DNA of 64,000 nucleotides from Mesotoga prima MesG1.Ag.4.2 (lineage in GTDB: Bacteria; Thermotogota; Thermotogae; Petrotogales; Kosmotogaceae): contig NC_017934.1 of NCBI RefSeq assembly GCF_000147715.2, positions 2,852,001 to 2,916,000 on the forward strand. The letters are read 5' to 3'. The notes below the pieces were generated by a model that made no database searches, had not been told where the DNA came from, and was given only the letters and a program-made list of their open reading frames with translations. How positions within the stretch are numbered: position 1 is the first letter of the stretch; the number at the start of each line of letters is the position of its first letter. Made by a program: the position numbers and the translations under genes. Shown in pieces: positions 1 through 64,000 of this stretch.

Positions 1-383
1 ACAGAAAATCGGTTGTTATGCTCGATAGACCGGGCGCTTCCTTTGAATACAATGGATACAAAGCGTCAACTGTTGCGAAGGATGATTTGCTCTCGGGCGA
101 CTGGATAACGGGAATCTTCTGGAACTCGAAACTGCTCTCCGACGTATTTCCCGGTGGATTGTTCAGGAGATGTCATCGCAGTCTAATAGAAGATAGGCCA
201 ATGATAAGCAGCTCGGGCTACAGCAGAAGGCTTTCCGGTGTTGTCTATGGATGGCTCACCGATTTCTACGGTTATATCGATATGGTAGATGATTCCATCT
301 ACCTATCCACTCTCCATCTCGACCCCAAAAGACCGCTGGCAAATCTGTTGCTTAGACGCCTTTCAGATCTTCATTCCATCTAA
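1..383 (+). CDS. 3' end of an unidentified protein gene (partial)
   Basis: The reading frame is open to the left edge of the window, so this is probably the C-terminal ~126 residues of a longer gene rather than a gene starting at the internal ATG at 18, which has no ribosome binding site. The fragment has many aromatic and arginine residues and ends with a helical RRLSDLHSI tail. I see no signal peptide, membrane segment or motif that identifies a family, so I give no function. Confidence 0.55.
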   Translation, partial: RKSVVMLDRPGASFEYNGYKASTVAKDDLLSGDWITGIFWNSKLLSDVFPGGLFRRCHRSLIEDRPMISSSGYSRRLSGVVYGWLTDFYGYIDMVDDSIYLSTLHLDPKRPLANLLLRRLSDLHSI

Positions 384-502
384 AGCCTCTCCATATGAGA
401 AAAAACAAGAACGCAGTCTCCATCTATCGGAAAATTACAACTAAAATAATTGGTTCCTAGTACAAGAAATTGAAGTCAATCTAAATATATTTAAGGTAAT
501 GT

Positions 503-531
503 TTGACTTTTCAAGTTAGAAGTTGTATAAT
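503..531 (+). promoter_or_regulatory. Sigma-A type promoter of the DUF2089 operon
   Basis: TTGACT at 503-508 and TATAAT at 526-531 are separated by 17 bp, a near-consensus housekeeping promoter. Transcription would start near 538, leaving a leader of about 45 nt before the ATG at 584. Confidence 0.8.
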
Positions 532-583
532 GAATGTGGTTGAAAGTATCTTTAGGTTCAACTTAAGTTGTGGAGGTGGACCG

Positions 584-958
584 ATGAAATACTCTATAAG
601 CAACTGTCCCGTCTGCGGGGGGAAAATGACGATCACTGAGTACAAATGTGATAGTTGCGGTACCACGATAAGGGGAAGATTCGAGCTTGACGATATTATG
701 AAACTCTCCGCCGAACAGCTTGATTATCTGAAGACCTTTATCAAGAATCGAGGCAATCTCTCCGAGGTTCAGAAGGAGTTGGACATCTCCTATCCGACGG
801 CGAGAAACAGACTCGAAGATATAGTGAGGGCAATGGGCTATCAAGTTGTCGACAAGGACAGGGAAGAGGCGTCGAGAATCCTAGAGAGGCTTGAATCCGG
901 AGAACTGCAGCCAGATGAAGCTCTCGAGATGCTCAGGAAAGTCAGAAAAAAGAAGTAG
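584..958 (+). CDS. DUF2089-family zinc-ribbon/helix-turn-helix protein
   Basis: A 124-residue protein. The N-terminus has two CxxC-type knuckles (CPVCGG near residue 8 and CDSCGTT near residue 22), consistent with a zinc ribbon. A helical middle part follows (LSEVQKELDISYPTARNRL), as expected for the DUF2089 family, which is thought to regulate transcription. The C-terminus (ESGELQPDEALEMLRKVRKKK) looks like a SHOCT-type short helical motif. The ATG at 584 is preceded by GGAGGTGG at 572-579; the frame extends further upstream, but that part overlaps the promoter and is not used. It is the first gene of a four-gene set with the DUF4097 and LiaF-like genes, so it may be the local regulator of an envelope-stress response (inference). 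Confidence 0.85.
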   Translation: MKYSISNCPVCGGKMTITEYKCDSCGTTIRGRFELDDIMKLSAEQLDYLKTFIKNRGNLSEVQKELDISYPTARNRLEDIVRAMGYQVVDKDREEASRILERLESGELQPDEALEMLRKVRKKK

Positions 959-967
959 GTGATCTAA

Positions 968-1330
968 TTGGATAGGGAAGAGGTTCTAAAAATCCTGAAG
1001 CTCGTTGCAGATGGTAAGGTTTCTCCCGAGCAAGGAAGGGACTTGCTTGAAGAGTTCTTTGAATCATATGAAGAAGAAAAGTCGGGAAGGAAATTCTCTA
1101 TAGAGGTTGTGGATAACCATTCGGGGAAGGTCGAGGCCCATATAAGACTTCCCGTGAGGCTAGCAAAATTCGTCGGAAACTTTGTAAAGGAAAAGGACGC
1201 GAACTTCAAGATAGGAGACAGGGTTGTCGACTACAATCTGAAGGAAGTCCTCGAAGAGGTAATCAAGAGCGGCGAATCCGTTGAAATAGAAACCGGGGAC
1301 AAGAGAGTAACGATAAAGATAGAGGATTGA
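968..1330 (+). CDS. Small SHOCT-like domain protein
   Basis: A 120-residue protein with a TTG start 9 bp after the DUF2089 gene and AGGTGAT just upstream. The N-terminus (EEVLKILKLVADGKVSPEQGRDLLEEFFE) is a short helix-turn-helix-like oligomerisation motif also seen at the end of the preceding gene and inside the following one. The rest resembles the small beta-strand proteins found beside DUF4097 genes (VEAHIRLPVRLAKFV, then KIGDRVVDYNLKEVLEEV). No signal peptide or membrane span is present, so it is probably cytoplasmic. The recurrence of this helical motif in three neighbouring genes suggests their products bind one another (inference). Confidence 0.7.
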   Translation: MDREEVLKILKLVADGKVSPEQGRDLLEEFFESYEEEKSGRKFSIEVVDNHSGKVEAHIRLPVRLAKFVGNFVKEKDANFKIGDRVVDYNLKEVLEEVIKSGESVEIETGDKRVTIKIED

Positions 1331-1336
1331 GGGGGT

Positions 1337-2437
1337 ATGGTCGTGGAGAAAAAGTTTGAATTTGACAGCGCCGGAATCGAGATTCTTAAGATCTCTTCAG
1401 CTAGCGCGGATCTTCAGATCGACCTTGTGGAAGATGGAAATGTGATTGCATACGTCGAAGTAGATTCTAATGATTATGTGCCCGAAGCTGAGAGTTCAGG
1501 GAAGAGGCTGAGTATAAAGTTCCAGAAGGGAACGAATATAAACATTCCCTTCATAAAGAATCTCTTTGACGGCGGAGCAGAGGTCAAGAGCGTAAGACTT
1601 CTCGTGCCTAAGTCTGTAAGGGAGTTAGACGCCAACAGTGCTTCCGGTGATATCGTCATAACCGACTTCGATCTTAGAAGCCTTAAGATAAGCAACGTCA
1701 GCGGTGACGTGAAGATCGAGAACTGCTCTGTAGAAAACCTGAACTTCAGTACGGTAAGCGGAGACTTGAACTTCATAGCCTCGAATTATAGAAGAGGTAA
1801 ATTCGGCTCGGTATCGGGTGATCTCAGCATTAAGGGGCTTCCTCCTATGGAAAGGGAAACAATAGTTTCTTCAGTCAGTGGAGACGCCATTGTCTCCTAT
1901 TCGGGAGAGCCTAAGTTCGATGCCACAATCTCCTCCGTGAGCGGTGACATCTCATCTGACGTCGGGCTTGTGAAGATAGATAAGAAACACTATAGATCGG
2001 GAAACGGAGAATCGCAGGAGTATCTGAAAATGAACAGTGTTTCGGGAGATCTCATCATTAGTACGAAGTACACGGGGACTCCAGCGAAGGAAGTAAAGGT
2101 TGAATCCAGAACCGTTTCTTCGGAAGAAAAGAGGGGCCACAGATCGGCCGTTGTCGAGGAGAACCTTCAGGATCAGGAGACGAGAAAGATTCTTCTTCTC
2201 TTCAAGGAAGGCAAACTTACAAAGGAGTACACCTTTGAGATGCTCGGTATCCTCGGATACTCTGAGCAGGAGATTGAAGAGATGCTTGAAGTGGACGAGG
2301 AGCTTCAGAAGTTTAAGGACTCGGTAGATGTAGTAATCAAAAACGAAGATGTTGAAAGTGAAAAGTCTTTTGAAGCTATAGAAAAGCCAGAAACACCCGA
2401 AAAACCGGATACTCCCGAAGAACCGAAATCGATCTGA
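1337..2437 (+). CDS. DUF4097-family beta-strand repeat protein with SHOCT-like tail
   Basis: A 366-residue protein. From about residue 95 to 240 it contains at least six repeats of the form (S/N)xVSGD separated by roughly 20-25 residues, the hallmark of DUF4097 beta-helix-like domains. No signal peptide is visible at the N-terminus (MVVEKKFEFDSAGIEIL), so an exported location is not supported. Residues ~275-315 form a helical motif (ILLLFKEGKLTKEYTFEMLG) similar to the SHOCT-like segments of the two upstream genes. The tail is a low-complexity run of (E/K)PETPEKPDTPEEP. The gene lies 6 bp after the preceding one. DUF4097 proteins often accompany phage-shock or LiaF-type envelope systems, which fits the next gene. 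Confidence 0.85.
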   Translation: MVVEKKFEFDSAGIEILKISSASADLQIDLVEDGNVIAYVEVDSNDYVPEAESSGKRLSIKFQKGTNINIPFIKNLFDGGAEVKSVRLLVPKSVRELDANSASGDIVITDFDLRSLKISNVSGDVKIENCSVENLNFSTVSGDLNFIASNYRRGKFGSVSGDLSIKGLPPMERETIVSSVSGDAIVSYSGEPKFDATISSVSGDISSDVGLVKIDKKHYRSGNGESQEYLKMNSVSGDLIISTKYTGTPAKEVKVESRTVSSEEKRGHRSAVVEENLQDQETRKILLLFKEGKLTKEYTFEMLGILGYSEQEIEEMLEVDEELQKFKDSVDVVIKNEDVESEKSFEAIEKPETPEKPDTPEEPKSI

Positions 2438-2461
2438 TAAGGAAAAGAAGGTGATAATAAA

Positions 2462-3427
2462 ATGAAATTCGGAGCACTATTTGCGATTTTTCTTGGAATG
2501 CTGATTATCCTTTCCGTCACGCATGTGATCCCCAGCTTTTCCTTTGCAATTGAGATATTCCTTGCGATTATCTTCCTGTATCAGGGATTAAAGGTCTTCA
2601 AAAGGTTCAAGCCAGAGCACATGGGAAGTCTGATCTTTGGAGGAATCCTCTTCGCAGATCTACTAATAGGCTGGAATGTTATAAAGGGCTTCAGGGGTTG
2701 GGGCTTTTGGGAGCTCGTAGTGGCCATGATTGGATCGTATATCGTTGGCTGGGGTATTGTTACTCTTTTCAAAAGAAGCTTCAAACTTGGAGAAACACCG
2801 AACTCTACGAGACAGGTTCTCAACGTTTCAAGGCCCAAAGAGTTCGAAGAACTGGAAATCGACATCGATGCCAACCTCACAAAGGTATTGCTTATGGATA
2901 ACACCTCAAACGGCTTCGATGCAAATGTGAGTTACGATAAGCAGAGTTTCAGTGGCGATCTAAAGTACGATATGGACAAGGGAAAGGGTTCTCTAAGGGC
3001 CAGGTGCAAGGCCAGGTCAGGAGTATCCAGTGTCCTGTCAAAATCAAGAATGAATTTCGAACTCAACTCGGAACCGATTCTCAGGCTGGATGCTACACTT
3101 GATGGCGCCGATAGTGTCTTCGACTTCTCCAAACTAAATCTTGACAGCGCGAGAATCAAGACATCGCTCTCCAGGCTTTCTATAATACCTTCCCAGCTGA
3201 GAGACTCTATAGTAGACATAGATTGTGAGGTAACCTCCTTGAACATTAGGACACCCAAAGACGTTGGTCTTAGCATTATCCATGAAGGCGAGCTCAACTG
3301 GAGCAACTTCAACAACCTTATGGAGAGGGAAAAAGGGTATGTCTCGACCAATATCGACAGGGCCGTTACGACCTGCCAGATCAACGTGAAGTCAGATATG
3401 TCGAAGATCTCTATCGACTGGATATAG
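2462..3427 (+). CDS. LiaF-like membrane protein
   Basis: A 321-residue protein starting with ATG at 2462. The first ~110 residues hold about four membrane segments (around 2-20, 24-42, 57-72 and 82-103), like the LiaI/LiaF transmembrane domain. The rest is a soluble beta-rich part with ELEIDIDANLTKVLL and related strands, comparable to the cell-wall-active antibiotics response domain of LiaF. It ends the DUF2089-SHOCT-DUF4097 operon and is followed by a terminator at 3444-3471. By analogy with Lia/Psp systems it may modulate an envelope-stress response, but no cognate LiaRS two-component pair is beside it. Confidence 0.75.
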   Translation: MKFGALFAIFLGMLIILSVTHVIPSFSFAIEIFLAIIFLYQGLKVFKRFKPEHMGSLIFGGILFADLLIGWNVIKGFRGWGFWELVVAMIGSYIVGWGIVTLFKRSFKLGETPNSTRQVLNVSRPKEFEELEIDIDANLTKVLLMDNTSNGFDANVSYDKQSFSGDLKYDMDKGKGSLRARCKARSGVSSVLSKSRMNFELNSEPILRLDATLDGADSVFDFSKLNLDSARIKTSLSRLSIIPSQLRDSIVDIDCEVTSLNIRTPKDVGLSIIHEGELNWSNFNNLMEREKGYVSTNIDRAVTTCQINVKSDMSKISIDWI

Positions 3428-3443
3428 AAGCGTCATCTTCTCT

Positions 3444-3471
3444 GCCGGCCTTATGGCCGGTTTATTTTTTT
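3444..3471 (+). terminator. Rho-independent terminator of the DUF2089-LiaF operon
   Basis: CCGGCC (3445-3450) and GGCCGG (3455-3460) form a stem with loop TTAT, followed by TTTATTTTTTT. It lies 17 bp after the stop of the LiaF-like gene. It also overlaps an upstream open extension of the pncB frame, which argues that the extension is not translated. Confidence 0.9.
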
Positions 3472-3530
3472 GGACTGGTCCAATTGGCAAAGATCTGCCC
3501 CGTTTGAGAGTCGAAAGTCGTTTATTATTA

Positions 3531-3536
3531 TATAAT
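3531..3536 (+). promoter_or_regulatory. Probable -10 element of the pncB-pdxST operon
   Basis: TATAAT at 3531-3536 lies between the upstream terminator and pncB. The nearest -35-like hexamer (TTGAGA at 3504-3509) is 21 bp away, which is too far for a standard promoter, so only the -10 element is supported. Confidence 0.5.
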
Positions 3537-3602
3537 CAGGGTACCGGATACATTTTTCCGGAATTTTTGCTCGCGAATGAGGGCAGAGACAGGGGGCGTT
3601 CG

Positions 3603-4919
3603 GTGGATAAGTGCAGAATCGACCCGAGAGTCTTCAAAGTACCGATTGACAAGATGAGAGCCGGCTACTATTCTGACAAATACTTCACGAGACTTGTCGA
3701 AGTTCTCAAGAAGGCAGACAAGAAGTCAAGGGTGCTATATCAGCTCTTCCCGAGGAGAGACGCGACAATAGTGGGAATTGACGAAGCGCTCGCCATTCTT
3801 CGCTTTGGGACCGGTTATTACTCTAATGAAGGAGAGGCTAAGAGGCTCTTCGAAGAGGTGCTCGAGATTGAGAAGGCAGTGAACCACGCAGCATGGGAGA
3901 TGGATCGACACGCCCTGGTGGAATTGACCGCTCAAAAATGGGACCTGAAGATGATGCTGAATGATCTCTGGGTTGACAAATGGCCCGAACTAGAAGTTCG
4001 CGCGCTGTATGACGGCGATGAAGCAAAGGATATGGAACCGGTTATGACGATAGAAGGCGACCCCAGATATTTCTCGTATCTCGAGACCATATTGCTGGGT
4101 GTTATAGCGAGAGCATCCTCAACTGCGACTGCCGTCAAGTCCGTCGTGAAGGCCGCCAGAGGCAAGGAGATACTCTTCTTCAGCGCGAGATTCGACCACT
4201 TCTGGACTCAGGCAACGGATGGATACGCGGCGCTCAAGGCCGGGGCTTTTGGAGTCTCTACCGACGCGAATGCCGACTACTGGGGCGTTGAGAGCATGGG
4301 GACGATTCCTCACGCGCTTATCGCAGTATATAACGGAGATACGGCCGAGGCCGCATTGGCTTTCGATCGTTATATAGAGGGCGGAGTCAACCGGATAATT
4401 TTGGTCGATTGGGACAACGATGTGATCGGAACGACGGTCGATTGCGTTGCACGCACGTATAAAGCCGAGACCGGAGAGGACTTCACACCTGGCAGGACCG
4501 ATCCTTCGGTTGTCATAGGCCCGGGAAAGGGAAAGATATGGGGCGTGAGATTCGATACTTCTGGCAGTTTGAGAGACGTTTCGGTCGTCCCGAAAGACGC
4601 TTCTTCGCTGGGAGTCTGTCCCGAACTGGTCTGGAGGGCTAGAAGGGAATTCGACAGGTACGGAATGAAGGATTTGAAGATAGTCGTCTCGGGTGGTTTC
4701 ACGGCGGATAAGATTGATCTCTTCGAGAAGCTGAATGTGCCCGTGGATGTTTACGGAGTCGGTTCGTCCCTGCTGAAAAACAAGCTGGACTTCACGGCAG
4801 ATATCGTGGAGGTCGAAGGAAGACCCTGCGCAAAAGTGGGAAGAGGGAAGATAGAGACTCCAAGATTGGAAAAGGTAGCGAGTGACTATTGGAACAACGA
4901 TAAAGAGGAGAGGTGTTGA
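3603..4919 (+). CDS. pncB: Nicotinate phosphoribosyltransferase
   Basis: A 438-residue enzyme joining nicotinate and PRPP (with ATP) to give nicotinate mononucleotide in the NAD salvage pathway. Family signs are the N-terminal [14 protein letters not shown] segment, the conserved [11 protein letters not shown] region near residue 205, [10 protein letters not shown], and [10 protein letters not shown]. The [27 protein letters not shown] block near the end matches the NAPRT substrate-binding barrel. I chose the GTG at 3603 (GGGGG about 7 bp upstream) because extending the frame to 3453 would translate through a transcription terminator. The gene overlaps the region just before pdxS, so both cofactor pathways (NAD and PLP) appear co-transcribed. 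Confidence 0.9.
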
Positions 4920-4921
4920 AA

Positions 4922-5800
4922 ATGGAAGCAAGGGGAACCTGGACAGTAAAAAAAGGGTTCGCTGAAATGTTCAAGAACGGCGTAATCATGGATGTCACGA
5001 ATCCCGAGCAGGCAAAGATAGCTCAGGATGCCGGAGCCACGGCAGTAATGGCTCTTGAAAGAGTACCGGCGGATATCCGAAAAGAGGGCGGAGTAGCCCG
5101 AATGGCAAAGATTGGTCTCATCAAAGAGATCATGGAAACTGTAACGATCCCTGTAATGGCCAAAGCGAGAATCGGCCACATCGCCGAAGCGAAGATCCTC
5201 GAGGCTATTGGCGTTGACTTCATCGACGAATCGGAGGTTCTTACACCTGCAGATGACAAGTATCACATAGACAAGAGAATATTCACCGTCCCCTTCGTTT
5301 GTGGAGCGAGAAATCTCGGAGAAGCAGTCAGGAGAATCGCCGAGGGCGCCGCTATGATCAGAACAAAGGGAGAGGCTGGCACCGGAAATATCATCGAGGC
5401 AGTCAAGCATATGAGAACCGTTAACGAAGAAGTGAGAAAGGTCCAGATGATGAACGACGCCGAACTCGTCCACTACGGAAAGGAAATCGGTGCGCCTGTC
5501 GAGATTCTCAGCCAGGTAAGAGAGCTCGGAAGACTTCCCGTCGTCAATTTCGCCGCCGGCGGAGTGGCTACACCGGCCGACGCAGCTCTCATGATGATGC
5601 TCGGCTGTGACGGAGTCTTCGTCGGTTCTGGAATCTTCAAGTCGAAGGATCCCGCAAGAATGGCCAAAGCGATCGTCGAAGCAGTTTTGCATTATGACAA
5701 TCCTAAAGCGCTGGCAGAGATCTCGGAGAACGTCGGAGATGCAATGGACGGACTCGAGATCGAGACTCTTGAAGTTCGAATGGAAGAAAGAGGCTGGTAA
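4922..5800 (+). CDS. pdxS: Pyridoxal 5'-phosphate synthase, synthase subunit PdxS
   Basis: A 292-residue (beta/alpha)8 enzyme that makes pyridoxal 5'-phosphate from ribose 5-phosphate, glyceraldehyde 3-phosphate and ammonia supplied by PdxT. It is highly conserved: [53 protein letters not shown] and [16 protein letters not shown] are present. With the ATG at 4922 as residue 1, the catalytic residues fall at D24, K81 and K149, the same numbers as in Bacillus PdxS, which supports this start over the GTG at 4913 and TTG at 4916. GAGGAGAGG precedes it and it follows pncB by 2 bp. Confidence 0.97.
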
Positions 5801-5803
5801 GGG

Positions 5804-6406
5804 TTGAAGATCGGGGTTCTCGGAATTCAAGGTGCTATACAGGAACATCTATCGATTCTCAGAAATGCAGGAGTGGAACCATCCTGGGTGAAGGATCGTA
5901 AAGAGCTTAACTCCGTCGAGGCGCTGGTAATGCCAGGTGGAGAGTCAACCACCATGATCAAACTCTTGAAGAGATTCGAAATGTGGGAAGCCCTCAGGAA
6001 TAGGATAGAAGATGGAATGCCGGTCTTGGCGACCTGCGCGGGCATGATCCTCCTGTCCAAGAAGATTGAGAACGTCGTCAATCAGGACTCTCTGGGCGTT
6101 TTAGACATTAGCGTCAAGAGAAACGGTTACGGCAGGCAGATCAACAGCTTCGAGGTAGATCTACAGATCGACGAGATCGGTCCCGAACCATTCAGGGCAG
6201 TATTCATACGGGCTCCAAAGATCGAATCGATCGGTGGCGAAGTGAGAGTCCTTACAAGCTACGACGGATCACCGGTTCTCGTTCGCCAGAATAACATGCT
6301 TGCAGCCTCCTTTCATCCCGAACTCACTGGAGATCTGAGAATTCACCGGTACTTTCTAAAGATGGTCGAAGCGGCCGGACAGAGTATTGAAAAATGTGCA
6401 GAATGA
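5804..6406 (+). CDS. pdxT: Pyridoxal 5'-phosphate synthase, glutaminase subunit PdxT
   Basis: A 200-residue class I glutamine amidotransferase that hydrolyses glutamine and channels ammonia to PdxS in a 12+12 complex. The nucleophile is C78 (LATCAGM), with H171 and E173 (SFHPEL) completing the triad; the PGGEST motif near residue 44 belongs to the oxyanion region. It starts with TTG at 5804, 3 bp after pdxS, and its end overlaps the next gene by 13 bp, so the two amidotransferase genes are likely translationally coupled. Confidence 0.96.
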   Translation: MKIGVLGIQGAIQEHLSILRNAGVEPSWVKDRKELNSVEALVMPGGESTTMIKLLKRFEMWEALRNRIEDGMPVLATCAGMILLSKKIENVVNQDSLGVLDISVKRNGYGRQINSFEVDLQIDEIGPEPFRAVFIRAPKIESIGGEVRVLTSYDGSPVLVRQNNMLAASFHPELTGDLRIHRYFLKMVEAAGQSIEKCAE

Positions 6407-7050
6407 TCGCCTTCAAGGCAGATAAGAACATAGATACGAACTGGATTTTAGACATTCTAAAGGGCATCTCCGCGAGAGGCATTTCCAGTCCTCACAGTGA
6501 CGGCTGGGGCTATGCCGTTCGTGGCGAAGGGAGAGAGACCTACAACAGTTCCGGCGCGATCTTTGATAGCGATAAGAAGCTCCCTCAGAGCAGGGTAGGC
6601 ATTATTCATTCTCGAAAGGCATCGAAGGGATACACCGTCAATCTCGAGCACGTTCATCCCTTCTACACCACGGTCAGGGGAAGGAACTATGCCTTCTGCC
6701 ACAACGGAACGATATACGACTTCGCTAGCGATGAAGGAACGACGGATACACAGAGATATCTCGAGCTTCTGGTCAGCAACCTCGAGATATATGAAACGAA
6801 GAGAGCTCTAGAAATAACTTCGGTTTTTGTGGCGGAGAACTACCGCTACACGTCGATAAACGCGCTTCTCACGGATTATGAAAACGTCTGGGCGATAAGG
6901 CAGAACGCAGAGACGAACGACACGGAACACGCCCTGTTTCTTTACGAGAGAGACGGGGTAAGAATAGTCTCCAGCGAACCTGTCGAGAAATTCGGCGATC
7001 TTCTCGGCAACTCTATCGAAATAAAAAACGGCGAATCGATAGTCCTTTAG
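6394..7050 (+). CDS. Class II glutamine amidotransferase (YafJ-like)
   Basis: A 218-residue Ntn-type amidotransferase. Cys2 follows the initiator Met (MCRMIAFKA), as required for an N-terminal nucleophile, and SDGWGYA plus the later FCHNGTIYDF motif are hallmarks of the YafJ/GATase_6-like group. The physiological acceptor of this group is not established. The start overlaps the end of pdxT by 13 bp, and a bidirectional terminator follows, so it is the last gene of the cofactor operon. Sharing an operon with PdxS/PdxT suggests a link to vitamin B6 or glutamine metabolism, but that is inference only. Confidence 0.85.
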   Translation: MCRMIAFKADKNIDTNWILDILKGISARGISSPHSDGWGYAVRGEGRETYNSSGAIFDSDKKLPQSRVGIIHSRKASKGYTVNLEHVHPFYTTVRGRNYAFCHNGTIYDFASDEGTTDTQRYLELLVSNLEIYETKRALEITSVFVAENYRYTSINALLTDYENVWAIRQNAETNDTEHALFLYERDGVRIVSSEPVEKFGDLLGNSIEIKNGESIVL

Positions 7051-7082
7051 TAAAAGACCTAATAAAATTGTGGATTAAAGAA

Positions 7083-7109
7083 AAGAACCGGCCATTATGG
7101 CCGGTTCTT
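7083..7109. terminator. Bidirectional terminator between the pdx operon and the beta-barrel gene
   Basis: AAGAACCGGCC (7083-7093) and its exact complement GGCCGGTTCTT (7099-7109) form an 11-bp stem with loop ATTAT. T-rich sequence follows on both strands, and the genes on either side converge. Confidence 0.9.
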
Positions 7110-7126
7110 ATATACTTGTAGCTATT

Positions 7127-7948
7127 CTACTTCAACTGGAAGCCTATGCTGAAGTTAATGGTCGCAAGTTTGTTGTCGGTGAAGCCGTCGGGGCTGTCGG
7201 AGTTTTCAGAAGTGCCCTTAGCGGTTCCACCTATGAAACGTACATTGAAATAGGTTTCGAGATAATCCGTTAGAAGCAGGCCGGCTCTTAGAGAGGCGTC
7301 CAGCACCGATCCCTCAAAGTCGAAGTCGGCTCCGTTAATGAAACTGCTGGAGGCGTAGAAGCCGTCGATGTCTGTTGCTAGGTAAACCTTTTCATTCAGC
7401 CAGTACGCGCCCTTCACTTTGATAATCGGAACGGGACCGACATTTTTATTGTCGACGAACTTCGTTCCATCGAGAGAATCGAAATAGATATCTGCATTTC
7501 TCAGCTGAAGTGAGAGACCGAGGGCAAGATAGCTGTTGCCCTTTCTCAAGACGTCGTAAGTGTAACTGATCCTGTAGAAGGGGAAGCCGTAGTTCAAGAG
7601 GATTCCGCTTCCGGCGGGGAAGGTGACTCCATCGACTATCAGGTCGTTTTTAAGCTGAACCTTTGACTGAACGGTGAGTGGCTGATACAGAAAGTAGACC
7701 GTATGTTTGCCAATGCTCAGCCCGGCGGTGTACCTTTGATATGGAAAGAGAACGTCCTGACCGCCATCTTTCACGTAGTTAAGAACGGTTCCCGTCTGAC
7801 CGAACTGAATGGTGTGGAAGATCACTCCTGTAAATCCGATCTCATAATCAAGCTCGAGTTTGAACCTGTTTTCGGGGTTGTTCAACAGCCCGGCCGATGA
7901 AACAACTGCGATAAGAAGAACCACTATCAGAACCAACCTTATCTTCAC
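7127..7948 (-). CDS. Putative secreted/outer-envelope beta-barrel protein
   Basis: A 273-residue protein. Residues 1-20 form a signal peptide (MKIRLVLIVVLLIAVVSSAG). The mature part consists of alternating short strands with aromatic residues and ends with a strand terminating in K/aromatic (ATINFSIGFQLK), as in outer-membrane beta-barrels. The GTG start at 7948 is preceded by GAGGTGA. In Thermotogota such proteins are expected in the toga. I cannot name a family; two other proteins of this kind lie at 33256-33807 and 60681-61244. Confidence 0.65.
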   Translation of the reverse strand: MKIRLVLIVVLLIAVVSSAGLLNNPENRFKLELDYEIGFTGVIFHTIQFGQTGTVLNYVKDGGQDVLFPYQRYTAGLSIGKHTVYFLYQPLTVQSKVQLKNDLIVDGVTFPAGSGILLNYGFPFYRISYTYDVLRKGNSYLALGLSLQLRNADIYFDSLDGTKFVDNKNVGPVPIIKVKGAYWLNEKVYLATDIDGFYASSSFINGADFDFEGSVLDASLRAGLLLTDYLETYFNVRFIGGTAKGTSENSDSPDGFTDNKLATINFSIGFQLK

Positions 7949-8066
7949 GATTTCACCTCAGTTTATACTGATTACAATAACAGAACTTCCGGTTACAAAA
8001 GTGTCAGGTCATTCGGCGCCTGTCGATCTCTTCTTCACTGCTAGAATAGTCGCATAGGGGGCAAAT

Positions 8067-8834
8067 ATGGAGAAGCGTTTACCTATTCTGGAACATAATA
8101 ATGAAAGACCGGCCGTAATAGAACCGGCGAAGGTCATCTCTTCGATCCCCGAGATGCCGGAAAGAGCGGTAATTCTCTTCTATCAGGACGTTATCGAGAC
8201 TCTCCTGAACAAGGGTCTTCTGAAGAAGATCGTTGACAGGAGAAGCGAGGTCGGACTGTATCCCGTTTATGAGATCGAGTACAGAGGGGTCAAAGTCGCG
8301 ATCTTGAATCCCGGACTTGGAGCGCCGTCCGCAGCAGGCTTCTATGAGGAGCTCATCGCCCTTGGAGTTAGAAAGACAATAGCCGGCGGCTCATGCGGAG
8401 TATTGAAGAGAGAGATCCCTAGGGGAAAAATCATAGTCGTTGAATCTGCCATCAGAGACGAGGGAACATCGTACCATTACCTTGAGCCTTCCCGCGAAAT
8501 CGCTGTAGATACAGAGGTGTTGGAAAAGGTAGAGGTCTCACTGGAAGCTTTATCGATTCCACATATCAAGGGAAAGACCTGGACAACAGACGCTTTCTAC
8601 AGGGAGACGAAGAAGATAGTCAAGGAAAGAATCGACGAGGGCTGTATTGCCGTCGAAATGGAGGCTTCGGCCCTTATGGCCGTCTCGAAGTTCAGAAATG
8701 TCCTCTTTGGACAGTTACTTTCCTCGGGAGACGACGTTAGCGGCGAAGAGTGGGATAGGAGATTCCATCCCGAGGCCGACAGTCATAAGGAGCGTGTCTT
8801 CTGGGCGGCTATCGAATGCTGCCTCAACCTATAG
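8067..8834 (+). CDS. Nucleoside phosphorylase (PNP/UDP family 1)
   Basis: A 255-residue enzyme of the purine/uridine phosphorylase superfamily, which splits nucleosides with phosphate to give a free base and (deoxy)ribose 1-phosphate. The signs are VAILNPGLGAPSAAGFYEEL, the IAGGSCGVL glycine-rich motif, and the AVEMEASALMAV motif near residue 197 that binds the ribose and marks this family. The substrate cannot be read with certainty: the sequence fits uridine phosphorylase-like members better than PNP of the trimeric class. It starts at ATG 8067 with GGGG upstream. Confidence 0.85.
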   Translation: MEKRLPILEHNNERPAVIEPAKVISSIPEMPERAVILFYQDVIETLLNKGLLKKIVDRRSEVGLYPVYEIEYRGVKVAILNPGLGAPSAAGFYEELIALGVRKTIAGGSCGVLKREIPRGKIIVVESAIRDEGTSYHYLEPSREIAVDTEVLEKVEVSLEALSIPHIKGKTWTTDAFYRETKKIVKERIDEGCIAVEMEASALMAVSKFRNVLFGQLLSSGDDVSGEEWDRRFHPEADSHKERVFWAAIECCLNL

Positions 8835-8901
8835 ACCATTCTATTATCTTTGTTCTTGCCGGTCTTTTACGAAGAACACAAGGTTAATGTGAGGTGATTC
8901 T

Positions 8902-9516
8902 GTGAACGGACCGAGAAGAGTTTCCGAAGAAGAGTACGAGAAAGCTGTGGAGATCCTTACCGAAGCCTTCTTTGAAGATCCCATGATCAAATACGTGTTC
9001 AAGGACAGAGAAAGAAAAGAAATAAGAAGGCTGTACGGCGTAATGACGAAAGCTTACGCTCCATCAAGCGATATCTACTTCGATTCCGAAGAGTCTAGCG
9101 GAGTGATCCAGTGGATTGACTCTGAAAAGGAGCTCGGCGTAATGGCATGGCTCCGAAGTGGGGCAATGAGAATGATCGGTTCGCCCATTAGCTCGCTCTT
9201 TCGTCTGATGAAAACAGGGATGGAGATTTTTAAGACTCAGAAAGAATGCATGAAAGGACACAATCTGCACCTCATCTTGCTGGCCGTTCTACCTCGAAAA
9301 CAGGGAATGGGAATAGGAAAGAAGCTGATGAACCTCTTTATTCAGGAAGCAGACTCCAGAGGGCTCCCCTGTTATCTGGAAACCCAGAATCCTTCAAATC
9401 TGCGCTTCTACGAATCCTTTGGATTCTCAGTCGTAAAGGAAATCGAAATCTCGCTCGAGCTGAGATCATGGAGCATGGTAAGGCCGATTCCGCTTCAAGA
9501 GCACGAGAACCGCTGA
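8902..9516 (+). CDS. GNAT-family N-acetyltransferase
   Basis: A 204-residue protein with a GTG start at 8902 and GAGGTGA upstream. The acetyl-CoA site is visible as LAVLPRKQGMGIGKKLM (the Q/RxxGxG/A motif) near residue 130, and FYESFGFSVVKE is the usual motif B end. The N-terminal part (AVEILTEAFFEDPMIKYVF) is typical of the GNAT group with unknown small-molecule or protein acceptors. The substrate is not deducible. Confidence 0.85.
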   Translation: MNGPRRVSEEEYEKAVEILTEAFFEDPMIKYVFKDRERKEIRRLYGVMTKAYAPSSDIYFDSEESSGVIQWIDSEKELGVMAWLRSGAMRMIGSPISSLFRLMKTGMEIFKTQKECMKGHNLHLILLAVLPRKQGMGIGKKLMNLFIQEADSRGLPCYLETQNPSNLRFYESFGFSVVKEIEISLELRSWSMVRPIPLQEHENR

Positions 9517-9624
9517 TCTATGGGAAGAGCCGTCCTTGGTCCTTCGTCCAAAACCATGAACCCGTCCTTCGGAAAGACTGGTTCTTCCAACGCTACGCGT
9601 CCAGGTTGTTCGTTCTTGGAACAG

Positions 9625-9645
9625 ATCCCGGATCAAGTCCGGGAT
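9625..9645. repeat. REP-like hairpin, copy 1
   Basis: ATCCCGGA, loop TCAAG, TCCGGGAT, then GAC. It has the same 8-5-8 architecture as the copies at 9999-10019 and 28540-28560, with paired base changes in the arms. Confidence 0.85.
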
Positions 9646-9723
9646 GACCCTGAACAGAGGCATTTCAGGGCAGGCTCAGTGGGATGACAACTGATGTTTA
9701 TTGCGAAAGGGCTAGATTCCGTC

Positions 9724-9749
9724 ATTCCGACAAAGCTCCTGGTCGGAAT
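9724..9749. repeat. REP-like hairpin variant with a longer loop
   Basis: ATTCCGAC (9724-9731) pairs with GTCGGAAT (9742-9749) around a 10-nt loop, preceded by GTC. It is probably a divergent member of the same hairpin family. Confidence 0.6.
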
Positions 9750-9774
9750 CTCGATGCTACTGCTTCATGACTTC

Positions 9775-9804
9775 AACCAAGAACGAAGAAAAGATCCTTG
9801 CTCT
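9775..9804 (+). repeat. Direct repeat, copy A
   Basis: AACCAAGAACGAAGAA followed by AAGATCCTTGCT. The first 16 bases are identical to the copy at 10187-10202, and the following bases match with two or three differences. Confidence 0.7.
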
Positions 9805-9870
9805 GGAAGAACAGGCTCTTTTCGTAGAACGGCAAGCCTTTGACCGGCAACTGCCTTTTGGTGCAACTTA

Positions 9871-9902
9871 CAACTCACATCTTGGAACATGCAACTGTTC
9901 TT
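9871..9902 (+). repeat. Dispersed repeat shared with 28301-28332
   Basis: This segment contains ATCTTGGAAC and CAACTGTTCT at the same spacing as the segment at 28301-28332, about 18 kb away in a similar gene-free spacer. Confidence 0.5.
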
Positions 9903-9998
9903 TTCGGCGAACGGATAACCATTCAACAGTAAACCAGTCCCTTTGATCTTTCCTAACACCAACCCGCTACCCCCAACCACGGTTTCCCGAAAGCCCAG

Positions 9999-10019
9999 AT
10001 CCCGAAACAAGTTCGGGAT
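9999..10019. repeat. REP-like hairpin, copy 2
   Basis: ATCCCGAA, loop ACAAG, TTCGGGAT, then GAC. Relative to copy 1 a G:C pair is replaced by A:T in both arms, so the stem is conserved although the bases differ. Confidence 0.85.
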
Positions 10020-10143
10020 GACAGAGTGAGGGGCTTCCACAAACCGCTCCGGGACAACTTTCTCAGTTGCTTTGAAACCCTGAATTGATTGCCGGTTCTC
10101 TTCGCGAGACCCCATACCCTGTAATCGATACCCTGCCCTTCGC

Positions 10144-10166
10144 GTCATGAACTTGTTTCAGCATCT
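10144..10166. repeat. Degenerate REP-like element in the reverse orientation
   Basis: GTCAT then GAACTTG and TTCAGCATCT matches the reverse complement of the copy at 28540-28560 with 4 bases missing from one arm and a change in the loop. It looks like a decayed copy. Confidence 0.55.
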
Positions 10167-10186
10167 AGCTCCTGGTTTTTGACCTT

Positions 10187-10215
10187 AACCAAGAACGAAG
10201 AACAGATCCTCGCTT
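10187..10215 (+). repeat. Direct repeat, copy B
   Basis: AACCAAGAACGAAGAA at 10187-10202 followed by CAGATCCTCGCT, the second copy of the repeat at 9775-9804. Confidence 0.7.
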
Positions 10216-10255
10216 AACCTCAGTTTGCTCCCTCTTTTTCTTTGGTTTTTGCCTC

Positions 10256-10355
10256 CTGGTGCGTAAGCGCCAGCATCACTTCCCCGGATGCCCTTCCGGG
10301 CATCACTTCCTCGCGCCAGCGAGCCTCACTTCCTGCCGGAGGCAGCATCACTTCT
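10256..10355. repeat. Tandem array of four different hairpins each followed by GCATCACTTCC
   Basis: Four units follow one another with no spacer. Their stems differ: CTGGTGC/GCGCCAG (10256-10273), GATGCCC/GGGCATC (10287-10304), TCGC/GCGA (10311-10322) and TGCC/GGCA (10334-10344). Each is followed by nearly the same tail (CATCACTTCC, CATCACTTCC, GCCTCACTTCC, GCATCACTTCT). On the - strand this reads as GGAAGTGATGC plus a variable hairpin. It lies 45 bp after the stop of the - strand transglutaminase-like gene. Confidence 0.8.
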
Positions 10356-10399
10356 GATCTTGATGCCAACAACCCCCACTGGCCCCGCGAACCTCGGCT

Positions 10400-11788
10400 C
10401 TATTTCAACAAAACCGTCTTCATGGTTAAAGAATCAAGAATCGCGATGGTGACATCGAACTCTTCGTTGCCGAATTCGCTCTCAACGAACGGAGTCTGCA
10501 AGGTTATTTCAAGCAGTTGAGTGTCGGCGGGCCTTTCGGCCGGCAAGAAGTCGACGGAGTTTTGAACCACGAGTCTCAACGGGTCCTGGTTTGCGAAGAA
10601 GTAATCGATAAAGTCCTGTCGCTCCTCTTCCGTGATTCCGTAAGTGTAGGTAGCAATCTGTCCTGCCGAGGTGTCCACAGGAACCCAACCGTAATTTGGC
10701 AGATAGAACTCGGCCCAAAAATGCGAACCGAGCTGACCGGAGAAAGCCTGAAAGCCTCCCGGCGCCCTTGCCGGTATTCCGACGGATCTGCAGAGAGCTG
10801 AGAAGATCATCGACTGCGTCCCGCAGTCACCGTAACCGTGTTCAAAAGAGTAGAGGCTTTCCGGAATCCCGGCCGCCTCTATTGAAGCGTGGGCCATGAA
10901 AGTGTATTTGATGTTATCGACTACGTAATAGTAAATCTTTTTTGCCTGGAGGTAGGGATTGCTTTCATCTCCAACAACGCTTCTGGCAAGCTGTTCAAAT
11001 CTTTCATCGAAATAGATGCTTCCTTCGGACTTGGTGTAATCCTTGTAAAGCGAGCTTTCTTTGTCGTATTCGCCTACCTGATCTGGATCTATATCGAACT
11101 GTTGCTGGTAGTGTGTAAAAGTGAATTTTACCGAGATATCCAGATCCTCAACGAGACTCGAAAGATCGAATTCGAAGAGGACATATGCTATATCGCCGGT
11201 AGTTCTGGGAAGGCCGACCACCGCTTCCTTCGGGGTCACCTCAAGCAAAGAAATATTCTCTTGAGTGGCCGTTTGCAGAGGAAGGGGGAACCAGATTCTC
11301 AGCGAACCCTTATCCGGCAGGAGAGACCTTTCGGTATGTACTTCGTACTCCACGAGGTAGTTTTTCGGGTTGAAATACGGGCTGTGAGCTGGCTTGAAGG
11401 AGGCAAAAGGCGTCTGTTTTGGTCCGTATTCTTCCAGAAGGTATCTCACGAGCAAGACATTGCCCGCCGACCACTCTGGCTCCCGCTCTACCAGTTCCGG
11501 ATCCCTGGTGAAGAGGTTGTGCTCCATGTCACAGTAGTACATCTCTACACCGTCCACGATAGCTCTCTGAATGTCTCTTTCAATAATGAATTCTCTAACT
11601 TCTTCATCGCTCTTGAGCTCGGGATAATGTTTCACAATTATCTCCTTAGCCTGTTGGAATGTCAGTGAGAATTCCAGGGTGCTTTTGAGTTCGTTCTGTC
11701 TCCTCAAATATTCGTCGGACCGCTGAAAGAAATCGCCGAAAGCGACTGTCGAAATGAGAACGATCACAAGAACAAGTTTCAATTTCAT
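10400..11788 (-). CDS. Secreted transglutaminase-like domain protein
   Basis: A 462-residue protein with a signal peptide (MKLKLVLVIVLISTVAFG) and a transglutaminase-like cysteine-protease fold near its centre. The catalytic triad is visible as Cys in GYGDCGTQSMIFSALCRSVGIPAR, His in GSHFWAEFY and Asp in WVPVDTSAG. The N-terminal ~240 residues are helical then beta-rich, without a named domain; the last ~60 residues may be a small beta domain. Such exported proteins may act as peptidases or crosslinking enzymes, but the substrate is unknown. A - strand ATG at 11788 follows GGGGGG-rich sequence. Confidence 0.85.
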   Translation of the reverse strand: MKLKLVLVIVLISTVAFGDFFQRSDEYLRRQNELKSTLEFSLTFQQAKEIIVKHYPELKSDEEVREFIIERDIQRAIVDGVEMYYCDMEHNLFTRDPELVEREPEWSAGNVLLVRYLLEEYGPKQTPFASFKPAHSPYFNPKNYLVEYEVHTERSLLPDKGSLRIWFPLPLQTATQENISLLEVTPKEAVVGLPRTTGDIAYVLFEFDLSSLVEDLDISVKFTFTHYQQQFDIDPDQVGEYDKESSLYKDYTKSEGSIYFDERFEQLARSVVGDESNPYLQAKKIYYYVVDNIKYTFMAHASIEAAGIPESLYSFEHGYGDCGTQSMIFSALCRSVGIPARAPGGFQAFSGQLGSHFWAEFYLPNYGWVPVDTSAGQIATYTYGITEEERQDFIDYFFANQDPLRLVVQNSVDFLPAERPADTQLLEITLQTPFVESEFGNEEFDVTIAILDSLTMKTVLLK

Positions 11789-12362
11789 CCTTTACCCCCC
11801 TTTTCTGTTGCTGAATGGACACAACAAAGAAAGTATATAATGATTGACTTCTAAAATTAAAACAATAAATGTAGTCTTTTGATGAATATCTTTGCCTTAT
11901 GATCTCAGAGAGGAGCAAATTACAGACTGGAGCACTCCAATATTAGAGGCTAAACAGTCAATTCCAATTCTGGATTTTTATTTGACCAAATGCTGTATCT
12001 ACTAATGCCAGAAACTAAGGGGTTAATTTACGCGCCATCCCCAATACTATGCTTTTCGAATCCTCAGCGTCCAATCTGCTAATCCGGCTAACCGATAATA
12101 ACCACTACTGGCAGTTTCTGACTTGTGTTCTCTCCCAAGCCGCGATCGATTTTTTCCAAAATTATCCTCTGCACAACGAGTAAGACCTCACAGGAAATGT
12201 CTACAAACCTAAGTGGATGGACTTCTCAACGCACCATAGTGGCAACTCTGTGATGTTCGTTTTGTTTTTCGCTGTATAGGCTCTTTTTTAGAACCTCAAC
12301 CGACAGGCCACTAATCTGTCGTGGAGAGAAAGAGTCTGCTTGATCCAAAAAAACGAGTTTGT
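11789..12362. other. Gene-free spacer left of the insertion sequence
   Basis: AT-rich sequence upstream of the - strand transglutaminase-like gene. It should hold that gene's promoter (TATACT-like sequence lies about 50 bp before the start). I see no coding sequence, repeat or RNA gene. Confidence 0.5.
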
Positions 12363-12491
12363 CTCAACTTTGACAGCAAAAGAGAATAAATAGTAGGAAT
12401 AAGTTCTGAAAGGTGCATAAGTTCGTGGTAGATACTTGAATCGTTTTTGAAATGCGGTGCCATGTGTATTTGCTTGTCACTTTGTTAGTGC

Positions 12492-12521
12492 TTGACTTGT
12501 ATTTAGTTATAGTGATATAAT
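12492..12521 (+). promoter_or_regulatory. Transposase promoter with a near-leaderless start
   Basis: TTGACT (12492-12497) and TATAAT (12516-12521) are 18 bp apart. Transcription should begin about 12528, only a few bases before the ATG at 12531. Confidence 0.75.
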
Positions 12522-12530
12522 ATAGGTGCC

Positions 12531-14102
12531 ATGTTTCTTAGACTGAAGCACTTCAAAAACAAGGACGGTTCCACCAGGAGTTACCTGCAGCTCGTAGAGA
12601 ATATACGAGTGGGGAATAAGACTAGACAGAAAGTTCTGGTTAATCTGGGGAGAGTAGATGATCTTCAGAACAGTGGCCAGATAGATAGGCTTATTGAAAG
12701 CCTGAGGAACTTCTCGACGAAAGAATGGATTAGAAAAGAAGCCCTTAATGTGAATCAAACCTATCTGTGGGGACCTGTAATTATCTTCGAGCAGTTATGG
12801 AAGGAACTGGGTATCGAAAGAGTATTGAGGAGACTTCTGGGAGATACGGATGCAGTTAGCGATTACGTTGAGGCTATATTCGCGATGGTACTTAACAGAC
12901 TTGTCGAACCGAGATCGAAGAGGGGAGTAGACAGGTGGGTAAGCAAGGTTTACAGACCTGAGTTCGAACAACTGAGTCTTCAGCATTACTACCGTGGACT
13001 GGATTATCTCGAGAAGTTCAAGGAAGAAGTGGAGGAAGAGCTATTCAGTAATGTGAAGACTCTCTTCAACTTGAATCTCGATCTAGTATTCTGGGACACA
13101 ACGAGCACGTACTTCCAGGGAGAAGGACCCGAACTTTCAATGTATGGTCGTTCCAAGGATCACAGGTCTGATTGCAAGCAAGTGATGATAGGGGTACTAA
13201 TGACGAAGGATGGTTTCCCCGTTGCTCACCAAATCTTTCCCGGAAACACGGCAGACATAGATACCTTCAGGATAGCTCTTGAGGATATACGAAGGAGATT
13301 CAACATAGACAGGGTTATAGTGGTAGCCGATAGAGGAATGATAAGCAACGGACTCATTGAGGAGATAGATAAGGCCGGGCTTTCATACATATTCGGAGTG
13401 AAGATGAGAAGAAGCAAGAGAGTTGAAGCGGTATTGAATCAGCCCGGTGATTACGAAGAAGTGGAAGAGAATCTGAAGGTAAAGGAAGTTCTGCATGAGG
13501 GGGAGAGATACGTAATCTGTTTCAATCCATTTCAGGCAGAAAGAGACAGAATCAAGAGAGAAGAGATAGTGAAGAACCTTACGAAGAAACTTAAACAGGG
13601 GCCAAAGAGTCTTGTAGGAAACAGAGGATACAGAAGATATCTGAGTATGCAGAAAACAGATGTGAAGATAGACCAGGAAAAGATGGCCTCGGAAATCAAA
13701 TATGATGGCAAATACGTTCTAAGAACGAACACAAAACTAACCAATAGAGAGGTTGCTCAATCATACAAGCTACTGTGGAAAGTAGAGAGGGCCTTCAGGG
13801 AACTGAAGAGCGGACTCGATCTTCGCCCCATATACCATTACACAGATACGAGGGTGAAGGGACACATAATGATCTGTTTCCTTGCACTAGTAATGGAGAC
13901 TGCCTTATGCAGAAAGCTGAAAGAGATTGGAAGTACTTTCTCTTACGCAGAAATACTTGAAGACTTGAAAGAGATAAGAGCAGTTGAGATAACGGTAGAA
14001 AACAAACGCTTTCTTGCAAGGACTGAAACGATGGGCAATGCTTACGACGCTTTCAAAGCACTCAAGATAAGACCGCCGGATCTACTCAAAGAGATTGCAT
14101 AA
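12531..14102 (+). CDS. IS1634/IS4-type DDE transposase
   Basis: A 523-residue transposase. The N-terminus (MFLRLKHFKNKDGSTRSYLQLVENIRVGNKTRQKVL) is typical of IS1634-like enzymes. The DDE acid residues can be placed in FWDTTSTYFQG (first Asp), VIVVADRGMIS (second Asp) and the VERAFRELKSGLDLRPIYHYTDTRVKGH block, which has the R-x(n)-E-x(n)-K YREK-type signature with the catalytic Glu. It is intact and carried inside 17-bp inverted repeats. No ribosome binding site fits the ATG. Confidence 0.93.
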   Translation: MFLRLKHFKNKDGSTRSYLQLVENIRVGNKTRQKVLVNLGRVDDLQNSGQIDRLIESLRNFSTKEWIRKEALNVNQTYLWGPVIIFEQLWKELGIERVLRRLLGDTDAVSDYVEAIFAMVLNRLVEPRSKRGVDRWVSKVYRPEFEQLSLQHYYRGLDYLEKFKEEVEEELFSNVKTLFNLNLDLVFWDTTSTYFQGEGPELSMYGRSKDHRSDCKQVMIGVLMTKDGFPVAHQIFPGNTADIDTFRIALEDIRRRFNIDRVIVVADRGMISNGLIEEIDKAGLSYIFGVKMRRSKRVEAVLNQPGDYEEVEENLKVKEVLHEGERYVICFNPFQAERDRIKREEIVKNLTKKLKQGPKSLVGNRGYRRYLSMQKTDVKIDQEKMASEIKYDGKYVLRTNTKLTNREVAQSYKLLWKVERAFRELKSGLDLRPIYHYTDTRVKGHIMICFLALVMETALCRKLKEIGSTFSYAEILEDLKEIRAVEITVENKRFLARTETMGNAYDAFKALKIRPPDLLKEIA

Positions 14103-14478
14103 CAGACCACTGTGGTGGTACGTCTGTTTTTCTTTTCATTTTTTCCCATGTTTAGCTGTTTTCAGATTCGTTGCTGTCAAAGTTGAGTTTGAGCTTGGAT
14201 CTCTTGTTGCCGCCTTGGGAGCCGAGAATGCGGCTGTCCTCTTGGCCGTCGTGACGCCGGCATCATTTGTAGGGATGTCACCACGTGATAAACAGAAAGA
14301 TGAAATATCGGAGCTTTTTAGCGGACGGATAATAGGGATTATGTTATTCTCAGTGCTAACCACTTTGGAGGCGCATGAGGAAAGGTTCGTACTCTGGCCT
14401 TTGGTAGCATGTTTTCATCGAGAGTTTTGAGATCCCTTTTCAGAAAGATTGCGGACGGGAGATCTGAATCGCTAAAAT

Positions 14479-15750
14479 CTACTTCGTGACCAGAAGCGAT
14501 TCAATTATGTGAATTACGCCATTGCTACATAGAATATCGCTTTCAACTATCGGAATGGAATTGACTAACAGGTCTTCTTTCATCTCAAAGTACAACGGCT
14601 TTCCGATTAGAGAGAGGAGCATGTTAGAGATCTTCAATTCCGACAGCAGGTACTCATTCGGAAGAGTGTGGTACTCGAGTACCTTTCTCAGTTCATTTGC
14701 ACTGTAGAGGAAGGCTTTATCGCTCTCTTTTAGCTCGAGAAAAGCTTCATTAGTCGGAGCAAAAACCGTTAAACGCTTATTTTCACTCAACTCACTGCAG
14801 ATACCGGTTTTCTTCAACAGTTCCGCCATAATATCTATCTCGTTTGCTTTCAGAGTCTCTTCAATCGTTGAAAGCTTGGTCCTTGAATCTTCGTGAAACA
14901 TAACATGATCAACGATATTGATCATTCCGTTGCTGGCTTCGATGTCGCTCAGAATTACAACTGTTTTCTGGGGACCAATTCGCGGAGGAGTTGTGCCTAA
15001 CACAATAGTTTCTCCAAGAAGCGATCTAATAGAGCCTCTCTCAAAGAGTTCTTCAACCGAGAAGGAACCTTCCACAATATGAAAAAGCAATATGTCACTC
15101 AGCCGTGCCGGATCTCTGAAAAGGTTCTCCATTGTCTCAGGGGGCAATCTGGCGAATGCGACGTCGCTGGGCATGAATACTGTATATAGACCTTCACCTT
15201 TAAGAATGTCTATAACACCAGTTTCTTCAAGGGAAAAGACGGCCGTATCTAGAATACCTGTGTTCCTCATGACCTGAACAATATCCGGTTCTTCATGGGG
15301 AAAGATCACAGTATCTATGATGTGAATAACTCCGTTCGTGGCTTCGATATCTCTCACCAAGATCGATGAACCGTCTACCTTGATTCCTCCCTTTGTGTCA
15401 ACAGAAAGAGGTTGACCCAGCAGTGTAACAAAATTGGGTCTCTGGACGATGATGCTTGAAGAGAATTTACCTTGAATTATATGATATTTAAGGACTCTCT
15501 GAAGACGAACCACGTCATTAATCAAATCCGCTCTGGTCAGTTCAGGTAGCTTCATGAATGCGCTGTCGGTTGGCGCAAAAAATGTGAACGGCCCCTTTCC
15601 TGACAGTGTTTGATCTAACCCGGATAATTGAATGTAGCTAGCGACTATGCTCAACTCCTCAGTCTCATTTATCGTTTTGAGAATGTCTTCTTGTCCGAGT
15701 GAAATCACCGATGACAAAATCAGAATCACGAAAATGAGATTTCTCATCAT
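14479..15750 (-). CDS. Secreted protein with three fasciclin (FAS1) domains
   Basis: A 423-residue protein. After a signal peptide (MMRNLIFVILILSSVISLG) there are three FAS1 repeats, roughly 20-150, 155-285 and 295-420. Each has the family's H1 motif (GPFTFFAPTDSAF, GLYTVFMPSDVAF, RLTVFAPTNEAF) and the closing H2-like motif (TNGVIHIIDTVI, SNGMINIVDHVM, SNGVIHIIESLL). FAS1 domains mediate adhesion at cell surfaces or matrices. There is no lipobox or C-terminal anchor, so it may be loosely bound or periplasmic. The usual companion genes are absent. Confidence 0.92.
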   Translation of the reverse strand: MMRNLIFVILILSSVISLGQEDILKTINETEELSIVASYIQLSGLDQTLSGKGPFTFFAPTDSAFMKLPELTRADLINDVVRLQRVLKYHIIQGKFSSSIIVQRPNFVTLLGQPLSVDTKGGIKVDGSSILVRDIEATNGVIHIIDTVIFPHEEPDIVQVMRNTGILDTAVFSLEETGVIDILKGEGLYTVFMPSDVAFARLPPETMENLFRDPARLSDILLFHIVEGSFSVEELFERGSIRSLLGETIVLGTTPPRIGPQKTVVILSDIEASNGMINIVDHVMFHEDSRTKLSTIEETLKANEIDIMAELLKKTGICSELSENKRLTVFAPTNEAFLELKESDKAFLYSANELRKVLEYHTLPNEYLLSELKISNMLLSLIGKPLYFEMKEDLLVNSIPIVESDILCSNGVIHIIESLLVTK

Positions 15751-15845
15751 TATTCACCTCAGCTTTACTATTACGAATATCAAGAGTCGCAAGAGAATTC
15801 TAAAACTTGTGAAGACCTATCACGAGCAAGTATCGATATCTAAAC

Positions 15846-15881
15846 AAAAAACGGGAGGCGGGTAGCTAAAGCCCGTCTCCC
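15846..15881 (-). terminator. Terminator of the small lysine-rich gene
   Basis: On the - strand GGGAGACGGG pairs with CCCGCCTCCC (10 bp with one G-T pair, loop of 9) and is followed by GTTTTTTG. It lies 18 bp after the stop codon at 15899. Confidence 0.85.
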
Positions 15882-15898
15882 CAGAGGACTGACAGGTT

Positions 15899-15967
15899 TT
15901 ACTTCTTTGGTGTTTCTTTCTTTTCTTTCTTTACTTGTTTCTTTGCTTCTTTCTTCTTGTCCGCCAT
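15899..15967 (-). CDS. 22-residue lysine-rich small protein
   Basis: ATG at 15967 opens a 22-codon frame ending in TAA at 15899. The peptide is 50% lysine (11 of 22 residues) with scattered Glu, beginning MADKKKEAKK and ending ETPKK. GAGGTG lies 6 nt before the ATG, and a strong terminator follows, so it has the parts of an independent gene. The charge pattern suggests a soluble, possibly helical or disordered, nucleic-acid- or protein-binding peptide (inference). I do not recognise a family. Low-complexity A/G-rich sequence on this strand makes a chance ORF possible, but the binding site and terminator argue against it. Confidence 0.65.
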   Translation of the reverse strand: MADKKKEAKKQVKKEKKETPKK

Positions 15968-16279
15968 TCTGGACACCTCTTTTTTGTGGCGGCTCGAGGC
16001 CGCACTATGTCAATTTTAGCACCGTTATCAGCTAGTTGCACCAAGTCTTCTAACAGCTATTCTAGCGAAAATTGTCTTCGTTTTTTTGGAGCATGCTTTA
16101 TGAGATAACTAAAGTATTGCTCGTTTTTCTGAGTGGATAGATGATTGATTCCTTTGAAATTCTTCCAAAAAAAGCTAGATCAAATAAACATGGGATTAGT
16201 GCGGATTACACGGTCGCGGAGGAAATTGCATTGCCTGCAAGTATAATATGTTTATGTCGGATCGAGGAGGTAAACATTT
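15968..16279. other. Divergent spacer between the small gene and the PEPCK-like gene
   Basis: It contains the binding site and a short imperfect hairpin (GTGCGGC around 15985-16005) 5' of the small - strand gene, and TATAAT at 16242-16247 upstream of the + strand gene at 16280. No convincing -35 partner was found for it. GAGGAGG at 16264-16270 is the ribosome binding site of the + strand gene. Confidence 0.5.
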
Positions 16280-18046
16280 ATGAGAAGTATTTTAATCAAT
16301 GGTGAGGTGGCTTACAATGCTCCCTCCCAGATATTTAACAGTGTCACCTTCAGGGAAATTCTTGCCGAGCTGATCAATGACTCCGAAGAAAAGAAGAATT
16401 CGCTTTTGTCTCTTTTCGAACCCTTCTTAAGAAATACAGACACGATGGAGACTTCAAGAAAATACGATATCGACGGTATCGTCGAGCTTCTTCTTGCGTT
16501 GACGATAGATCCTATTGAGAAAATCGACGGCTCATCCTACTATTCGTTTCCCAAAATGAGCAACAAAAGGGAGCTCCTTGTGAGGTTTGTTGAAAGCCTG
16601 TTTTCCCTGTGGAGAAACAAGCACAGGTTCATAGTCAAGAGAGACGAATACACGCCAAACAGATTTGACAGGATCTTCAAGCAGATGGTCCTCGTAAGAA
16701 CTAACACTGATCTAAAGAGCCTGGTACTGAGCCTCTACAGGCAGATTCTGATAAATGTATCGGACATCAGGCTCAAGATTCTCAGACAGGAGCCCGGCGG
16801 AGCCCAGGTGGGTTTCATCGTAGACAACCCCGAGGTAGATAAAAGAGCTAGGGTCCCCGGAGCAGACTGGTTGTACGGAATGGCCTGTGTTTGGAGCATT
16901 GTCTTCGAACCCCCGGTCATATTTTACACAAGGTCCAATAAGAGGCATGGGCTTTTCGAAGTCCGTGACAAACCAATTCTAAGCAAATTGAATATCCCGT
17001 CATCAAACGATTGGTTTCTCTTTCCAATTCACGTAGGTTCGAAACTAATCGACGTTGTTGTGAATAAGGAGTATCTTTCTCTTGCGGCCGGGCTCGGAAA
17101 TCTCTTCGAGTTGGCCAGTTTTGATATCGTAAAAAACAAGAAGCCCGATGGAATATATATTTTAGGGATAGACAACTCATTCTTCGAAAAGAAAGAAGAC
17201 TTCAACGGAGTCATATACAGGGAGGACGACGGCACCTACATTGGAATAGTGGGAGACGATCCTTCTATAGACTACTTCGGGTATATGAAAAAGATGATCC
17301 TCACTATTCATAATCTTCTTGTTATCGACGAAGGGAGACTGCCAGTTCACGGGGCCCTTGCACACATAAAGCTTAGGAATGGGAAAAAGGCCAACGTAAT
17401 GCTTATCGGAGATAGCGGAGCAGGTAAATCAGAGACTCTCGACGCACTGAATAGACTTCATGCCGAAGTTTCTGAAGTCAACATATTGATTGACGACATG
17501 GGATCTTTAGATATTACCTCTTCGGGTTCTGTGATTGCCTACGGTACAGAAACGGGAGCCTTTGTTCGCCTAGATGATCTTCAACCCGGGTATGCGTACT
17601 CTACTATGGACCGTAGTATCTTCATGAATCCCAACGAGATCAATGCCCGGGTAATCGTTCCGTACTCAAACTACACCGACATCATCAAGCCCACGAAAGT
17701 TGACTACTTCCTGTATGCAAACAATTACAACGAAGACAAAGATAGCGATCTAAGAATCTTTAAAGACGCTGAGGAAGCGGCAGCGGTATTTTCGAATGGT
17801 GCAAGAATGGCTAAAGGGACGACCACCGAGAAAGGACTCACTTACAGCTATTTTGCAAACCCGTTTGGCGCGATTCAACGGAGAGAAAGACATGAAGTGA
17901 TAGCAGATCGCTATCTAAAAGCTATGATAGATTCAGGAGTAAGGGTCGGAGAAGTTAGGACCAGGCTAGGGATCCCCGGATATGAAATGGAAGGGCCATT
18001 AATGGCTGCTAAGGCATTACTCAAAGCAATAGACGAACAGAGCTGA
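16280..18046 (+). CDS. P-loop protein related to PEP carboxykinase / HPr kinase
   Basis: A 588-residue protein with no signal peptide. Residues 377-386 are GDSGAGKSET, a Walker A motif close to that of HPr kinase and distantly like ATP-PEP carboxykinase. A Walker B-like LIDDMGSLD follows about 25 residues later, and a DRYLKAMIDSG segment near the C-terminus recalls the PEPCK end region. The N-terminal ~350 residues are not recognised. It may be an ATP-dependent kinase or a diverged carboxykinase; the sequence does not decide. It starts at ATG 16280 with GAGGAGG upstream and ends 66 bp before an ABC operon. Confidence 0.6.
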   Translation: MRSILINGEVAYNAPSQIFNSVTFREILAELINDSEEKKNSLLSLFEPFLRNTDTMETSRKYDIDGIVELLLALTIDPIEKIDGSSYYSFPKMSNKRELLVRFVESLFSLWRNKHRFIVKRDEYTPNRFDRIFKQMVLVRTNTDLKSLVLSLYRQILINVSDIRLKILRQEPGGAQVGFIVDNPEVDKRARVPGADWLYGMACVWSIVFEPPVIFYTRSNKRHGLFEVRDKPILSKLNIPSSNDWFLFPIHVGSKLIDVVVNKEYLSLAAGLGNLFELASFDIVKNKKPDGIYILGIDNSFFEKKEDFNGVIYREDDGTYIGIVGDDPSIDYFGYMKKMILTIHNLLVIDEGRLPVHGALAHIKLRNGKKANVMLIGDSGAGKSETLDALNRLHAEVSEVNILIDDMGSLDITSSGSVIAYGTETGAFVRLDDLQPGYAYSTMDRSIFMNPNEINARVIVPYSNYTDIIKPTKVDYFLYANNYNEDKDSDLRIFKDAEEAAAVFSNGARMAKGTTTEKGLTYSYFANPFGAIQRRERHEVIADRYLKAMIDSGVRVGEVRTRLGIPGYEMEGPLMAAKALLKAIDEQS

Positions 18047-18112
18047 TCTGGTGAAAACATGAAATACAATACTTTTTCGTGATTGAGAGTTTACAAATGA
18101 GGGGTGGTAGAG

Positions 18113-19030
18113 TTGCCCAGGACTGTAGTTGAAGTGAAGGATTTAAAGAAGTATTACGGTGAAACTAAAGCAGTTGATGGAATCGAATTCGATCTGAGAG
18201 AAGGCGAAGTACTCGCCATTCTTGGACCGAACGGAGCAGGAAAAACCACAACAGTCGAGATGCTGGAAGGATTAAGAAAGCCAGATCATGGAACCATAGA
18301 ATACTTCGAAGAGAGACTTCCTCCTTCAAGTGATAGAGTGAAGGAGGAAATTGGAGTTCAGCTCCAGTCCTCGAGTTTCTTTGAGTATCTTTCCGTGAAG
18401 GAGACTCTAGATCTCTTCAGAGGTCTTTACAGGAAAAGCATTCCTTCCAAGGATTTGATAAGAGAAGTCTCTTTGCAGGACAAAGAGAAGACGTACACCA
18501 AGAATCTCTCTGGAGGCCAGCTTCAGCGATTGGCAGTTGCGGTAGCACTGGTCAACGATCCTAGAGTGGTGTTTTTGGATGAACCTACGACCGGTCTCGA
18601 TCCTCAAGCGAGAAGAATGTTATGGGAAACGATTTCGGTCCTCAAACAGCGTGGGAAAACGATAATTCTCACTACCCACTACATGGAAGAGGCCGAGAGA
18701 TTGGCAGACAGGATTATGATAATGGATCAGGGCAAAATCATAGCTAGGGGAACGCTCTTTGAGTTAATAGATTCTATTGAAGTGGAGAACATAGTCACGT
18801 TTAGTGTGCGGGGAGATGGTCCTATTCCAAATGAGTTCCTTGAGATTGAAGGTCTTCAACACACAGAGAACCGCGAGTATTCGGTAACGACAAGGGATGT
18901 GGAGAGAACTCTTGGAAGGCTGTTCGAGAGATCCAAGAGATTCGACTTGCTTCTGGATGATGTAACGATTAGAAAACCCAACCTTGAAGATGTATTCATA
19001 ACGCTCACGGGCAAAAAACTGAGAGACTGA
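18113..19030 (+). CDS. ABC-2 exporter, ATP-binding subunit
   Basis: A 305-residue ATPase with Walker A GPNGAGKTTT (near residue 40), Q-loop, signature LSGGQLQRLAVA, Walker B VVFLDEPTTGLDP and H-loop TTHYMEEAERLA, the DrrA/CcmA-like type. The C-terminal ~80 residues are the extra domain common in this group. I prefer the TTG at 18113 over the GTG at 18104, because GGGGTGG lies 6 bp before 18113 but is too close to 18104. Two permeases follow directly. Confidence 0.9.
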   Translation: MPRTVVEVKDLKKYYGETKAVDGIEFDLREGEVLAILGPNGAGKTTTVEMLEGLRKPDHGTIEYFEERLPPSSDRVKEEIGVQLQSSSFFEYLSVKETLDLFRGLYRKSIPSKDLIREVSLQDKEKTYTKNLSGGQLQRLAVAVALVNDPRVVFLDEPTTGLDPQARRMLWETISVLKQRGKTIILTTHYMEEAERLADRIMIMDQGKIIARGTLFELIDSIEVENIVTFSVRGDGPIPNEFLEIEGLQHTENREYSVTTRDVERTLGRLFERSKRFDLLLDDVTIRKPNLEDVFITLTGKKLRD

Positions 19031-19039
19031 GGTGATTCA

Positions 19040-20203
19040 ATGAGCAGGATATGGAATTTCACTTCAGGCCTTTTCAAAAGTGAAATAAGAGAGTTTCAGG
19101 TTATGTTCTGGAGTTTCATATTTCCTCTGATTCTCTATTTCATTTTGACTTCCGTGTTTGGTTCTCTCTATGGAGATGATACTCAGGGGATAAGTTTCAG
19201 AGTAGGAATCGTCAGGGAGGAATCCCTTTCAGGTCTTGGAATGATCCTCGACGAAGTTATAGAAGATATTTCCTCCGAGAATGGGCCCTTTGTCAAAAAG
19301 GAGTATGGATCAATAGATGAGGCGTTGATTGATCTCAAGGAAGGTAAGCAGGATATCGTTCTTGTCATTCCAGAAGGGACCAGCGCAAAAATTGCAAGCG
19401 CCGCTGTTCTTCAGACTGGAGAAGTCGCTCTGCTGGTTCATTATGTCAGCGGAAAGGATTCGTCTTCCATTGCTTCTAATGTCCTCTCTGAAATAATAAA
19501 CGAAGTGAATCTGGAGATAAGACGTCAAAGTGGCGGAGAGTATGTCGACGTTGTTACTGAGGCGAAAACCGTTTCTGCGAGAGAAGAAAAACCTTTCGAT
19601 TACAGGGAATACATCTTTCCGGGAGTAGCCTTGATGATGATCCTCTCGGTAGCTCTTTTCAACAGTCCAATAGGACTGATCCAATACAGGGTATCGGGTG
19701 TCAACAAGAAGCTCTACACAACGCCTTTGAAACCCTTCGAATACTTCGCGGGTCACTTCGCCAAGCTGATTTTCACGATGCTGATCTCTTTGACCTTACT
19801 GTATTTAATTGCGACTTTTGTATACAATGTGCGAGGTCCAATACTGGATATCAGATTCATTCTTACACTTCTCTTCTCAATGGTGGTAACGATTTCCTTC
19901 GGACTGATGATCGCATCTTTCTCCAAGAAGCTCTCCACTGTGACAGTTCTTGGGCAGACTTTATATCAGCTCATGATGTTCCTTGGTGGTCTTTACTTTC
20001 CCGTCTTTGATCTCCCGTGGGGAATTCGCTGGTTGGTGTACGCTCTACCAACAACCTATCTTGTCGAACTGAGCAGAAGGGTAATGGGATATCAGTTTGC
20101 ACCGGTTTCTTTGTTCTGGCTGATCTTAGTGCCAATCATTTGGACAGCCTTTTCGACCGTAATTTTCGTAATCAACTTTAAGAAGGTGATGGGCTATGAG
20201 TAG
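19040..20203 (+). CDS. ABC-2 type permease, subunit 1
   Basis: A 387-residue membrane protein with an N-terminal span near 20-40, a large extracytoplasmic segment, then about five spans from residue 195 to the end, including the ABC-2 motif region around VALMMILSVALFNSPIGLIQYRVSGVNKKLYTTPLKPFEYF. It starts 9 bp after the ATPase and overlaps the next permease by 8 bp. It probably pairs with 20196-21260 to form the export channel; substrate unknown (drug, lipid or peptide). Confidence 0.85.
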   Translation: MSRIWNFTSGLFKSEIREFQVMFWSFIFPLILYFILTSVFGSLYGDDTQGISFRVGIVREESLSGLGMILDEVIEDISSENGPFVKKEYGSIDEALIDLKEGKQDIVLVIPEGTSAKIASAAVLQTGEVALLVHYVSGKDSSSIASNVLSEIINEVNLEIRRQSGGEYVDVVTEAKTVSAREEKPFDYREYIFPGVALMMILSVALFNSPIGLIQYRVSGVNKKLYTTPLKPFEYFAGHFAKLIFTMLISLTLLYLIATFVYNVRGPILDIRFILTLLFSMVVTISFGLMIASFSKKLSTVTVLGQTLYQLMMFLGGLYFPVFDLPWGIRWLVYALPTTYLVELSRRVMGYQFAPVSLFWLILVPIIWTAFSTVIFVINFKKVMGYE

Positions 20204-21260
20204 GAACAGTCTTAAACCGGTATTCATTGCCTTTGCAAAGGAAGCTTTCAGGAACAGATTGGAAATCTTCTTTACACTCTTCTTCCCGATGATATTTCTC
20301 CTTCTGTTCGGATTCTTCTTCGGGGGGTCCGAGAGTTATCAAAAGGTTTCAGTTGGTCTGTATCAGACGGGACCATACGATATTTCCGCGGTTATTGAGG
20401 AAAGCGGAGCCTGGAATCTGCGTCTGTACGACGGGGAAACGGATATCGGGGAAGCTGTCAAGAATGGAGACATTCTTCTCGGTATGATATTCAACGGGGA
20501 GAAGATCACCTATCTTCATCAGGAAGGTAATCTAGAACAGCAAAGCACTATCGAAATGGCTCGAGCAAGCATTTCGGCCGCAGTGGAGAAGAAAATCAAC
20601 AACGCCAGGTCTTTCATAGTCGTGGAGAATATTCCCGAAACAGCCGGTAGAATTCGCGCAACAGACGCAGATTATACAATGTCAGGAGTAATAGCCATCT
20701 CACTTCTTTCGGCAGGGATGTTTTCTGTGATTAGTGTTTTTGGGAGATACCGTAAGAGGGGAGTCCTCGATAGATTCAAAATTACTCCTCTTAGGCCCTT
20801 CACTTTTGTCCTTGGCAGCACCCTTACTAGATTTCTTGTAAGTCTGGTTTCCATAGTTCTCATCTTGGTTGTCAGCAGACTGTTGTTCAGAACTACTTTT
20901 CAAATAGACTGGCTTCCGTTTCTAGTATCGATTCTGTCCTCGACTCTTGGAATGATGGCACTTGGTCTGTTTCTTACATTGTTGTTCAGAAATCCAGAGA
21001 CTGCCGATACCGCCGCGAGTATATTGATGGTGATCATGGTTTTCCTTGCGGGAATCTATTTCCCACTCTCTTTCTTGCCCGACTATTTGAGAGTAATATC
21101 CATGTTCCTTCCAGTAAAATATGTGGCCGAGCTGATAAGGCATTCACTTGGAATTGAATTTGTGTCAACTTCATATTTCGTTATTACCAATCTTGTGCTT
21201 TTTCTAAGTGGTGTTGTACTGTTGTATTTCACCGGGAAGCGTTATCTTAGCGCTTCTTAG
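20196..21260 (+). CDS. ABC-2 type permease, subunit 2
   Basis: A 354-residue membrane protein of the same topology as its upstream neighbour, with MFSVISVFGRYRKRGVLDRFKITPLRPFTFVLGSTLTRF as the conserved ABC-2 segment and a final cluster of spans after residue 210. Its ATG lies inside the end of the preceding gene, so translation is coupled. Two different permeases with one ATPase form a heterodimeric exporter. Confidence 0.85.
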   Translation: MSRNSLKPVFIAFAKEAFRNRLEIFFTLFFPMIFLLLFGFFFGGSESYQKVSVGLYQTGPYDISAVIEESGAWNLRLYDGETDIGEAVKNGDILLGMIFNGEKITYLHQEGNLEQQSTIEMARASISAAVEKKINNARSFIVVENIPETAGRIRATDADYTMSGVIAISLLSAGMFSVISVFGRYRKRGVLDRFKITPLRPFTFVLGSTLTRFLVSLVSIVLILVVSRLLFRTTFQIDWLPFLVSILSSTLGMMALGLFLTLLFRNPETADTAASILMVIMVFLAGIYFPLSFLPDYLRVISMFLPVKYVAELIRHSLGIEFVSTSYFVITNLVLFLSGVVLLYFTGKRYLSAS

Positions 21261-21346
21261 GTTTGACTAGCGAGTATCTGTGTCTTCTGTAGGAAGAAAA
21301 TAGGGATGAATACTTGATTTAGAGTAACAGAAGGGAGGCTTTTTGA

Positions 21347-22540
21347 GTGAGTGATACAGTAAGAATTGCTGAAGGGATCTACTGGATAGGAGTTAACGAT
21401 TTTGAGACTAACCTCTTCGAAGCGCTTTGGCCGCTTCCAAGAGGAGTATCTTACAACTCATACATTCTGATAGACGACAAGGTTGTCCTTATCGACACGG
21501 TTAAAGGTCCGTTCTTCTCAGATTTTCTCGACAAGATCAGGTCGCTTCTTCCCGAAGGAAGAAAGGTTGACTATCTTGTGGTCAACCATATGGAGCCAGA
21601 TCACTCTGGATCGATAAAAGTTCTGAGGGAAGCCTTTCCAGAGATAAAGATAATCGGGAACGAAAAGACAAAGGGAATGTTGGATGCTTTTTACGGAGTG
21701 ACTGACAACGTTGTAACCGTGAAAGATAGTGATGAGCTTGAGATAGGTTCAAAGACACTCCAGTTTCATATGACTCCTATGGTTCATTGGCCCGAGACAA
21801 TGATGACTTTTGAGAAGACAACTGGACTACTTTTCTCGGGAGATGCATTTGGGGGTTTCGGAGCCCTCAACGGAGGAATCTTCGATGATGAAGTCGATGT
21901 GGACTACTTTGAGGATGAGGTTCTTAGATATTTTTCCAACATCGTTGGAAGATACAGTTCGATGGTCCAGAAGGCATTCGAAAAGCTTAAAAATGTAGAT
22001 ATAAAAGTCGTCTGCGCAACTCACGGACCTGTCTGGAGGAAAAATCCTTCAAGAATTATAGAGCTTTACGATCGCTGGAGCAAAGAGGAAACCGAAGAGG
22101 GAGTAGTTCTTGTTTACGGTTCGATGTATGGAAACACCCAGAAGATGATGGAGGCGGTAGCATCCGGATTGGTCAAGGGGGGCGTAGATAAGATCAGGGT
22201 CCACAATATCTCTACCACACATATATCTTTCATAATTAGAGATATCTGGAGATTTAGAGGTCTCGTATTGGGAAGCTGCACATACAATATGGAGCTCTTC
22301 CCTCCGATGAAACAACTGGTTAGTGCGATAGAGAACCGGATGATGAAGAACAGAAAGATCGGCGTATTTGGATCTTATACATGGAGCGGAGGAGCTCTCA
22401 AGGAGCTTCAAGAGTTCGCTTCGAAATCAAAATGCGATCAGGTCTGCCCGGTGATTGAGGCGAAGAGCTGTCCGACACAGGAGGATTTGGAGAAGTGTGT
22501 CGAACTTGGTTTGAACATGGCTTCCGCAATAAAGAAGTAG
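21347..22540 (+). CDS. fprA: FprA-family A-type flavoprotein (flavodiiron protein)
   Basis: A 397-residue flavodiiron protein that reduces O2 to water or NO to N2O. The N-terminal metallo-beta-lactamase-like domain carries the di-iron ligands in NHMEPDHSGS (H-x-E-x-D-H), with further His in PMVHWPETMMTF and CATHGPVW. The C-terminal ~140 residues are a flavodoxin domain (VLVYGSMYGNTQKMMEAVASG) that binds FMN. The length is normal for the two-domain class. GTG at 21347 with GGGAGG upstream. Expected role: oxygen or NO protection in an anaerobe. Confidence 0.95.
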   Translation: MSDTVRIAEGIYWIGVNDFETNLFEALWPLPRGVSYNSYILIDDKVVLIDTVKGPFFSDFLDKIRSLLPEGRKVDYLVVNHMEPDHSGSIKVLREAFPEIKIIGNEKTKGMLDAFYGVTDNVVTVKDSDELEIGSKTLQFHMTPMVHWPETMMTFEKTTGLLFSGDAFGGFGALNGGIFDDEVDVDYFEDEVLRYFSNIVGRYSSMVQKAFEKLKNVDIKVVCATHGPVWRKNPSRIIELYDRWSKEETEEGVVLVYGSMYGNTQKMMEAVASGLVKGGVDKIRVHNISTTHISFIIRDIWRFRGLVLGSCTYNMELFPPMKQLVSAIENRMMKNRKIGVFGSYTWSGGALKELQEFASKSKCDQVCPVIEAKSCPTQEDLEKCVELGLNMASAIKK

Positions 22541-23153
22541 ATCGAGTGGATTTGCAGTTATCAGTTAACCGGCTCAGGAGATCTCGCGGTCAATCTCATT
22601 TTGCTACACAAGACGATCCTTTTTAGTGAAGAATATTCGTCGAAGCCGACGATAACATTCAGTTTGGAGCCTCCTGAATTGCAGAGGCTCTTTCTTTTCT
22701 TCTGAGCTGTTACTGCCATTTGTCGCATTTTTGACCCAAACCGAGATATTTTCCCTTCGGTCTTCACATTTATTGCTCTGAAGTTCTTTGGTTATCAATC
22801 ACAAATGAAGCCGGACGGTCGAAAATCTAGATTTACGAAGTCGAATCTTTTGAGGAGAATTTCTCGGATCTTCTTTTAATCTCTATCCCTGGAAACATTG
22901 GCAATACCAGTCGGGCTCATTTGGCATTCAAATCTCCAGATGATGTACTGCTTACAGACTAACTCAAATGAACTCGCCGCTTCCCATTATAAGGAATTTA
23001 GCAGTAGAAACTATTACGGATAATTATCTCCTTGTAAGCTTCTACTCAACGATGAATGATGATAGCAACGAAGTTGGCTGTCTGTTTAATCTCTCTTTAA
23101 TTGGATGCGGGTTAAACTACGATGATCGAAAAAGTAGAGGGAGGTTGTGAATT
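22541..23153. other. Spacer downstream of fprA
   Basis: Contains the putative terminator at 22667-22702. The rest is AT-rich sequence with no gene, repeat or RNA that I can support. GGGAGG at 23139-23144 belongs to the gene at 23154. Confidence 0.55.
22667..22702 (+). terminator. Probable fprA terminator
   Basis: GAGCCTC (22667-22673) pairs with GAGGCTC (22684-22690) around a 10-nt loop, followed by TTTCTTTTCTTC. Confidence 0.65.
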
Positions 23154-24017
23154 ATGAAAAAGCTTTCATTGTCCATCATACTATTGATTACACTTTTCTT
23201 TGCCGGGTGCATGGAGTTCCCCTCACAGGAACCTGACATAGGTACTGTAAGAGTCTTTCTTACCGATGCAGTAATTCCCGTAGAGGACATCGATTCCTTG
23301 ATGGTAAGGATTGAGAGTATTTCACTTTACGGAGATGAAGATCAGCCGGTTGTTATTTCAGATACGCCTTTCGAAGTGGATATCGTCACTCTGGTCGGAG
23401 CAACGTACGAATTGCCCAATACAAGCAGCGTCTCAGGCATCTACAACCAGTTGAGAATGGAGGTCGGAGCCGCGACTTTGACTGCCAATGGTGAGATCTT
23501 CCCTGTTACTGTCAACTCAGGGTCGCTAAAGATAAACGATCTCGATTTGACGATTGATGAGAACGCAACTACAACAGTTGTGCTTGATTTCGACTTATCT
23601 AAGTCCCTGATCATAAATGGACGTTGGGAAGATCTCAAGATTGAAGAGGACAATGGAGGTATCAATTCTCGCAAAGACAAGGTCCATATGACTCCTGTCC
23701 TTCATGTGCGCCACGGCAGCCTTTTTGACGTAACCGGAGTTGCCTCTTCAAGCATTTACCCTCTTCTAGTAGCGCTCTTTCCTGAGAATGGAGGCGAGGC
23801 ACTTACAACGTTTACCCATGAGGACAATTCAATTTGGGATCAGGGAGAATTCAGGTTCTGCAAAGTCGTTTCGGGAGATTACAGGATAGAGTTCTTCGAC
23901 AATTACACAGATGAAGGTTTTTCGATTGACGAGAGCGAGTCCAGATATCAGCCTTTGTTTGTGACAGTGGTGGATAGAGACGTAGATCTTGGTACAATTG
24001 TTCTTGTGGAGAAATAG
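23154..24017 (+). CDS. DUF4382 lipoprotein
   Basis: A 287-residue exported lipoprotein. Residues 1-18 form a signal peptide and FAGC (16-19) is a lipobox, so Cys19 would be lipid-modified. The following GTVRVFLTDAVIPVEDIDSLMVRIESI segment and LRMEVGAATLT are typical of DUF4382, which is found in envelope lipoproteins of unknown role. The last ~90 residues (FDVTGVASSSIYPLLVALF) look like a second beta domain of carboxypeptidase-regulatory type. It starts 3 bp after a GTGA-rich stretch with GGGAGG. Confidence 0.85.
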   Translation: MKKLSLSIILLITLFFAGCMEFPSQEPDIGTVRVFLTDAVIPVEDIDSLMVRIESISLYGDEDQPVVISDTPFEVDIVTLVGATYELPNTSSVSGIYNQLRMEVGAATLTANGEIFPVTVNSGSLKINDLDLTIDENATTTVVLDFDLSKSLIINGRWEDLKIEEDNGGINSRKDKVHMTPVLHVRHGSLFDVTGVASSSIYPLLVALFPENGGEALTTFTHEDNSIWDQGEFRFCKVVSGDYRIEFFDNYTDEGFSIDESESRYQPLFVTVVDRDVDLGTIVLVEK

Positions 24018-24125
24018 GTTCTGTTGACGCTGCTCTTGAGATGACATAAGAGCCCTTCTTCTTCACTAGCGTGGCAAGGTGCAACGCGCAGAGTTTCTCG
24101 AAAAAGATGAGCATATGGAGGTTAC

Positions 24126-24782
24126 ATGAAGAAAATCGTCTGGATCTTGATAATAATGTCTCTCTTTTTCTCCTCCAAGATTCTTTCTAACGTACTAATT
24201 GAGGGCGAGAGATCTTTGCTGGATTATCTAGTCGAGGGGAAGGCCCTGAATATGGCGGTTGATATCTCTCTGATTCAGAGTGTCCAAGAAAAGGTTCCAG
24301 GAGAGATTCAAGCGGTTTTTCTTCTACCCGAAGGGTCGGTAAGAGTCATTACCGATTCCCATTTTGTCACGCTTTCGGAAACCGGTGAGATTTATGAGAT
24401 TTATGAGATCACTGGATCGGGTACCACTTTGAAAGTTGGAATCATAGATGCGCTTTCTCTCGTATCTGTTCAGACAAGAGAGAATGTATTTGGCATCTTC
24501 CTGGTGCAGGAAGAGAATTCTTACTTCTGGCATGTTGTGACCGGGACTAGGACCTTCAGGCTCGCAAGCAGTTTTGCCTCTACTCTTAGTATAAAGTCAA
24601 ATGAGGAAGCACTGGAAGAGATAAACAAGGGGTTGCAGAGATCTGAGGAGGTAAGGGAAAATCAGCATCCTTCCGAAAAGCAAGGTAAACCAGAAGATCC
24701 CGGAAAACCGGAAGATCCTGGAAAGCCTGATGATCCAGGTCCGCCAAATACACCTCCGGGAAAAGAAAACGGAAAGAAATGA
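24126..24782 (+). CDS. Secreted protein with a proline-rich tail, linked to a two-component system
   Basis: A 218-residue protein with an N-terminal signal peptide or anchor (KKIVWILIIMSLFFSSKILS). The middle part is beta-rich and not recognised. From about residue 185 it is low complexity with KPEDPG repeats (three or more) and ends in charged residues. Its ATG follows GGAGG, and the response regulator starts 6 bp after its stop, so the three genes probably form one operon. It may be an extracytoplasmic partner or target of the histidine kinase (inference). It is not a lipoprotein. Confidence 0.7.
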   Translation: MKKIVWILIIMSLFFSSKILSNVLIEGERSLLDYLVEGKALNMAVDISLIQSVQEKVPGEIQAVFLLPEGSVRVITDSHFVTLSETGEIYEIYEITGSGTTLKVGIIDALSLVSVQTRENVFGIFLVQEENSYFWHVVTGTRTFRLASSFASTLSIKSNEEALEEINKGLQRSEEVRENQHPSEKQGKPEDPGKPEDPGKPDDPGPPNTPPGKENGKK

Positions 24783-24788
24783 TGTCCT

Positions 24789-25475
24789 ATGAAGTTACTG
24801 GTAGTTGAAGATGAGAAGAAGCTTCTTGAGAATGTGGCTGCTTTCCTAGAACGCAAAGGATTCCTTGTAGATACTGCGCAGGATGCAGAAGATGGGCTGG
24901 ATCTAGCGCTTGAGAGAAACTATGATTGCATAATTCTTGATGTGATCTTACCCGGAATGGGCGGATATGAATTCTGCCGCTTCCTCAGAGAAGAGATCGG
25001 CTCCGACGTACCAATAATCATCATCACTGCCCTTGGGGAAATTGACAGTAGGATCGAAGGTCTCAAGATAGGAGCGGATGATTACTTGCCGAAACCATTC
25101 GACCTGAGAGAGCTTGAGGCAAGAGTCAGAGCGCTTATCAGGCGGAACCAACTTAGAAGTGAGCCTGTTATTCGATATGGGCCGTTGACATACGATTCAA
25201 GGAGCGGTGTTTTTAGTTGTTCGAAGAAGGAACTGTCGCTTACTTCCAGAGAATCCTCGATCCTAGAGCTTTTTTTAAGGAATCCCGGAACGGTCTTTAG
25301 CAGAGAGGAAATTACAGACAAGATCTGGGAAACTGGATTCGAGTCTCGGAGCAATATTGTCGACGTTTACATTCGATACATCAGAAGGAAGCTAGAGGCT
25401 GCAGGAATTCTAGATATTATACAGACGGTACCGAGAAAGGGGTATGGGTTGAGGAGATTGCGGGATGACGGTTAA
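24789..25475 (+). CDS. OmpR-family response regulator
   Basis: A 228-residue DNA-binding response regulator. D51 in CIILDVILPGMGG is the phospho-acceptor; the acidic pocket (VVEDE) and K in DDYLPKPFDL are in place. The C-terminus is a winged helix ending in IQTVPRKGYGLRR. It overlaps the histidine kinase gene by 11 bp. Confidence 0.95.
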   Translation: MKLLVVEDEKKLLENVAAFLERKGFLVDTAQDAEDGLDLALERNYDCIILDVILPGMGGYEFCRFLREEIGSDVPIIIITALGEIDSRIEGLKIGADDYLPKPFDLRELEARVRALIRRNQLRSEPVIRYGPLTYDSRSGVFSCSKKELSLTSRESSILELFLRNPGTVFSREEITDKIWETGFESRSNIVDVYIRYIRRKLEAAGILDIIQTVPRKGYGLRRLRDDG

Positions 25476-26739
25476 GTCGAAAATCACTCTACTGTACCTC
25501 TTTACTTATGGTAGTATAGTCGTTTCGCTTGGACTGACCGTTTTCTTCGTTCTTAGAAATCTCGAGATGCGCAGAATAGACAATCTCTTAATTTCCTTCC
25601 ACAATGACATTGTCAATACTTACAAATACGCAGGCGAGGAGAACAGACTGTTGACTCTTGCCGGGGATGAAGATCTGGGGTTTGCCATTTACACTGATGA
25701 AGTTCCGATTGCCAGTTTCCGTGCCGAACCGGAGTTTTTCAAGGCAGTAACCGGAAGCGGAACTAAAGGAGATTATCGATTTAGATCTTCATTTGAGATA
25801 ATTGAAGGAAAGGAAGAAAAGTTCGTGACTTTCTACGATTTGGATGAGTCTCAGAAATATCTCAGATTTGTTTTTGTGACGATCGTAATCTTCTCTCTTC
25901 TGACCCTTCTGATTGTCAGCGTAGTCGGAATGGTGTTCACCAGAAAACTAATAAACCCTTTTGAAGAGGCAGGGAATCAGCTTGAGCGAATCAGCAGGAG
26001 TGGTCTGAAGAACTCTCGAGTCGAGCTTAGGAAGACCGGCGAAGAAGTTTCAAAACTTGAACGTGAGATCAACAAATCACTGATCAGAATCGAACAGTTG
26101 ATAGAAGATGCGAAGCAGATGTCATCTAAGATTGCCCACGAGTTGCGTACACCGCTAGCAGTAATGAAAACAAATCTACAACTCTCTCTTACCAAGGATT
26201 TTTCTGAAGATACAATGCGCGAAGCATTGAAATCGACTTTGGGAGAAGTTGATAAACTCATCCGATTGTCTGAAGATTATCTGCTTCTATCCCGCACTGA
26301 GAGCTCACTGCCGATCGAGAAAAATCTCATTAATTTCTCTCAGCTCTTGCTCCAGACGATTGAAAAGATTTTAATGATTCATTCCGATAAAGATCTGGAA
26401 ATCGATATTGCGCCAGATATAGTGATTAGAGGTTCCGGCTACATGCTGGAGCATGTGATCATCAATCTGCTCGACAACGCCTGCAGATACACAACCGACG
26501 GATCAGTAGAGGTCAAACTGATTTCCGATGAACATGGTTCCTTTCTCTCGATTTCGAACATGGGAAAAGCTATCGATTTCGTTCAAAACGAAGAACTCGA
26601 GGAGGCCAAGCAAATTAAGGGGTACGGACTGGGCCTTCGGGTGGTCAGGTCAATCCTCAGGGCGCATGGCTTGAAGCTTGAATACACTCATCTGGATGGA
26701 AAGAATATCTTCGTGATTGATTTTCCCTTCGAAGAGTGA
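25465..26739 (+). CDS. Sensor histidine kinase
   Basis: A 424-residue membrane kinase with spans at about 8-30 and 136-158 flanking a ~100-residue extracytoplasmic domain, then a HAMP-like linker. H225 in SKIAHELRTPLAVMKTNLQ is the phosphorylated His. The N-box (HVIINLLDNACRYT) and G-boxes (GYGLGLRVVRSILRAHG) of the ATP-binding domain are present. The signal it senses is unknown. It pairs with the overlapping response regulator. Confidence 0.95.
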   Translation: MTVKSKITLLYLFTYGSIVVSLGLTVFFVLRNLEMRRIDNLLISFHNDIVNTYKYAGEENRLLTLAGDEDLGFAIYTDEVPIASFRAEPEFFKAVTGSGTKGDYRFRSSFEIIEGKEEKFVTFYDLDESQKYLRFVFVTIVIFSLLTLLIVSVVGMVFTRKLINPFEEAGNQLERISRSGLKNSRVELRKTGEEVSKLEREINKSLIRIEQLIEDAKQMSSKIAHELRTPLAVMKTNLQLSLTKDFSEDTMREALKSTLGEVDKLIRLSEDYLLLSRTESSLPIEKNLINFSQLLLQTIEKILMIHSDKDLEIDIAPDIVIRGSGYMLEHVIINLLDNACRYTTDGSVEVKLISDEHGSFLSISNMGKAIDFVQNEELEEAKQIKGYGLGLRVVRSILRAHGLKLEYTHLDGKNIFVIDFPFEE

Positions 26740-26842
26740 AGATTTAGCCTAAACTTACATTTTGATTGTAGGATTCTGACGTACCGTAGTCGCCTATATG
26801 GATTTCTTAAAAATGCTCATCGAATGGTGTGGGAGGTAGAGA

Positions 26843-27991
26843 ATGAAGCTTAACGATTTCAAACTGGAAGTCTACTTTGGAAAGCATGAGTTTAGTGCGC
26901 CTTATCTTCTTGCACAGTCGGACTGCGAAGCCATGACAATTAAAGAATTGCTGCAAATGGCGGGGGACAGCTCGTCCGAGTTTCTCGATACATGGCTTGG
27001 ATACACTGAAGTTTCGGGCAATCCGATATTGAGAAAGGAGATCTCCCGCCTGTACTCGACTGTTGGAGAAGAGGATGTTCTTGTTCATTCCGGGGCGGAA
27101 GAGGCTATCTTCAACTTCATGAATGTTTTTCTTCAGAAAGGCGACCATGTGATCTGCCAGTTTCCGGTTTATCAGTCACTGTACGAAGTTGCCAACGCAA
27201 TAGGATGTGAAATAACCCGCTGGGAACTGAGAAGAAGTGGGGAAGAATGGAGCTTTAATGTAGATGAACTGAAGGATCTTGTTCGTCCAGAAACTAAACT
27301 GGTTGTGATAAACAATCCTAATAACCCGACCGGATACCTTGTGCCTAACAGAGACCTGATGAAGATCGCTTCCTTTACCGAAGAAAGGGGGATTTTCGTT
27401 TTTTCCGACGAGGTCTACAGAGGGCTTGAGCTTGATCAATCTGTAGAAAAGCAGAAGTCCTTTGCAGACATTTCCGACAACTCTCTTGCACTGGGTGTGA
27501 TGTCAAAATCTTACGGATTGGCCGGCTTGAGAATCGGCTGGGTTGTATCTCACAACAAAAGCGTCCTGGAATCAATGACAAGATTCAAACACTACACTAC
27601 GATCTGCAACAGCGCGCCCTCGGAGTATCTTGCCTGGAAGGCGCTGTGTGTAGGAGACAAGATCCTGAAAAGGAACAGAGCGATAGTCGTCCAGAACTGG
27701 GATCGGGCTGCGCCCTTCTTTGAGAAGCACTCGTCGGTATTCAGAGTTTCGAGGCCAAAGGCAGGGCCCATAGCTTTTGTACAGTTCGTTGGAGGGGACG
27801 TCGAAGACTTCTGCTCGGTGGTCCTGGAAAGCGCGGGAATTCTACTTCTTCCCGGATCGATGTACGATTACGAAGGTGGCTTCTTCAGAATGGGATTGGG
27901 CCGAAAGAGCTTCGCTGAAGGTTTGGACCGGCTGGATGAGTTTCTGGATTCATCCAATACTATGATTACTCTTTGCGACGACTCACTGTAG
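26843..27991 (+). CDS. PLP-dependent aminotransferase, class I/II
   Basis: A 382-residue fold-type I enzyme. The active-site lysine lies in MSKSYGLAGLRIGW, NNPNNPTGYLV holds the carboxylate- and PLP-binding Asn, and FVFSDEVYRGL carries the PLP ring Asp. It most resembles aspartate/aromatic-type or MocR-related transaminases but its substrate cannot be read. Starts at ATG 26843, about 100 bp after the kinase, in the same direction. Confidence 0.9.
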   Translation: MKLNDFKLEVYFGKHEFSAPYLLAQSDCEAMTIKELLQMAGDSSSEFLDTWLGYTEVSGNPILRKEISRLYSTVGEEDVLVHSGAEEAIFNFMNVFLQKGDHVICQFPVYQSLYEVANAIGCEITRWELRRSGEEWSFNVDELKDLVRPETKLVVINNPNNPTGYLVPNRDLMKIASFTEERGIFVFSDEVYRGLELDQSVEKQKSFADISDNSLALGVMSKSYGLAGLRIGWVVSHNKSVLESMTRFKHYTTICNSAPSEYLAWKALCVGDKILKRNRAIVVQNWDRAAPFFEKHSSVFRVSRPKAGPIAFVQFVGGDVEDFCSVVLESAGILLLPGSMYDYEGGFFRMGLGRKSFAEGLDRLDEFLDSSNTMITLCDDSL

Positions 27992-28085
27992 TTGATATGT
28001 GAATAATAGATTCAGATCGACAAAACCAAAGGGATTGCAGATTCCCGGGTGAGATTCCTTAACCTGCCGTCAACAGCAAGACCGG

Positions 28086-28114
28086 TTGACTTTAACAATT
28101 TCTCGTGGTAGAAT
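28086..28114 (+). promoter_or_regulatory. Strong promoter facing a terminator
   Basis: TTGACT (28086-28091), 17-bp spacer, TAGAAT (28109-28114). Predicted start is near 28121, immediately before the hairpin at 28124. Confidence 0.75.
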
Positions 28115-28123
28115 TTTTATTGA

Positions 28124-28149
28124 AGACGCTTTCAGAGCGTCTTTTTTTC
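28124..28149 (+). terminator. Terminator immediately downstream of the promoter at 28086
   Basis: AGACGCT (28124-28130), loop TTCAG, AGCGTCT (28136-28142), then a run of T. The transcript would be only about 28 nt. It may instead terminate readthrough from the aminotransferase gene at 27991. Confidence 0.85.
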
Positions 28150-28300
28150 TTTCCTCTATGATTCTAAAAGAAACTCTGATCGCCCAACGGAGCGAGAGAC
28201 TCTTAGTGTCGTCCAGCCGTTCTTGCGCTTGGAACCGATGTCCCTATGCTCCTCTCGGAGAACGGTGAACCGAGAACTGATTACCCGTTCTTCCAACTTT

Positions 28301-28332
28301 GCAACTTGGATCTTGGAACTGACAACTGTTCT
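28301..28332 (+). repeat. Dispersed repeat shared with 9871-9902
   Basis: Contains ATCTTGGAAC and CAACTGTTCT at the same spacing as the segment near 9.9 kb. Confidence 0.5.
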
Positions 28333-28539
28333 AATAGCCGTGGTTGGTTGGAGCTTAAGGAAGAGAAGACAGCAATCACCCGGCGAAAAATATCAACTTG
28401 TTTGAACCAACTCAATTTGCCATCCTGATGTGCTCTTGATCAGGATCTGGTCTTTGATCTTATCGGTGAACGGGTACATGATCTGGGGCTGTCAACGGAG
28501 TGTCGCTTCTAACAGCGCACAGCGGCTCTCAATACCGAG

Positions 28540-28560
28540 ATGCTGAATCAAGTTCAGCAT
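28540..28560. repeat. REP-like hairpin, copy 3
   Basis: ATGCTGAA, loop TCAAG, TTCAGCAT, then GAC. Same 8-5-8 plan and GAC tail as the copies at 9625 and 9999, with base pairs changed on both sides of the stem. Confidence 0.85.
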
Positions 28561-28925
28561 GACGAATAGGGACGCTTCCAGAATTTCTTAATACTGTCAT
28601 CCGATGATGCCTCTGCACGGGATCTCGCTCCAAAATCCCGCGCTTGTTTTGAGCATCTTGGAGTGCAAATGCCTCTTCCCGAGATTCACTCTTCACGATA
28701 TTTGGTCAGTAATCCATATGTATGTTCCTGCCAGCAACCAAGAACGGGCATCGAACAACCTTTCTTGTGGAGCTATTTCAGATCGTCGCCTTTTCTCGCA
28801 GACAAAGACTAACACCTTCCTCGCTGCATGGCCCTCCTCACGTAATGGAGTACTCAAAATCATCAAAAACAAGCTCGCGTAAGAACCAGTATATTGGCGG
28901 CATTTAACTCGCTGACTTATGTGCA

Positions 28926-29165
28926 ATGAAAAGCTCGCAACGGGATAAGTTGGAAGAGAATGAGAAACGGACTGGAGAGAATGTACTGGATCATTTCTCT
29001 TTTGATATGAGTGATTTCTCCAAGAGAAGTGAACTGACTGGCAAACAACGTGAAATCCTTTCGAAGCTAAAGGGTGAGGCACTTCCAGCTTGCTTCGAAA
29101 TCCGGCCAAAAATCTGCAAACATGCTCACAATTTTCACAAGATCTATAACCTCTCAAGATATTGA
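28926..29165 (+). CDS. Unrecognised small open frame, doubtful gene
   Basis: A 79-residue open frame, rich in Lys and Glu at the N-terminus, ending KIYNLSRY. The ATG has no ribosome binding site and no neighbour relation is clear. It lies just upstream of the RiPP promoter and could be a remnant of a longer gene or chance. Confidence 0.2.
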   Translation: MKSSQRDKLEENEKRTGENVLDHFSFDMSDFSKRSELTGKQREILSKLKGEALPACFEIRPKICKHAHNFHKIYNLSRY

Positions 29166-29243
29166 GCTCATTCGTAGTGTTCAGCACATGATATTGCATA
29201 ATGTAACACTAATGTAGTTTATAGTCATAATATAAGTCAAGTA

Positions 29244-29252
29244 TGCTACAAT
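29244..29252 (+). promoter_or_regulatory. Extended -10 promoter of the RiPP operon
   Basis: TG-C-TACAAT at 29244-29252 fits an extended -10 element, which can work without a good -35. Transcription would start near 29259, about 115 nt before the first precursor gene and just upstream of the operator-like repeat. Confidence 0.5.
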
Positions 29253-29269
29253 ATAAAGTGGATTCTGCA

Positions 29270-29287
29270 AACATGTTAAACATGTTA
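29270..29287 (+). promoter_or_regulatory. Tandem AACATGTTA operator-like repeat
   Basis: AACATGTTA occurs twice without a gap (29270-29278 and 29279-29287), and AACATGTT is itself a palindrome. It sits about 10-30 nt after the predicted transcription start, where a repressor could act. Confidence 0.55.
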
Positions 29288-29374
29288 AACCGCAATTGGT
29301 TGGACAGGGCAAATTCGTGCTTTGTGTACATTGTGGAAGGAGTTTGTTATTGACAAAGAAATGGAGGTGTTAGG

Positions 29375-29473
29375 ATGCTCAGTGGGTACTATGAGATCAG
29401 TACTGACTTAGTGAACCTGTCTTTGTGCTCTTTTTGTGAGAGCGCGATTGTCATTTGTGGAATAATTTGGTAG
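29375..29473 (+). CDS. Putative RiPP precursor peptide 1 (32 residues)
   Basis: ATG at 29375 with GGAGGTG at 29363-29369 (spacing 5-6), stop TAG at 29471. The 32-residue product starts MLSGYYEIS and ends CSFCESAIVICGIIW, with cysteines at 18, 21 and 28. Aligned without gaps to the next peptide, 19 of 32 residues are identical, concentrated in residues 1-6 (ML-GYY), 18-21 (CSFC) and 24-30 (AIVICGI) plus the final Trp. The conserved front is probably the leader and the Cys-rich end the core. The next gene but one encodes a radical SAM/SPASM enzyme with a PqqD-like N-terminus, the usual maturase arrangement. It is too short for standard gene callers. Confidence 0.85.
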   Translation: MLSGYYEISTDLVNLSLCSFCESAIVICGIIW

Positions 29474-29526
29474 CTGCATCTAGCAGACCATAAGTGTTCT
29501 GATTGTTCTGATAAAGGAGTGGTTTT

Positions 29527-29625
29527 ATGCTTTTGGGATATTACATGTTGTCAAGTGATTTTCCTGAAATTGTCTCTTGCAGCTTCTGTCGAGATGCTAT
29601 TGTCATCTGCGGAATAACGTGGTAA
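29527..29625 (+). CDS. Putative RiPP precursor peptide 2 (32 residues)
   Basis: ATG at 29527 with AAAGGAG at 29513-29519 (spacing 7), stop TAA at 29623. It is a diverged copy of precursor 1 with the same length and the same Cys positions (18, 21, 28), ending CSFCRDAIVICGITW. Variation lies at residues 3, 7-8, 10, 12-17, 22-23 and 31, so the core motif is under constraint and the middle of the leader is not. Two substitutions in the core (ES to RD at 22-23, I to T at 31) suggest a paired product as in two-peptide systems, or simply duplication. It lies 53 bp after precursor 1 and 77 bp before the maturase. Confidence 0.85.
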   Translation: MLLGYYMLSSDFPEIVSCSFCRDAIVICGITW

Positions 29626-29702
29626 TTTGTTGATATTGCTATCTGCCCTGTCCATTTTGGCAATTGTCCAGTTTAGTTAGGTCAAACCAAGGAGGTAGGA
29701 GC

Positions 29703-31118
29703 ATGAGTTTACAAGAAGGCTTTCCATTTCGTTCTCCAGGAATTGACTTGATAAAAACTAACAAAGGCGGAATACTGAAGTTCATTGGAAAAACTGTTGC
29801 ACTTTATGTTACACAAACCGACGCTATCTTCCTTTCATTATGTGATGGCACTAGAAGTATGAGCAAAATCGCCATCCTCTTGTCTGAGCTTTACAAAGTA
29901 GATTCTAGAACAATTCTAAATGATATAACAAGGCTTGCAGAAAAACTGCATGAATTGCATGTCCTTGTTATGCTGCCTATGGCTTTAGAGAAGAGGCTAT
30001 CAACTATGGAGGATTGGCATGAATTTGTTTTCATTCCTGCAGATGAAAGTTGTCCAGTTGTTCCTGCAAGGATAAGCAGCATAGGCTTTGCATTAACCAA
30101 TTACTGTCCTTACAATTGCGAATATTGTTATGGAGCTTTTGGAAGCGAAAACGAAGCTTTCTACCTTCCTACGGCGAAGGTAATATCGATCATTGAAGAT
30201 GCTAGAAAACTCGGAAAGGTAGAGTATGTAAGTTTGGGAGGCGGTGATCCGATTGCCCATTCAGGGTTATCAGAAATAGTAAGTTATCTTGAAAGTTGCC
30301 GAATAACCTATGAGCTCTCTACCAAGGGATTGTTACTGAGCAAGAAGAAAGTTGATGAGCTTGTTGTTGCTGGTATTAGGAACATTCAGATAAGTATTGA
30401 CGCGTGGCATCCTGAGGTGTGGTCGGAAATTGTTGGATTACCTAAACACGCCTTCAATAGCGCAATTGAATCGTTCATATACTGCAAGAGTGCAAATGTC
30501 TCTACACGAGCAAGAATAACTCTATCAAGGCGGAATCTGGAAGAGTTGCCATATTTATTAGAAAACCTCCCATTTTTGGGAGTAAGCGAGATTAGAATAG
30601 TGACTCTGATGCCTTCTGGAAGAGCCAGAATCAATGAGATCCCTAACAGAGATCAGATTGAAAGTGCATTGGAGGTTGTGGAAGCGTTCAGATCAAAGTA
30701 TGGCAATAAGCCAGAGATTGTCTTTGGGGTGCACAGATATACTAGTTCACTCAGTTGTGGTGGTGCTAAACTCGCAATGCAGATTGGTGCAGATGGGGAG
30801 GTTCTACTGTGCGATGTTGTAGAAGGTCTTGACAGGGCACGTTTCAGTTATGGAAATGTATTCCGTAACTCAATAGAAGAGATTTGGTTCTCTAAACAAG
30901 CTGATGCATTTAGAACGAATCGCGAAATCTCAGAGTGTCTTGATTGTGTAAAGTTTGCTCAATGTAATGGAGGTTGCAGAGCTCTAGCCTTTTCTTACTA
31001 TAATTCGTACGATTCACCAGATCCCCGGTGTTCAAGAATAAGCGGAAAAGAAGGCGATATTTTCGAATGGCCTGTGAAACAACAGCCCGATGGGGGGGGG
31101 GAGAAATATGGAGAATGA
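29703..31118 (+). CDS. Radical SAM/SPASM peptide maturase with PqqD-like N-terminus
   Basis: A 471-residue enzyme that starts at ATG 29703 behind GGAGG (29691-29695). Residues ~1-95 resemble a PqqD/RRE domain that binds precursor leaders. C135-x3-C139-x2-C142 (CPYNCEYC) is the canonical radical SAM cluster motif. The C-terminus has the full SPASM pattern: C-x12-G-x4-C (CGGAKLAMQIGADGEVLLC), then C-x2-C-x5-C-x3-C (CLDCVKFAQCNGGC) and a last Cys (DPRC), binding auxiliary clusters. Enzymes of this type make sactionine or other thioether, ether or C-C crosslinks on Cys-containing peptides. The three Cys of the neighbouring precursors are obvious targets. Confidence 0.93.
   Translation: MSLQEGFPFRSPGIDLIKTNKGGILKFIGKTVALYVTQTDAIFLSLCDGTRSMSKIAILLSELYKVDSRTILNDITRLAEKLHELHVLVMLPMALEKRLSTMEDWHEFVFIPADESCPVVPARISSIGFALTNYCPYNCEYCYGAFGSENEAFYLPTAKVISIIEDARKLGKVEYVSLGGGDPIAHSGLSEIVSYLESCRITYELSTKGLLLSKKKVDELVVAGIRNIQISIDAWHPEVWSEIVGLPKHAFNSAIESFIYCKSANVSTRARITLSRRNLEELPYLLENLPFLGVSEIRIVTLMPSGRARINEIPNRDQIESALEVVEAFRSKYGNKPEIVFGVHRYTSSLSCGGAKLAMQIGADGEVLLCDVVEGLDRARFSYGNVFRNSIEEIWFSKQADAFRTNREISECLDCVKFAQCNGGCRALAFSYYNSYDSPDPRCSRISGKEGDIFEWPVKQQPDGGGEKYGE
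31092..31101 (+). repeat. G10 homopolymer at the maturase/exporter junction
   Basis: Ten G in a row lie inside the last codons of the maturase gene, 6 nt before the exporter's ATG at 31108. Length changes would alter the maturase C-terminus and could fuse the two reading frames. Confidence 0.85.
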
Positions 31119-32832
31119 AAAAAAGACAGTTCGCAGGTTTGTTTTCAAGTTGTTCAAGGTTTACTGGAAACGGGAACTGCTGGCTGCAGTTCTAGTCGGC
31201 GTGATGATTGCACTTGCAGTTGTCTTTCCGCTCTTGATAAGGCTGCTAATAGATGTAGTTATCCCTTCTGGCGACATGGACCTTCTCGTAAAGTACGTTT
31301 TGCTTGTCGTCGGGCTCTGGTTTGGAAGCTTGATATTTACTTATTTTGGCGAGGTGGTTTTTGAAACCACGGCCCTCATGGCAAAATCGGATTTGCGAAA
31401 GCAGTTGCTAGAAAAGATGTTTGTTCTTCCTTTCGACTTTTTCCACAAGAATAAAACCGGCGAGCTCGTATCGAGATTGATATCTGATCTGGAACTTGTA
31501 GGAACTGTTATAGCGCAGGTGTTCCCGATACTGTTATTGGGAGTCGTTCAAATAACGGCGATTCTAGCAATCATGTTTGCTTTTAACTGGAAATTGACTC
31601 TTTTGCCCCTAGGCTTCATCGTGTTTTCCTTTCTTGTGATAATGTTCTTCAATATTATGGTGGAGAAAAGGAGCAAGGTGGAGAGGGAAAAATTCGGCGA
31701 ACTGGCAGGAGTCACAAGTAACATAATCGATAATATGAAACTGATCAGAATCGCTATGCCATTTGCCTGGGTCATGAATTTCTTCGATCGTTTTCAAGGA
31801 GACCATATTTATGCGGGCAAGAGGTTCATAAAGTCAATAAAAATCGCCGGTACACTCAAGACGTCGATAAACGGACTTATTTCCTTTTCACTGCTTGCCT
31901 ATGGTGGTTACCTGGTAATGAAGGGTGAGATTACCGTAGGAATTCTGATGACTTTCTGGGCTTACGTTCAATCATTATTCAACCCTATTCAGCTGCTCAT
32001 GCAGGTGAACATTCTTCTAAGGCAAAGCTGGGGAGGACTCCTAAGAACAATCGAGGTGCTGGAAGCTCCTGAAGAAGAAAGGAGCAACAGTAGTCCTAAG
32101 TTAGAAGATGTACGGAGCATTTCTTTAGAGAACATTGCGTTTGGCTATGGCAACAAGCAAATTCTAAAAGGTCTATCTCTTGAATTGAGGAAAGGGGAAA
32201 TCACGACGCTGGTAGGCGAGAGCGGCGCCGGCAAAACCACTACTCTGAATATTCTTATGGGACTTCAAAAACCCCAGTCGGGAACCATTTACATAAATGG
32301 CGATCCGGTATCGAATTCTGCATTACTCAGACCCTATATAGGCTTTGTGGAGCAGACACCAACTTTATTTGAAAAATGTACTCTCCTGGAAAACATTACC
32401 CTGGGTAGATCGATTTCTAAAGCCAGTTTGGAAAACATCTTCGAAAGAACAAACCTGGACGTATTGCTGAGAAGATTCGAGAATGGACTCGACACATTAG
32501 TTGCAGACATTCAGCTTTCTGGCGGTGAGAGACAGTTGGTCGCGCTGGCCAGAGCACTTGTCTCGAATCCACGACTGCTGATTCTTGATGAGATCACGGC
32601 AAATATCGATTCAAAGACTGAAGAAATAATTCAGAATACTCTTTTGGGTCTGAGATCTGAAGGCATAATCGTGCTGATGGTTGCTCATAGATTATCAACG
32701 GTCCTACTGAGCGACAGAGTGGCGCTAATCAGTAATGGGGTTATTGTTGCAAGTGGAACTCACAACGAGCTGTTGAAGACCAGTTCCGAATACAAAAAGC
32801 TTTACTCGCTTCAGCTGATAAAAGATGAATAG
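31108..32832 (+). CDS. ABC exporter (fused membrane and ATPase domains), probable RiPP exporter
   Basis: A 574-residue half-transporter. The N-terminal ~310 residues contain six membrane spans; the ATPase domain has Walker A GESGAGKTTT (near residue 375), signature LSGGERQLVAL, Walker B LLILDEITANID and H-loop MVAHRLSTV. No C39 peptidase domain is present, so a separate protease must remove the leader, if it is removed. The ATG at 31108 lies within the end of the maturase gene, 11 bp before its stop, so the two are coupled. It would dimerise. Confidence 0.93.
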   Translation: MENEKKTVRRFVFKLFKVYWKRELLAAVLVGVMIALAVVFPLLIRLLIDVVIPSGDMDLLVKYVLLVVGLWFGSLIFTYFGEVVFETTALMAKSDLRKQLLEKMFVLPFDFFHKNKTGELVSRLISDLELVGTVIAQVFPILLLGVVQITAILAIMFAFNWKLTLLPLGFIVFSFLVIMFFNIMVEKRSKVEREKFGELAGVTSNIIDNMKLIRIAMPFAWVMNFFDRFQGDHIYAGKRFIKSIKIAGTLKTSINGLISFSLLAYGGYLVMKGEITVGILMTFWAYVQSLFNPIQLLMQVNILLRQSWGGLLRTIEVLEAPEEERSNSSPKLEDVRSISLENIAFGYGNKQILKGLSLELRKGEITTLVGESGAGKTTTLNILMGLQKPQSGTIYINGDPVSNSALLRPYIGFVEQTPTLFEKCTLLENITLGRSISKASLENIFERTNLDVLLRRFENGLDTLVADIQLSGGERQLVALARALVSNPRLLILDEITANIDSKTEEIIQNTLLGLRSEGIIVLMVAHRLSTVLLSDRVALISNGVIVASGTHNELLKTSSEYKKLYSLQLIKDE

Positions 32833-33255
32833 AAGGATAATTGGTCAAGCACCGCTAGGTGCTTTGTGAAAGCCCCGGACTGAAAGATATCAGGCAGGCT
32901 TCATGGTGTGCGTTTCAAATGAGAAAAGATCGGGATGCGGGTGTAGCGCATGGCTCATGATGCCGCAGGGGAAAGGCATGAATACTGACTTTAACCCCCC
33001 GGACTACTCTTCCTGAAGTCGTCGAAGGCACCATGAAGGCATGGAAGAATCTCGGAACAGAGTCAAGGGAGAAAGATTGTTTCACCTTTTGTCCCCAATA
33101 ACTTATCCTGGCGGCGTTTTTCCACATTACGATCTGATCTATCAAGGACGCACCCTTAAGTATATTTCGAGAATGCTCTTCGTGCTAATTGCAGCTTCAG
33201 ACCCGCGATTTTCCAGTTCGAAGAGAACGAAGACGGGCCATTTAGCCCGTCTACA
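32833..33255. other. Spacer downstream of the RiPP exporter
   Basis: Holds a small hairpin (AAGCACC 32847-32853, loop GCTA, GGTGCTT 32858-32864) without a good T-run, so it is a weak terminator at best. The remainder has no supported gene. Confidence 0.5.
33231..33252 (-). terminator. Probable terminator of the baeRF/beta-barrel operon
   Basis: AGACGGGC and GCCCGTCT pair (8 bp, loop of 6), just after the stop of the - strand gene at 33256. The following sequence on that strand is only moderately T-rich. Confidence 0.6.
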
Positions 33256-33807
33256 CTAGAAATCAAAATTGTATCTTCCTGCCAGATGAAAGTGAGGAAA
33301 GAACGTCGAGTGTCTTGCCAGCTGATCTCCAAGGTTGAATCCCACATTTATGATTGAAGTTGCCAGCTCGAGACTGAAGTCGCTCATGTCGAAGCCTGCT
33401 CCGATGTGGGAGACTAGCGGAAGATACTTTATGTCTCGAGCTGCAAGGATGCTAGACAGTTCAGTCATCGCCGTTACCTTGAAGAAGACAGGCGGAAGAG
33501 AAGACGCGAGATCTTCGAGTCCCAGTTCGGCATAAAGTCCTATGAGTGATTGCGTGGGGTCAAGAGAATAGAATTCCATTTCCTCAAAGCCGAATCCGAA
33601 GACCGGAACATCTGCAATAATGCCTAAGACGGGTTTGCTAAACAACATCCAGCCTACCTGAGTCCTCCCGAAAAACTGGAGATCAAATTCCTTCGTCTGT
33701 CTGTTTTGGTTGAGAACAAACCCCATACCAACGGAGAAATGAGTGGCAACCAGTGCCGAGGCCATTCCCAGAATCAAAACAAATACTGCAATTCGTTTCA
33801 CTATCAC
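33256..33807 (-). CDS. Putative secreted beta-barrel-like protein
   Basis: A 183-residue protein with a signal peptide (KRIAVFVLILGMASALVA) and a beta-rich mature part ending in FHLAGRYNFDF, an aromatic-terminated strand typical of outer-membrane barrels. It starts 18 bp after the baeRF-like gene with GGAGGTG upstream, so both are in one operon. Family unknown. Confidence 0.6.
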   Translation of the reverse strand: MIVKRIAVFVLILGMASALVATHFSVGMGFVLNQNRQTKEFDLQFFGRTQVGWMLFSKPVLGIIADVPVFGFGFEEMEFYSLDPTQSLIGLYAELGLEDLASSLPPVFFKVTAMTELSSILAARDIKYLPLVSHIGAGFDMSDFSLELATSIINVGFNLGDQLARHSTFFPHFHLAGRYNFDF

Positions 33808-33825
33808 ACCTCCTGTAGGTTCAAA

Positions 33826-35019
33826 TCAATATCTCAGCCTTGCGGCAATTTCGCAATCAAGTAGTTCCTTATCTACCACCACTACTTTGCCGTCGTTGTT
33901 TACGACACTCCTTACGATCCACGGACCTACGTTTCTAACCTCTCTGCTGTCTTTGACTGCATGTGTATATACGAGCTCTCTCCCAAGCACGTAACCCCTC
34001 TTTCTCTCAGTTGGGTTAATGAAAAGGGTATCGATCCTTCTATCATTTGCTGCTTTAGAGACTTCTGTCCATCCTTCAACGTATTTCTCGAAATTCTCTT
34101 TCGCGTTGTGAAGAAATTCCCTTCGGATCTTTCTGCTCACGCTCTCTATAAGCTTCGAGGCATCTTCCTGTAGCTGCCTCTCTTGATTAAGGGTTTTCTG
34201 GACGAAGACAGGGTGTGCATAAGGCAATAATTGCCTCGCTTCGTTTTTGAACTTCTCCATAGTCTCGTTAAAGGAAGAAGAGTAATAGATGACTAGATAG
34301 TTAACATCTTTTGGAAGATCTTCGTCGTTCTTTATCAGTGAGGCAATCTTCTGAAGAAATCTTCGGTTCTCTTCTTCTTTTGCCCTGCCGACTTTCTCCG
34401 AAGCGTTGCCGTGGTACATCGCTCCTGAGGAAGGTGAGGGAGAGTATTCCTCCATATACTCCTGTTCCTTTTTCCTAATGAATTCATTTTCAATACTCTT
34501 TATTAACGAAAGCTTGTTGCCATCCATCGCATAGAAAGATGACTTCTCTCTCTCCAACGATACGATCAGGGCGTCTATGGACGAACTTGAAAGCCAGATC
34601 AACTGATCAAGATCAAAAGTCTTGCCTATGTATATCTCTTTCTCCGGTACCTGTGAAAGAGGGATGATGCTCAAGCCTTCTATCACCTCATCGGCTTTTA
34701 CGTCTTCTCCCATGCGGAATTCAACGAAAATCGCCAATCCTCTTCGAAGTTCTTTTGTATTTCCCAAACCAGTAAGAACGGCTTCAACAATTCTTTGATT
34801 GATCTTTCCCATTCCAGATAACTTCTCGTCCTTTCTCAAATGCTCAAGGATGAATGACTTAACATGTCTTTCGGCATCGGCTCTTGTCATGTTTTCCATA
34901 GGGAAGTAGAATGTGAGAAGATAAGAGTCTGATCTTATTTCCGCCTCTACATTCAGGAGCTTTTCGAGTTCTTTTTCCATCTCAGCTCTTCGAAGAACGC
35001 GTGGTTTGAAATCATCCAT
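33826..35019 (-). CDS. Bacterial archaeo-eukaryotic release-factor-like (baeRF) protein
   Basis: A 397-residue soluble protein. GAMYHGNASEKVGRAKEEENRRFLQKI and the following YLVIYYSSS-x-NETMEKF match the central strand-helix pattern of the eRF1 domain 2/3-like baeRF family, and ANDRRIDTLFINPTERKRGYV resembles its third domain. Such proteins are proposed to act on ribosomes, sometimes in phage defence, with no settled function. No GGQ motif is seen, so a peptide-release role is not supported. Divergent from the MFS gene at 35183. Confidence 0.55.
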   Translation of the reverse strand: MDDFKPRVLRRAEMEKELEKLLNVEAEIRSDSYLLTFYFPMENMTRADAERHVKSFILEHLRKDEKLSGMGKINQRIVEAVLTGLGNTKELRRGLAIFVEFRMGEDVKADEVIEGLSIIPLSQVPEKEIYIGKTFDLDQLIWLSSSSIDALIVSLEREKSSFYAMDGNKLSLIKSIENEFIRKKEQEYMEEYSPSPSSGAMYHGNASEKVGRAKEEENRRFLQKIASLIKNDEDLPKDVNYLVIYYSSSFNETMEKFKNEARQLLPYAHPVFVQKTLNQERQLQEDASKLIESVSRKIRREFLHNAKENFEKYVEGWTEVSKAANDRRIDTLFINPTERKRGYVLGRELVYTHAVKDSREVRNVGPWIVRSVVNNDGKVVVVDKELLDCEIAARLRY

Positions 35020-35182
35020 TGAATCTGCCTCCTTCCATGCTTTCTGGTGGTTTGAAAGAACCTTAGGGCTCTACTGTCTAGAATACATTTGATCTAATCT
35101 TGGAACATCCATTCGTTCACATTGGCTGCGACCGTTTCAATTCAATTATAACCCCAGAAAATGTAGTACAATAGTCGCGGAG

Positions 35183-36463
35183 ATGATTCGTTTGGCTAAC
35201 AGTTTACTATGCTTGCTCCACTCTAGAATGGGGAGAGCCTTTCCGGCCTTAAAAGTTAAAAATTTCAGATACTTCTGGATCGGTCAACTCATATCTGTTA
35301 TGGGAACATGGATGCAGACAGCTGCTCAGTCATGGCTTGTTCTGACAATTACCGATTCGCCGTTTTTGCTGGGACTCCTCGGAGTTGCTCAGTTTACTCC
35401 TGTGCTTCTATTTTCGCTACCTGCAGGAGTCTTCGTCGACCGATTTCCCAAAAGAAGTATCGTTCTGCTGACTCAGACGATCTCCATGATTCTGGCCTTG
35501 ATTCTTGCAATTCTTGTATTCACAGATTCGGTTCAGTACTGGCATATATTTCTTCTCGCTCTTGGCCTAGGGATGGTAAAGACACTTGATATTCCTGCAA
35601 GACAGTCTTTCATGATTGAACTTGTGGGACGTGATGTTGTGCTGAACGCAGTCGCGTTGAACTCAACAGTAATGAATCTGGGAAGAGTAGTGGGCCCGGC
35701 GGTTGCCGGGGTCGTTATGGCTCTGGTTGGAGCAGGCTGGTGTTTTCTGGTTAACGGTGTGACTTTCCTGGCTGTGATCTTTGGATTATTGAAGATAGAC
35801 GTTGAACCTGTAATAAAGAAGCGACCAAAGGGAACCGTGATACCGGATATCAAGGAAGGGCTAGTTTACCTGTTTAGTAAGCCGATACTGACTACGACAA
35901 CCCTCATTCTGGCTATTGTGAGTACCTTTGGCATGAATTACAGCGTCCTAATCCCTGTTTTCGCGAGAAATCAGCTTGGTCTTGACGCGCAAGGATATGG
36001 TCTTTTGATGTCCGCTCTGGGAGTAGGATCCATGCTTGGTGCGCTAATTGTTGCAAGCAGCAGTTCAAGAGGGCCGAATAGAGTTCGACTCTTTGTCGTT
36101 CCGTTCATCACATCATCGCTTTTTATGATTATGGCATTCAACAGATCCTATGCCTTTTCGGCTTTGCTGATTGGCTTGATGGGATTTGCGAATATCTTCT
36201 TTACAACAACTGCTAACAGTCTTATGCAAATAAATTCCGATAATGAGTTTAGGGGAAGAGTTATGAGCGTATATTCGCTCGTCTTCGCAGGGTCAACACC
36301 TATCGGGAACATGTTTGTGGGTTCGATTGCCGACAAGGCCGGTGGAGGCAGCGCTTTCTTCTGGGCCGGCGTTGTAACTTTTTTTCTTGTGGCGGCTACG
36401 ATTATCGCTCACAAAATAAGGAAGAGATCAGTAAGGGTGAAACCGGAGCAACATCCTGACTGA
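35183..36463 (+). CDS. Major facilitator superfamily transporter (EntS/DHA3-like)
   Basis: A 426-residue protein with about 12 membrane spans. The region ALKVKNFRYFWIGQLISVMGTWMQTAAQSWLV is a typical N-terminus of DHA3 drug:H+ antiporters, and GVFVDRFPKRSIVLLTQT is the loop 2-3 signature. Natural start is uncertain: the ATG at 35183 is used here, but the ATG at 35228 gives the family's usual N-terminus. A TACAAT element at 35167-35172 would place transcription almost at the first ATG. Substrate unknown; drug export is plausible. Confidence 0.85.
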   Translation: MIRLANSLLCLLHSRMGRAFPALKVKNFRYFWIGQLISVMGTWMQTAAQSWLVLTITDSPFLLGLLGVAQFTPVLLFSLPAGVFVDRFPKRSIVLLTQTISMILALILAILVFTDSVQYWHIFLLALGLGMVKTLDIPARQSFMIELVGRDVVLNAVALNSTVMNLGRVVGPAVAGVVMALVGAGWCFLVNGVTFLAVIFGLLKIDVEPVIKKRPKGTVIPDIKEGLVYLFSKPILTTTTLILAIVSTFGMNYSVLIPVFARNQLGLDAQGYGLLMSALGVGSMLGALIVASSSSRGPNRVRLFVVPFITSSLFMIMAFNRSYAFSALLIGLMGFANIFFTTTANSLMQINSDNEFRGRVMSVYSLVFAGSTPIGNMFVGSIADKAGGGSAFFWAGVVTFFLVAATIIAHKIRKRSVRVKPEQHPD

Positions 36464-36516
36464 AGAATCAACCAGAAATGTTGTATAATCTCAATGTTTA
36501 TATCCGGGGTGATAAC

Positions 36517-37473
36517 ATGTCGAGTATTCCCTTCTCCCGGATTTCCAGGTTCTGGGGGCTAAAGAGGAAAATCGTACTTGAAAAAAAGACTAACGCTAGA
36601 GCTTTCATTGTGAGGTCTGGCAGTATTTTTTACGTATTGAAGAGGAGGGTCGCATCTCTTCCTTCTAGATCTTGCCAGACTGAGCTTCTTAAATACCTTG
36701 TCCAGAGTGGGCTTCCCGTATCTGCGCCTATTCCCTCGGGAAGTGGTGAGTTCGAGGTGAAGATAGGGAAATATGTATATTCGCTGTTTCCATACATAGA
36801 AGGCGAAAAGGCCGATTCCAACATTTCCAATGCCACGCCCGAAATGGCGGAGGAGCTAGGAATCTTCACCGGGAGGCTTCACAGAGTTCTTAAAGAAGCA
36901 GAAGGGAGTTTCTTCGAAAGAACTAATCTGCTGAAATCCCTCACCTCTGCAATTAGGTATTTCAACTCGACCGGATCTTTCTTTTCAAGATCAGATATGG
37001 AAATGATAGAAGAGTTTTTCACAGATTTCTACAAGCTCTATTACAAGCTTCCGGTCCAGATAATCCATGGCGACTATCATCCAGGCAACATAATAGTGCA
37101 CGAAGGAAAGGTTTCTGGGATAATAGACTTTGATTGCGCGACCAGAGAAGTGAAAGCGCTGGATCTCGCTTATCTTATTCACAGTGTCTTTGCAGAGTTT
37201 TCAAGAATGGGTTCACCTTCACTCTTCCTCTACCTGCTTCCTCACTTGCTTGAAGGCTATTGCCTTGAGAACACTCTTTCTTTTGACGAACGGGAGAGCT
37301 TGGGTTATCTTCTTGCTGCTATCTCAATAATTCAGATACACTATTTTTCGGCAAACGGACTTTCTGACGAAGCGAATTTTGCATCGACGGTTTTCAGATG
37401 GATTTACCTGAACAACCATCGAATAAAGGAAAAGTCCGGACTGGTTCTAACGCGTTCCAAAAAGGCAGTCTGA
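36517..37473 (+). CDS. Aminoglycoside-phosphotransferase-like kinase
   Basis: A 318-residue kinase. IIHGDYHPGNIIVHEGKVSGIIDFD contains the Brenner motif (HGDxHPGN) and the second IDF/WD metal site. The start at ATG 36517 is preceded by GGGGTGAT; TATAAT at 36484-36489 lies upstream. The family includes antibiotic kinases, homoserine/choline kinases and many of unknown substrate; nothing here assigns one. Part of the N-lobe is present. Confidence 0.8.
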   Translation: MSSIPFSRISRFWGLKRKIVLEKKTNARAFIVRSGSIFYVLKRRVASLPSRSCQTELLKYLVQSGLPVSAPIPSGSGEFEVKIGKYVYSLFPYIEGEKADSNISNATPEMAEELGIFTGRLHRVLKEAEGSFFERTNLLKSLTSAIRYFNSTGSFFSRSDMEMIEEFFTDFYKLYYKLPVQIIHGDYHPGNIIVHEGKVSGIIDFDCATREVKALDLAYLIHSVFAEFSRMGSPSLFLYLLPHLLEGYCLENTLSFDERESLGYLLAAISIIQIHYFSANGLSDEANFASTVFRWIYLNNHRIKEKSGLVLTRSKKAV

Positions 37474-37829
37474 AGATTTATCGGATAGTGAAAGCCCCTC
37501 CATGTTTTCTTGTCTCTCTTGTTCTTACCCGTTTAACAATTGCCTCCATATATGTCATCCTTTCTGCATTGTCTTATCGGATAATTCGTTGATTGTAACG
37601 AAGTATCTGCGATCAAATCGACTATAGTTGTAATTCCTCCTAAAGAGAAACCGCATAAGAAGAAATGGAACGATCCATTCACTCCAAGTGTCTCGAAAGC
37701 GATCTCCCTAGGATTCTCAATAATACAAGCACTCATTGACGGATTCATTCTGGTTCGCTCCAATTATTCTTAACTGGTATGGTGCTATCGAAGTTATGGC
37801 ATATAATCCGTTTATAGGAGGCGGACTAT
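37474..37829. other. Spacer upstream of the MocR-type regulator
   Basis: No gene or RNA seen. TATAAT at 37802-37807 and AGGAGG before 37830 are the only regulatory sequences I can support. Confidence 0.5.
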
Positions 37830-39329
37830 ATGATTGGGTTGAAAATTGTGATCGACAGGAACTCCGAAGTCCCTTTTTTCAAGCAGTTAGTTGATCAACT
37901 GAGAACGGCAGTAATAAGAAGGGAGATACCTGAGGGGACACGACTCCCTTCCGAACGGGAGCTTTCGAAGCTGCTGAGGCTGAACAGAAGTGTTGTTGTA
38001 AAGGCTTACAATGAACTGAAGCTGGACGGACTTCTGGTTTCGAAAACGGGCAGTGGAACATACGTAATTTCGGCCCATCCGCAAAAAAAGGAATTCGACA
38101 TGATTTCCTGGGGAGAACAACTCAACTCATGGGCTACCCTTCCGGCCGGTTCGGCAAGATGGGTAAACCTTCTCAAAAGTCTGTCGGATGGTTGCATACG
38201 TCTAGATACAGGTGTGCCTCACGTAGGCGCCGATCAGGTTGATCTGATGAAGGAGATACTTGGAAACCTAACCGATGAGGAACTGATCACTACACTGAAT
38301 TATCCTTCGCTAAGGGGCCACCCGGAACTCATCAAGTATCTTTGCCTGAGAATGAACAGCTCTGGACTTCACATAAACTCGAGGAACATGCTGATCACTG
38401 TGGGCACCGAAGAAGCTATCTATTTGTTATTCTCGGCTCTAGCGAGACCGGGAGAGACGATAGTCATCGAAAACCCGACCTACGTTAACGTAATCAACAT
38501 CTCGAGAATGTTTCAGCACAGAGTTATCCCTGTAGAGAGGAACTCGGAGGGTTTGAATCTTTCTACACTGGAGAACGTGTTAAATAGAAGCCGGGTAAAA
38601 TTCATATACACTATGAGCTGCTCGCACAACCCGACAGGGGCAAACATGCCCGAAAGGAAAAAGGAAGCCCTCGTCAAACTCTCAGAGCAGTATTCGGTTC
38701 CCATAATCGACGACACTGTGTTTTCCGAAATCCAGTATGATCTTCCTGCACCCAAATCACTCAAGTACTACGACACCCATAACTGTGTTATCGAGATCGG
38801 CGGCATTTCTAAGGCCTACGCGCCAGGGCTCAGGATAGGCTGGATAATCGCCGATGAAGCATTGATCGAAAGGCTGATCGAGCCCGTAAGAATGATCTCA
38901 CTTGGAGTCCCGAATTTCAGCCAGCTCGTTGCAGCCAAGATGCTTTCAACAGGAGAGTATGACGCTTTCCTGAAAAGATATCTAGAACTGTGCCTCAAGA
39001 AAAGGGAGACTACGAAAAGAGCTTGTTACAGACATCTTCCTGGTTACATAAGAGTGAACGAGGCTCAGGGGGGCAACTTTTTCTGGCTAGAACTGCCGGG
39101 TTCTATGGACGGCTGGAAGCTTGCGGAAGAAGGAATTGAACAGGGTGTTGCCGTCGCTCCCGGGAGTCTCTTCACGTTCGATTCGAGTGGCAGGAGTTTC
39201 GTGCGCCTCAATCCTCTGGGGGTTCCGCATGATCAAATCGAAGAGGGAATAAGCCGGCTTTCGAGAGCAATCGAGTCTAATTCAAAGAGAGATAATCGTG
39301 AGGAAGGGACGGTTTCAGTGGTAGTTTAG
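37830..39329 (+). CDS. MocR-type regulator (GntR domain fused to aminotransferase)
   Basis: A 499-residue fusion. Residues ~10-75 are a GntR winged helix (GTRLPSERELSKLLRLNRSVVVKAYNEL). The rest is a fold-type I aminotransferase with HNPTGANMP, IIDDTVFSE and the PLP lysine in ISKAYAPGLRIGW. Such regulators sense PLP or amino acids; some control PLP synthesis (PdxR). Its pdxST genes lie 32 kb away and other genes flank it, so the target is open. ATG at 37830 with AGGAGG upstream. Confidence 0.9.
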   Translation: MIGLKIVIDRNSEVPFFKQLVDQLRTAVIRREIPEGTRLPSERELSKLLRLNRSVVVKAYNELKLDGLLVSKTGSGTYVISAHPQKKEFDMISWGEQLNSWATLPAGSARWVNLLKSLSDGCIRLDTGVPHVGADQVDLMKEILGNLTDEELITTLNYPSLRGHPELIKYLCLRMNSSGLHINSRNMLITVGTEEAIYLLFSALARPGETIVIENPTYVNVINISRMFQHRVIPVERNSEGLNLSTLENVLNRSRVKFIYTMSCSHNPTGANMPERKKEALVKLSEQYSVPIIDDTVFSEIQYDLPAPKSLKYYDTHNCVIEIGGISKAYAPGLRIGWIIADEALIERLIEPVRMISLGVPNFSQLVAAKMLSTGEYDAFLKRYLELCLKKRETTKRACYRHLPGYIRVNEAQGGNFFWLELPGSMDGWKLAEEGIEQGVAVAPGSLFTFDSSGRSFVRLNPLGVPHDQIEEGISRLSRAIESNSKRDNREEGTVSVVV

Positions 39330-39339
39330 AGTTCGAGAC

Positions 39340-40434
39340 TCAGGAACCATGTGGATGGGAGAAATACCTGTGTGCCCAGAAGAGAAGTAGCGAAGAGCTC
39401 CCGGTCATCAGTCTCACGATGGAATGCTCGTAATTGAATTCGGTTATTCTCTTCAAGAAATTCGAGAGGCCTCTAATCTTGGGAAGAAGATAACTTCTCT
39501 CTCCTATCCGCAATTCTCTGCTGTTCATGGAGACTCTTCCTGCATAACTGGTTTTGGCGCCACTGCCAATTTCCATCTCCGTAACAGTCCCCTCGCCCAC
39601 TTCGATTCCTCCGTTTAGGGCAATATGTTCAGCGAGAATTTCTCGCTGGATCCCGATGATCTCTGGAACTGTCCTTCCCGAGACAAGTCCATAATCGTCT
39701 ACAGTCAAGGATGTTCCGCATTTATCACAGATCGCTGAATCTCCTGAGGCTTTGACCGTCTGAAATTCACCACACTTTTCGCAGAACCAGATGATCTTCT
39801 CTATCCCTTCTGCTTTGTTCCTGCCCTTGAACATAACCTTCTTCTCTTCCTGCCATCTCCAGTCAGAAGCTTCAGAAAGGAAATCTAGCGCTTCTTTCCC
39901 GGCAAAGGACTTGAACTCCACTTCTATCCTTCCCCATCTATGATGATCCGCCCACCTTGGCTTTGTAAGGTATGCCCCACTCATTCTAGCTGCGACAACC
40001 GGTACATCGAGCCTCTCCAAGAACCTGTCTGTTCCAGGCGGAACCTCGCCAAACTCGCCATCCCACGTTACAGAACCCTCCGGCATCAGGCCAAGAACTC
40101 CACCGTTGCTCACGACCTCAATCATCTTTCTCATGGCGGGGATATCGGGGACACCCTTCCTTTTCTGAATTGCTCCCGCCGCCCTCAAAATCGGTCCCGA
40201 AAAAGGGTTGTCGAAATTTCCAGCGGCCACAGCCCATACTATTGGGAAGCTCGTAAGGGCCTCGATCAAAACGGCGTCGATGAAGTAAGCATGATTGCCA
40301 ATCAGAATAAACGGAGGTCTGGGCAACTTTTCCATGCCTATTCCATAGAGATTGTATCTCTTAATGAAGGGGACCCTGAGAATCGGTCTCAGCGCTCTCC
40401 AGATTAGCTTGTCTCCAGGGAGTCTTCTCTTCAT
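39340..40434 (-). CDS. PlsC-type acyltransferase with an inserted zinc ribbon
   Basis: A 364-residue protein. The N-terminal half is a lysophospholipid acyltransferase domain with the HxxxxD motif as NHAYFID (near residue 50) and the second motif LMPEGSVTWDG. After residue ~215 two CxxC pairs (CEKCGEF and CDKCGTS, about 20 residues apart) form a zinc ribbon. A C-terminal ~100-residue part follows that is beta-rich. I chose ATG 40434 with AGGTG 9 bp upstream over GTG 40446, which is too close to that site. Expected role: acylation of glycerophosphates or another small acceptor. It overlaps or nearly overlaps the broken propeller gene upstream. Confidence 0.8.
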   Translation of the reverse strand: MKRRLPGDKLIWRALRPILRVPFIKRYNLYGIGMEKLPRPPFILIGNHAYFIDAVLIEALTSFPIVWAVAAGNFDNPFSGPILRAAGAIQKRKGVPDIPAMRKMIEVVSNGGVLGLMPEGSVTWDGEFGEVPPGTDRFLERLDVPVVAARMSGAYLTKPRWADHHRWGRIEVEFKSFAGKEALDFLSEASDWRWQEEKKVMFKGRNKAEGIEKIIWFCEKCGEFQTVKASGDSAICDKCGTSLTVDDYGLVSGRTVPEIIGIQREILAEHIALNGGIEVGEGTVTEMEIGSGAKTSYAGRVSMNSRELRIGERSYLLPKIRGLSNFLKRITEFNYEHSIVRLMTGSSSLLLFWAHRYFSHPHGS

Positions 40435-40438
40435 CGGA

Positions 40439-41617
40439 TCACACACCTACTTTTCTTCCGGATCTGCTTTGATCGCATCCGTATTGCGGCCAAGAACCCG
40501 AAGGGGAAGAGCCCGTCTTCAGCGCGCCCAGTCTACTCCTACCACCAATATCGTTCGAAGTAACGGCATAATACGGTACGCCTTCCTCACTCGTTACAGG
40601 TGAACCCAGGCTGTCTTTTCCTATGTATTCGGATGACTCAATCTGCCCAAAAGAGTTCAGTTGGAAGATCTTTGCCTCGCCACGTACGATCACATAAATA
40701 TTACCATTGGAAGAAGAAATCGGAGTCGCCACTATTTCATCTTCAAGCTCCGTGCTCCATATCAAAGATCCTTCACTGGATATTGCCTACCACTGTCCAT
40801 AGAACGCACGGGCGAAGATCAACCCCTTATCTCCAACTACCGGACTAGCCGCAATCGCTGAATTTTCAGGATTTTCTGCTATCTGAAGGTTCCACTTCTC
40901 GGAACCGTCTACCGGATCAAAGACATAAAGGTGACCATCATGGTATGTACTGTAAACGGTCCGCTCTTCACCTATTGCCGGACTGGAATAGAAGCCGGAA
41001 GATATAGTCTCAGTCTCATTTCTCCAGAGAAACTCCCGACCCTTAAGTGCAAAGATGTAGTTTGAATCACTCCCCCCGGTTGTCATTGTGCAAAAAAAGA
41101 CTGTTTTGTCTATTCCGACTAAAGACCTCGACCAGATCTCTCGTCCGGTTTCGAAGTTCCAGAGTTCCTTCCCGCCTGAAGAGATGCAGTAGAGAACACC
41201 GACATATATTCCAAAATACACGTTGCCAAAGGCATCGAAAGAGGGACTTACCCTGACTGTGGTGGCTCCCGCTTCCTCTGTTCCTCCAAATGACCCATGA
41301 AGTACACCTTCACTCGAAAGTTTCATTTGTCTTCTCGAAGTAGTTCCAATATGTTGGTCACCCTCACTGTTAATGGATGCGTCACTGCTGAACCATTCAC
41401 CGCTGACTGACTTCAAAGAGAAGAGTGTTCTGTGGGATTCTAGACTTGAGGTGAACGAGAATGTTGTGTCCATAGTGTTCACGAAAATCTCTCCATTTCT
41501 ACCGATTACTGGGCTGCTGAACCGAAAAGACCCATCCACTCCGGAATAAAAACCGCCCAAAACAAGGAAGAGCGAGATGTGGGGCAGATCGTAATTGCTT
41601 CCAAAACAACACCTCAT
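40439..41617 (-). pseudogene. PQQ-like beta-propeller gene interrupted by one TAG
   Basis: One reading frame runs 41617 to 40439 on the - strand and is broken by a single in-frame TAG at 40787-40789. The upstream part contains several propeller repeats (KELWNFETGREIWSRSL, GHLYVFDPVDGSEKWNLQI, SPVVGDKG). The part after the stop continues AISSEGSLIWSTELEDE and ends with WPQYGCDQSRSGR. In this family the position is usually Tyr (GxLYAxxxxG), so a TAT/TAC-to-TAG change is the simplest cause. The N-terminus has no clear signal peptide. It is either a pseudogene, a sequencing error or a readthrough case. Confidence 0.75.
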
Positions 41618-41932
41618 TGCTTGTAAGCGTCATTTAGCGAATATCTTGTATCAATCATAACTCATTCATCTCTCGAAACGAAGGTTCTTTTGGGTCCCTC
41701 TTAGATTCCAGTTTCGCAGTGTAAACTTCGAGTTGGCGATCGAATCATTTTCCGCTCAGCGTCGATCGTGATTATCCACAGCACTGAATACAAGTCGAGC
41801 GAATCATGTCATTCATATTAGAGATATCTTTCTTCAAGACCTAGGGAAAGTGCCATAATATCTTCATCGTCGGGCCAACCAAAGGTTGCACGCCCCTTTA
41901 TTTGTTGAGTTTTTTGAGATACAATGGGACTT
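41618..41932. other. Divergent spacer between the propeller pseudogene and the anion carrier
   Basis: No gene seen. The only supported element is the -10 sequence at 41920-41925, which would give an almost leaderless transcript for the next gene. Confidence 0.5.
41897..41925 (+). promoter_or_regulatory. Promoter of the ArsB/NhaD-like gene
   Basis: TACAAT at 41920-41925 with a weak TTTATT 17 bp upstream (41897-41902). Transcription would start about 41932, directly before the ATG at 41933. Confidence 0.5.
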
Positions 41933-43213
41933 ATGGACAGGATCTTCATTGTAGTTTATTTCATATTGACTTTCATACTTATTGTACTTTCAAAGAGACG
42001 GAGGGTACTGATCGCCTTTACCGCAGGTATGATGCTTGTGGCCCTCAAGGTCTCCGAGAGTATGAGAATCGAAACAATTTCCCAGTTCGTGGACTTCAAC
42101 GCCATATTTCTTCTAATAGGAATGATGGTTATTGTTGCTGTAATTAAATCGACGGGATTCTTTCAGTATGTGGCAGTCAGGACTTTGAAGGCGACAAAAG
42201 GTAACATCCTTTTACTATCGGTGCTATTTTCCGCTCTTATAGCGGCCTTTTCAATGGTTTTGGACAATGTGACTACGATGATCATGTTCATGCCCATCAT
42301 TTTCTTTGTCGCAGATACTGCAGGATTCAATCCTTTTGGATTCACGGCTGTTATGATTCTCGCTTCAAATATCGGGGGGTGTATGACCCTTGTTGGCGAC
42401 CCTCCAAACATTATCATAGGTAACGCATCGAAGATTCCATTCTTGACCTTCACCAGTCTTGTGTTTATTCCGCTTGTACTGACATATATAGTTCTAATGC
42501 TAATCTCGCGATTCAAAATTCTAAGGGGTCTCTCATCTATTTCGGACAAGAAAGATGAGATTCAAGGACTTAAGCTGGACGGAGTAATAACCAACAGAAA
42601 GTTGATGTATGTCAGTCTGGGCACATTGATAGTTGTTGTCATTGGATTTGCAGTTCATAGCATTGTAGATATCGAAATGTCACTATTTGCGGTTTTGGGA
42701 GCTGCATTTCTGCTTTTGTATACCGGAAAGGACTTTGAATCGGTGGCAAATGAAGTCGACTGGAACGCCATTCTCTTCTTCATCGGGCTCTTTTCACTTG
42801 CATATTCTCTTGAAAGCACGGGAATAACAAGTGAACTTTCCGATCTTGCGTTAGGTCTTTCCAGCAACCCCGCAGTTCTTTCTATGCTTATACTCTGGGT
42901 CAGTGGAATGATCGCAATGGTGACTGGCGCCATTCCCGTGGTCACGATATTCATTCCGATTGTTGCTGAACTCTCTGTTCACTATCCGCTTCAATATGAT
43001 CTCTGGATTGCACTTGCTTTGGGAGCAAACCTCGGTGGGAATGGAACAGTAACCGGCCATCTTGCAAATGTGATGTGCTTTGAGATGGTCAACAAAGAGT
43101 ACGGAAATACGCACAGTTTTCTCGATTTCATGAAGATCGGATTCCCCTCTTCCGTTATCTCTCTGGCAATCTCGAGTTTGTTTCTGATTATTAGGCTCGT
43201 TATCTTCGGATAA
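41933..43213 (+). CDS. ArsB/NhaD-like ion transporter (IT superfamily)
   Basis: A 426-residue integral membrane protein with about 11-12 spans. NVTTMIMFMPIIFF and GCMTLVGDPPNIIIGNAS (the GDPxN motif) and GANLGGNGTVTGHLANVM mark the IT superfamily, with inverted repeats each containing a re-entrant loop. Members exchange arsenite, Na+/H+ or dicarboxylates; the substrate is not fixed here. The ATG at 41924 overlaps the -10 box, so I chose 41933 (MDRIFIVVYF). Confidence 0.85.
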   Translation: MDRIFIVVYFILTFILIVLSKRRRVLIAFTAGMMLVALKVSESMRIETISQFVDFNAIFLLIGMMVIVAVIKSTGFFQYVAVRTLKATKGNILLLSVLFSALIAAFSMVLDNVTTMIMFMPIIFFVADTAGFNPFGFTAVMILASNIGGCMTLVGDPPNIIIGNASKIPFLTFTSLVFIPLVLTYIVLMLISRFKILRGLSSISDKKDEIQGLKLDGVITNRKLMYVSLGTLIVVVIGFAVHSIVDIEMSLFAVLGAAFLLLYTGKDFESVANEVDWNAILFFIGLFSLAYSLESTGITSELSDLALGLSSNPAVLSMLILWVSGMIAMVTGAIPVVTIFIPIVAELSVHYPLQYDLWIALALGANLGGNGTVTGHLANVMCFEMVNKEYGNTHSFLDFMKIGFPSSVISLAISSLFLIIRLVIFG

Positions 43214-43222
43214 CTATGACTG

Positions 43223-43666
43223 CTAGATAACCATTACTGTCCTTATCAATGTATCGATCAGCCAAAGGAGCAGTGTTACGAAGGCCAGTGAAAGAGAAGT
43301 CTTTATAATTCCTTGCCTGTAGAAGTCATTAGCGATGAGCCCCGGAACAATCGTGCCGATTACGGTTGAAAACAGCTCGACTGGAAGATTGGGCATCAGA
43401 AAGGTATCCAGAGAGAGTTTGACGAAAACACCTAGAACAATGCCAAGAGCCATCCTCTTTCTGCCGTAGAGAATCAGATATCTCTGGAGAAGATTCAGGA
43501 TGAGAAATGTAACAAGGCCGACCGCCCAGGTGTATAGAAGCCTCAACGGTTGTTCCATAAAAATGAAAAGATAGACTGGAGTCACAAGTCCACCTGCAGA
43601 CAATCCCGTCACCCACCAGAATGCAGTACTTATAACTATTCCAATCGAAAACAAAGCCGGACTCAT
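43223..43666 (-). CDS. pgsC: Poly-gamma-glutamate synthesis protein PgsC/CapC
   Basis: A 147-residue membrane protein with four to five spans. STAFWWVTGLSAGGLVTPVYL and RYLILYGRKRMALGIVLG match PgsC/CapC, the membrane partner of PgsB. It ends the operon OPT-pgsW-pgsB-pgsC, and its start overlaps the end of pgsB by 1 bp. In other bacteria PgsA/CapA is also needed for polymer export; no gene for it is present here. Confidence 0.88.
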   Translation of the reverse strand: MSPALFSIGIVISTAFWWVTGLSAGGLVTPVYLFIFMEQPLRLLYTWAVGLVTFLILNLLQRYLILYGRKRMALGIVLGVFVKLSLDTFLMPNLPVELFSTVIGTIVPGLIANDFYRQGIIKTSLSLAFVTLLLWLIDTLIRTVMVI

Positions 43667-44769
43667 TAAATCTCCTCCAGACCGTTCAGCCAGTTTACCA
43701 GGCCGCGAATATTACCGAATCCAAACACAAGCTCGCTTCCGTCTAAAAGCGAATCCAGTTGACTCGGATCATCTAGTTTCTCTACGTTCTTGCTGTTTAA
43801 AATCCTTCTTGGAAGGGGTCCTTTAACTATTGTTCTATCGAAACTCCTGATCATCGTTTCGAAAATTGCAGCCCTATCGGGCCTATCATCTCTAGAATTG
43901 AAGAACCCGATAATCTCTTTCTCTGGAAAGTCTCGCATCACTTTTTCCAGAAGAAGAGAAGTAGAGTGTAGATCGTTTGCAGCAAAGGCGTTTGCAAGAA
44001 TGGCATTTCCCATTTTACCTCCGAGCTTCAAGTACCGGAAGGTTCCCACATCGGGCAGAACCTCTTTCATTCCCTCGATAGCCAGCGATCTGTCAAGCCC
44101 GAGAAGCTCTGCAGCTTTGATTGTGATCGACAGATTTTCGTCATGGGGTATGAATTTGAACCCAGAGAGGTATTCTGTTGACGTAGCCGCAACAATCAAT
44201 TTTGTTTCGATTTTCTCGCAGGTCTTCCTAACTTTTTCATAGGCTTCGGGCGACACACTTCCTACGATACAGGCCTTTCCCGGCGCAATTGATAAAGAAA
44301 GAACACTGGCCGTTTCTTCTTCAGTGCTTCCTATCTCTTCGATGTGATCTGGGAACGTGTTAGTTATTACCGTGATGTCTGCATCGAGTATTCTTCCGCT
44401 TGCCAGCTGCATCTCGGGTTTTATGGCCATGCATTCGACAACGAGTGCGTCACATTTGTCGCGCCGGGATTTTCTGAGCGCGAGAAACTGCTCCTGTATG
44501 TTTGCGGGGCCATGGCGAATTATCTCTACGTGTTTCCCCTCTGGAGTAATCCACAGAGGCACAGTCCCTGTGGTCTTTCCAAGAACCCTAAACCCGTTGG
44601 CTTTTAGCGCGCCATGGATTAACCGCACGGTTTCACTCTTCCCTCTAGTTCCGTTTACCTGAACGACGAACTTGAGCCGCGCCCTACGCTTTCTAGATAT
44701 TATGTTTTCAGCCAACAGGGCTGAAAGAAGAATCAAAAGTGCAGTTCCTGCAAGAATTATGTTGTTCAT
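43666..44769 (-). CDS. pgsB: Poly-gamma-glutamate synthase PgsB/CapB
   Basis: A 367-residue amide ligase that adds glutamates through their gamma-carboxyl with ATP. An N-terminal anchor helix precedes the ATP site VNGTRGKSETVRLI (near residue 40), and ECMAIKPEMQ, TNTFPDHIEE, FNSRDDRPDRA are Mur-ligase-like motifs. The gene overlaps the upstream pgsW gene by 4 bp (ATGA), so they are co-translated. Confidence 0.92.
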   Translation of the reverse strand: MNNIILAGTALLILLSALLAENIISRKRRARLKFVVQVNGTRGKSETVRLIHGALKANGFRVLGKTTGTVPLWITPEGKHVEIIRHGPANIQEQFLALRKSRRDKCDALVVECMAIKPEMQLASGRILDADITVITNTFPDHIEEIGSTEEETASVLSLSIAPGKACIVGSVSPEAYEKVRKTCEKIETKLIVAATSTEYLSGFKFIPHDENLSITIKAAELLGLDRSLAIEGMKEVLPDVGTFRYLKLGGKMGNAILANAFAANDLHSTSLLLEKVMRDFPEKEIIGFFNSRDDRPDRAAIFETMIRSFDRTIVKGPLPRRILNSKNVEKLDDPSQLDSLLDGSELVFGFGNIRGLVNWLNGLEEI

Positions 44770-45869
44770 TGATGAATCACCCGTCCCACAACGATACAGA
44801 GAACCATCAGGCTCAGAAAGACGATTATTAGAGGCAAAGAGAAACTATCAACAAAAAAGACGCCGCTTTCTCCTGGTTCGGGAAATGGGACTGGATCAAT
44901 GGGAATTCCGTTATCCAGAGCAAGATCTCTGATATTTAGGAGATGGATCACCGGTACTCCGAGTTCGGCAAACTCAAAGATCAGTCCTCTTTCATCGCCC
45001 TCTGGTATCGAACTGAACGCTGTAAGCAAACCGTTATCGAGACTTGTCGCAATAAGTGAATTGCCGAAATTCGGCGCTGCACCACCCACGTTTACGAAAA
45101 CAGAAGGAAGCCCTTCGGCCTCCTGGATATAGATCTCCAGACGTTTGTCTATGCTTTCTTGAAGAGATTCTTCGTAGATGAAAGTCTTGCCGGAAGACAG
45201 AGCGATATCGGTCATTAGTTCGCGCGCGCCCGGAAAAAACATCCCGCTCGCTGTATCGTAGTTGCCTCCAAGTGAGACGGCAACGAGACTATCTCTGAGC
45301 AGGCCGACTTCTACGAGGCGATTCAGCATATGGACGAATGTGAACTCCGGGTGAGTTGCACCGTGTTCAGAGGCACCTATCGAGTAGATCACAAACGGTT
45401 GGAGCTCCAATGTCTCACAGGCACAAAGCGTCGCAAGTAGAAGAGACGGAAAGGAGCCGCTTGCACCGATAGCTACCGGATCACCTTTCTCAAGATTCAG
45501 TTGTTTGAAGAACTTAACCATAAGCGCCGCAAAATCTGGGTTCGTTGAAGTTCTCTTAGCCTGAAGATTGCCGAGAGTAGTTGTAATTTCGGTAAATTCG
45601 GGACCTATAAGGCCTGTCAAGTTAGGGTCGACTGAGGGATCGATTTCTATACCAAGTGATTCACGAAATCTGGAAAGTTCTTCTATTGATGAAGCCATTA
45701 GGCGAGCCGCGGCAAACTGATCCGCGTAATACGGGGACTCTATTCTTTGTCTTGACTGACCAACCAGAAAAAAACCTAACACCCCGATCATTGCGCCGAG
45801 TAGCAACCACTTCAAAGAAATGTTGGCTCGGCTATAAGGGACTGTGAGTAAAACATGAGAGCTCTTCAA
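44766..45869 (-). CDS. Poly-gamma-glutamate system protein PgsW
   Basis: A 367-residue protein with an N-terminal span (about 20-40) and a C-terminal span (about 340-362). The soluble part has GASGSFPSLLLATLCACE, SLGGNYDTASGMFF and VNVGGAAPNFG motifs as in the PgsW group, found beside pgsBC. The TTG start at 45869 follows GAGGAG with normal spacing. It probably stands in for PgsA in polymer handling (inference). Confidence 0.82.
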   Translation of the reverse strand: MKSSHVLLTVPYSRANISLKWLLLGAMIGVLGFFLVGQSRQRIESPYYADQFAAARLMASSIEELSRFRESLGIEIDPSVDPNLTGLIGPEFTEITTTLGNLQAKRTSTNPDFAALMVKFFKQLNLEKGDPVAIGASGSFPSLLLATLCACETLELQPFVIYSIGASEHGATHPEFTFVHMLNRLVEVGLLRDSLVAVSLGGNYDTASGMFFPGARELMTDIALSSGKTFIYEESLQESIDKRLEIYIQEAEGLPSVFVNVGGAAPNFGNSLIATSLDNGLLTAFSSIPEGDERGLIFEFAELGVPVIHLLNIRDLALDNGIPIDPVPFPEPGESGVFFVDSFSLPLIIVFLSLMVLCIVVGRVIHQ

Positions 45870-45899
45870 AACAACTCCTCAAACATATCGACGAAAATG

Positions 45900-47522
45900 T
45901 CAACTTCCTGTAAGCACTCTGATAATCGCAAGAACCACCCCTGTAATCCCTTCTCCTCCAAGAAGACCAGACGATATGACCAGACCGTTCTCTTTCGACT
46001 TCGGATTGAGCTTTACGGAGATAAGACTTATCATGCCTCCCAAAAAAGCGGCAGACGATATCTCCATGGGAAGATACATTCCAATTCCCAGGGTCATCCC
46101 GGGGAGTCCAATCAGATAAATCAGTATTCCAATCATAAGACCGAAGAAGAAAGCCGGAGTATTGGGAAGACCACCGACCATTGTGGAAACGGCATACGCT
46201 TGTGGTGCGGGAAGCTCCGTTCCTGGGCCCATTGTACCATAGGCCCTGAACATAATAAACAGGACAACAACCGACACAACTGCACCGATTACTCCACCGA
46301 CCGTCTCGGCTATAATCTGAGCTTTGGGATCAGTTTTCAAGAGGTAGCCGGACTTGAAATCGTTGAGTACATCTCCCGCGAGTCCGCAAGCCACTGCGAC
46401 AACTCCGGCGACGAGGAAGGCCTCAATGGTGCCGATATCTGACACTACCTTTACCCCTAAGAGAATTATTATTCCGAAGACCTCCATCGGATTGATACCA
46501 GACTGCCCAGTAATCGAAGCGGCCATTGCCGTTGTAAGCCAAACTCCAACAATCGTAAGGAGAGATGGAATTAGCGTCATTTCCGTCAATGTTGTCAGAA
46601 ATACGGCAACCACGGCAAAAAAGATAGGAGCGAGTATCAGTTGCCTTCCTAACCTTCCCTTTTCACGCTTCTGCGATTTCCCATATATCTCCTTTGCTCG
46701 AGGGAGGATTCCCTTTATAAGAATTCCCAGTCCAGTTCCAACCATTAGCCCTATTCCTAGGCTGTCTTTGAACGCAGCGGCAGTAGCGACATCTTCAAAC
46801 CAGCCAAGAGCGACTCCTACGGGGATAATTAAGAAGTAGCTAAGAACCGCTCCGAGAAACCAAACACCGGTAAATAGGGGACCGATTATATAACCAATTC
46901 CAACTGCCATGGGCGAGATCCATGTGCCGAAGAAGATGTTTTTCGAATAGAGCCATGCAGAAGACCAGGCAGCCGGGATCCAGCCCAACCCGTCTCTTAT
47001 AGCGACGAAGACTGCAGCAATTCCCATTGTGGAGAAGAGATACTTTGCTTTCCTTCCTCCCTCGTCACCGGCAACGACCGTTTCATATGATGCCACACCC
47101 ATGGGAAAAGGCAGCTTCTCTTTCTCCACGAAATGCTGTCGGATAAGCGAAGTGAATACGACACCCAAAACAGTTCCGGATAAGGTGACGATCAACAACG
47201 AAAGAAAACCCACTTCAGACGTCTCCTCAAGGATCCAGATTCCGGGAATCGTAAAAGCCAGACCACCAGCTACCATTGCTCCCGACGACATTGCGGTGTG
47301 CGTAACGTTTATCTCGTTCAGATTGGTTCTTCCAAGCGCCTTCAATATTGCGAGGGACATTACCGCAACGAATATTGTTGGCCAGGGAAGGGCACCCATC
47401 CTCAAGGCGACATACATGGAACTGGTCGTGATTACTACCGAACCAAACCCTCCGATTACAAGGCTTCTAATAGTCAGCTGTTTTGAACTACCCTTTTCCA
47501 GCGACAATCCACCGTTTTTCAC
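45900..47522 (-). CDS. OPT-family transporter in a poly-gamma-glutamate operon
   Basis: A 540-residue membrane protein with about 14 spans. It resembles OPT oligopeptide/siderophore transporters: FVEKEKLPFPMGVASYETV, GLPGMTLGIGMYLPMEISSAAFLGGMI. GTG start at 47522 follows AGGAGGG. It begins the operon 30 bp before pgsW, so it may import gamma-glutamyl peptides or the polymer's breakdown products, or take part in export (inference). Confidence 0.85.
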   Translation of the reverse strand: MKNGGLSLEKGSSKQLTIRSLVIGGFGSVVITTSSMYVALRMGALPWPTIFVAVMSLAILKALGRTNLNEINVTHTAMSSGAMVAGGLAFTIPGIWILEETSEVGFLSLLIVTLSGTVLGVVFTSLIRQHFVEKEKLPFPMGVASYETVVAGDEGGRKAKYLFSTMGIAAVFVAIRDGLGWIPAAWSSAWLYSKNIFFGTWISPMAVGIGYIIGPLFTGVWFLGAVLSYFLIIPVGVALGWFEDVATAAAFKDSLGIGLMVGTGLGILIKGILPRAKEIYGKSQKREKGRLGRQLILAPIFFAVVAVFLTTLTEMTLIPSLLTIVGVWLTTAMAASITGQSGINPMEVFGIIILLGVKVVSDIGTIEAFLVAGVVAVACGLAGDVLNDFKSGYLLKTDPKAQIIAETVGGVIGAVVSVVVLFIMFRAYGTMGPGTELPAPQAYAVSTMVGGLPNTPAFFFGLMIGILIYLIGLPGMTLGIGMYLPMEISSAAFLGGMISLISVKLNPKSKENGLVISSGLLGGEGITGVVLAIIRVLTGS

Positions 47523-47617
47523 GCTCTGTCCCTCCTGTAAATCGATATGAGCAACACTCGGTCAAGTCTTCCATTCATATCAAGTCTCTTTACGATATAG
47601 ATGACGGCTAACCGCGG

Positions 47618-48141
47618 TTACAGTCCAGAACGATCAGTCGGATCTATTCCAAAGCAATTTGGCCACTCAAACGCAATCCTTCTCAAGATTTCGCTCTGAA
47701 ATTTAAACCGAGCGTTTTTGTGATCGCTGTGATGTTCGAAAAATATGCGGAATTTCGAAAATAAGTCTCCTCCGGAAATCTCGTAACTCGCTTCATCCCG
47801 GATGCTGTCCTCTGCTCTTGTGTAAACGAATCCTTCGATGAGTTTGTATTTTTCTCTTGAAGTTATCCACGGTATGGCCTCAAATTTCTCCGATTTATCG
47901 CCACAAAACTAGTCGTAATTAAGTATAAGGGTCTTCGATTCGCATCCACGCGTATTTCGAGACGTCTTCAGTTATCTCTTCTCTTTCAGCTTCACAGTTT
48001 GCCAACTCGTCAGGGAAGGAGTCTCCTTCACAGAAGGCGGCAATTCCGGTATCTGTATCGTGATACGCTAACATCGCACTCTAGACGGTCAATCTCCATC
48101 AAATTGACTCGCGTATCGATGTCGATCGGTAGTCCCTTCAT
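47618..48141 (-). pseudogene. Decayed UPF0158-family gene
   Basis: The - strand holds three open segments in different frames that read as one protein. Segment 1 from ATG 48141 contains VNLMEIDRLE; segment 2 from 48074 contains LAYHDTDTGIAAFCEGDS and SKYAWMRIEDPYT (stop at 47919); segment 3 down to 47618 contains FEAIPWITSREKYKLIEGFV and FSKFRIFFEHHS then IAFEWPNCFGI. Together they match the plan of UPF0158 proteins. At least two frameshifts and a missing ribosome binding site indicate a pseudogene. Confidence 0.65.
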
Positions 48142-48271
48142 TGTTGTACTCTTTTCAGTAGACTTCTGTTTTCGAGCAGTTTCTTCGCCCGATACCAGTT
48201 TACAACATCCTGGCCTGAGCACGAAAGATGCAATTTTAATCTAGAAATCTTCTGAAATATTTGAACCAGAG

Positions 48272-48904
48272 TTATTTTCGTAATCTTTTTGCCAGCTTGC
48301 CTCCAGTGAACTGAAGAAGCTGGCTGATTGCCACGAGAACGATAACGGCGTAAAGAACCACGTCCCACTGAAACCTGTAGTAACCGTAGTTGATTGCCAG
48401 CTGACCCAGCCCACCGGCGCCTACGGCCCCCGCTATTGCCGTGTAGGTGACGAGATTGATCAGCAGTACGGTTACGTTTCCAATTTGATCGGGCAGCGTT
48501 TCCGGAATCAAAACCCTTGTGACCATCTGCCATCTATTGAGTCCCATCGAGTTCGATGAATCGATGATTCCAGAGGGAACGCCGTTGAAGGAATTCTCGG
48601 AAAGCCTTGCCATGAATGGGATAGCAGCAATCGTCAGATTGAATATTGCTGCGTTCGGCCCGATTATCGTTCCCATGACTCGTTTAGTAACGGGAATCAA
48701 AAGCAAAACAAGAATAATGAACGGAATCGATCTAAAAATGTTCACCAAGAGATCTAACAAAGCGTAAAGCCCTTTAAGCCCACGAGACCTCGAACACAGG
48801 TACAATCCCACCCCGAGGGGAATGCCAAGAAAAGTAGCGAGAAATCCCGAGAGAAGTAGCATGTAAAGAGTTTCAAGAGTTGCGTTAAAAATCTGAGATA
48901 GCAT
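48272..48904 (-). CDS. metI: Methionine ABC transporter permease MetI
   Basis: A 210-residue permease with five spans and the EAA-like loop NSFNGVPSGIIDSSNSMGLNRWQM. Its ATG at 48904 overlaps the metN stop (TGATG), and GGAGGT lies 6 nt upstream; the ATG at 48910 is directly next to that site and is rejected. Final gene of metQ-metN-metI. Confidence 0.92.
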   Translation of the reverse strand: MLSQIFNATLETLYMLLLSGFLATFLGIPLGVGLYLCSRSRGLKGLYALLDLLVNIFRSIPFIILVLLLIPVTKRVMGTIIGPNAAIFNLTIAAIPFMARLSENSFNGVPSGIIDSSNSMGLNRWQMVTRVLIPETLPDQIGNVTVLLINLVTYTAIAGAVGAGGLGQLAINYGYYRFQWDVVLYAVIVLVAISQLLQFTGGKLAKRLRK

Positions 48905-49908
48905 CAGCATACCTCCTCAAGGAAGAATACGGATTCCCTTAGCTTTTCGACGAAGAGATCCTGTTTCTCGCCCTCGACACCGATTATTAGAGTTCCAAAG
49001 GGACCGTTCTTGAATTCTTCTATCTTTCCGTAGAGGATATTTATCATCACATCGTTCTCTTTTGCGATTTTCCAGAGAACGGGTTCATGGGTCCGTGTAC
49101 CCCAGAAAAGAACTCTAAGGATCTTCTTGTTAGCCGAAAGTAAAGTTTTCTCTAGTTCCAGGGGCTTACCGAAGTCACTCACTTCATTGTTTTCTATCTT
49201 GACGAAGAACTCATGGGTTGGTCCGAAGAAGTCCAGCTTTCCATTCTGCAGATATGCAACTCTGTCGCAAGTTCTCTTGATAACATCCATATCATGAGTA
49301 ACAACGATAAAAGTGATGCCGTGTTTTTCATTGAGACTTACGACGAGATCTAGAAGTCTGCCGGTCGTCTTTGGATCGAGAGCCGAGGTGGGCTCATCGA
49401 GAAGAATCATCTTTGGATCCATAACGAGAGCGCGAGCGATTGCGGCTCTCTGCTGTTCGCCCCCAGATAACTGCGAAGGATAGGCTCTCAGTCTGTGTTC
49501 CAGGCCAAGCTCTGTAGCTATATTCATTACTCTCTCTTCTATCTCTTTCTTTGAGACACCTTGAATCTTCAGAGGAAAGGCAATGTTCTGATATAAAGTC
49601 CTGTACCGATAAAGATTGAAGCTCTGAAAGACTACGCCAATCTTCTTTCTTACATTTCGCACTTCGCTCTCTTTGAGTCCAACGATGTCAAGACCGTCGA
49701 AGAATATCGAACCGCTATCGACAGGCTGCAGGAGGTTGAGGGTTCGGAGCAGAGAAGTTTTCCCTGCTCCGGACAACCCCACGATTCCCACTATTTCTTC
49801 CTCTTCGACCGACAAACTCACATCATCGAGGATCTTTCTCTTTCCCGATTTGTCTTCAAAAGATAGATTTAGCTTTTCGACCCTTAGAATCAAAACACTG
49901 CGCCTCAA
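48904..49908 (-). CDS. metN: Methionine ABC transporter ATPase MetN
   Basis: A 334-residue ATPase with Walker A GLSGAGKTSL (near residue 43), signature LSGGEQQRAAIARAL, Walker B MILLDEPTSALDPKT and H-loop VTHDMDVIKRTCDRV. The C-terminal ~80 residues are the NIL-type regulatory domain (VKIENNE... GTLIIGVEGEKQDLFVEKL) that binds methionine to inhibit import. TTG start overlaps the metQ stop by 4 bp. Confidence 0.93.
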   Translation of the reverse strand: MRRSVLILRVEKLNLSFEDKSGKRKILDDVSLSVEEEEIVGIVGLSGAGKTSLLRTLNLLQPVDSGSIFFDGLDIVGLKESEVRNVRKKIGVVFQSFNLYRYRTLYQNIAFPLKIQGVSKKEIEERVMNIATELGLEHRLRAYPSQLSGGEQQRAAIARALVMDPKMILLDEPTSALDPKTTGRLLDLVVSLNEKHGITFIVVTHDMDVIKRTCDRVAYLQNGKLDFFGPTHEFFVKIENNEVSDFGKPLELEKTLLSANKKILRVLFWGTRTHEPVLWKIAKENDVMINILYGKIEEFKNGPFGTLIIGVEGEKQDLFVEKLRESVFFLEEVC

Positions 49909-50684
49909 AAGACCGGTACTACGGCACCATCGTACTTTTCATTAATGAAGTCTCTGACCTTTTCCGTTGTCAGGGCGTCGATTAGTGCCTTCAGCCACGC
50001 TTCGTCTTTGTCGACTTCACGAATGGCTATTATGTTTGCATAAGGAGATTCGGCTCCTTCAATGAATTCCGCGTCCGTAACTGCGTTGAGGTTGATAGTA
50101 AGGGCGTAGTTCGTGTTGATAACGGCTCCGACAACCGTTTTGTCGTCTGTGTAGACTCTGGGAATGAATCCAGCCTCGATCTCTACGAAAGTTAGCTGCT
50201 TTGGATTCTCTTTTATGTCTAGAACTGTCGACTCCAGTTTCGTAGGATCTTTGAGCTGTATAAGTCCGTTGTTGTGGAGAAGAATAAGTGCGCGGCCTTC
50301 ATTAGTTGGATCATTTGGAAGGGCGATCTTGTCGCCCGGAACCAGCTCCGAAAGAGGTTTCTTCAAGAAGAACCCCATCGGTTCGACGTGAATAGCCTTA
50401 GCAGAAACCAGTCCCTTTATTCCCCTCTGAGAAGTGAAGGACACAAGGTAAGGAAGATGCTGGAAATAATTGGCATCAAGCTCGCCGGTTGAAAGGGCAA
50501 TGTTCGGAAGCACGTAGTCGTTGAACACAACTATCTCGAGATCGAACCCTTTTTCAGCGAGGTCGGCTTTTATAGCCTCAAGGATCTCCGCGTGGGGGAC
50601 GGGTGAAGCACCTATCCTGATCTTCGTCGTACCGAACGCAAACACTACTCCCAGTAGAACCAGTAACACAAACAGTCTCTTCAT
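49905..50684 (-). CDS. metQ: Methionine-binding protein MetQ (NLPA family)
   Basis: A 259-residue binding protein. A signal peptide (MKRLFVLLVLLGVVFAFG) is present, but no lipobox cysteine follows, so it is secreted or anchored differently than the usual lipoprotein. IRIGASPVPHAEILE, LDANYFQHLPYL, IALPNDPTNEGRAL and VGAVINTNYAL are NLPA-family motifs. It is the first gene of the transporter operon and lies downstream of a terminator and a 26-codon leader ORF. Possible ligands are L- or D-methionine. Confidence 0.9.
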   Translation of the reverse strand: MKRLFVLLVLLGVVFAFGTTKIRIGASPVPHAEILEAIKADLAEKGFDLEIVVFNDYVLPNIALSTGELDANYFQHLPYLVSFTSQRGIKGLVSAKAIHVEPMGFFLKKPLSELVPGDKIALPNDPTNEGRALILLHNNGLIQLKDPTKLESTVLDIKENPKQLTFVEIEAGFIPRVYTDDKTVVGAVINTNYALTINLNAVTDAEFIEGAESPYANIIAIREVDKDEAWLKALIDALTTEKVRDFINEKYDGAVVPVF

Positions 50685-50703
50685 TCAAATCCCTCCTGAA
50701 TAT

Positions 50704-50733
50704 AAAAAAAGGGCGTCTCCTTTGAGACGCCCT
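50704..50733 (-). terminator. Attenuator terminator upstream of metQ
   Basis: On the - strand AGGGCGTCTC, loop AAAG, GAGACGCCCT, then TTTTTTATA: a 10-bp perfect stem with a T-run, ending about 20 nt before the metQ start. It would stop transcription before the structural genes unless disrupted. Confidence 0.92.
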
Positions 50734-50755
50734 GCTTCTATTTTCTCAGGTACAG

Positions 50756-50836
50756 CTAAGCACCCGAAGAAACAAGGGCGTTGCCGTACATCATCATAGC
50801 TATTCTGTTTTTCTCTCTAAAAGTCTCTTCAGTCAT
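50756..50836 (-). CDS. 26-residue leader peptide with three consecutive Met codons
   Basis: ATG at 50836 (GAGG at 50844-50847, spacing 7) opens a 26-codon frame ending TAG at 50756. Residues 14-16 are MMM, encoded by three ATG codons in a row; Met is otherwise only the start. It lies between a promoter (50863-50892) and the terminator at 50704. ACGCCCT within codons 19-21 can pair with AGGGCGT in the terminator's first arm. This is the architecture of amino-acid leader-peptide attenuation. Ribosome stalling at MMM would leave ACGCCCT free and open the terminator. The peptide's own function, if any, is unknown. Confidence 0.75.
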   Translation of the reverse strand: MTEETFREKNRIAMMMYGNALVSSGA

Positions 50837-50862
50837 AGGAAAACCTCGCGATTATTTAGCTC

Positions 50863-50892
50863 ATTATAGCCTATCGGCTCTTTCCAAAGCAA
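50863..50892 (-). promoter_or_regulatory. Promoter of the metQNI leader
   Basis: On the - strand TTGCTT, 18-bp spacer, TATAAT. The predicted start is near 50856, giving a leader of about 150 nt up to the terminator. Confidence 0.7.
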
Positions 50893-50930
50893 GTCGCTAA
50901 TGTAAAATATAGCTCATTATCTATCTTGAA

Positions 50931-51305
50931 TCAACTGGCCTCGTCATAGGTACAAATCTTCAAGTAGCGCTCCCCATTATCCTTATCCTTATAACAGGCT
51001 TTCAAAAGCCTGCAACTGGTTGTCTTCGGATCCTTGCATATAAAGAAAGTGAATGAGAGATCCTTGGCTTTTCCCTTCAGCAACTCCATCCTCAATGTTG
51101 AAAGAAGACTTTCCAGACGTTTCTCTTCGTTCTGGCCATACATTCTTGCGTTTTCGTCAGTTTTCACCATTTCATTCCAAACGTTCTTGGAAATCACGAC
51201 GGGCAGCTTTATCCCCACTTGCTTTGCAAAAGATGTAACATCTACCGAACCCTCGTTCGAAAACTTAAAAGAACGAGAATCTAGTGATGCCTCTCCGATG
51301 CTCAT
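50931..51305 (-). CDS. Conserved hypothetical protein
   Basis: A 124-residue soluble protein starting MSIGEASLDSRSFKF. I chose ATG 51305 because GGAGGTG lies 6 nt upstream; an ATG at 51320 overlaps that site. The C-terminus has three cysteines (SCRLLKACYKD ... ICTYDEAS). It is helical in the middle (RLESLLSTLRMELLKGKAKDL). Nothing identifies a function. A palindrome at 51325-51340 lies just upstream. Confidence 0.6.
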   Translation of the reverse strand: MSIGEASLDSRSFKFSNEGSVDVTSFAKQVGIKLPVVISKNVWNEMVKTDENARMYGQNEEKRLESLLSTLRMELLKGKAKDLSFTFFICKDPKTTSCRLLKACYKDKDNGERYLKICTYDEAS

Positions 51306-51324
51306 CGATAGCACCTCCATAATA

Positions 51325-51340
51325 ATGTTATTACTAACAT
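51325..51340 (-). promoter_or_regulatory. Palindromic operator-like site
   Basis: ATGTTA-TTAC-TAACAT. On the - strand TTGCGA and TATGTT (17-bp spacer) could be a promoter overlapping it, so a repressor site is plausible. The half-site resembles the AACATGTTA repeat in front of the RiPP genes. Confidence 0.5.
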
Positions 51341-51450
51341 AACATCCATGTTGGAGACTCGCAAAGCCAAACAGAAGAACTTGAAGCTCTCTGGAGATGT
51401 TTAAGCCGGTTTATCTGATAATGCCTCCAAAAACCGTTGAACCTGAGCTC

Positions 51451-51876
51451 TTATTCACCGATTATTTTTATCAGAACTCTCTTTCGCCTTTTGCCATCCA
51501 GTTCGTAGTAGAAAACCTGCTCCCATGGTCCAAAGTCAAGCTTTCCTTCAGTTACTGCTATGACAACTTCTCTACCCATTACCGTTCTCTTCAGATGAGC
51601 ATCTGCATTATCCTCGAATCCGTTGTGCTCGTACTGAGAATATGGTTTTTCCGGGGCGAGTCTTTCGAGCCACCTTTCGAAATCCTGATGGAGTCCCGAC
51701 TCATTGTCGTTTATAAACACGCTTGCCGTAATATGCATCGCATTTACCAGCACAAGTCCCTCTCGGATCCCGCTTTCCAAAAGCGCGCCTTCCACATCGT
51801 CTGTGATATTGATTATCTCTCGTCTCATCTTTGTGTTGAAGAAAAGCTCCTTTCTGTAAGACTTCAATTCTTTCAC
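51451..51876 (-). CDS. YjbQ-family protein (UPF0047)
   Basis: A 141-residue protein of the YjbQ/UPF0047 family, which has some secondary thiamine-phosphate synthase activity. Family motifs are present: [38 protein letters not shown] and [22 protein letters not shown]. Length is normal. It lies 12 bp after the methyltransferase-like gene on the same strand. True cellular role is not established for the family. Confidence 0.93.
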
Positions 51877-51888
51877 CTCCCGATTGGT

Positions 51889-52455
51889 TCAGAACAGATA
51901 GGGAATCAAACGCCAGGTCTTTTTGCAGTAATCTCTGTATTCTTCTCCAAATATAACTTTCAGATTCCTCTCCTCTACAGAGATTCTGTAAAGAATTCCG
52001 GTTGTTGGAAGGACAAAAGCAAGGATTGAACTCAACGGATAGTTGAAGACCAGAGAAAGCCCCAGAAAACCTACGATCTCGGCTGCATAGGCCGGATGAC
52101 GAATGACCTTGTAGAACCTGTCGGTTCTCAGTTTCTGATCTGGAAGCGCGCCCACATCAATTGCGAAGGCGGGACCCAGTTGTCTCACTACGAAGAAACG
52201 GATAACGACGGCGAAGATCATCATTCCCACTCCTATCCATCTATGAGGAAGGAAAGTCATGAGAAAGACCTCCTTCGAACGGCCATCGACTGCAATCGCA
52301 CCGAACATGCCCGAAAGAACAAAGGCAAGCATGATGTATTTTGATCGCTTCTCCTGGAGTCTCTCGCTGATCTTCCTGTTGTGAAGGAAGAAGAGATAGA
52401 TATCGAATCCAACCCAGAAAAAGAGAACGATGAAGAAAAGCAACTGACCAGACAT
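51889..52455 (-). CDS. Isoprenylcysteine-methyltransferase-like membrane protein
   Basis: A 188-residue membrane protein with about five spans, with RHPAYAAEIVGFLGLSLVF and ERNLKVIFGEEYRDYCKKTWRLIPYLF, the conserved C-terminal motif of the ICMT/PEMT family. ATG 52455 follows GGAGGTC with normal spacing. Substrate unknown; bacterial members methylate small or lipid substrates. Confidence 0.85.
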   Translation of the reverse strand: MSGQLLFFIVLFFWVGFDIYLFFLHNRKISERLQEKRSKYIMLAFVLSGMFGAIAVDGRSKEVFLMTFLPHRWIGVGMMIFAVVIRFFVVRQLGPAFAIDVGALPDQKLRTDRFYKVIRHPAYAAEIVGFLGLSLVFNYPLSSILAFVLPTTGILYRISVEERNLKVIFGEEYRDYCKKTWRLIPYLF

Positions 52456-52618
52456 AATTGGACCTCCAGGCGAAAACAATACTTTTCAATTCTATCATCG
52501 GGAGTGACGAAGGAGAGACATTTTTAAGCCTCCGAGGGAAGTCCATGTGCGGTTCATCGATTGTGAGTTCGGTAAGATGAAAAAGATGTAGTAAAATCGT
52601 AATATAGGTGGTGATTCG

Positions 52619-53044
52619 ATGATTTTTGGAAGAGATGAGAGTGTACTGCTCTTTCGATTCGAAGATGGTGAGGACTTCATAGACACTTTCGTTCGGACGC
52701 TTTCCGATAATGGGCTCCATTCGCTTATAGTCGTTAGCGGAATCGGTATGTTGAGAGACTTCACGATCGGTTGGTTCAACTCGGTTTCTAAACAATACGA
52801 GAAGGAACTTGTCACAGTTCCTCATGAACTTCTCCACATATCGGGTAATGTCTCTCTCAAGGGAGGTAAACCCTTTCCACATCTTCATGTAACGCTTTCC
52901 GGTCCCTCAAGAAGTGCAGTTGGAGGTCACCTGTTCGGTGGGACCGTATGCAACACGACTGAGCTCTTCGCAATCACGACCGGTGACCTGAGACTTATAA
53001 GAGATGTTTCCGGCGCCGCAACGCCTCTGGAATTCAGAAAGTGA
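52619..53044 (+). CDS. PPC-domain protein (DUF296)
   Basis: A 141-residue protein with the PPC/DUF296 fold: LSDNGLHSLIVVSGIGML, the HxHxT/S segment PHLHVTLSG and FGGTVCNTTELF. Such proteins form trimers and in plants bind AT-rich DNA; bacterial ones have unclear roles. GGTGGTGA precedes the ATG. It starts the group with sbcD and sbcC; sbcD begins 10 bp after its stop. Confidence 0.9.
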   Translation: MIFGRDESVLLFRFEDGEDFIDTFVRTLSDNGLHSLIVVSGIGMLRDFTIGWFNSVSKQYEKELVTVPHELLHISGNVSLKGGKPFPHLHVTLSGPSRSAVGGHLFGGTVCNTTELFAITTGDLRLIRDVSGAATPLEFRK

Positions 53045-53054
53045 GTCCATCGAA

Positions 53055-54221
53055 TTGAGATTCCTTCACTGTTCAGATATTCATCTGGGGAGAAGACCTA
53101 TCGGTTCCCCTAACAGCCCGTATTCGTCTGCAAGGTATGAAGACTATTTTTCAGCCTTTGAATACGTCGTTGAGTGGGCCTTACAGAACAAGCCGGAGGC
53201 CTTCTTCATAACGGGTGATCTCTTTGACAAGAGAGACATAAATCCCGATACTCTTGCAAGAACACAGAGCATCCTCTCCAGACTGAAAGAAAGCGGGATC
53301 AGGGTATTGGCTATAGAGGGGAACCACGACAAAAGTTTCAGCGCAAACGAGTCCTGGCTGAGATTTCTACAAGAGACAGAGTATCTAGAACTGCTCTGCC
53401 CGGTTCAGGGAGAAAATGATATTGTCTTTCCGTACGTCAGTATCGAAGGGTTCAAGGTGTTTGGACTTGGCTATCCCGGCTTCATGGCCGAGGAGATGAT
53501 CCTCAGGGCTTCTTCTTTTCTTGAAGGCAAAGACAATATTGTTCTCATTCATACCGCGCCCGGGAACGACAACTTCATTCCAGGCCTTGTGTCGCCCGAA
53601 GTATTGAAGATTCTCAGGTCGAAGGTGATCTATGCCGGGGGTGGGCATTTGCATTCTCAACTCGCCTTTCCTGTAGAAGAGCCGTTCTTCTTCGTGCCCG
53701 GATCACTCGAATACTGGGACGTCTGGGAGAGAGATAGAAAGGGATTTTACGTATTCGATACCGAGATCGGAAGAGCCGATTTTCACGACTCCCATAGGAG
53801 GGAAAGACAGGAGTTCGCAGTTTTTCCCGGAGAAGGCGACAACCTAGACGGGTTTGTCGATGAACACGAGATTCATAGAGGAGCCATAGTACTGGTAACG
53901 GTAACGGGAAGCGGAGAGTTCTACGTAGATCCCGTGCGTTTGGAGAGAGAGATAGAGTCTTCCGGAGCCCTTAAGGCCTTTGTTAGAGTCAGGAGAACGG
54001 ATAGAGAAATTACTCTCGACGACTACAGACTGATGAGCGCGAGGGACATTGAACGAGAAGTCATACTCGGCTCCAGGGAGTGGAAGGAACTCGGAGCAAA
54101 AGGCGAGGACCTTGTGGGAGCAATAGAAAAGATGAAGCAGTCCCAGGAAGACGGGAGGTATGACCTGTTCAAAGAATCTGTAGATGCCCTTCTTGAAGCC
54201 ATAGTTGGTGGTGACTCTTGA
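53055..54221 (+). CDS. sbcD: Nuclease SbcD/Mre11
   Basis: A 388-residue metallophosphoesterase. The metal ligands are in HCSDIHLGR, TGDLFDKRD, EGNHD, LIHTAPGND and GGGHLHSQ. With SbcC it forms a complex that trims hairpins and protein-blocked double-strand ends. I chose the TTG at 53055 (RFLHCSDIHLG) as the usual family start; the upstream part overlaps the PPC gene. It ends where sbcC begins. Confidence 0.92.
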   Translation: MRFLHCSDIHLGRRPIGSPNSPYSSARYEDYFSAFEYVVEWALQNKPEAFFITGDLFDKRDINPDTLARTQSILSRLKESGIRVLAIEGNHDKSFSANESWLRFLQETEYLELLCPVQGENDIVFPYVSIEGFKVFGLGYPGFMAEEMILRASSFLEGKDNIVLIHTAPGNDNFIPGLVSPEVLKILRSKVIYAGGGHLHSQLAFPVEEPFFFVPGSLEYWDVWERDRKGFYVFDTEIGRADFHDSHRRERQEFAVFPGEGDNLDGFVDEHEIHRGAIVLVTVTGSGEFYVDPVRLEREIESSGALKAFVRVRRTDREITLDDYRLMSARDIEREVILGSREWKELGAKGEDLVGAIEKMKQSQEDGRYDLFKESVDALLEAIVGGDS

Positions 54222-57055
54222 GAGTCACTTCGATAGATCTCGAGAACTTCCGAAGTCACTCAAGATATTCGGAAACCTTCGAGAAGGGAATAAACCTCAT
54301 CCTTGGAAGAAACGGCTCTGGGAAATCATCGATCATCGAAGCTATCGGGCTGGCCCTCTTCGGAGGAGGACTGCGTGACAAACAGGAAGACGCAATCAAG
54401 TGGAACGAGAGAAGGTCGAGAATAACCGTGACTTTTCTTGCCGACGACGGTCTGGAGTACAGGGTCGAGAAAGTTTTCGGCACGGGTTCAAGTCACGAGC
54501 TGCATCAGGGAGACCTTCTCATTGCCCGCGGGAAGGAGAACGTAATTGAGAAGATCAGAATCATCTGCGGTCTTCAGGGGGACATCTCGAAGACATTCGA
54601 GAACGTGATAGTAGCTTTTCAGAACAGGATCGCCGATCAATTTCTCGGCAGTCCTGCTGCAAGAAGGGACTATTTCAACAGGGTCTTCCAGGTCGACCTT
54701 TACAGGAAGATCTCAACGGATTTCATGCGGAGTTATCTCACCGACCTGAGGAATGAGAATGAAGCTATCGAGAGAGAGATAGCATTCATGGAGCAGCAAT
54801 TGGAGAGAAAGGCAGAAGTTGAAGAGAGGGTGAAGACTCTCTCGGGGGATCTTTCCAGGGCAAAAGAGGAACTGAAGTCTCTGGAAGATGCCCTAAATAA
54901 AGTCAAAGCGGAGAGACTGCGCCTCGAGGAAATAGGAAGAGAGCTCTCTTCGAAGAGAGCCCAGTTTGAGCAGCAAATGAAGTCATTGAGGGACGAAGCC
55001 GCCTCGCTGAAAGGCAACCTGAGGCAAAAAGAGAGGGCGGTTGAGGCCAAAGAAATCGTTGACAGAAGCAGGGAAGGTCACGATCTCTATGAGAGACTGC
55101 TAGAGAAAGAAAATGTTCTGAGCGCCGAAAAAAGGAGATTGGAAGGCCTTGGCGAGCGTTCAGCGGCTATTGAAAAGAGAATTGCTGAACTTCAGACAGA
55201 AGTTGCCCGATTAAGCGGAGCGCTCTCGAATTCAGAGGAAAGACTTGAAGAGAGCGAGAAGCAATTCGAAGAACTGAAGAAGGAACGAGAAGAGCTAAGA
55301 GTTAAGATGGAAGAGGCGGAACGCGAGGGCGGCAAGAAGAGAGAGACCCACAACCTTAGTATTTCAAGGAAAGAGGCGTTTAAGGTGATCATCGAAGAAT
55401 ACAGGAAGCCCGAGCGTAGGTTGGCCGCTCTTGAAGATCTCTTAAGGAGCCTTGGAAAACCGGAGGGTTCTGAGGAACTTAATGAAAGGCTGACGAAAAT
55501 CGACGAAATCATAGAAAGAGTGAAGCAGGAAGTCCTTCTCTTGGAACAGCTGAACGAGGACATTGTCAGCATGGCTTCCCGTAGAAAGGCGCTTGTAGAA
55601 TACAGAGGCTCTCTCGCTGTAGGCATCTGCCCGCTTCTGGATGAGAAATGCAAGAACATCGAAAATAGAAGAGATTATGAAGGATACATCGAAGGCCTTA
55701 TAAACCAGCTTGCTTCGGGTGAAAGAGAGCTGTCGAAAAAGATTGCAGAGGTGAAGGAAAGCCCGGCGAGACTTGGCAAACTGGCGGAAGAGAGGGCTCT
55801 TATCCTCAACACAATAGAAGAGACCGATAGAAAACTAAAGGAAAAGTCTAATCTAGAAAAAGAGAAGCTTGACCTTACGGAGAGAGTAAATAGCTTCCTT
55901 CTCCAGCTTTCGACGATTTCCGGAGTATCAGGAGAGATAGACGAGATGAGCGAGAGCGTAGAGGAAGATATTCGAAATACCTCCACCGAGCTCGAGCTCC
56001 AAAAGAAACACATTTCCACGCTCAAGAATCAGATTGAAGAAAGGGATTCGCGTCTGGAAGAAATAAAGAGCAGGATCAAATCTCTCAACGAACTGAAGAA
56101 GAAGACGGAAGAAGAAGTCACTTCCCGGTCGAGCGAAAGCGATGCTCAGAAAAGCATCGTTAAGGAATTTGCGGAGGAACTCCGAAAGCTTCCCGGATTG
56201 AGAGCGGAGATCGAAGAGATTCGCAGAGCGATGGTTATTAACAGAAGCGATTATGAAGGATTCAACAAGTATGTGAATCTTGCTGGCTATCTCGAGGAGT
56301 ACTCAAGTCTCTGCCGGGCCTCGCTCGAAAGATGCAGAAAGAAGGCGGCAGGAGTGACCGGCCTCAGAAAAGAAATTATTGCTCTTGAGAAAAGCTTCGA
56401 TTACGACCGTCTCGAAGAGTTGAAGGCAGGCGAGAAAAAGGCCGAAGAAAGTTATGCTCTCAAACGAGACGAAACAATATCCATTGGCAGAGATATAGTT
56501 TCTCTACGGGCAGAGCTGAAGAACTTCGCAGAGATGGAAGAAAAGAAGAAGCTCAAGAAGAGAGCCGGTGAAAAGACTTCCAGGAAAATCAAACTCTCAG
56601 AGATGATTAGAGATAATCTCAATCTTACCGGAGAGAGAATAACCGCCGGATTTCGTGATGCGATAGAGCAAAAGGCGACCCTAGACTATCAGCGAATATC
56701 AGGCACCGAAGAGTCAATAAGATGGAACGAAGACTACGAAGTCTCAGTCAAAGCATCCGAATACGGCGACGGTAGCGTCAGAAGTTTCTCGAATCTATCT
56801 GGAGGAGAGCAAGTGTTGGTCTCTCTTTGTTTGAGAGCTGCGATGACGGGGGTACTTAGCGGGGCGAGGTTCGCCGTCTTCGATGAGCCGACATCGAATC
56901 TCGACAAGGAGAGGAAAGAGTTGCTTGCCCATTCTCTCAGAGAGCTCTTCGGCGAGCTCGATCAGTCAATAATAGTTACTCACGATGACGTCTTCTCTGA
57001 AATGGCGCAGAAGGTAATAAGACTGAACGGCAGGGATAAAGGCGAATCTGTTTGA
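54218..57055 (+). CDS. sbcC: ATPase SbcC/Rad50
   Basis: A 945-residue SMC-like ATPase with Walker A LGRNGSGKSS (near residue 31) and, at the other end, signature LSGGEQVLVSLCLRAAM and Walker B FAVFDEPTSNLD. The centre is long coiled coil (roughly 170-450 and 500-790). The zinc hook region reads CPLLDEKC (C471 and C478, CX6C), not the usual CXXC. TTG start overlaps the sbcD stop. Confidence 0.94.
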   Translation: MRVTSIDLENFRSHSRYSETFEKGINLILGRNGSGKSSIIEAIGLALFGGGLRDKQEDAIKWNERRSRITVTFLADDGLEYRVEKVFGTGSSHELHQGDLLIARGKENVIEKIRIICGLQGDISKTFENVIVAFQNRIADQFLGSPAARRDYFNRVFQVDLYRKISTDFMRSYLTDLRNENEAIEREIAFMEQQLERKAEVEERVKTLSGDLSRAKEELKSLEDALNKVKAERLRLEEIGRELSSKRAQFEQQMKSLRDEAASLKGNLRQKERAVEAKEIVDRSREGHDLYERLLEKENVLSAEKRRLEGLGERSAAIEKRIAELQTEVARLSGALSNSEERLEESEKQFEELKKEREELRVKMEEAEREGGKKRETHNLSISRKEAFKVIIEEYRKPERRLAALEDLLRSLGKPEGSEELNERLTKIDEIIERVKQEVLLLEQLNEDIVSMASRRKALVEYRGSLAVGICPLLDEKCKNIENRRDYEGYIEGLINQLASGERELSKKIAEVKESPARLGKLAEERALILNTIEETDRKLKEKSNLEKEKLDLTERVNSFLLQLSTISGVSGEIDEMSESVEEDIRNTSTELELQKKHISTLKNQIEERDSRLEEIKSRIKSLNELKKKTEEEVTSRSSESDAQKSIVKEFAEELRKLPGLRAEIEEIRRAMVINRSDYEGFNKYVNLAGYLEEYSSLCRASLERCRKKAAGVTGLRKEIIALEKSFDYDRLEELKAGEKKAEESYALKRDETISIGRDIVSLRAELKNFAEMEEKKKLKKRAGEKTSRKIKLSEMIRDNLNLTGERITAGFRDAIEQKATLDYQRISGTEESIRWNEDYEVSVKASEYGDGSVRSFSNLSGGEQVLVSLCLRAAMTGVLSGARFAVFDEPTSNLDKERKELLAHSLRELFGELDQSIIVTHDDVFSEMAQKVIRLNGRDKGESV

Positions 57056-57071
57056 ATCGGAGGTGCAGTGT

Positions 57072-58430
57072 TTGAAAACAGTACTCAAGAACATAGACTA
57101 TCTTGTGACAATGAATGAAAAGAGAGAGGAGCTTAAAGACGCTTATGTGGTCGTCGAAGATGGAATAATAATCGATGTCGGCAAGGGAACTCCTCCTCCG
57201 GGCGACGTGGAGATCGACCTGGCCGGACGAATCATCACTCCCGGCTTTGTCAACACTCATCATCATTTCTATCAGTCGCTATTCCGCAGCGTAAAGGAAG
57301 TCGCATCGGCGAAATTGTTTGACTGGCTTGTCTTCCTATATGAGCGGTGGAAGAACCTCGATAATGAAGCGATATACGTGAGCAGCAAAGTGGCAATTTA
57401 CGAAATGATGATGTCTGGGGTTACAACTACAACCGACATGTTGTACCTTCACCCGAAGGGAAGAAGTGAGTTCATCGACAGCGAAATTGAGGCGGCGCGC
57501 AGTACCGGGGTGAGATTTCACCCCACCAGGGGCTCGATGTCTCTCTCCAGAAAAGACGGAGGCTTACCCCCCGATACGGTCGTTCAGAGTGAGAGAGAGA
57601 TAATAGAGGACTCCGTAAGACTTATAGAAAAGTATCACGACAGAGAGAAACACTCGATGCTGCGGATAGCTCTGGCGCCATGCTCTCCCTTCTCGGTGAC
57701 TGAAGAGTCGATGGTCAGGACGGCCGAACTCGCCGGGCAGTACGACGTGCTTCTTCACACACATCTCGCCGAAACGAGGGACGAAGACGATTTCTGTATC
57801 GAGAAGAAGGGACTGAGACCGGTTGATTTCATGGAAAAGGTCGGCTGGCTTAACGAGCGAAGCTGGTTCGCCCATCTCGTATGGCTGAGCGATGAAGACA
57901 TCAAGAAGCTTGCCGGGCATGACTGCGGCATGGCTCACTGCCCTTCCTCAAACATGAGACTTGGATCGGGAATCGCCCGTGTAAAAGAAATGAAGGAAGC
58001 AGGAATGAGAATCGGCCTTGCCGTCGACGGAAGCTCATCGAACGATACAGGAAACATGCTTTTGGAGATACGAAATGCTCTGATGCTTCAAAGGGTTTTG
58101 AAAGGTGCCGATGCTCTCACTCCCAGAGATGTTCTTGAATTTGCGACTCTTGGAGGGGCCCGGGTATTGAGAATGGATGATTTCATAGGATCGGTCGAGG
58201 TTGGAAAATCGGCGGACCTTGCTGCCTTTAGACTTGATACTCTGTCTATGTCAGGGGGACTCTCCGATCCTGTTGCATCTCTCGTTCTCTGTGATCCGCA
58301 CAAAAGTGACATGGTCATGATAAACGGGAAGATCCGTGTCCAGAACGGAAGGGTAATCGATAGTGAACTTCCAGGTTTGATAAAGAGACACAACGAGATA
58401 TCTTCGAAGCTGATCGGAGGGGAGTACTGA
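57072..58430 (+). CDS. Amidohydrolase, 8-oxoguanine-deaminase-like
   Basis: A 452-residue metal-dependent amidohydrolase. HHHF motif (FVNTHHHFYQS) near residue 65, HTHLAETRDE, HCPSSNMRLGSGIARV and GLAVDGSSSNDTGNML are present. RGSMSLSRKDGGLPPD is typical of the 8-oxoguanine/guanine/hydroxyatrazine deaminase group, and I favour 8-oxoguanine deaminase. I chose the TTG at 57072 with GGAGGT at 57059-57064. Confidence 0.85.
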   Translation: MKTVLKNIDYLVTMNEKREELKDAYVVVEDGIIIDVGKGTPPPGDVEIDLAGRIITPGFVNTHHHFYQSLFRSVKEVASAKLFDWLVFLYERWKNLDNEAIYVSSKVAIYEMMMSGVTTTTDMLYLHPKGRSEFIDSEIEAARSTGVRFHPTRGSMSLSRKDGGLPPDTVVQSEREIIEDSVRLIEKYHDREKHSMLRIALAPCSPFSVTEESMVRTAELAGQYDVLLHTHLAETRDEDDFCIEKKGLRPVDFMEKVGWLNERSWFAHLVWLSDEDIKKLAGHDCGMAHCPSSNMRLGSGIARVKEMKEAGMRIGLAVDGSSSNDTGNMLLEIRNALMLQRVLKGADALTPRDVLEFATLGGARVLRMDDFIGSVEVGKSADLAAFRLDTLSMSGGLSDPVASLVLCDPHKSDMVMINGKIRVQNGRVIDSELPGLIKRHNEISSKLIGGEY

Positions 58431-58740
58431 TGATAGTTACAGTAGTTGATATTCAAGTCAAGAGTGAGTTTTTAGATAAATTCATAGAAGCCACTCGTGA
58501 AAATCACAAGAAGTCTGTAAGTGAGCCGGGTAATTTGAGATTCGACTTCCTTCAGGATAAAGCAGATCCATCCCATTTTTTCTCTATGAAGCCTATGAAT
58601 CCGAGGAAGCAGCTGCAAATCACAAGAGGACAGATCATTACAAGCGATGGAAGGAAAGAGTTGAGGAGTACATGGAGAGACCACGCAGGGGAACTCAAAC
58701 AAGAGTAATAGAACCTGAGAGGCTGAGAGACTGGAAATGA
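58430..58740 (+). pseudogene. LsrG/ABM-type monooxygenase-like gene with a frameshift
   Basis: The first ~48 codons (MIVTVVDIQVKSEFLDKF, then ATRENHKKSVSEPGNLRFD) match a LsrG/antibiotic-biosynthesis-monooxygenase-like protein. After T6 at 58576-58581 the frame ends out of register, while the +1 frame continues as FLYEAYESEEAAANHKRTDHY to the TGA at 58738-58740, exactly the family's next part. One T lost from a T7 run would explain it. It starts at the last base of the amidohydrolase stop. Confidence 0.75.
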
Positions 58741-58776
58741 TCTCTGTTGCAGTCTGAGTTCGGGAGGGAGGTTTCA

Positions 58777-59889
58777 ATGCTGATAGAAGAGTTCAGAAGG
58801 AGAATTGATGGTCTTAGGGAAGAGATATCTTCCAGAGGAGCCGGTGCTTTTCTGATAAGCAAGTGCTGCAATTTTTCTTGGGTAACTTTTGGAGCCAGGA
58901 GTCATATTACTCTAAATTCTACGGAAGGCGAGGCATCGGTTCTGGTAACACTTGACAGGGTTTACATTATCACGAACAATATTGAAAAGCAAAGGATACA
59001 GGAAGTCGAATTTCACGAGGAGCTTCTGGGTGAGTTTGGATTTCTTGAGTACAACTGGTTTGAGACTTATGGTGAAAAGAGGTTAATCGACAACCTGCTA
59101 AAAGGAAAGCTTCTCTCCGATACCGGAAGGTATGACAGCGAATACGTTGACCTAACAGAAATGCGCACAGTCCTCAGTGTTTATGAGATAGAAACCTACA
59201 GAGCTCTCGGAAGAGATTGTGATGATATCTTTTCTTCAATTATTCCGGGTTTGAAGAGGAATATGACCGAGCTCGAAGTTCAAGGTCTATTCTATGAAGC
59301 CATGTCAAAGAGAGATATCGAACCAATACTGACACTTGTCTTTTCCGAGGACAGTTCTCTAAGTTACAGGCACAACCTATCTCGAAACGTCAAACTTGAT
59401 AGGAGAGGATTTGTAAGCATCTGTGCCAGAAGGCGCGGGCTAATTGTTTCGTCCAGCAGATCGTTCATGTTCGAGCCTGTGGAGGAGATCAGCCTTCAGC
59501 ACGAGCGGAACTGTTTTGTGGATGCTGTTGCAATCGATTCCTCAAAGCCGGGAGAGAGGCTTTCCAATGTCTTTGAGAAGCTTGTGGAGGCCTACGAACA
59601 CGTTGGCAGGGGAGGGGAATGGAAGCTTCATCATCAGGGTGGAGTAGCTGGCTATCTGCCGAGAGAAGTGCACGGCAATCTCAAGAGCGATTTTATTCTC
59701 AAGAGGGGAAATGCCGTCGCATGGAATCCCACAATAAGGGGAACTAAGTCCGAAGACACGGTATTGATTGGAGATTTTGGAGACAGCAATATTTCGTTCC
59801 CCCAGACCAGTTCCTGGCCAGAACTGAAGTACGAATTCGACGGCTCGACGGTGAGAAGACCGGCGATCCTCCTGGTTGACAAGGTCTGA
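58777..59889 (+). CDS. M24-peptidase-like protein lacking metal ligands
   Basis: A 370-residue protein with the creatinase N-terminal-like region and the pita-bread fold of M24 peptidases. The usual Asp-Asp pair (vDxGaxxxgYxsDxtR) is replaced by GFVSICARRRGLIVSSSR, the His region reads HHQGGVAGYLPREVH and the first Glu is replaced in AWNPTIRGT; only SEDTVLI keeps the last. It is therefore probably not a peptidase. ATG 58777 follows GGGAGG. Confidence 0.75.
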   Translation: MLIEEFRRRIDGLREEISSRGAGAFLISKCCNFSWVTFGARSHITLNSTEGEASVLVTLDRVYIITNNIEKQRIQEVEFHEELLGEFGFLEYNWFETYGEKRLIDNLLKGKLLSDTGRYDSEYVDLTEMRTVLSVYEIETYRALGRDCDDIFSSIIPGLKRNMTELEVQGLFYEAMSKRDIEPILTLVFSEDSSLSYRHNLSRNVKLDRRGFVSICARRRGLIVSSSRSFMFEPVEEISLQHERNCFVDAVAIDSSKPGERLSNVFEKLVEAYEHVGRGGEWKLHHQGGVAGYLPREVHGNLKSDFILKRGNAVAWNPTIRGTKSEDTVLIGDFGDSNISFPQTSSWPELKYEFDGSTVRRPAILLVDKV

Positions 59890-60004
59890 CTTCCAGTGTG
59901 ACAACTGTTTTCACAATTGACTTGAAGTCTTTCAATTTGAAACGAGAAAAGAGGTTAGAATCTCTTGGGCATGGTTTTCTCTTGAAAAACAGAGTGGACC
60001 ATAT

Positions 60005-60031
60005 AAAGGGATCTTCTGAAGATCCCTTTTT
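60005..60031 (+). terminator. Terminator downstream of the M24-like gene
   Basis: AAAGGGATCT pairs with AGATCCCTTT around a 5-nt loop, then a T-run to 60031. Confidence 0.9.
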
Positions 60032-60091
60032 TAAAATTGTCGGGCCCTCATGCTAAAATAAATTCCGTTCAGCAAGAACGGAGGGGTACTT

Positions 60092-60535
60092 ATGAAGACG
60101 GTTGTTACTAATAAGAAGGCGCGTTTCCAGTATCACCTTATGGATTCGTATGAGGCGGGAATTGAGCTCGTAGGAACCGAAGTGAAATCGCTGCGTCTAG
60201 GTGGAGCATCTCTCATTGATGCGTACTGCAAGATCGAAAGCGGCGAGATATTTCTGGTTGACTGCAATATTAGTCTATACACTCACGGCAATGTCTGGAA
60301 TCATGAACCGCGCAGAAAGAGAAGGTTACTGATGCACAGAAAGGAAATTCTTAGGCTGGACCAAAAGACAAAGGAAAAGGGACTTACCATTATCCCTTTG
60401 AAAATATACTTCAATGATAAAGGGAAGGCAAAGGTCGAAATCTGTCTTGCAAAGGGAAAGAGGCTATTCGATAAGAGAGAAGATATAGCAAAGAGAGATG
60501 TCGAGAGAAGAATGAGGCAGCAGGCAGATCTGTGA
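60092..60535 (+). CDS. smpB: SsrA-binding protein SmpB
   Basis: A 147-residue protein that brings tmRNA to stalled ribosomes for trans-translation. KKARFQYHLMDSYEAGIELVGTEVKSLR, NHEPRRKRRLLMHRKEI, and VEICLAKGKRLFDKRE are the family motifs, with the basic C-terminal tail. ATG 60092 is preceded by GGAGGGG. TG-C-TAAAAT at 60051-60059 may be an extended -10 promoter. No tmRNA gene is visible in this window. Confidence 0.97.
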   Translation: MKTVVTNKKARFQYHLMDSYEAGIELVGTEVKSLRLGGASLIDAYCKIESGEIFLVDCNISLYTHGNVWNHEPRRKRRLLMHRKEILRLDQKTKEKGLTIIPLKIYFNDKGKAKVEICLAKGKRLFDKREDIAKRDVERRMRQQADL

Positions 60536-60590
60536 TGGATGAACGTCTCTGTACGTCTTTTTTCTTCCGAATAGAGCAGTAATAATGGCT

Positions 60591-60618
60591 TTGAACCTCA
60601 GTAGTGTTGTGGTATAAT
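60591..60618 (+). promoter_or_regulatory. Promoter of the beta-barrel-like gene at 60681
   Basis: TTGAAC (60591-60596), 16-bp spacer, TG-G-TATAAT (60610-60618), so an extended -10 as well. Confidence 0.7.
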
Positions 60619-60680
60619 CAATCTGTCTTATACTGCGAATAACGCCAATAGCTTTGCAATAATTAAGGGGAGGTGTATTT

Positions 60681-61244
60681 ATGAAGAAAGTCGCTTTAGT
60701 AGCTTTGCTCCTTTTTGCGGTCTCACTGGGTTTCTCTACGCCTAAAGCGCTTATAGGTGGTGCTTTTGGGATTAATGCAACTAATCCAGTTTATCAGCCC
60801 GAGAGATGGGGTGCCGGTGCCTTTGATCTCTCTCTTCAGCTTCCGTTTACTGATAAGATTGGGGCCATGCTGAGTGCTCAGGCTGCAATCAGGTATCCAA
60901 GCAATAAGATAGGGCTTTTCAACGCCGACATTTATTTCCAGATCTTCGAGACACTCAATCTCAAGGCGAGGTTGCTTGTAAGTGTGGGTTCCGTCCAGGA
61001 TTCCAACTTCGGAGAACAGAGTTGGGAGATCGGAATTCTTGATCTCGGAGCGCCGCATCTTGCAATCGGTGGCGGATTCCAGGTTATGACACCGATTTCG
61101 GATAAGGTCATCCTAAACGGATTTGCAAGGGGCTATAGAGTGAAGGATTACCAGACCCGACAGGAAGGTGATTTCCCGGGTGGAGATTACTGGCCACTTC
61201 CCGAGTTCTTCTCAGTAGGACTTGGAGTGCTATACGAGTTCTGA
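60681..61244 (+). CDS. Putative secreted beta-barrel-like protein
   Basis: A 187-residue protein with signal peptide (MKKVALVALLLFAVSLGFS) and beta-rich mature part ending PEFFSVGLGVLYEF, an aromatic C-terminal strand. GGGGAGGTG precedes its ATG. Function unknown; probably a toga/outer-envelope component. The gene at 61266 follows by 21 bp. Confidence 0.6.
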   Translation: MKKVALVALLLFAVSLGFSTPKALIGGAFGINATNPVYQPERWGAGAFDLSLQLPFTDKIGAMLSAQAAIRYPSNKIGLFNADIYFQIFETLNLKARLLVSVGSVQDSNFGEQSWEIGILDLGAPHLAIGGGFQVMTPISDKVILNGFARGYRVKDYQTRQEGDFPGGDYWPLPEFFSVGLGVLYEF

Positions 61245-61265
61245 TCAGGGGCTAAAGATACTTAT

Positions 61266-61583
61266 TTGAGAGAGTTTATTTTGGTCGTCTTTGTTCTACT
61301 TTTTTCTATCGTTTCTTTAGCGGTAACGGGTTACGACAAATTTATTCATTATTCTGTAAGTTATTCCGCCTATGGCCTTTCAAGTTACTTCTTGGGTGAC
61401 ATAGGCGGTTTTGTTTTCTCCGCCTCTCTCGGGGTGGGAAAGGAAATCTGGGATTGGTTTTCCGGGAAAGGTACGGCGGAGTACGGAGACCTGATAGCCG
61501 ATTTCGCCGGAATAATCTCCGCTTACAGTCTCACCAAGCGTCTTCCGTTCAGACCCTTGCTAGTATTTGTATTGGTGTTCTAG
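61266..61583 (+). CDS. YfiM/DUF2279-like small membrane-linked protein
   Basis: A 105-residue protein with an N-terminal hydrophobic segment (signal or anchor). DKFIHYSVSYS, GVGKEIWDWFSGKGTAEYGDLIADFAGII matches the YfiM/DUF2279 pattern (DKxxH ... GKExxD ... DxxAD). TTG start at 61266; ribosome binding site weak. No lipobox is seen. It follows the beta-barrel gene closely. Confidence 0.7.
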   Translation: MREFILVVFVLLFSIVSLAVTGYDKFIHYSVSYSAYGLSSYFLGDIGGFVFSASLGVGKEIWDWFSGKGTAEYGDLIADFAGIISAYSLTKRLPFRPLLVFVLVF

Positions 61584-61609
61584 AATTTAAGCAGCTCTGA
61601 AATCTCGTT

Positions 61610-62692
61610 CTAGTCCAGTAACTCAACGGGAATAGATAGAGAGTGTTTTTTCGCAAGTGAGACAAGTGAGTCCCTTGTCTTCTGGTCTAAATCTATGCCC
61701 GAAGTCACAGCTCTCTCTCTTGCCATAGCCTCTTTCTCTCCGTGGTAGTAGATTTTGTTATGACCGTCGGCCTTCTTGCTTGAAACGACCCCATCCACTA
61801 TGTGTTCGAGATGTTCTATAAGGGAAGATCGATCACCAAAGAGCTCCAGGCTGAAGCATCCGAAGAAGTGAGAGACACCTGCTTGAGAGCCGGAATAAGT
61901 TTCGGCACTCCATCTACCCAAAGAGAGACCGGCAGACAAGAGATCGACGAGAAGGGCCATACCATAGCCCTTGTGACCACCAAAATCCTCTTCGGATCCT
62001 CCCAAAGGAAGAATACCTCCGGGGTTTCGACTGTTGAAGTTGTTCAAAACCCTTCTGGGAGAGGTTGTGTTTCTACCTGTTTCATCCACTGCCCAGCCAT
62101 TTGGAATATCTCTTCCAAGCCTATCGTAAACCTCTAATTTTCCCCTGGTCACAACGCTAGTAGCCATATCCAGTATAAAATTCTTTTTCAGCCCAGGAAT
62201 TGCTACTGAAAAGGGATTTGTGCCTAGAACGGCCTCCTTCCCGAAGGTCGGAACTACGAGAGGGTAGCTGTTGGTCATCGCTATTCCTATCATCTTTTTT
62301 GAAAGCGCTTTTTCGGAATAATAGGCTGAGATGCCATAGTGATTCGAGTTTCTAACTGAAACAAGACCAATCATCGATTCTTTCCCTTTTCTTATTGCAA
62401 GATCCATCGCGTAGTTGGAAACACATTGTCCTGGACCGCCATTACCGTCAACTGTGGCCGAAACCGGAGTATCATGTACTATCGATGGCTTGGAATCTAG
62501 CAGAATATTTCCGCTATCTCTTTCCTTTATGTATCTACCAAGTCTTGCGACACCGTGTGAAGGAATGCCACGCAAATCAGCTTCCAACAAAACGTCCACT
62601 ATTTCATGAGCGGCCTCTATGCCGAAATTCTCGGAAAGAAGAATCTCTTCGCAGAGCCTCCTGAGGTTTTCATATGCTACGGGTTTACCCAT
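61610..62692 (-). CDS. Malate/L-lactate dehydrogenase family (Ldh2) enzyme
   Basis: A 360-residue NAD(P)-dependent oxidoreductase of the Ldh2/YlbC family. LEADLRGIPSHGVARLGRYI has the family's catalytic His region, VRNSNHYGISAYYSEKAL and GTNPFSVAIPG are conserved, and FGGHKGYGMALLVDLLS near residue 240 is the hallmark. It can act on malate, lactate, sulfolactate or ureidoglycolate; which one cannot be decided. It lies 2 bp after the M20 peptidase gene. Confidence 0.9.
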   Translation of the reverse strand: MGKPVAYENLRRLCEEILLSENFGIEAAHEIVDVLLEADLRGIPSHGVARLGRYIKERDSGNILLDSKPSIVHDTPVSATVDGNGGPGQCVSNYAMDLAIRKGKESMIGLVSVRNSNHYGISAYYSEKALSKKMIGIAMTNSYPLVVPTFGKEAVLGTNPFSVAIPGLKKNFILDMATSVVTRGKLEVYDRLGRDIPNGWAVDETGRNTTSPRRVLNNFNSRNPGGILPLGGSEEDFGGHKGYGMALLVDLLSAGLSLGRWSAETYSGSQAGVSHFFGCFSLELFGDRSSLIEHLEHIVDGVVSSKKADGHNKIYYHGEKEAMARERAVTSGIDLDQKTRDSLVSLAKKHSLSIPVELLD

Positions 62693-62694
62693 AA

Positions 62695-63798
62695 TTATCT
62701 AGTCCTTTCAAAGTAGTTCCTTGCTATTTTTGAATACAGCCTACGGGCCATATGAACTTCTTCAAGTTCCACATATTCGTTCGACCTGTGTGCCATTGAG
62801 GGACTTCCGGGACCTAGTATTACCGTCTCAATCCCTTGCGATGCAGTAAAGGCGCCATCAGTAAAATAGGTCATCGTGAGCTCTTCTGCGTTCATAGCCT
62901 TCTCTTTAAGCACTTCTTTAACAGATTCGGTGAGATTGCCGGAAGAGGAGAAAGACTCCCTGTTGAGCAATATAATTCTCTCTGATTGATTGTATTTGCT
63001 TAGAACGGAATCTACCAGAGCGATGATTTCTGCAGAATCTGTGTTCTCTGCAAAACGAATGTCGATAACACATTCGGCCTCATCGGGAACGGTATTTTCT
63101 TTCGATCCACCTCGAATGATGTTCAGGCTCTCAGTAAGCCCTTCTATTTTCCCGAGAACCTGAGAAAGCTCAGTGTAGGCACTGAAAAGCTTTGTAACTG
63201 CGTTGATTCCGTTTTGCGGTTGCGAACCGTGCGCTGATTTGCCTCTGAATTTCAGTTTAAGCCATATCGCCCCTTTTTCACCTGTCGCAAGTCTCAAGGA
63301 GGTAGGCTCACCAATGATTACGCCTGAAACGTCAAAGGTTTGATGCTCGAGAAAATGGCGTATCCCTGAGCAGCCGACTTCTTCATCACAGGTCGCAATG
63401 AGCGCAACATTCCAAGAAAAATCGCTGTCTTCCGAAAGATCTATTAGAGCTGCAGTTAGGGCGCTTAACCCGCCCTTCATGTCTGCTGAACCCCTCGCAA
63501 ACAACTTGCCGTCCACAAGTTTCGGTTTGAAGGGATCCGAGTCCCAGTTTGATCCAGCCGGTACTACGTCCATGTGACCTGACAGGAGAAGGTAAGGTAA
63601 GGCCGGGTCTCTTTGAAGTCTTGCGACAAGATTTGAGCGATTCTCTGCGACTTTCTGTATCTCAATATGAACGTTCCTGTCTACAAGCACTCTCTGAAGA
63701 ATCTCAACGGCTCGATCTTCGTTTCCAGGAGGATTTGTTGTATTTGCGCTGCAAAGCTCTAGCAGAAGCTTTTCGAGTTCTTTATCGCTCAATTTCAT
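62695..63798 (-). CDS. M20-family metallopeptidase (ArgE/DapE-like)
   Basis: A 367-residue peptidase. Metal ligands and catalysis: SGHMDVVPAG (H and D), FARGSADMKGG (D), ATCDEEVGCSG (catalytic EE), IGEPTS, and the last His in PSMAHRSNEYV. The dimerisation domain carries KSAHGSQP. It overlaps the UxaA-like gene by 4 bp, so the three genes form an operon that likely degrades a compound with an acyl- or amino-acid unit (inference). Confidence 0.92.
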   Translation of the reverse strand: MKLSDKELEKLLLELCSANTTNPPGNEDRAVEILQRVLVDRNVHIEIQKVAENRSNLVARLQRDPALPYLLLSGHMDVVPAGSNWDSDPFKPKLVDGKLFARGSADMKGGLSALTAALIDLSEDSDFSWNVALIATCDEEVGCSGIRHFLEHQTFDVSGVIIGEPTSLRLATGEKGAIWLKLKFRGKSAHGSQPQNGINAVTKLFSAYTELSQVLGKIEGLTESLNIIRGGSKENTVPDEAECVIDIRFAENTDSAEIIALVDSVLSKYNQSERIILLNRESFSSSGNLTESVKEVLKEKAMNAEELTMTYFTDGAFTASQGIETVILGPGSPSMAHRSNEYVELEEVHMARRLYSKIARNYFERTR

Positions 63799-64000
63799 AA
63801 TTTGATTCCCACATTCCAGATCGAGTAATCATCCTGCCCCAGAACCTCTGCTTTTGTCAGTTCACCGTTTGCAATCCTTAATACAAGATCGAACAACTTC
63901 CTTCCACTCTCTTCCAGAGTCTCTTCCCCATAGATGATCGCGCTGCAGTCGAAGTCGATATTGTCACTCATCTTTTTTGCAGTCTGACGGTTTCCAGTAA
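63795..64000 (-). CDS. UxaA-family dehydratase, C-terminal part (partial)
   Basis: Only the last 67 residues are in the window; the gene starts beyond the right edge. TGNRQTAKKMSDNIDFDCS, then GEETLEESGRKLFDLVLRIANGE and DDYSIWNVG match the C-terminus of the altronate/galactarate-dehydratase-like UxaA family. Substrate unknown. It is followed, with a 4-bp overlap, by the M20 peptidase. Confidence 0.8.
   Translation of the reverse strand, partial: TGNRQTAKKMSDNIDFDCSAIIYGEETLEESGRKLFDLVLRIANGELTKAEVLGQDDYSIWNVGIKL

Follow-up and report, generated by a model that had tools for sequence, protein, structure and literature searches.

A stretch of 64,000 nucleotides of the Mesotoga prima MesG1.Ag.4.2 chromosome (NC_017934.1, positions 2,852,001 to 2,916,000; hereafter the window) carries, at 10257-10355 on the + strand, four hairpins, each followed by a GC[AC]TCACTTC[CT] tail. 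The pattern is real: hairpins with different stems, joined by the same short tail, are scattered through one Mesotoga clade. They are modular hairpin-tail units which disperse as cassettes, are gained and lost unit by unit, and are under strong constraint in their stems, loop type and tails. With a probability of roughly 0.55, we consider the array in the window to be a copy of a clade-specific, non-autonomous, REP/BIME-like dispersed repeat which is constrained to form hairpins in a single strand, spreads as a cassette and is remodelled unit by unit.

Structure of the array

The features of the array and its surroundings are as follows (window coordinates).

9480-10216 (no strand assigned): mosaic of other dispersed repeat words, the host environment of the cassette
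10217-10256 (+): cassette leader, rich in pyrimidines (..TTTGCTCCCTCTTTTTCTTTGGTTTTTGCCTCC), whose edge at 10217 recurs in most matching cassettes
10257-10283 (+): unit 1, hairpin 1 and tail 1
10257-10272 (+): hairpin 1, TGGTGC-GTAA-GCGCCA, GNNA tetraloop, one T.G pair
10273-10283 (+): tail 1, GCATCACTTCC
10284-10310 (+): unit 2, hairpin 2 and tail 2
10284-10299 (+): hairpin 2, CCGGA-TGCCCT-TCCGG, class A-YGNYYY-T
10300-10310 (+): tail 2, GCATCACTTCC
10311-10333 (+): unit 3, hairpin 3 and tail 3
10311-10322 (+): hairpin 3, TCGC-GCCA-GCGA, GNNA tetraloop, C-G closure
10323-10333 (+): tail 3, GCCTCACTTCC
10334-10355 (+): unit 4, hairpin 4 and terminal tail
10334-10344 (+): hairpin 4, TGCC-GGA-GGCA, GNA triloop, C-G closure
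10345-10355 (+): terminal tail, GCATCACTTCT, with a final T instead of C, as is typical of the last unit in arrays
10356-10377 (+): trailer of the cassette, GATCTTGATGCCAACAACCCCC, common to other cassette copies

An earlier note on this DNA had described four hairpins with a shared tail, which is confirmed; its description of the stems as perfect palindromes holds for three of them, hairpin 1 having a single T.G pair. In other copies the left arm of hairpin 1 is TGGCGC or TGGCAC, and at locus L244 the stem is compensated (TGGTGC/GCACCA). Hairpin 2 has an alternative fold, GATGCCC-TTCC-GGGCATC, which borrows part of the tail, and its loop positions differ among otherwise near-identical cassettes.

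The 100-nt + strand of the array yields exactly four hairpins on folding, and its fold beats 200/200 dinucleotide shuffles, whether computed as DNA (z -3.5) or RNA (z -3.0). As RNA, the - strand shows no advantage over its shuffles (z -0.85, 41/200). Read from the sequence, the hairpins lack the T-run of an intrinsic terminator, being followed by GCMTCACTTCC on the + strand and by GGAAG or GGAGGCAAAAACC on the - strand. No Rfam family matched within the window at the gathering score.

Several words of the mosaic upstream also form hairpins, with stems that differ, e.g. CAGATCCCGAAACAAGTTCGGGATGACA and GTCATTCCGACAAAGCTCCTGGTCGGAATCT, and some hairpin words in this intergenic region have compensated stems (GTCATCC..GGGATCT type and GTCATTCCGAC..GTCGGAATCT type). 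Near the array, a 523-aa ORF (12531-14102, + strand) has the look of an IS-type transposase, its translation having been judged by eye.

Abundance and distribution

The possibility, raised in the earlier note, that the linker occurs nowhere else was dispelled by a genome-wide search: the 11-nt tail has 121 exact copies in the M. prima genome against 2 for a reversed-pattern control. The genome's second contig, of 1,724 bp, reads as N and was left aside. A second tail class, GC[AC]TTGCG[ACT]C[CT], is present at 92 places (control, 1). Among ten Mesotoga genomes, seven contain 15-186 tails and three contain 0-3. Tandem pairs were sought in 103 Thermotogota genomes: the host has 58, five other Mesotoga genomes have 7-95 each, an incomplete Mesotoga genome has 4, and the rest have 0 or 1. 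Array copies are related to each other, and these counts do not represent independent events. Two sequence collections were also scanned with the tandem pattern. Among the matches listed, most are without matching stems, while genuine arrays were found in Mesotoga, on a single Kosmotogaceae contig and at some further loci (L235, L237, L244, L258); the named records outside Mesotoga and Kosmotogaceae among these matches contain no matching stems of at least 4 bp.

Within arrays the modules lie head to tail in one orientation, mostly 2-5 per array. The first hairpin is preceded by ..CTCC or ..TTCC, and the last tail typically ends in ..CTTCT.

Stem lexicon, loops and pairing

The host and its relatives yielded 468 unit matches with 188 distinct inserts, the stems being drawn from a limited lexicon and recurring between loci. 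The earlier note was right to see inserts that vary yet remain self-complementary, set between copies of one constant tail. Three designs were recognized: GNA triloops on stems of 3-4 bp (TGC, TGCC, CGAC, TGGC, TCGC, CCGC, CACC, CGCT, CGCC); GNNA tetraloops (TCGC-GCCA-GCGA, TGGCGC-GTAA-GCGCCA); and NNNNA-YGNYYY-TNNNN, with the stems CCGG, TGGG, GCCG, ACTG, CGGG and GGCG. Among distinct units, 26 of the 32 triloops are GNA and 24 of the 32 have C-G closure, while GNNA accounts for 20/26 tetraloops.

The stems covary, contrary to the second refuting condition of the earlier note. Within a length class 84-91% of arm positions are paired, against 50-64% once arms are swapped between distinct units (z = 7.9, 14.7 and 6.4 for the 11-, 16- and 17-nt classes); the 9- and 12-nt classes are uninformative in this comparison, because each has nearly one stem.

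GNA or GNNA loops with G-C pairs in the stem are the rule for extraordinarily stable single-stranded DNA minihairpins (PMC4686876). Most triloops and tetraloops follow this rule, and the six-base-loop class (A-YGNYYY-T) lies outside it. GCCA, the commonest tetraloop among the 12-mers, conforms to the DNA rule but falls outside the GNRA rule of RNA; GCTA, GGCA and GTCA are likewise not GNRA.

Three further ideas about the units were discarded. The polarity of stem mismatches was tried as a test of RNA or strand, with 29 G.T against 21 A.C, an asymmetry that is not significant (p = 0.32). Pairing between loop and tail (loop GATG with tail CATC) showed no covariation; ATG loops are followed by GCCTT 21 times and ACG loops by GCATC 13 times. 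The 3' end of 16S rRNA is GGATCACCTCC, and the tail as its mimic proved a resemblance only, the second tail class breaking the match.

Cassette dispersal and unit turnover

The array in the window is part of a cassette of ~160 bp (10217-10377). Eight other places carry matching cassettes, with identities of ~92-97% over roughly 147-161 bp (in one case, 89% over 196 bp); further matches are shorter or weaker. In the nine aligned cassettes the tails are changed at 3/396 positions, whereas the outer leader and trailer vary, as does hairpin 2 in its loop. Two of the eight matches sit within a 76-kb duplicate. At about 1822259-1846501 and 1898562-1922804 of G000:C1, arrays repeat at a constant spacing of 76,303 bp, pointing to a direct duplication of large size or to an effect of the assembly.

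Downstream of the transglutaminase-like gene the units run 1-2-3-4 in the window and 1-2-3'-4 in genome G003, while G009 has units 1-3-4 together with a second array; G002, G007 and G008 have no such array at this place. These arrangements show that, between species, the array changes by entire units. Since the hairpin-plus-tail module is gained and lost, the word cassette in the earlier note's suggestion of a recombination cassette is fair, if taken to mean a cassette that is dispersed.

Ten copies of a related composite with hairpin units lie inside CRISPR arrays (G000:C1 1713100-1714700 and 1736900-1739700; L148, L149) whose repeat is GTTTCCATACCACTATGGTTCTTACGCAAC. The composites are flanked by truncated CRISPR repeats sharing 16 bp (CATACCACTATGGTTC) on both sides, and in genome G008 a similar right-hand junction is present next to a gene (L076). 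Judged by these junctions, this looks like insertion with target duplication, later amplified; alternatively, a single old insertion may have been multiplied as CRISPR repeats recombined with each other.

Genomic context and orientation

Genes were placed with a simple gene caller, and the contexts of 41 informative arrays were tallied by hand, single cases being corrected. Fourteen arrays lie between divergent genes and 7 between convergent genes; both genes run in the direction of the array in 7 cases and against it in 13. The tail-sense strand is entered from the upstream gene in 14/41, and no consistent position relative to transcription was found among the 41. One array apparently inside an ORF, at 1822210, was an artefact of an over-extended start codon. 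With 14/41 arrays between divergent genes there is no fixed orientation to genes, and a gene-specific 3' UTR is therefore unlikely. The suggestion that the array belongs to the 3' UTR of the transglutaminase-like gene thus fares poorly: the family is genome-wide, and the strand transcribed from this gene does not fold better than shuffles as RNA. The units may, however, be protein-binding hairpins, another suggestion of the earlier note.

M. prima arrays of at least 2 units are mostly on the - strand below 1.3 Mb (14 vs 6) and mostly on the + strand above it (30 vs 5). Neither GC skew nor gene strand switches at 1.3 Mb, and there is no match to a clear replichore boundary. A replication-strand bias was consequently rejected, the change in array orientation occurring without a switch in GC skew or gene strand; local duplication may lie behind this chromosome-wide pattern.

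Origin and maintenance of the arrays

We infer that the selected form is the folded single strand, and lean towards a fold that acts as single-stranded DNA rather than RNA, since the loops are of the kind that the DNA rule describes and the orientation to genes is not fixed. The constraint would fall on a folded single strand, probably mostly the single-stranded DNA of the lagging strand, of repair or of a transcription bubble, in which GNA/GNNA minihairpins with G-C closure would be exceptionally stable. Between hairpins, the constant tail could serve an enzyme or the replication machinery as a fixed place to dock, nick or slip. Dispersion would then result from the copying of cassettes to new places, and unit turnover from slippage between the 11-bp tails; for unit loss, plain slippage between tails may be explanation enough. 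A more specific proposal envisages a non-Y1 single-stranded DNA system in Mesotoga for which stable GNA/GNNA minihairpins and the constant tail together form the recognition signal, and which adds, removes and disperses single modules, one tail serving many interchangeable stems; it is speculative and rather improbable.

The units may instead work as RNA, the transcribed tail-sense strand forming a string of hairpins with single-stranded tails that serves as an RNA-protein docking array, an RNA-stability element or a sponge. Triloop and tetraloop hairpins with constant linkers do resemble repeated-hairpin regulatory RNAs, many G.T pairs fall in hairpin 1, and tail-sense RNA folds more specifically than its complement in 27/33 arrays and also in the window array (z -3.0 vs -0.85); DNA folding shows no strand preference across arrays. 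Yet the variable orientation to genes (the upstream gene reading into the tail-sense strand in 14/41, divergent genes in 14/41), the lack of an Rfam match in the window, the GNNA loops that go beyond GNRA and the non-significant excess of G.T over A.C all speak against an RNA element, which we consider a possible but doubtful reading. It also seems unlikely that the arrays are a functionless product of slippage, with stems and tails kept by template-switch palindrome correction, slippage or gene conversion and no dedicated enzyme. Direct 11-bp tails flanking hairpins are classical slippage substrates, exact loss or gain of units is observed, and the array is embedded in a mosaic of many other repeat words; but GNA/GNNA is kept, with a varying middle base, across at least 8 different stems, and the tails are constant across different hairpins. 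Palindrome correction alone is insufficient, because it leaves the constraint on loop and tail unexplained.

Two known kinds of mobile element were considered as well. A REP/RAYT (TnpA-REP) system would suit intergenic, palindromic, high-copy, genus-restricted repeats, but is very improbable here: the M. prima genome has zero matches to Y1_Tnp (PF01797), and such genes, present in 5/10 Mesotoga genomes and in controls, do not track array number. Moreover, no GTAG-type tetranucleotide is conserved on the 5' side, and what is constant lies 3' and is 11 nt long; stems are unlike between units, and the arrays are direct rather than inverted repeats. Group II introns are known to insert beside DNA hairpins, and might have used the units as homing targets or left them as by-products. 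The M. prima genome has 21 RVT_1 matches, and about half of these loci have a hairpin array no more than 2.5 kb away; at RVT_1 loci (e.g. L152, L132, L153, L148, L128, L129) group-II-D1D4 and domain V RNA parts were confirmed, and one intron class directly follows a different hairpin word, ..CCCGAACTTGTTTCGGGATCTG. Against this, genome G004 has 65 tails and 0 RVT_1 whereas G007 has 1 tail and 18 RVT_1, and the introns inspected lie in neighbouring mosaic words rather than at array units, so that we give this origin almost no credence. Spread driven by reverse transcriptase was likewise rejected, RVT_1 copy numbers not tracking tail numbers.

Comparison with known repeat systems

In the way they work, the Mesotoga units most resemble REP/BIME-type repeats. 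With REP, BIME and REPIN elements and their TnpA-REP (RAYT) proteins (PMC8266576, PMC3116915) they have in common that they are short extragenic palindromes in high copy number, clustered and likely active as folded single-stranded DNA. They differ in the constant 11-nt 3' tail, the variable stems and the direct, head-to-tail arrays. A textbook REP has a stem conserved within its family, and the opinion of the earlier note that these are not ordinary REP elements is upheld by stems that vary between units. As no GTAG-like tetranucleotide lies 5' of the stem, inverted REP pairs are absent, the units of one array sharing their orientation, and M. prima has no TnpA-REP gene, we do not file the units as REP.

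Like CRISPR, the arrays alternate a constant short repeat with different inserts, but the constant part is of 11 nt, the inserts are palindromic and come from a small lexicon shared between loci, and there are dozens of loci. A long conserved repeat with unique, non-repetitive spacers was not found, in agreement with the earlier view that this is not a CRISPR. No gene cassettes lie between the units, as they would between the attC hairpin recombination sites of an integron. Elhai and colleagues reportedly described in 2008 small dispersed repeats of cyanobacteria, very small, able to fold and situated in mosaic intergenic regions; that work is not known to describe a constant-tail array with the GNA/GNNA loop rule.

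The LIMP/HyLIMP elements have conserved loops, compensated stem changes and changes in unit number (PMC4524435). They and the repetitive hairpin elements of sponges (PMC2800124) are, like the Mesotoga units, dispersed intergenic hairpins. The organelle repeats are single mitochondrial hairpins built of internal repeats, whereas in the Mesotoga chromosome different hairpins follow one another in strings, each with the same tail outside it. The RepRanger survey lists M. prima with 1,814 and 824 elements and remarks that Thermotogota motifs are unlike those of other taxa (PMC12306157); these are bulk counts, and the passages concerned do not describe the tail, the lexicon or the arrays. No description of the arrays was found in the literature searched, and hairpin arrays with a constant tail appear to be undescribed.

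A rich genome without a Y1 transposase raises the question of what moves such repeats, and as tail numbers range from 0 to 186 among the species of a single genus, their gain and loss are traceable. Known bacterial palindromic repeats have one stem per family, whereas those of Mesotoga combine a constant tail and a loop rule with interchangeable stems. Such stems separate recognition of structure from recognition of sequence, and the requirements for a hairpin repeat to persist become testable.
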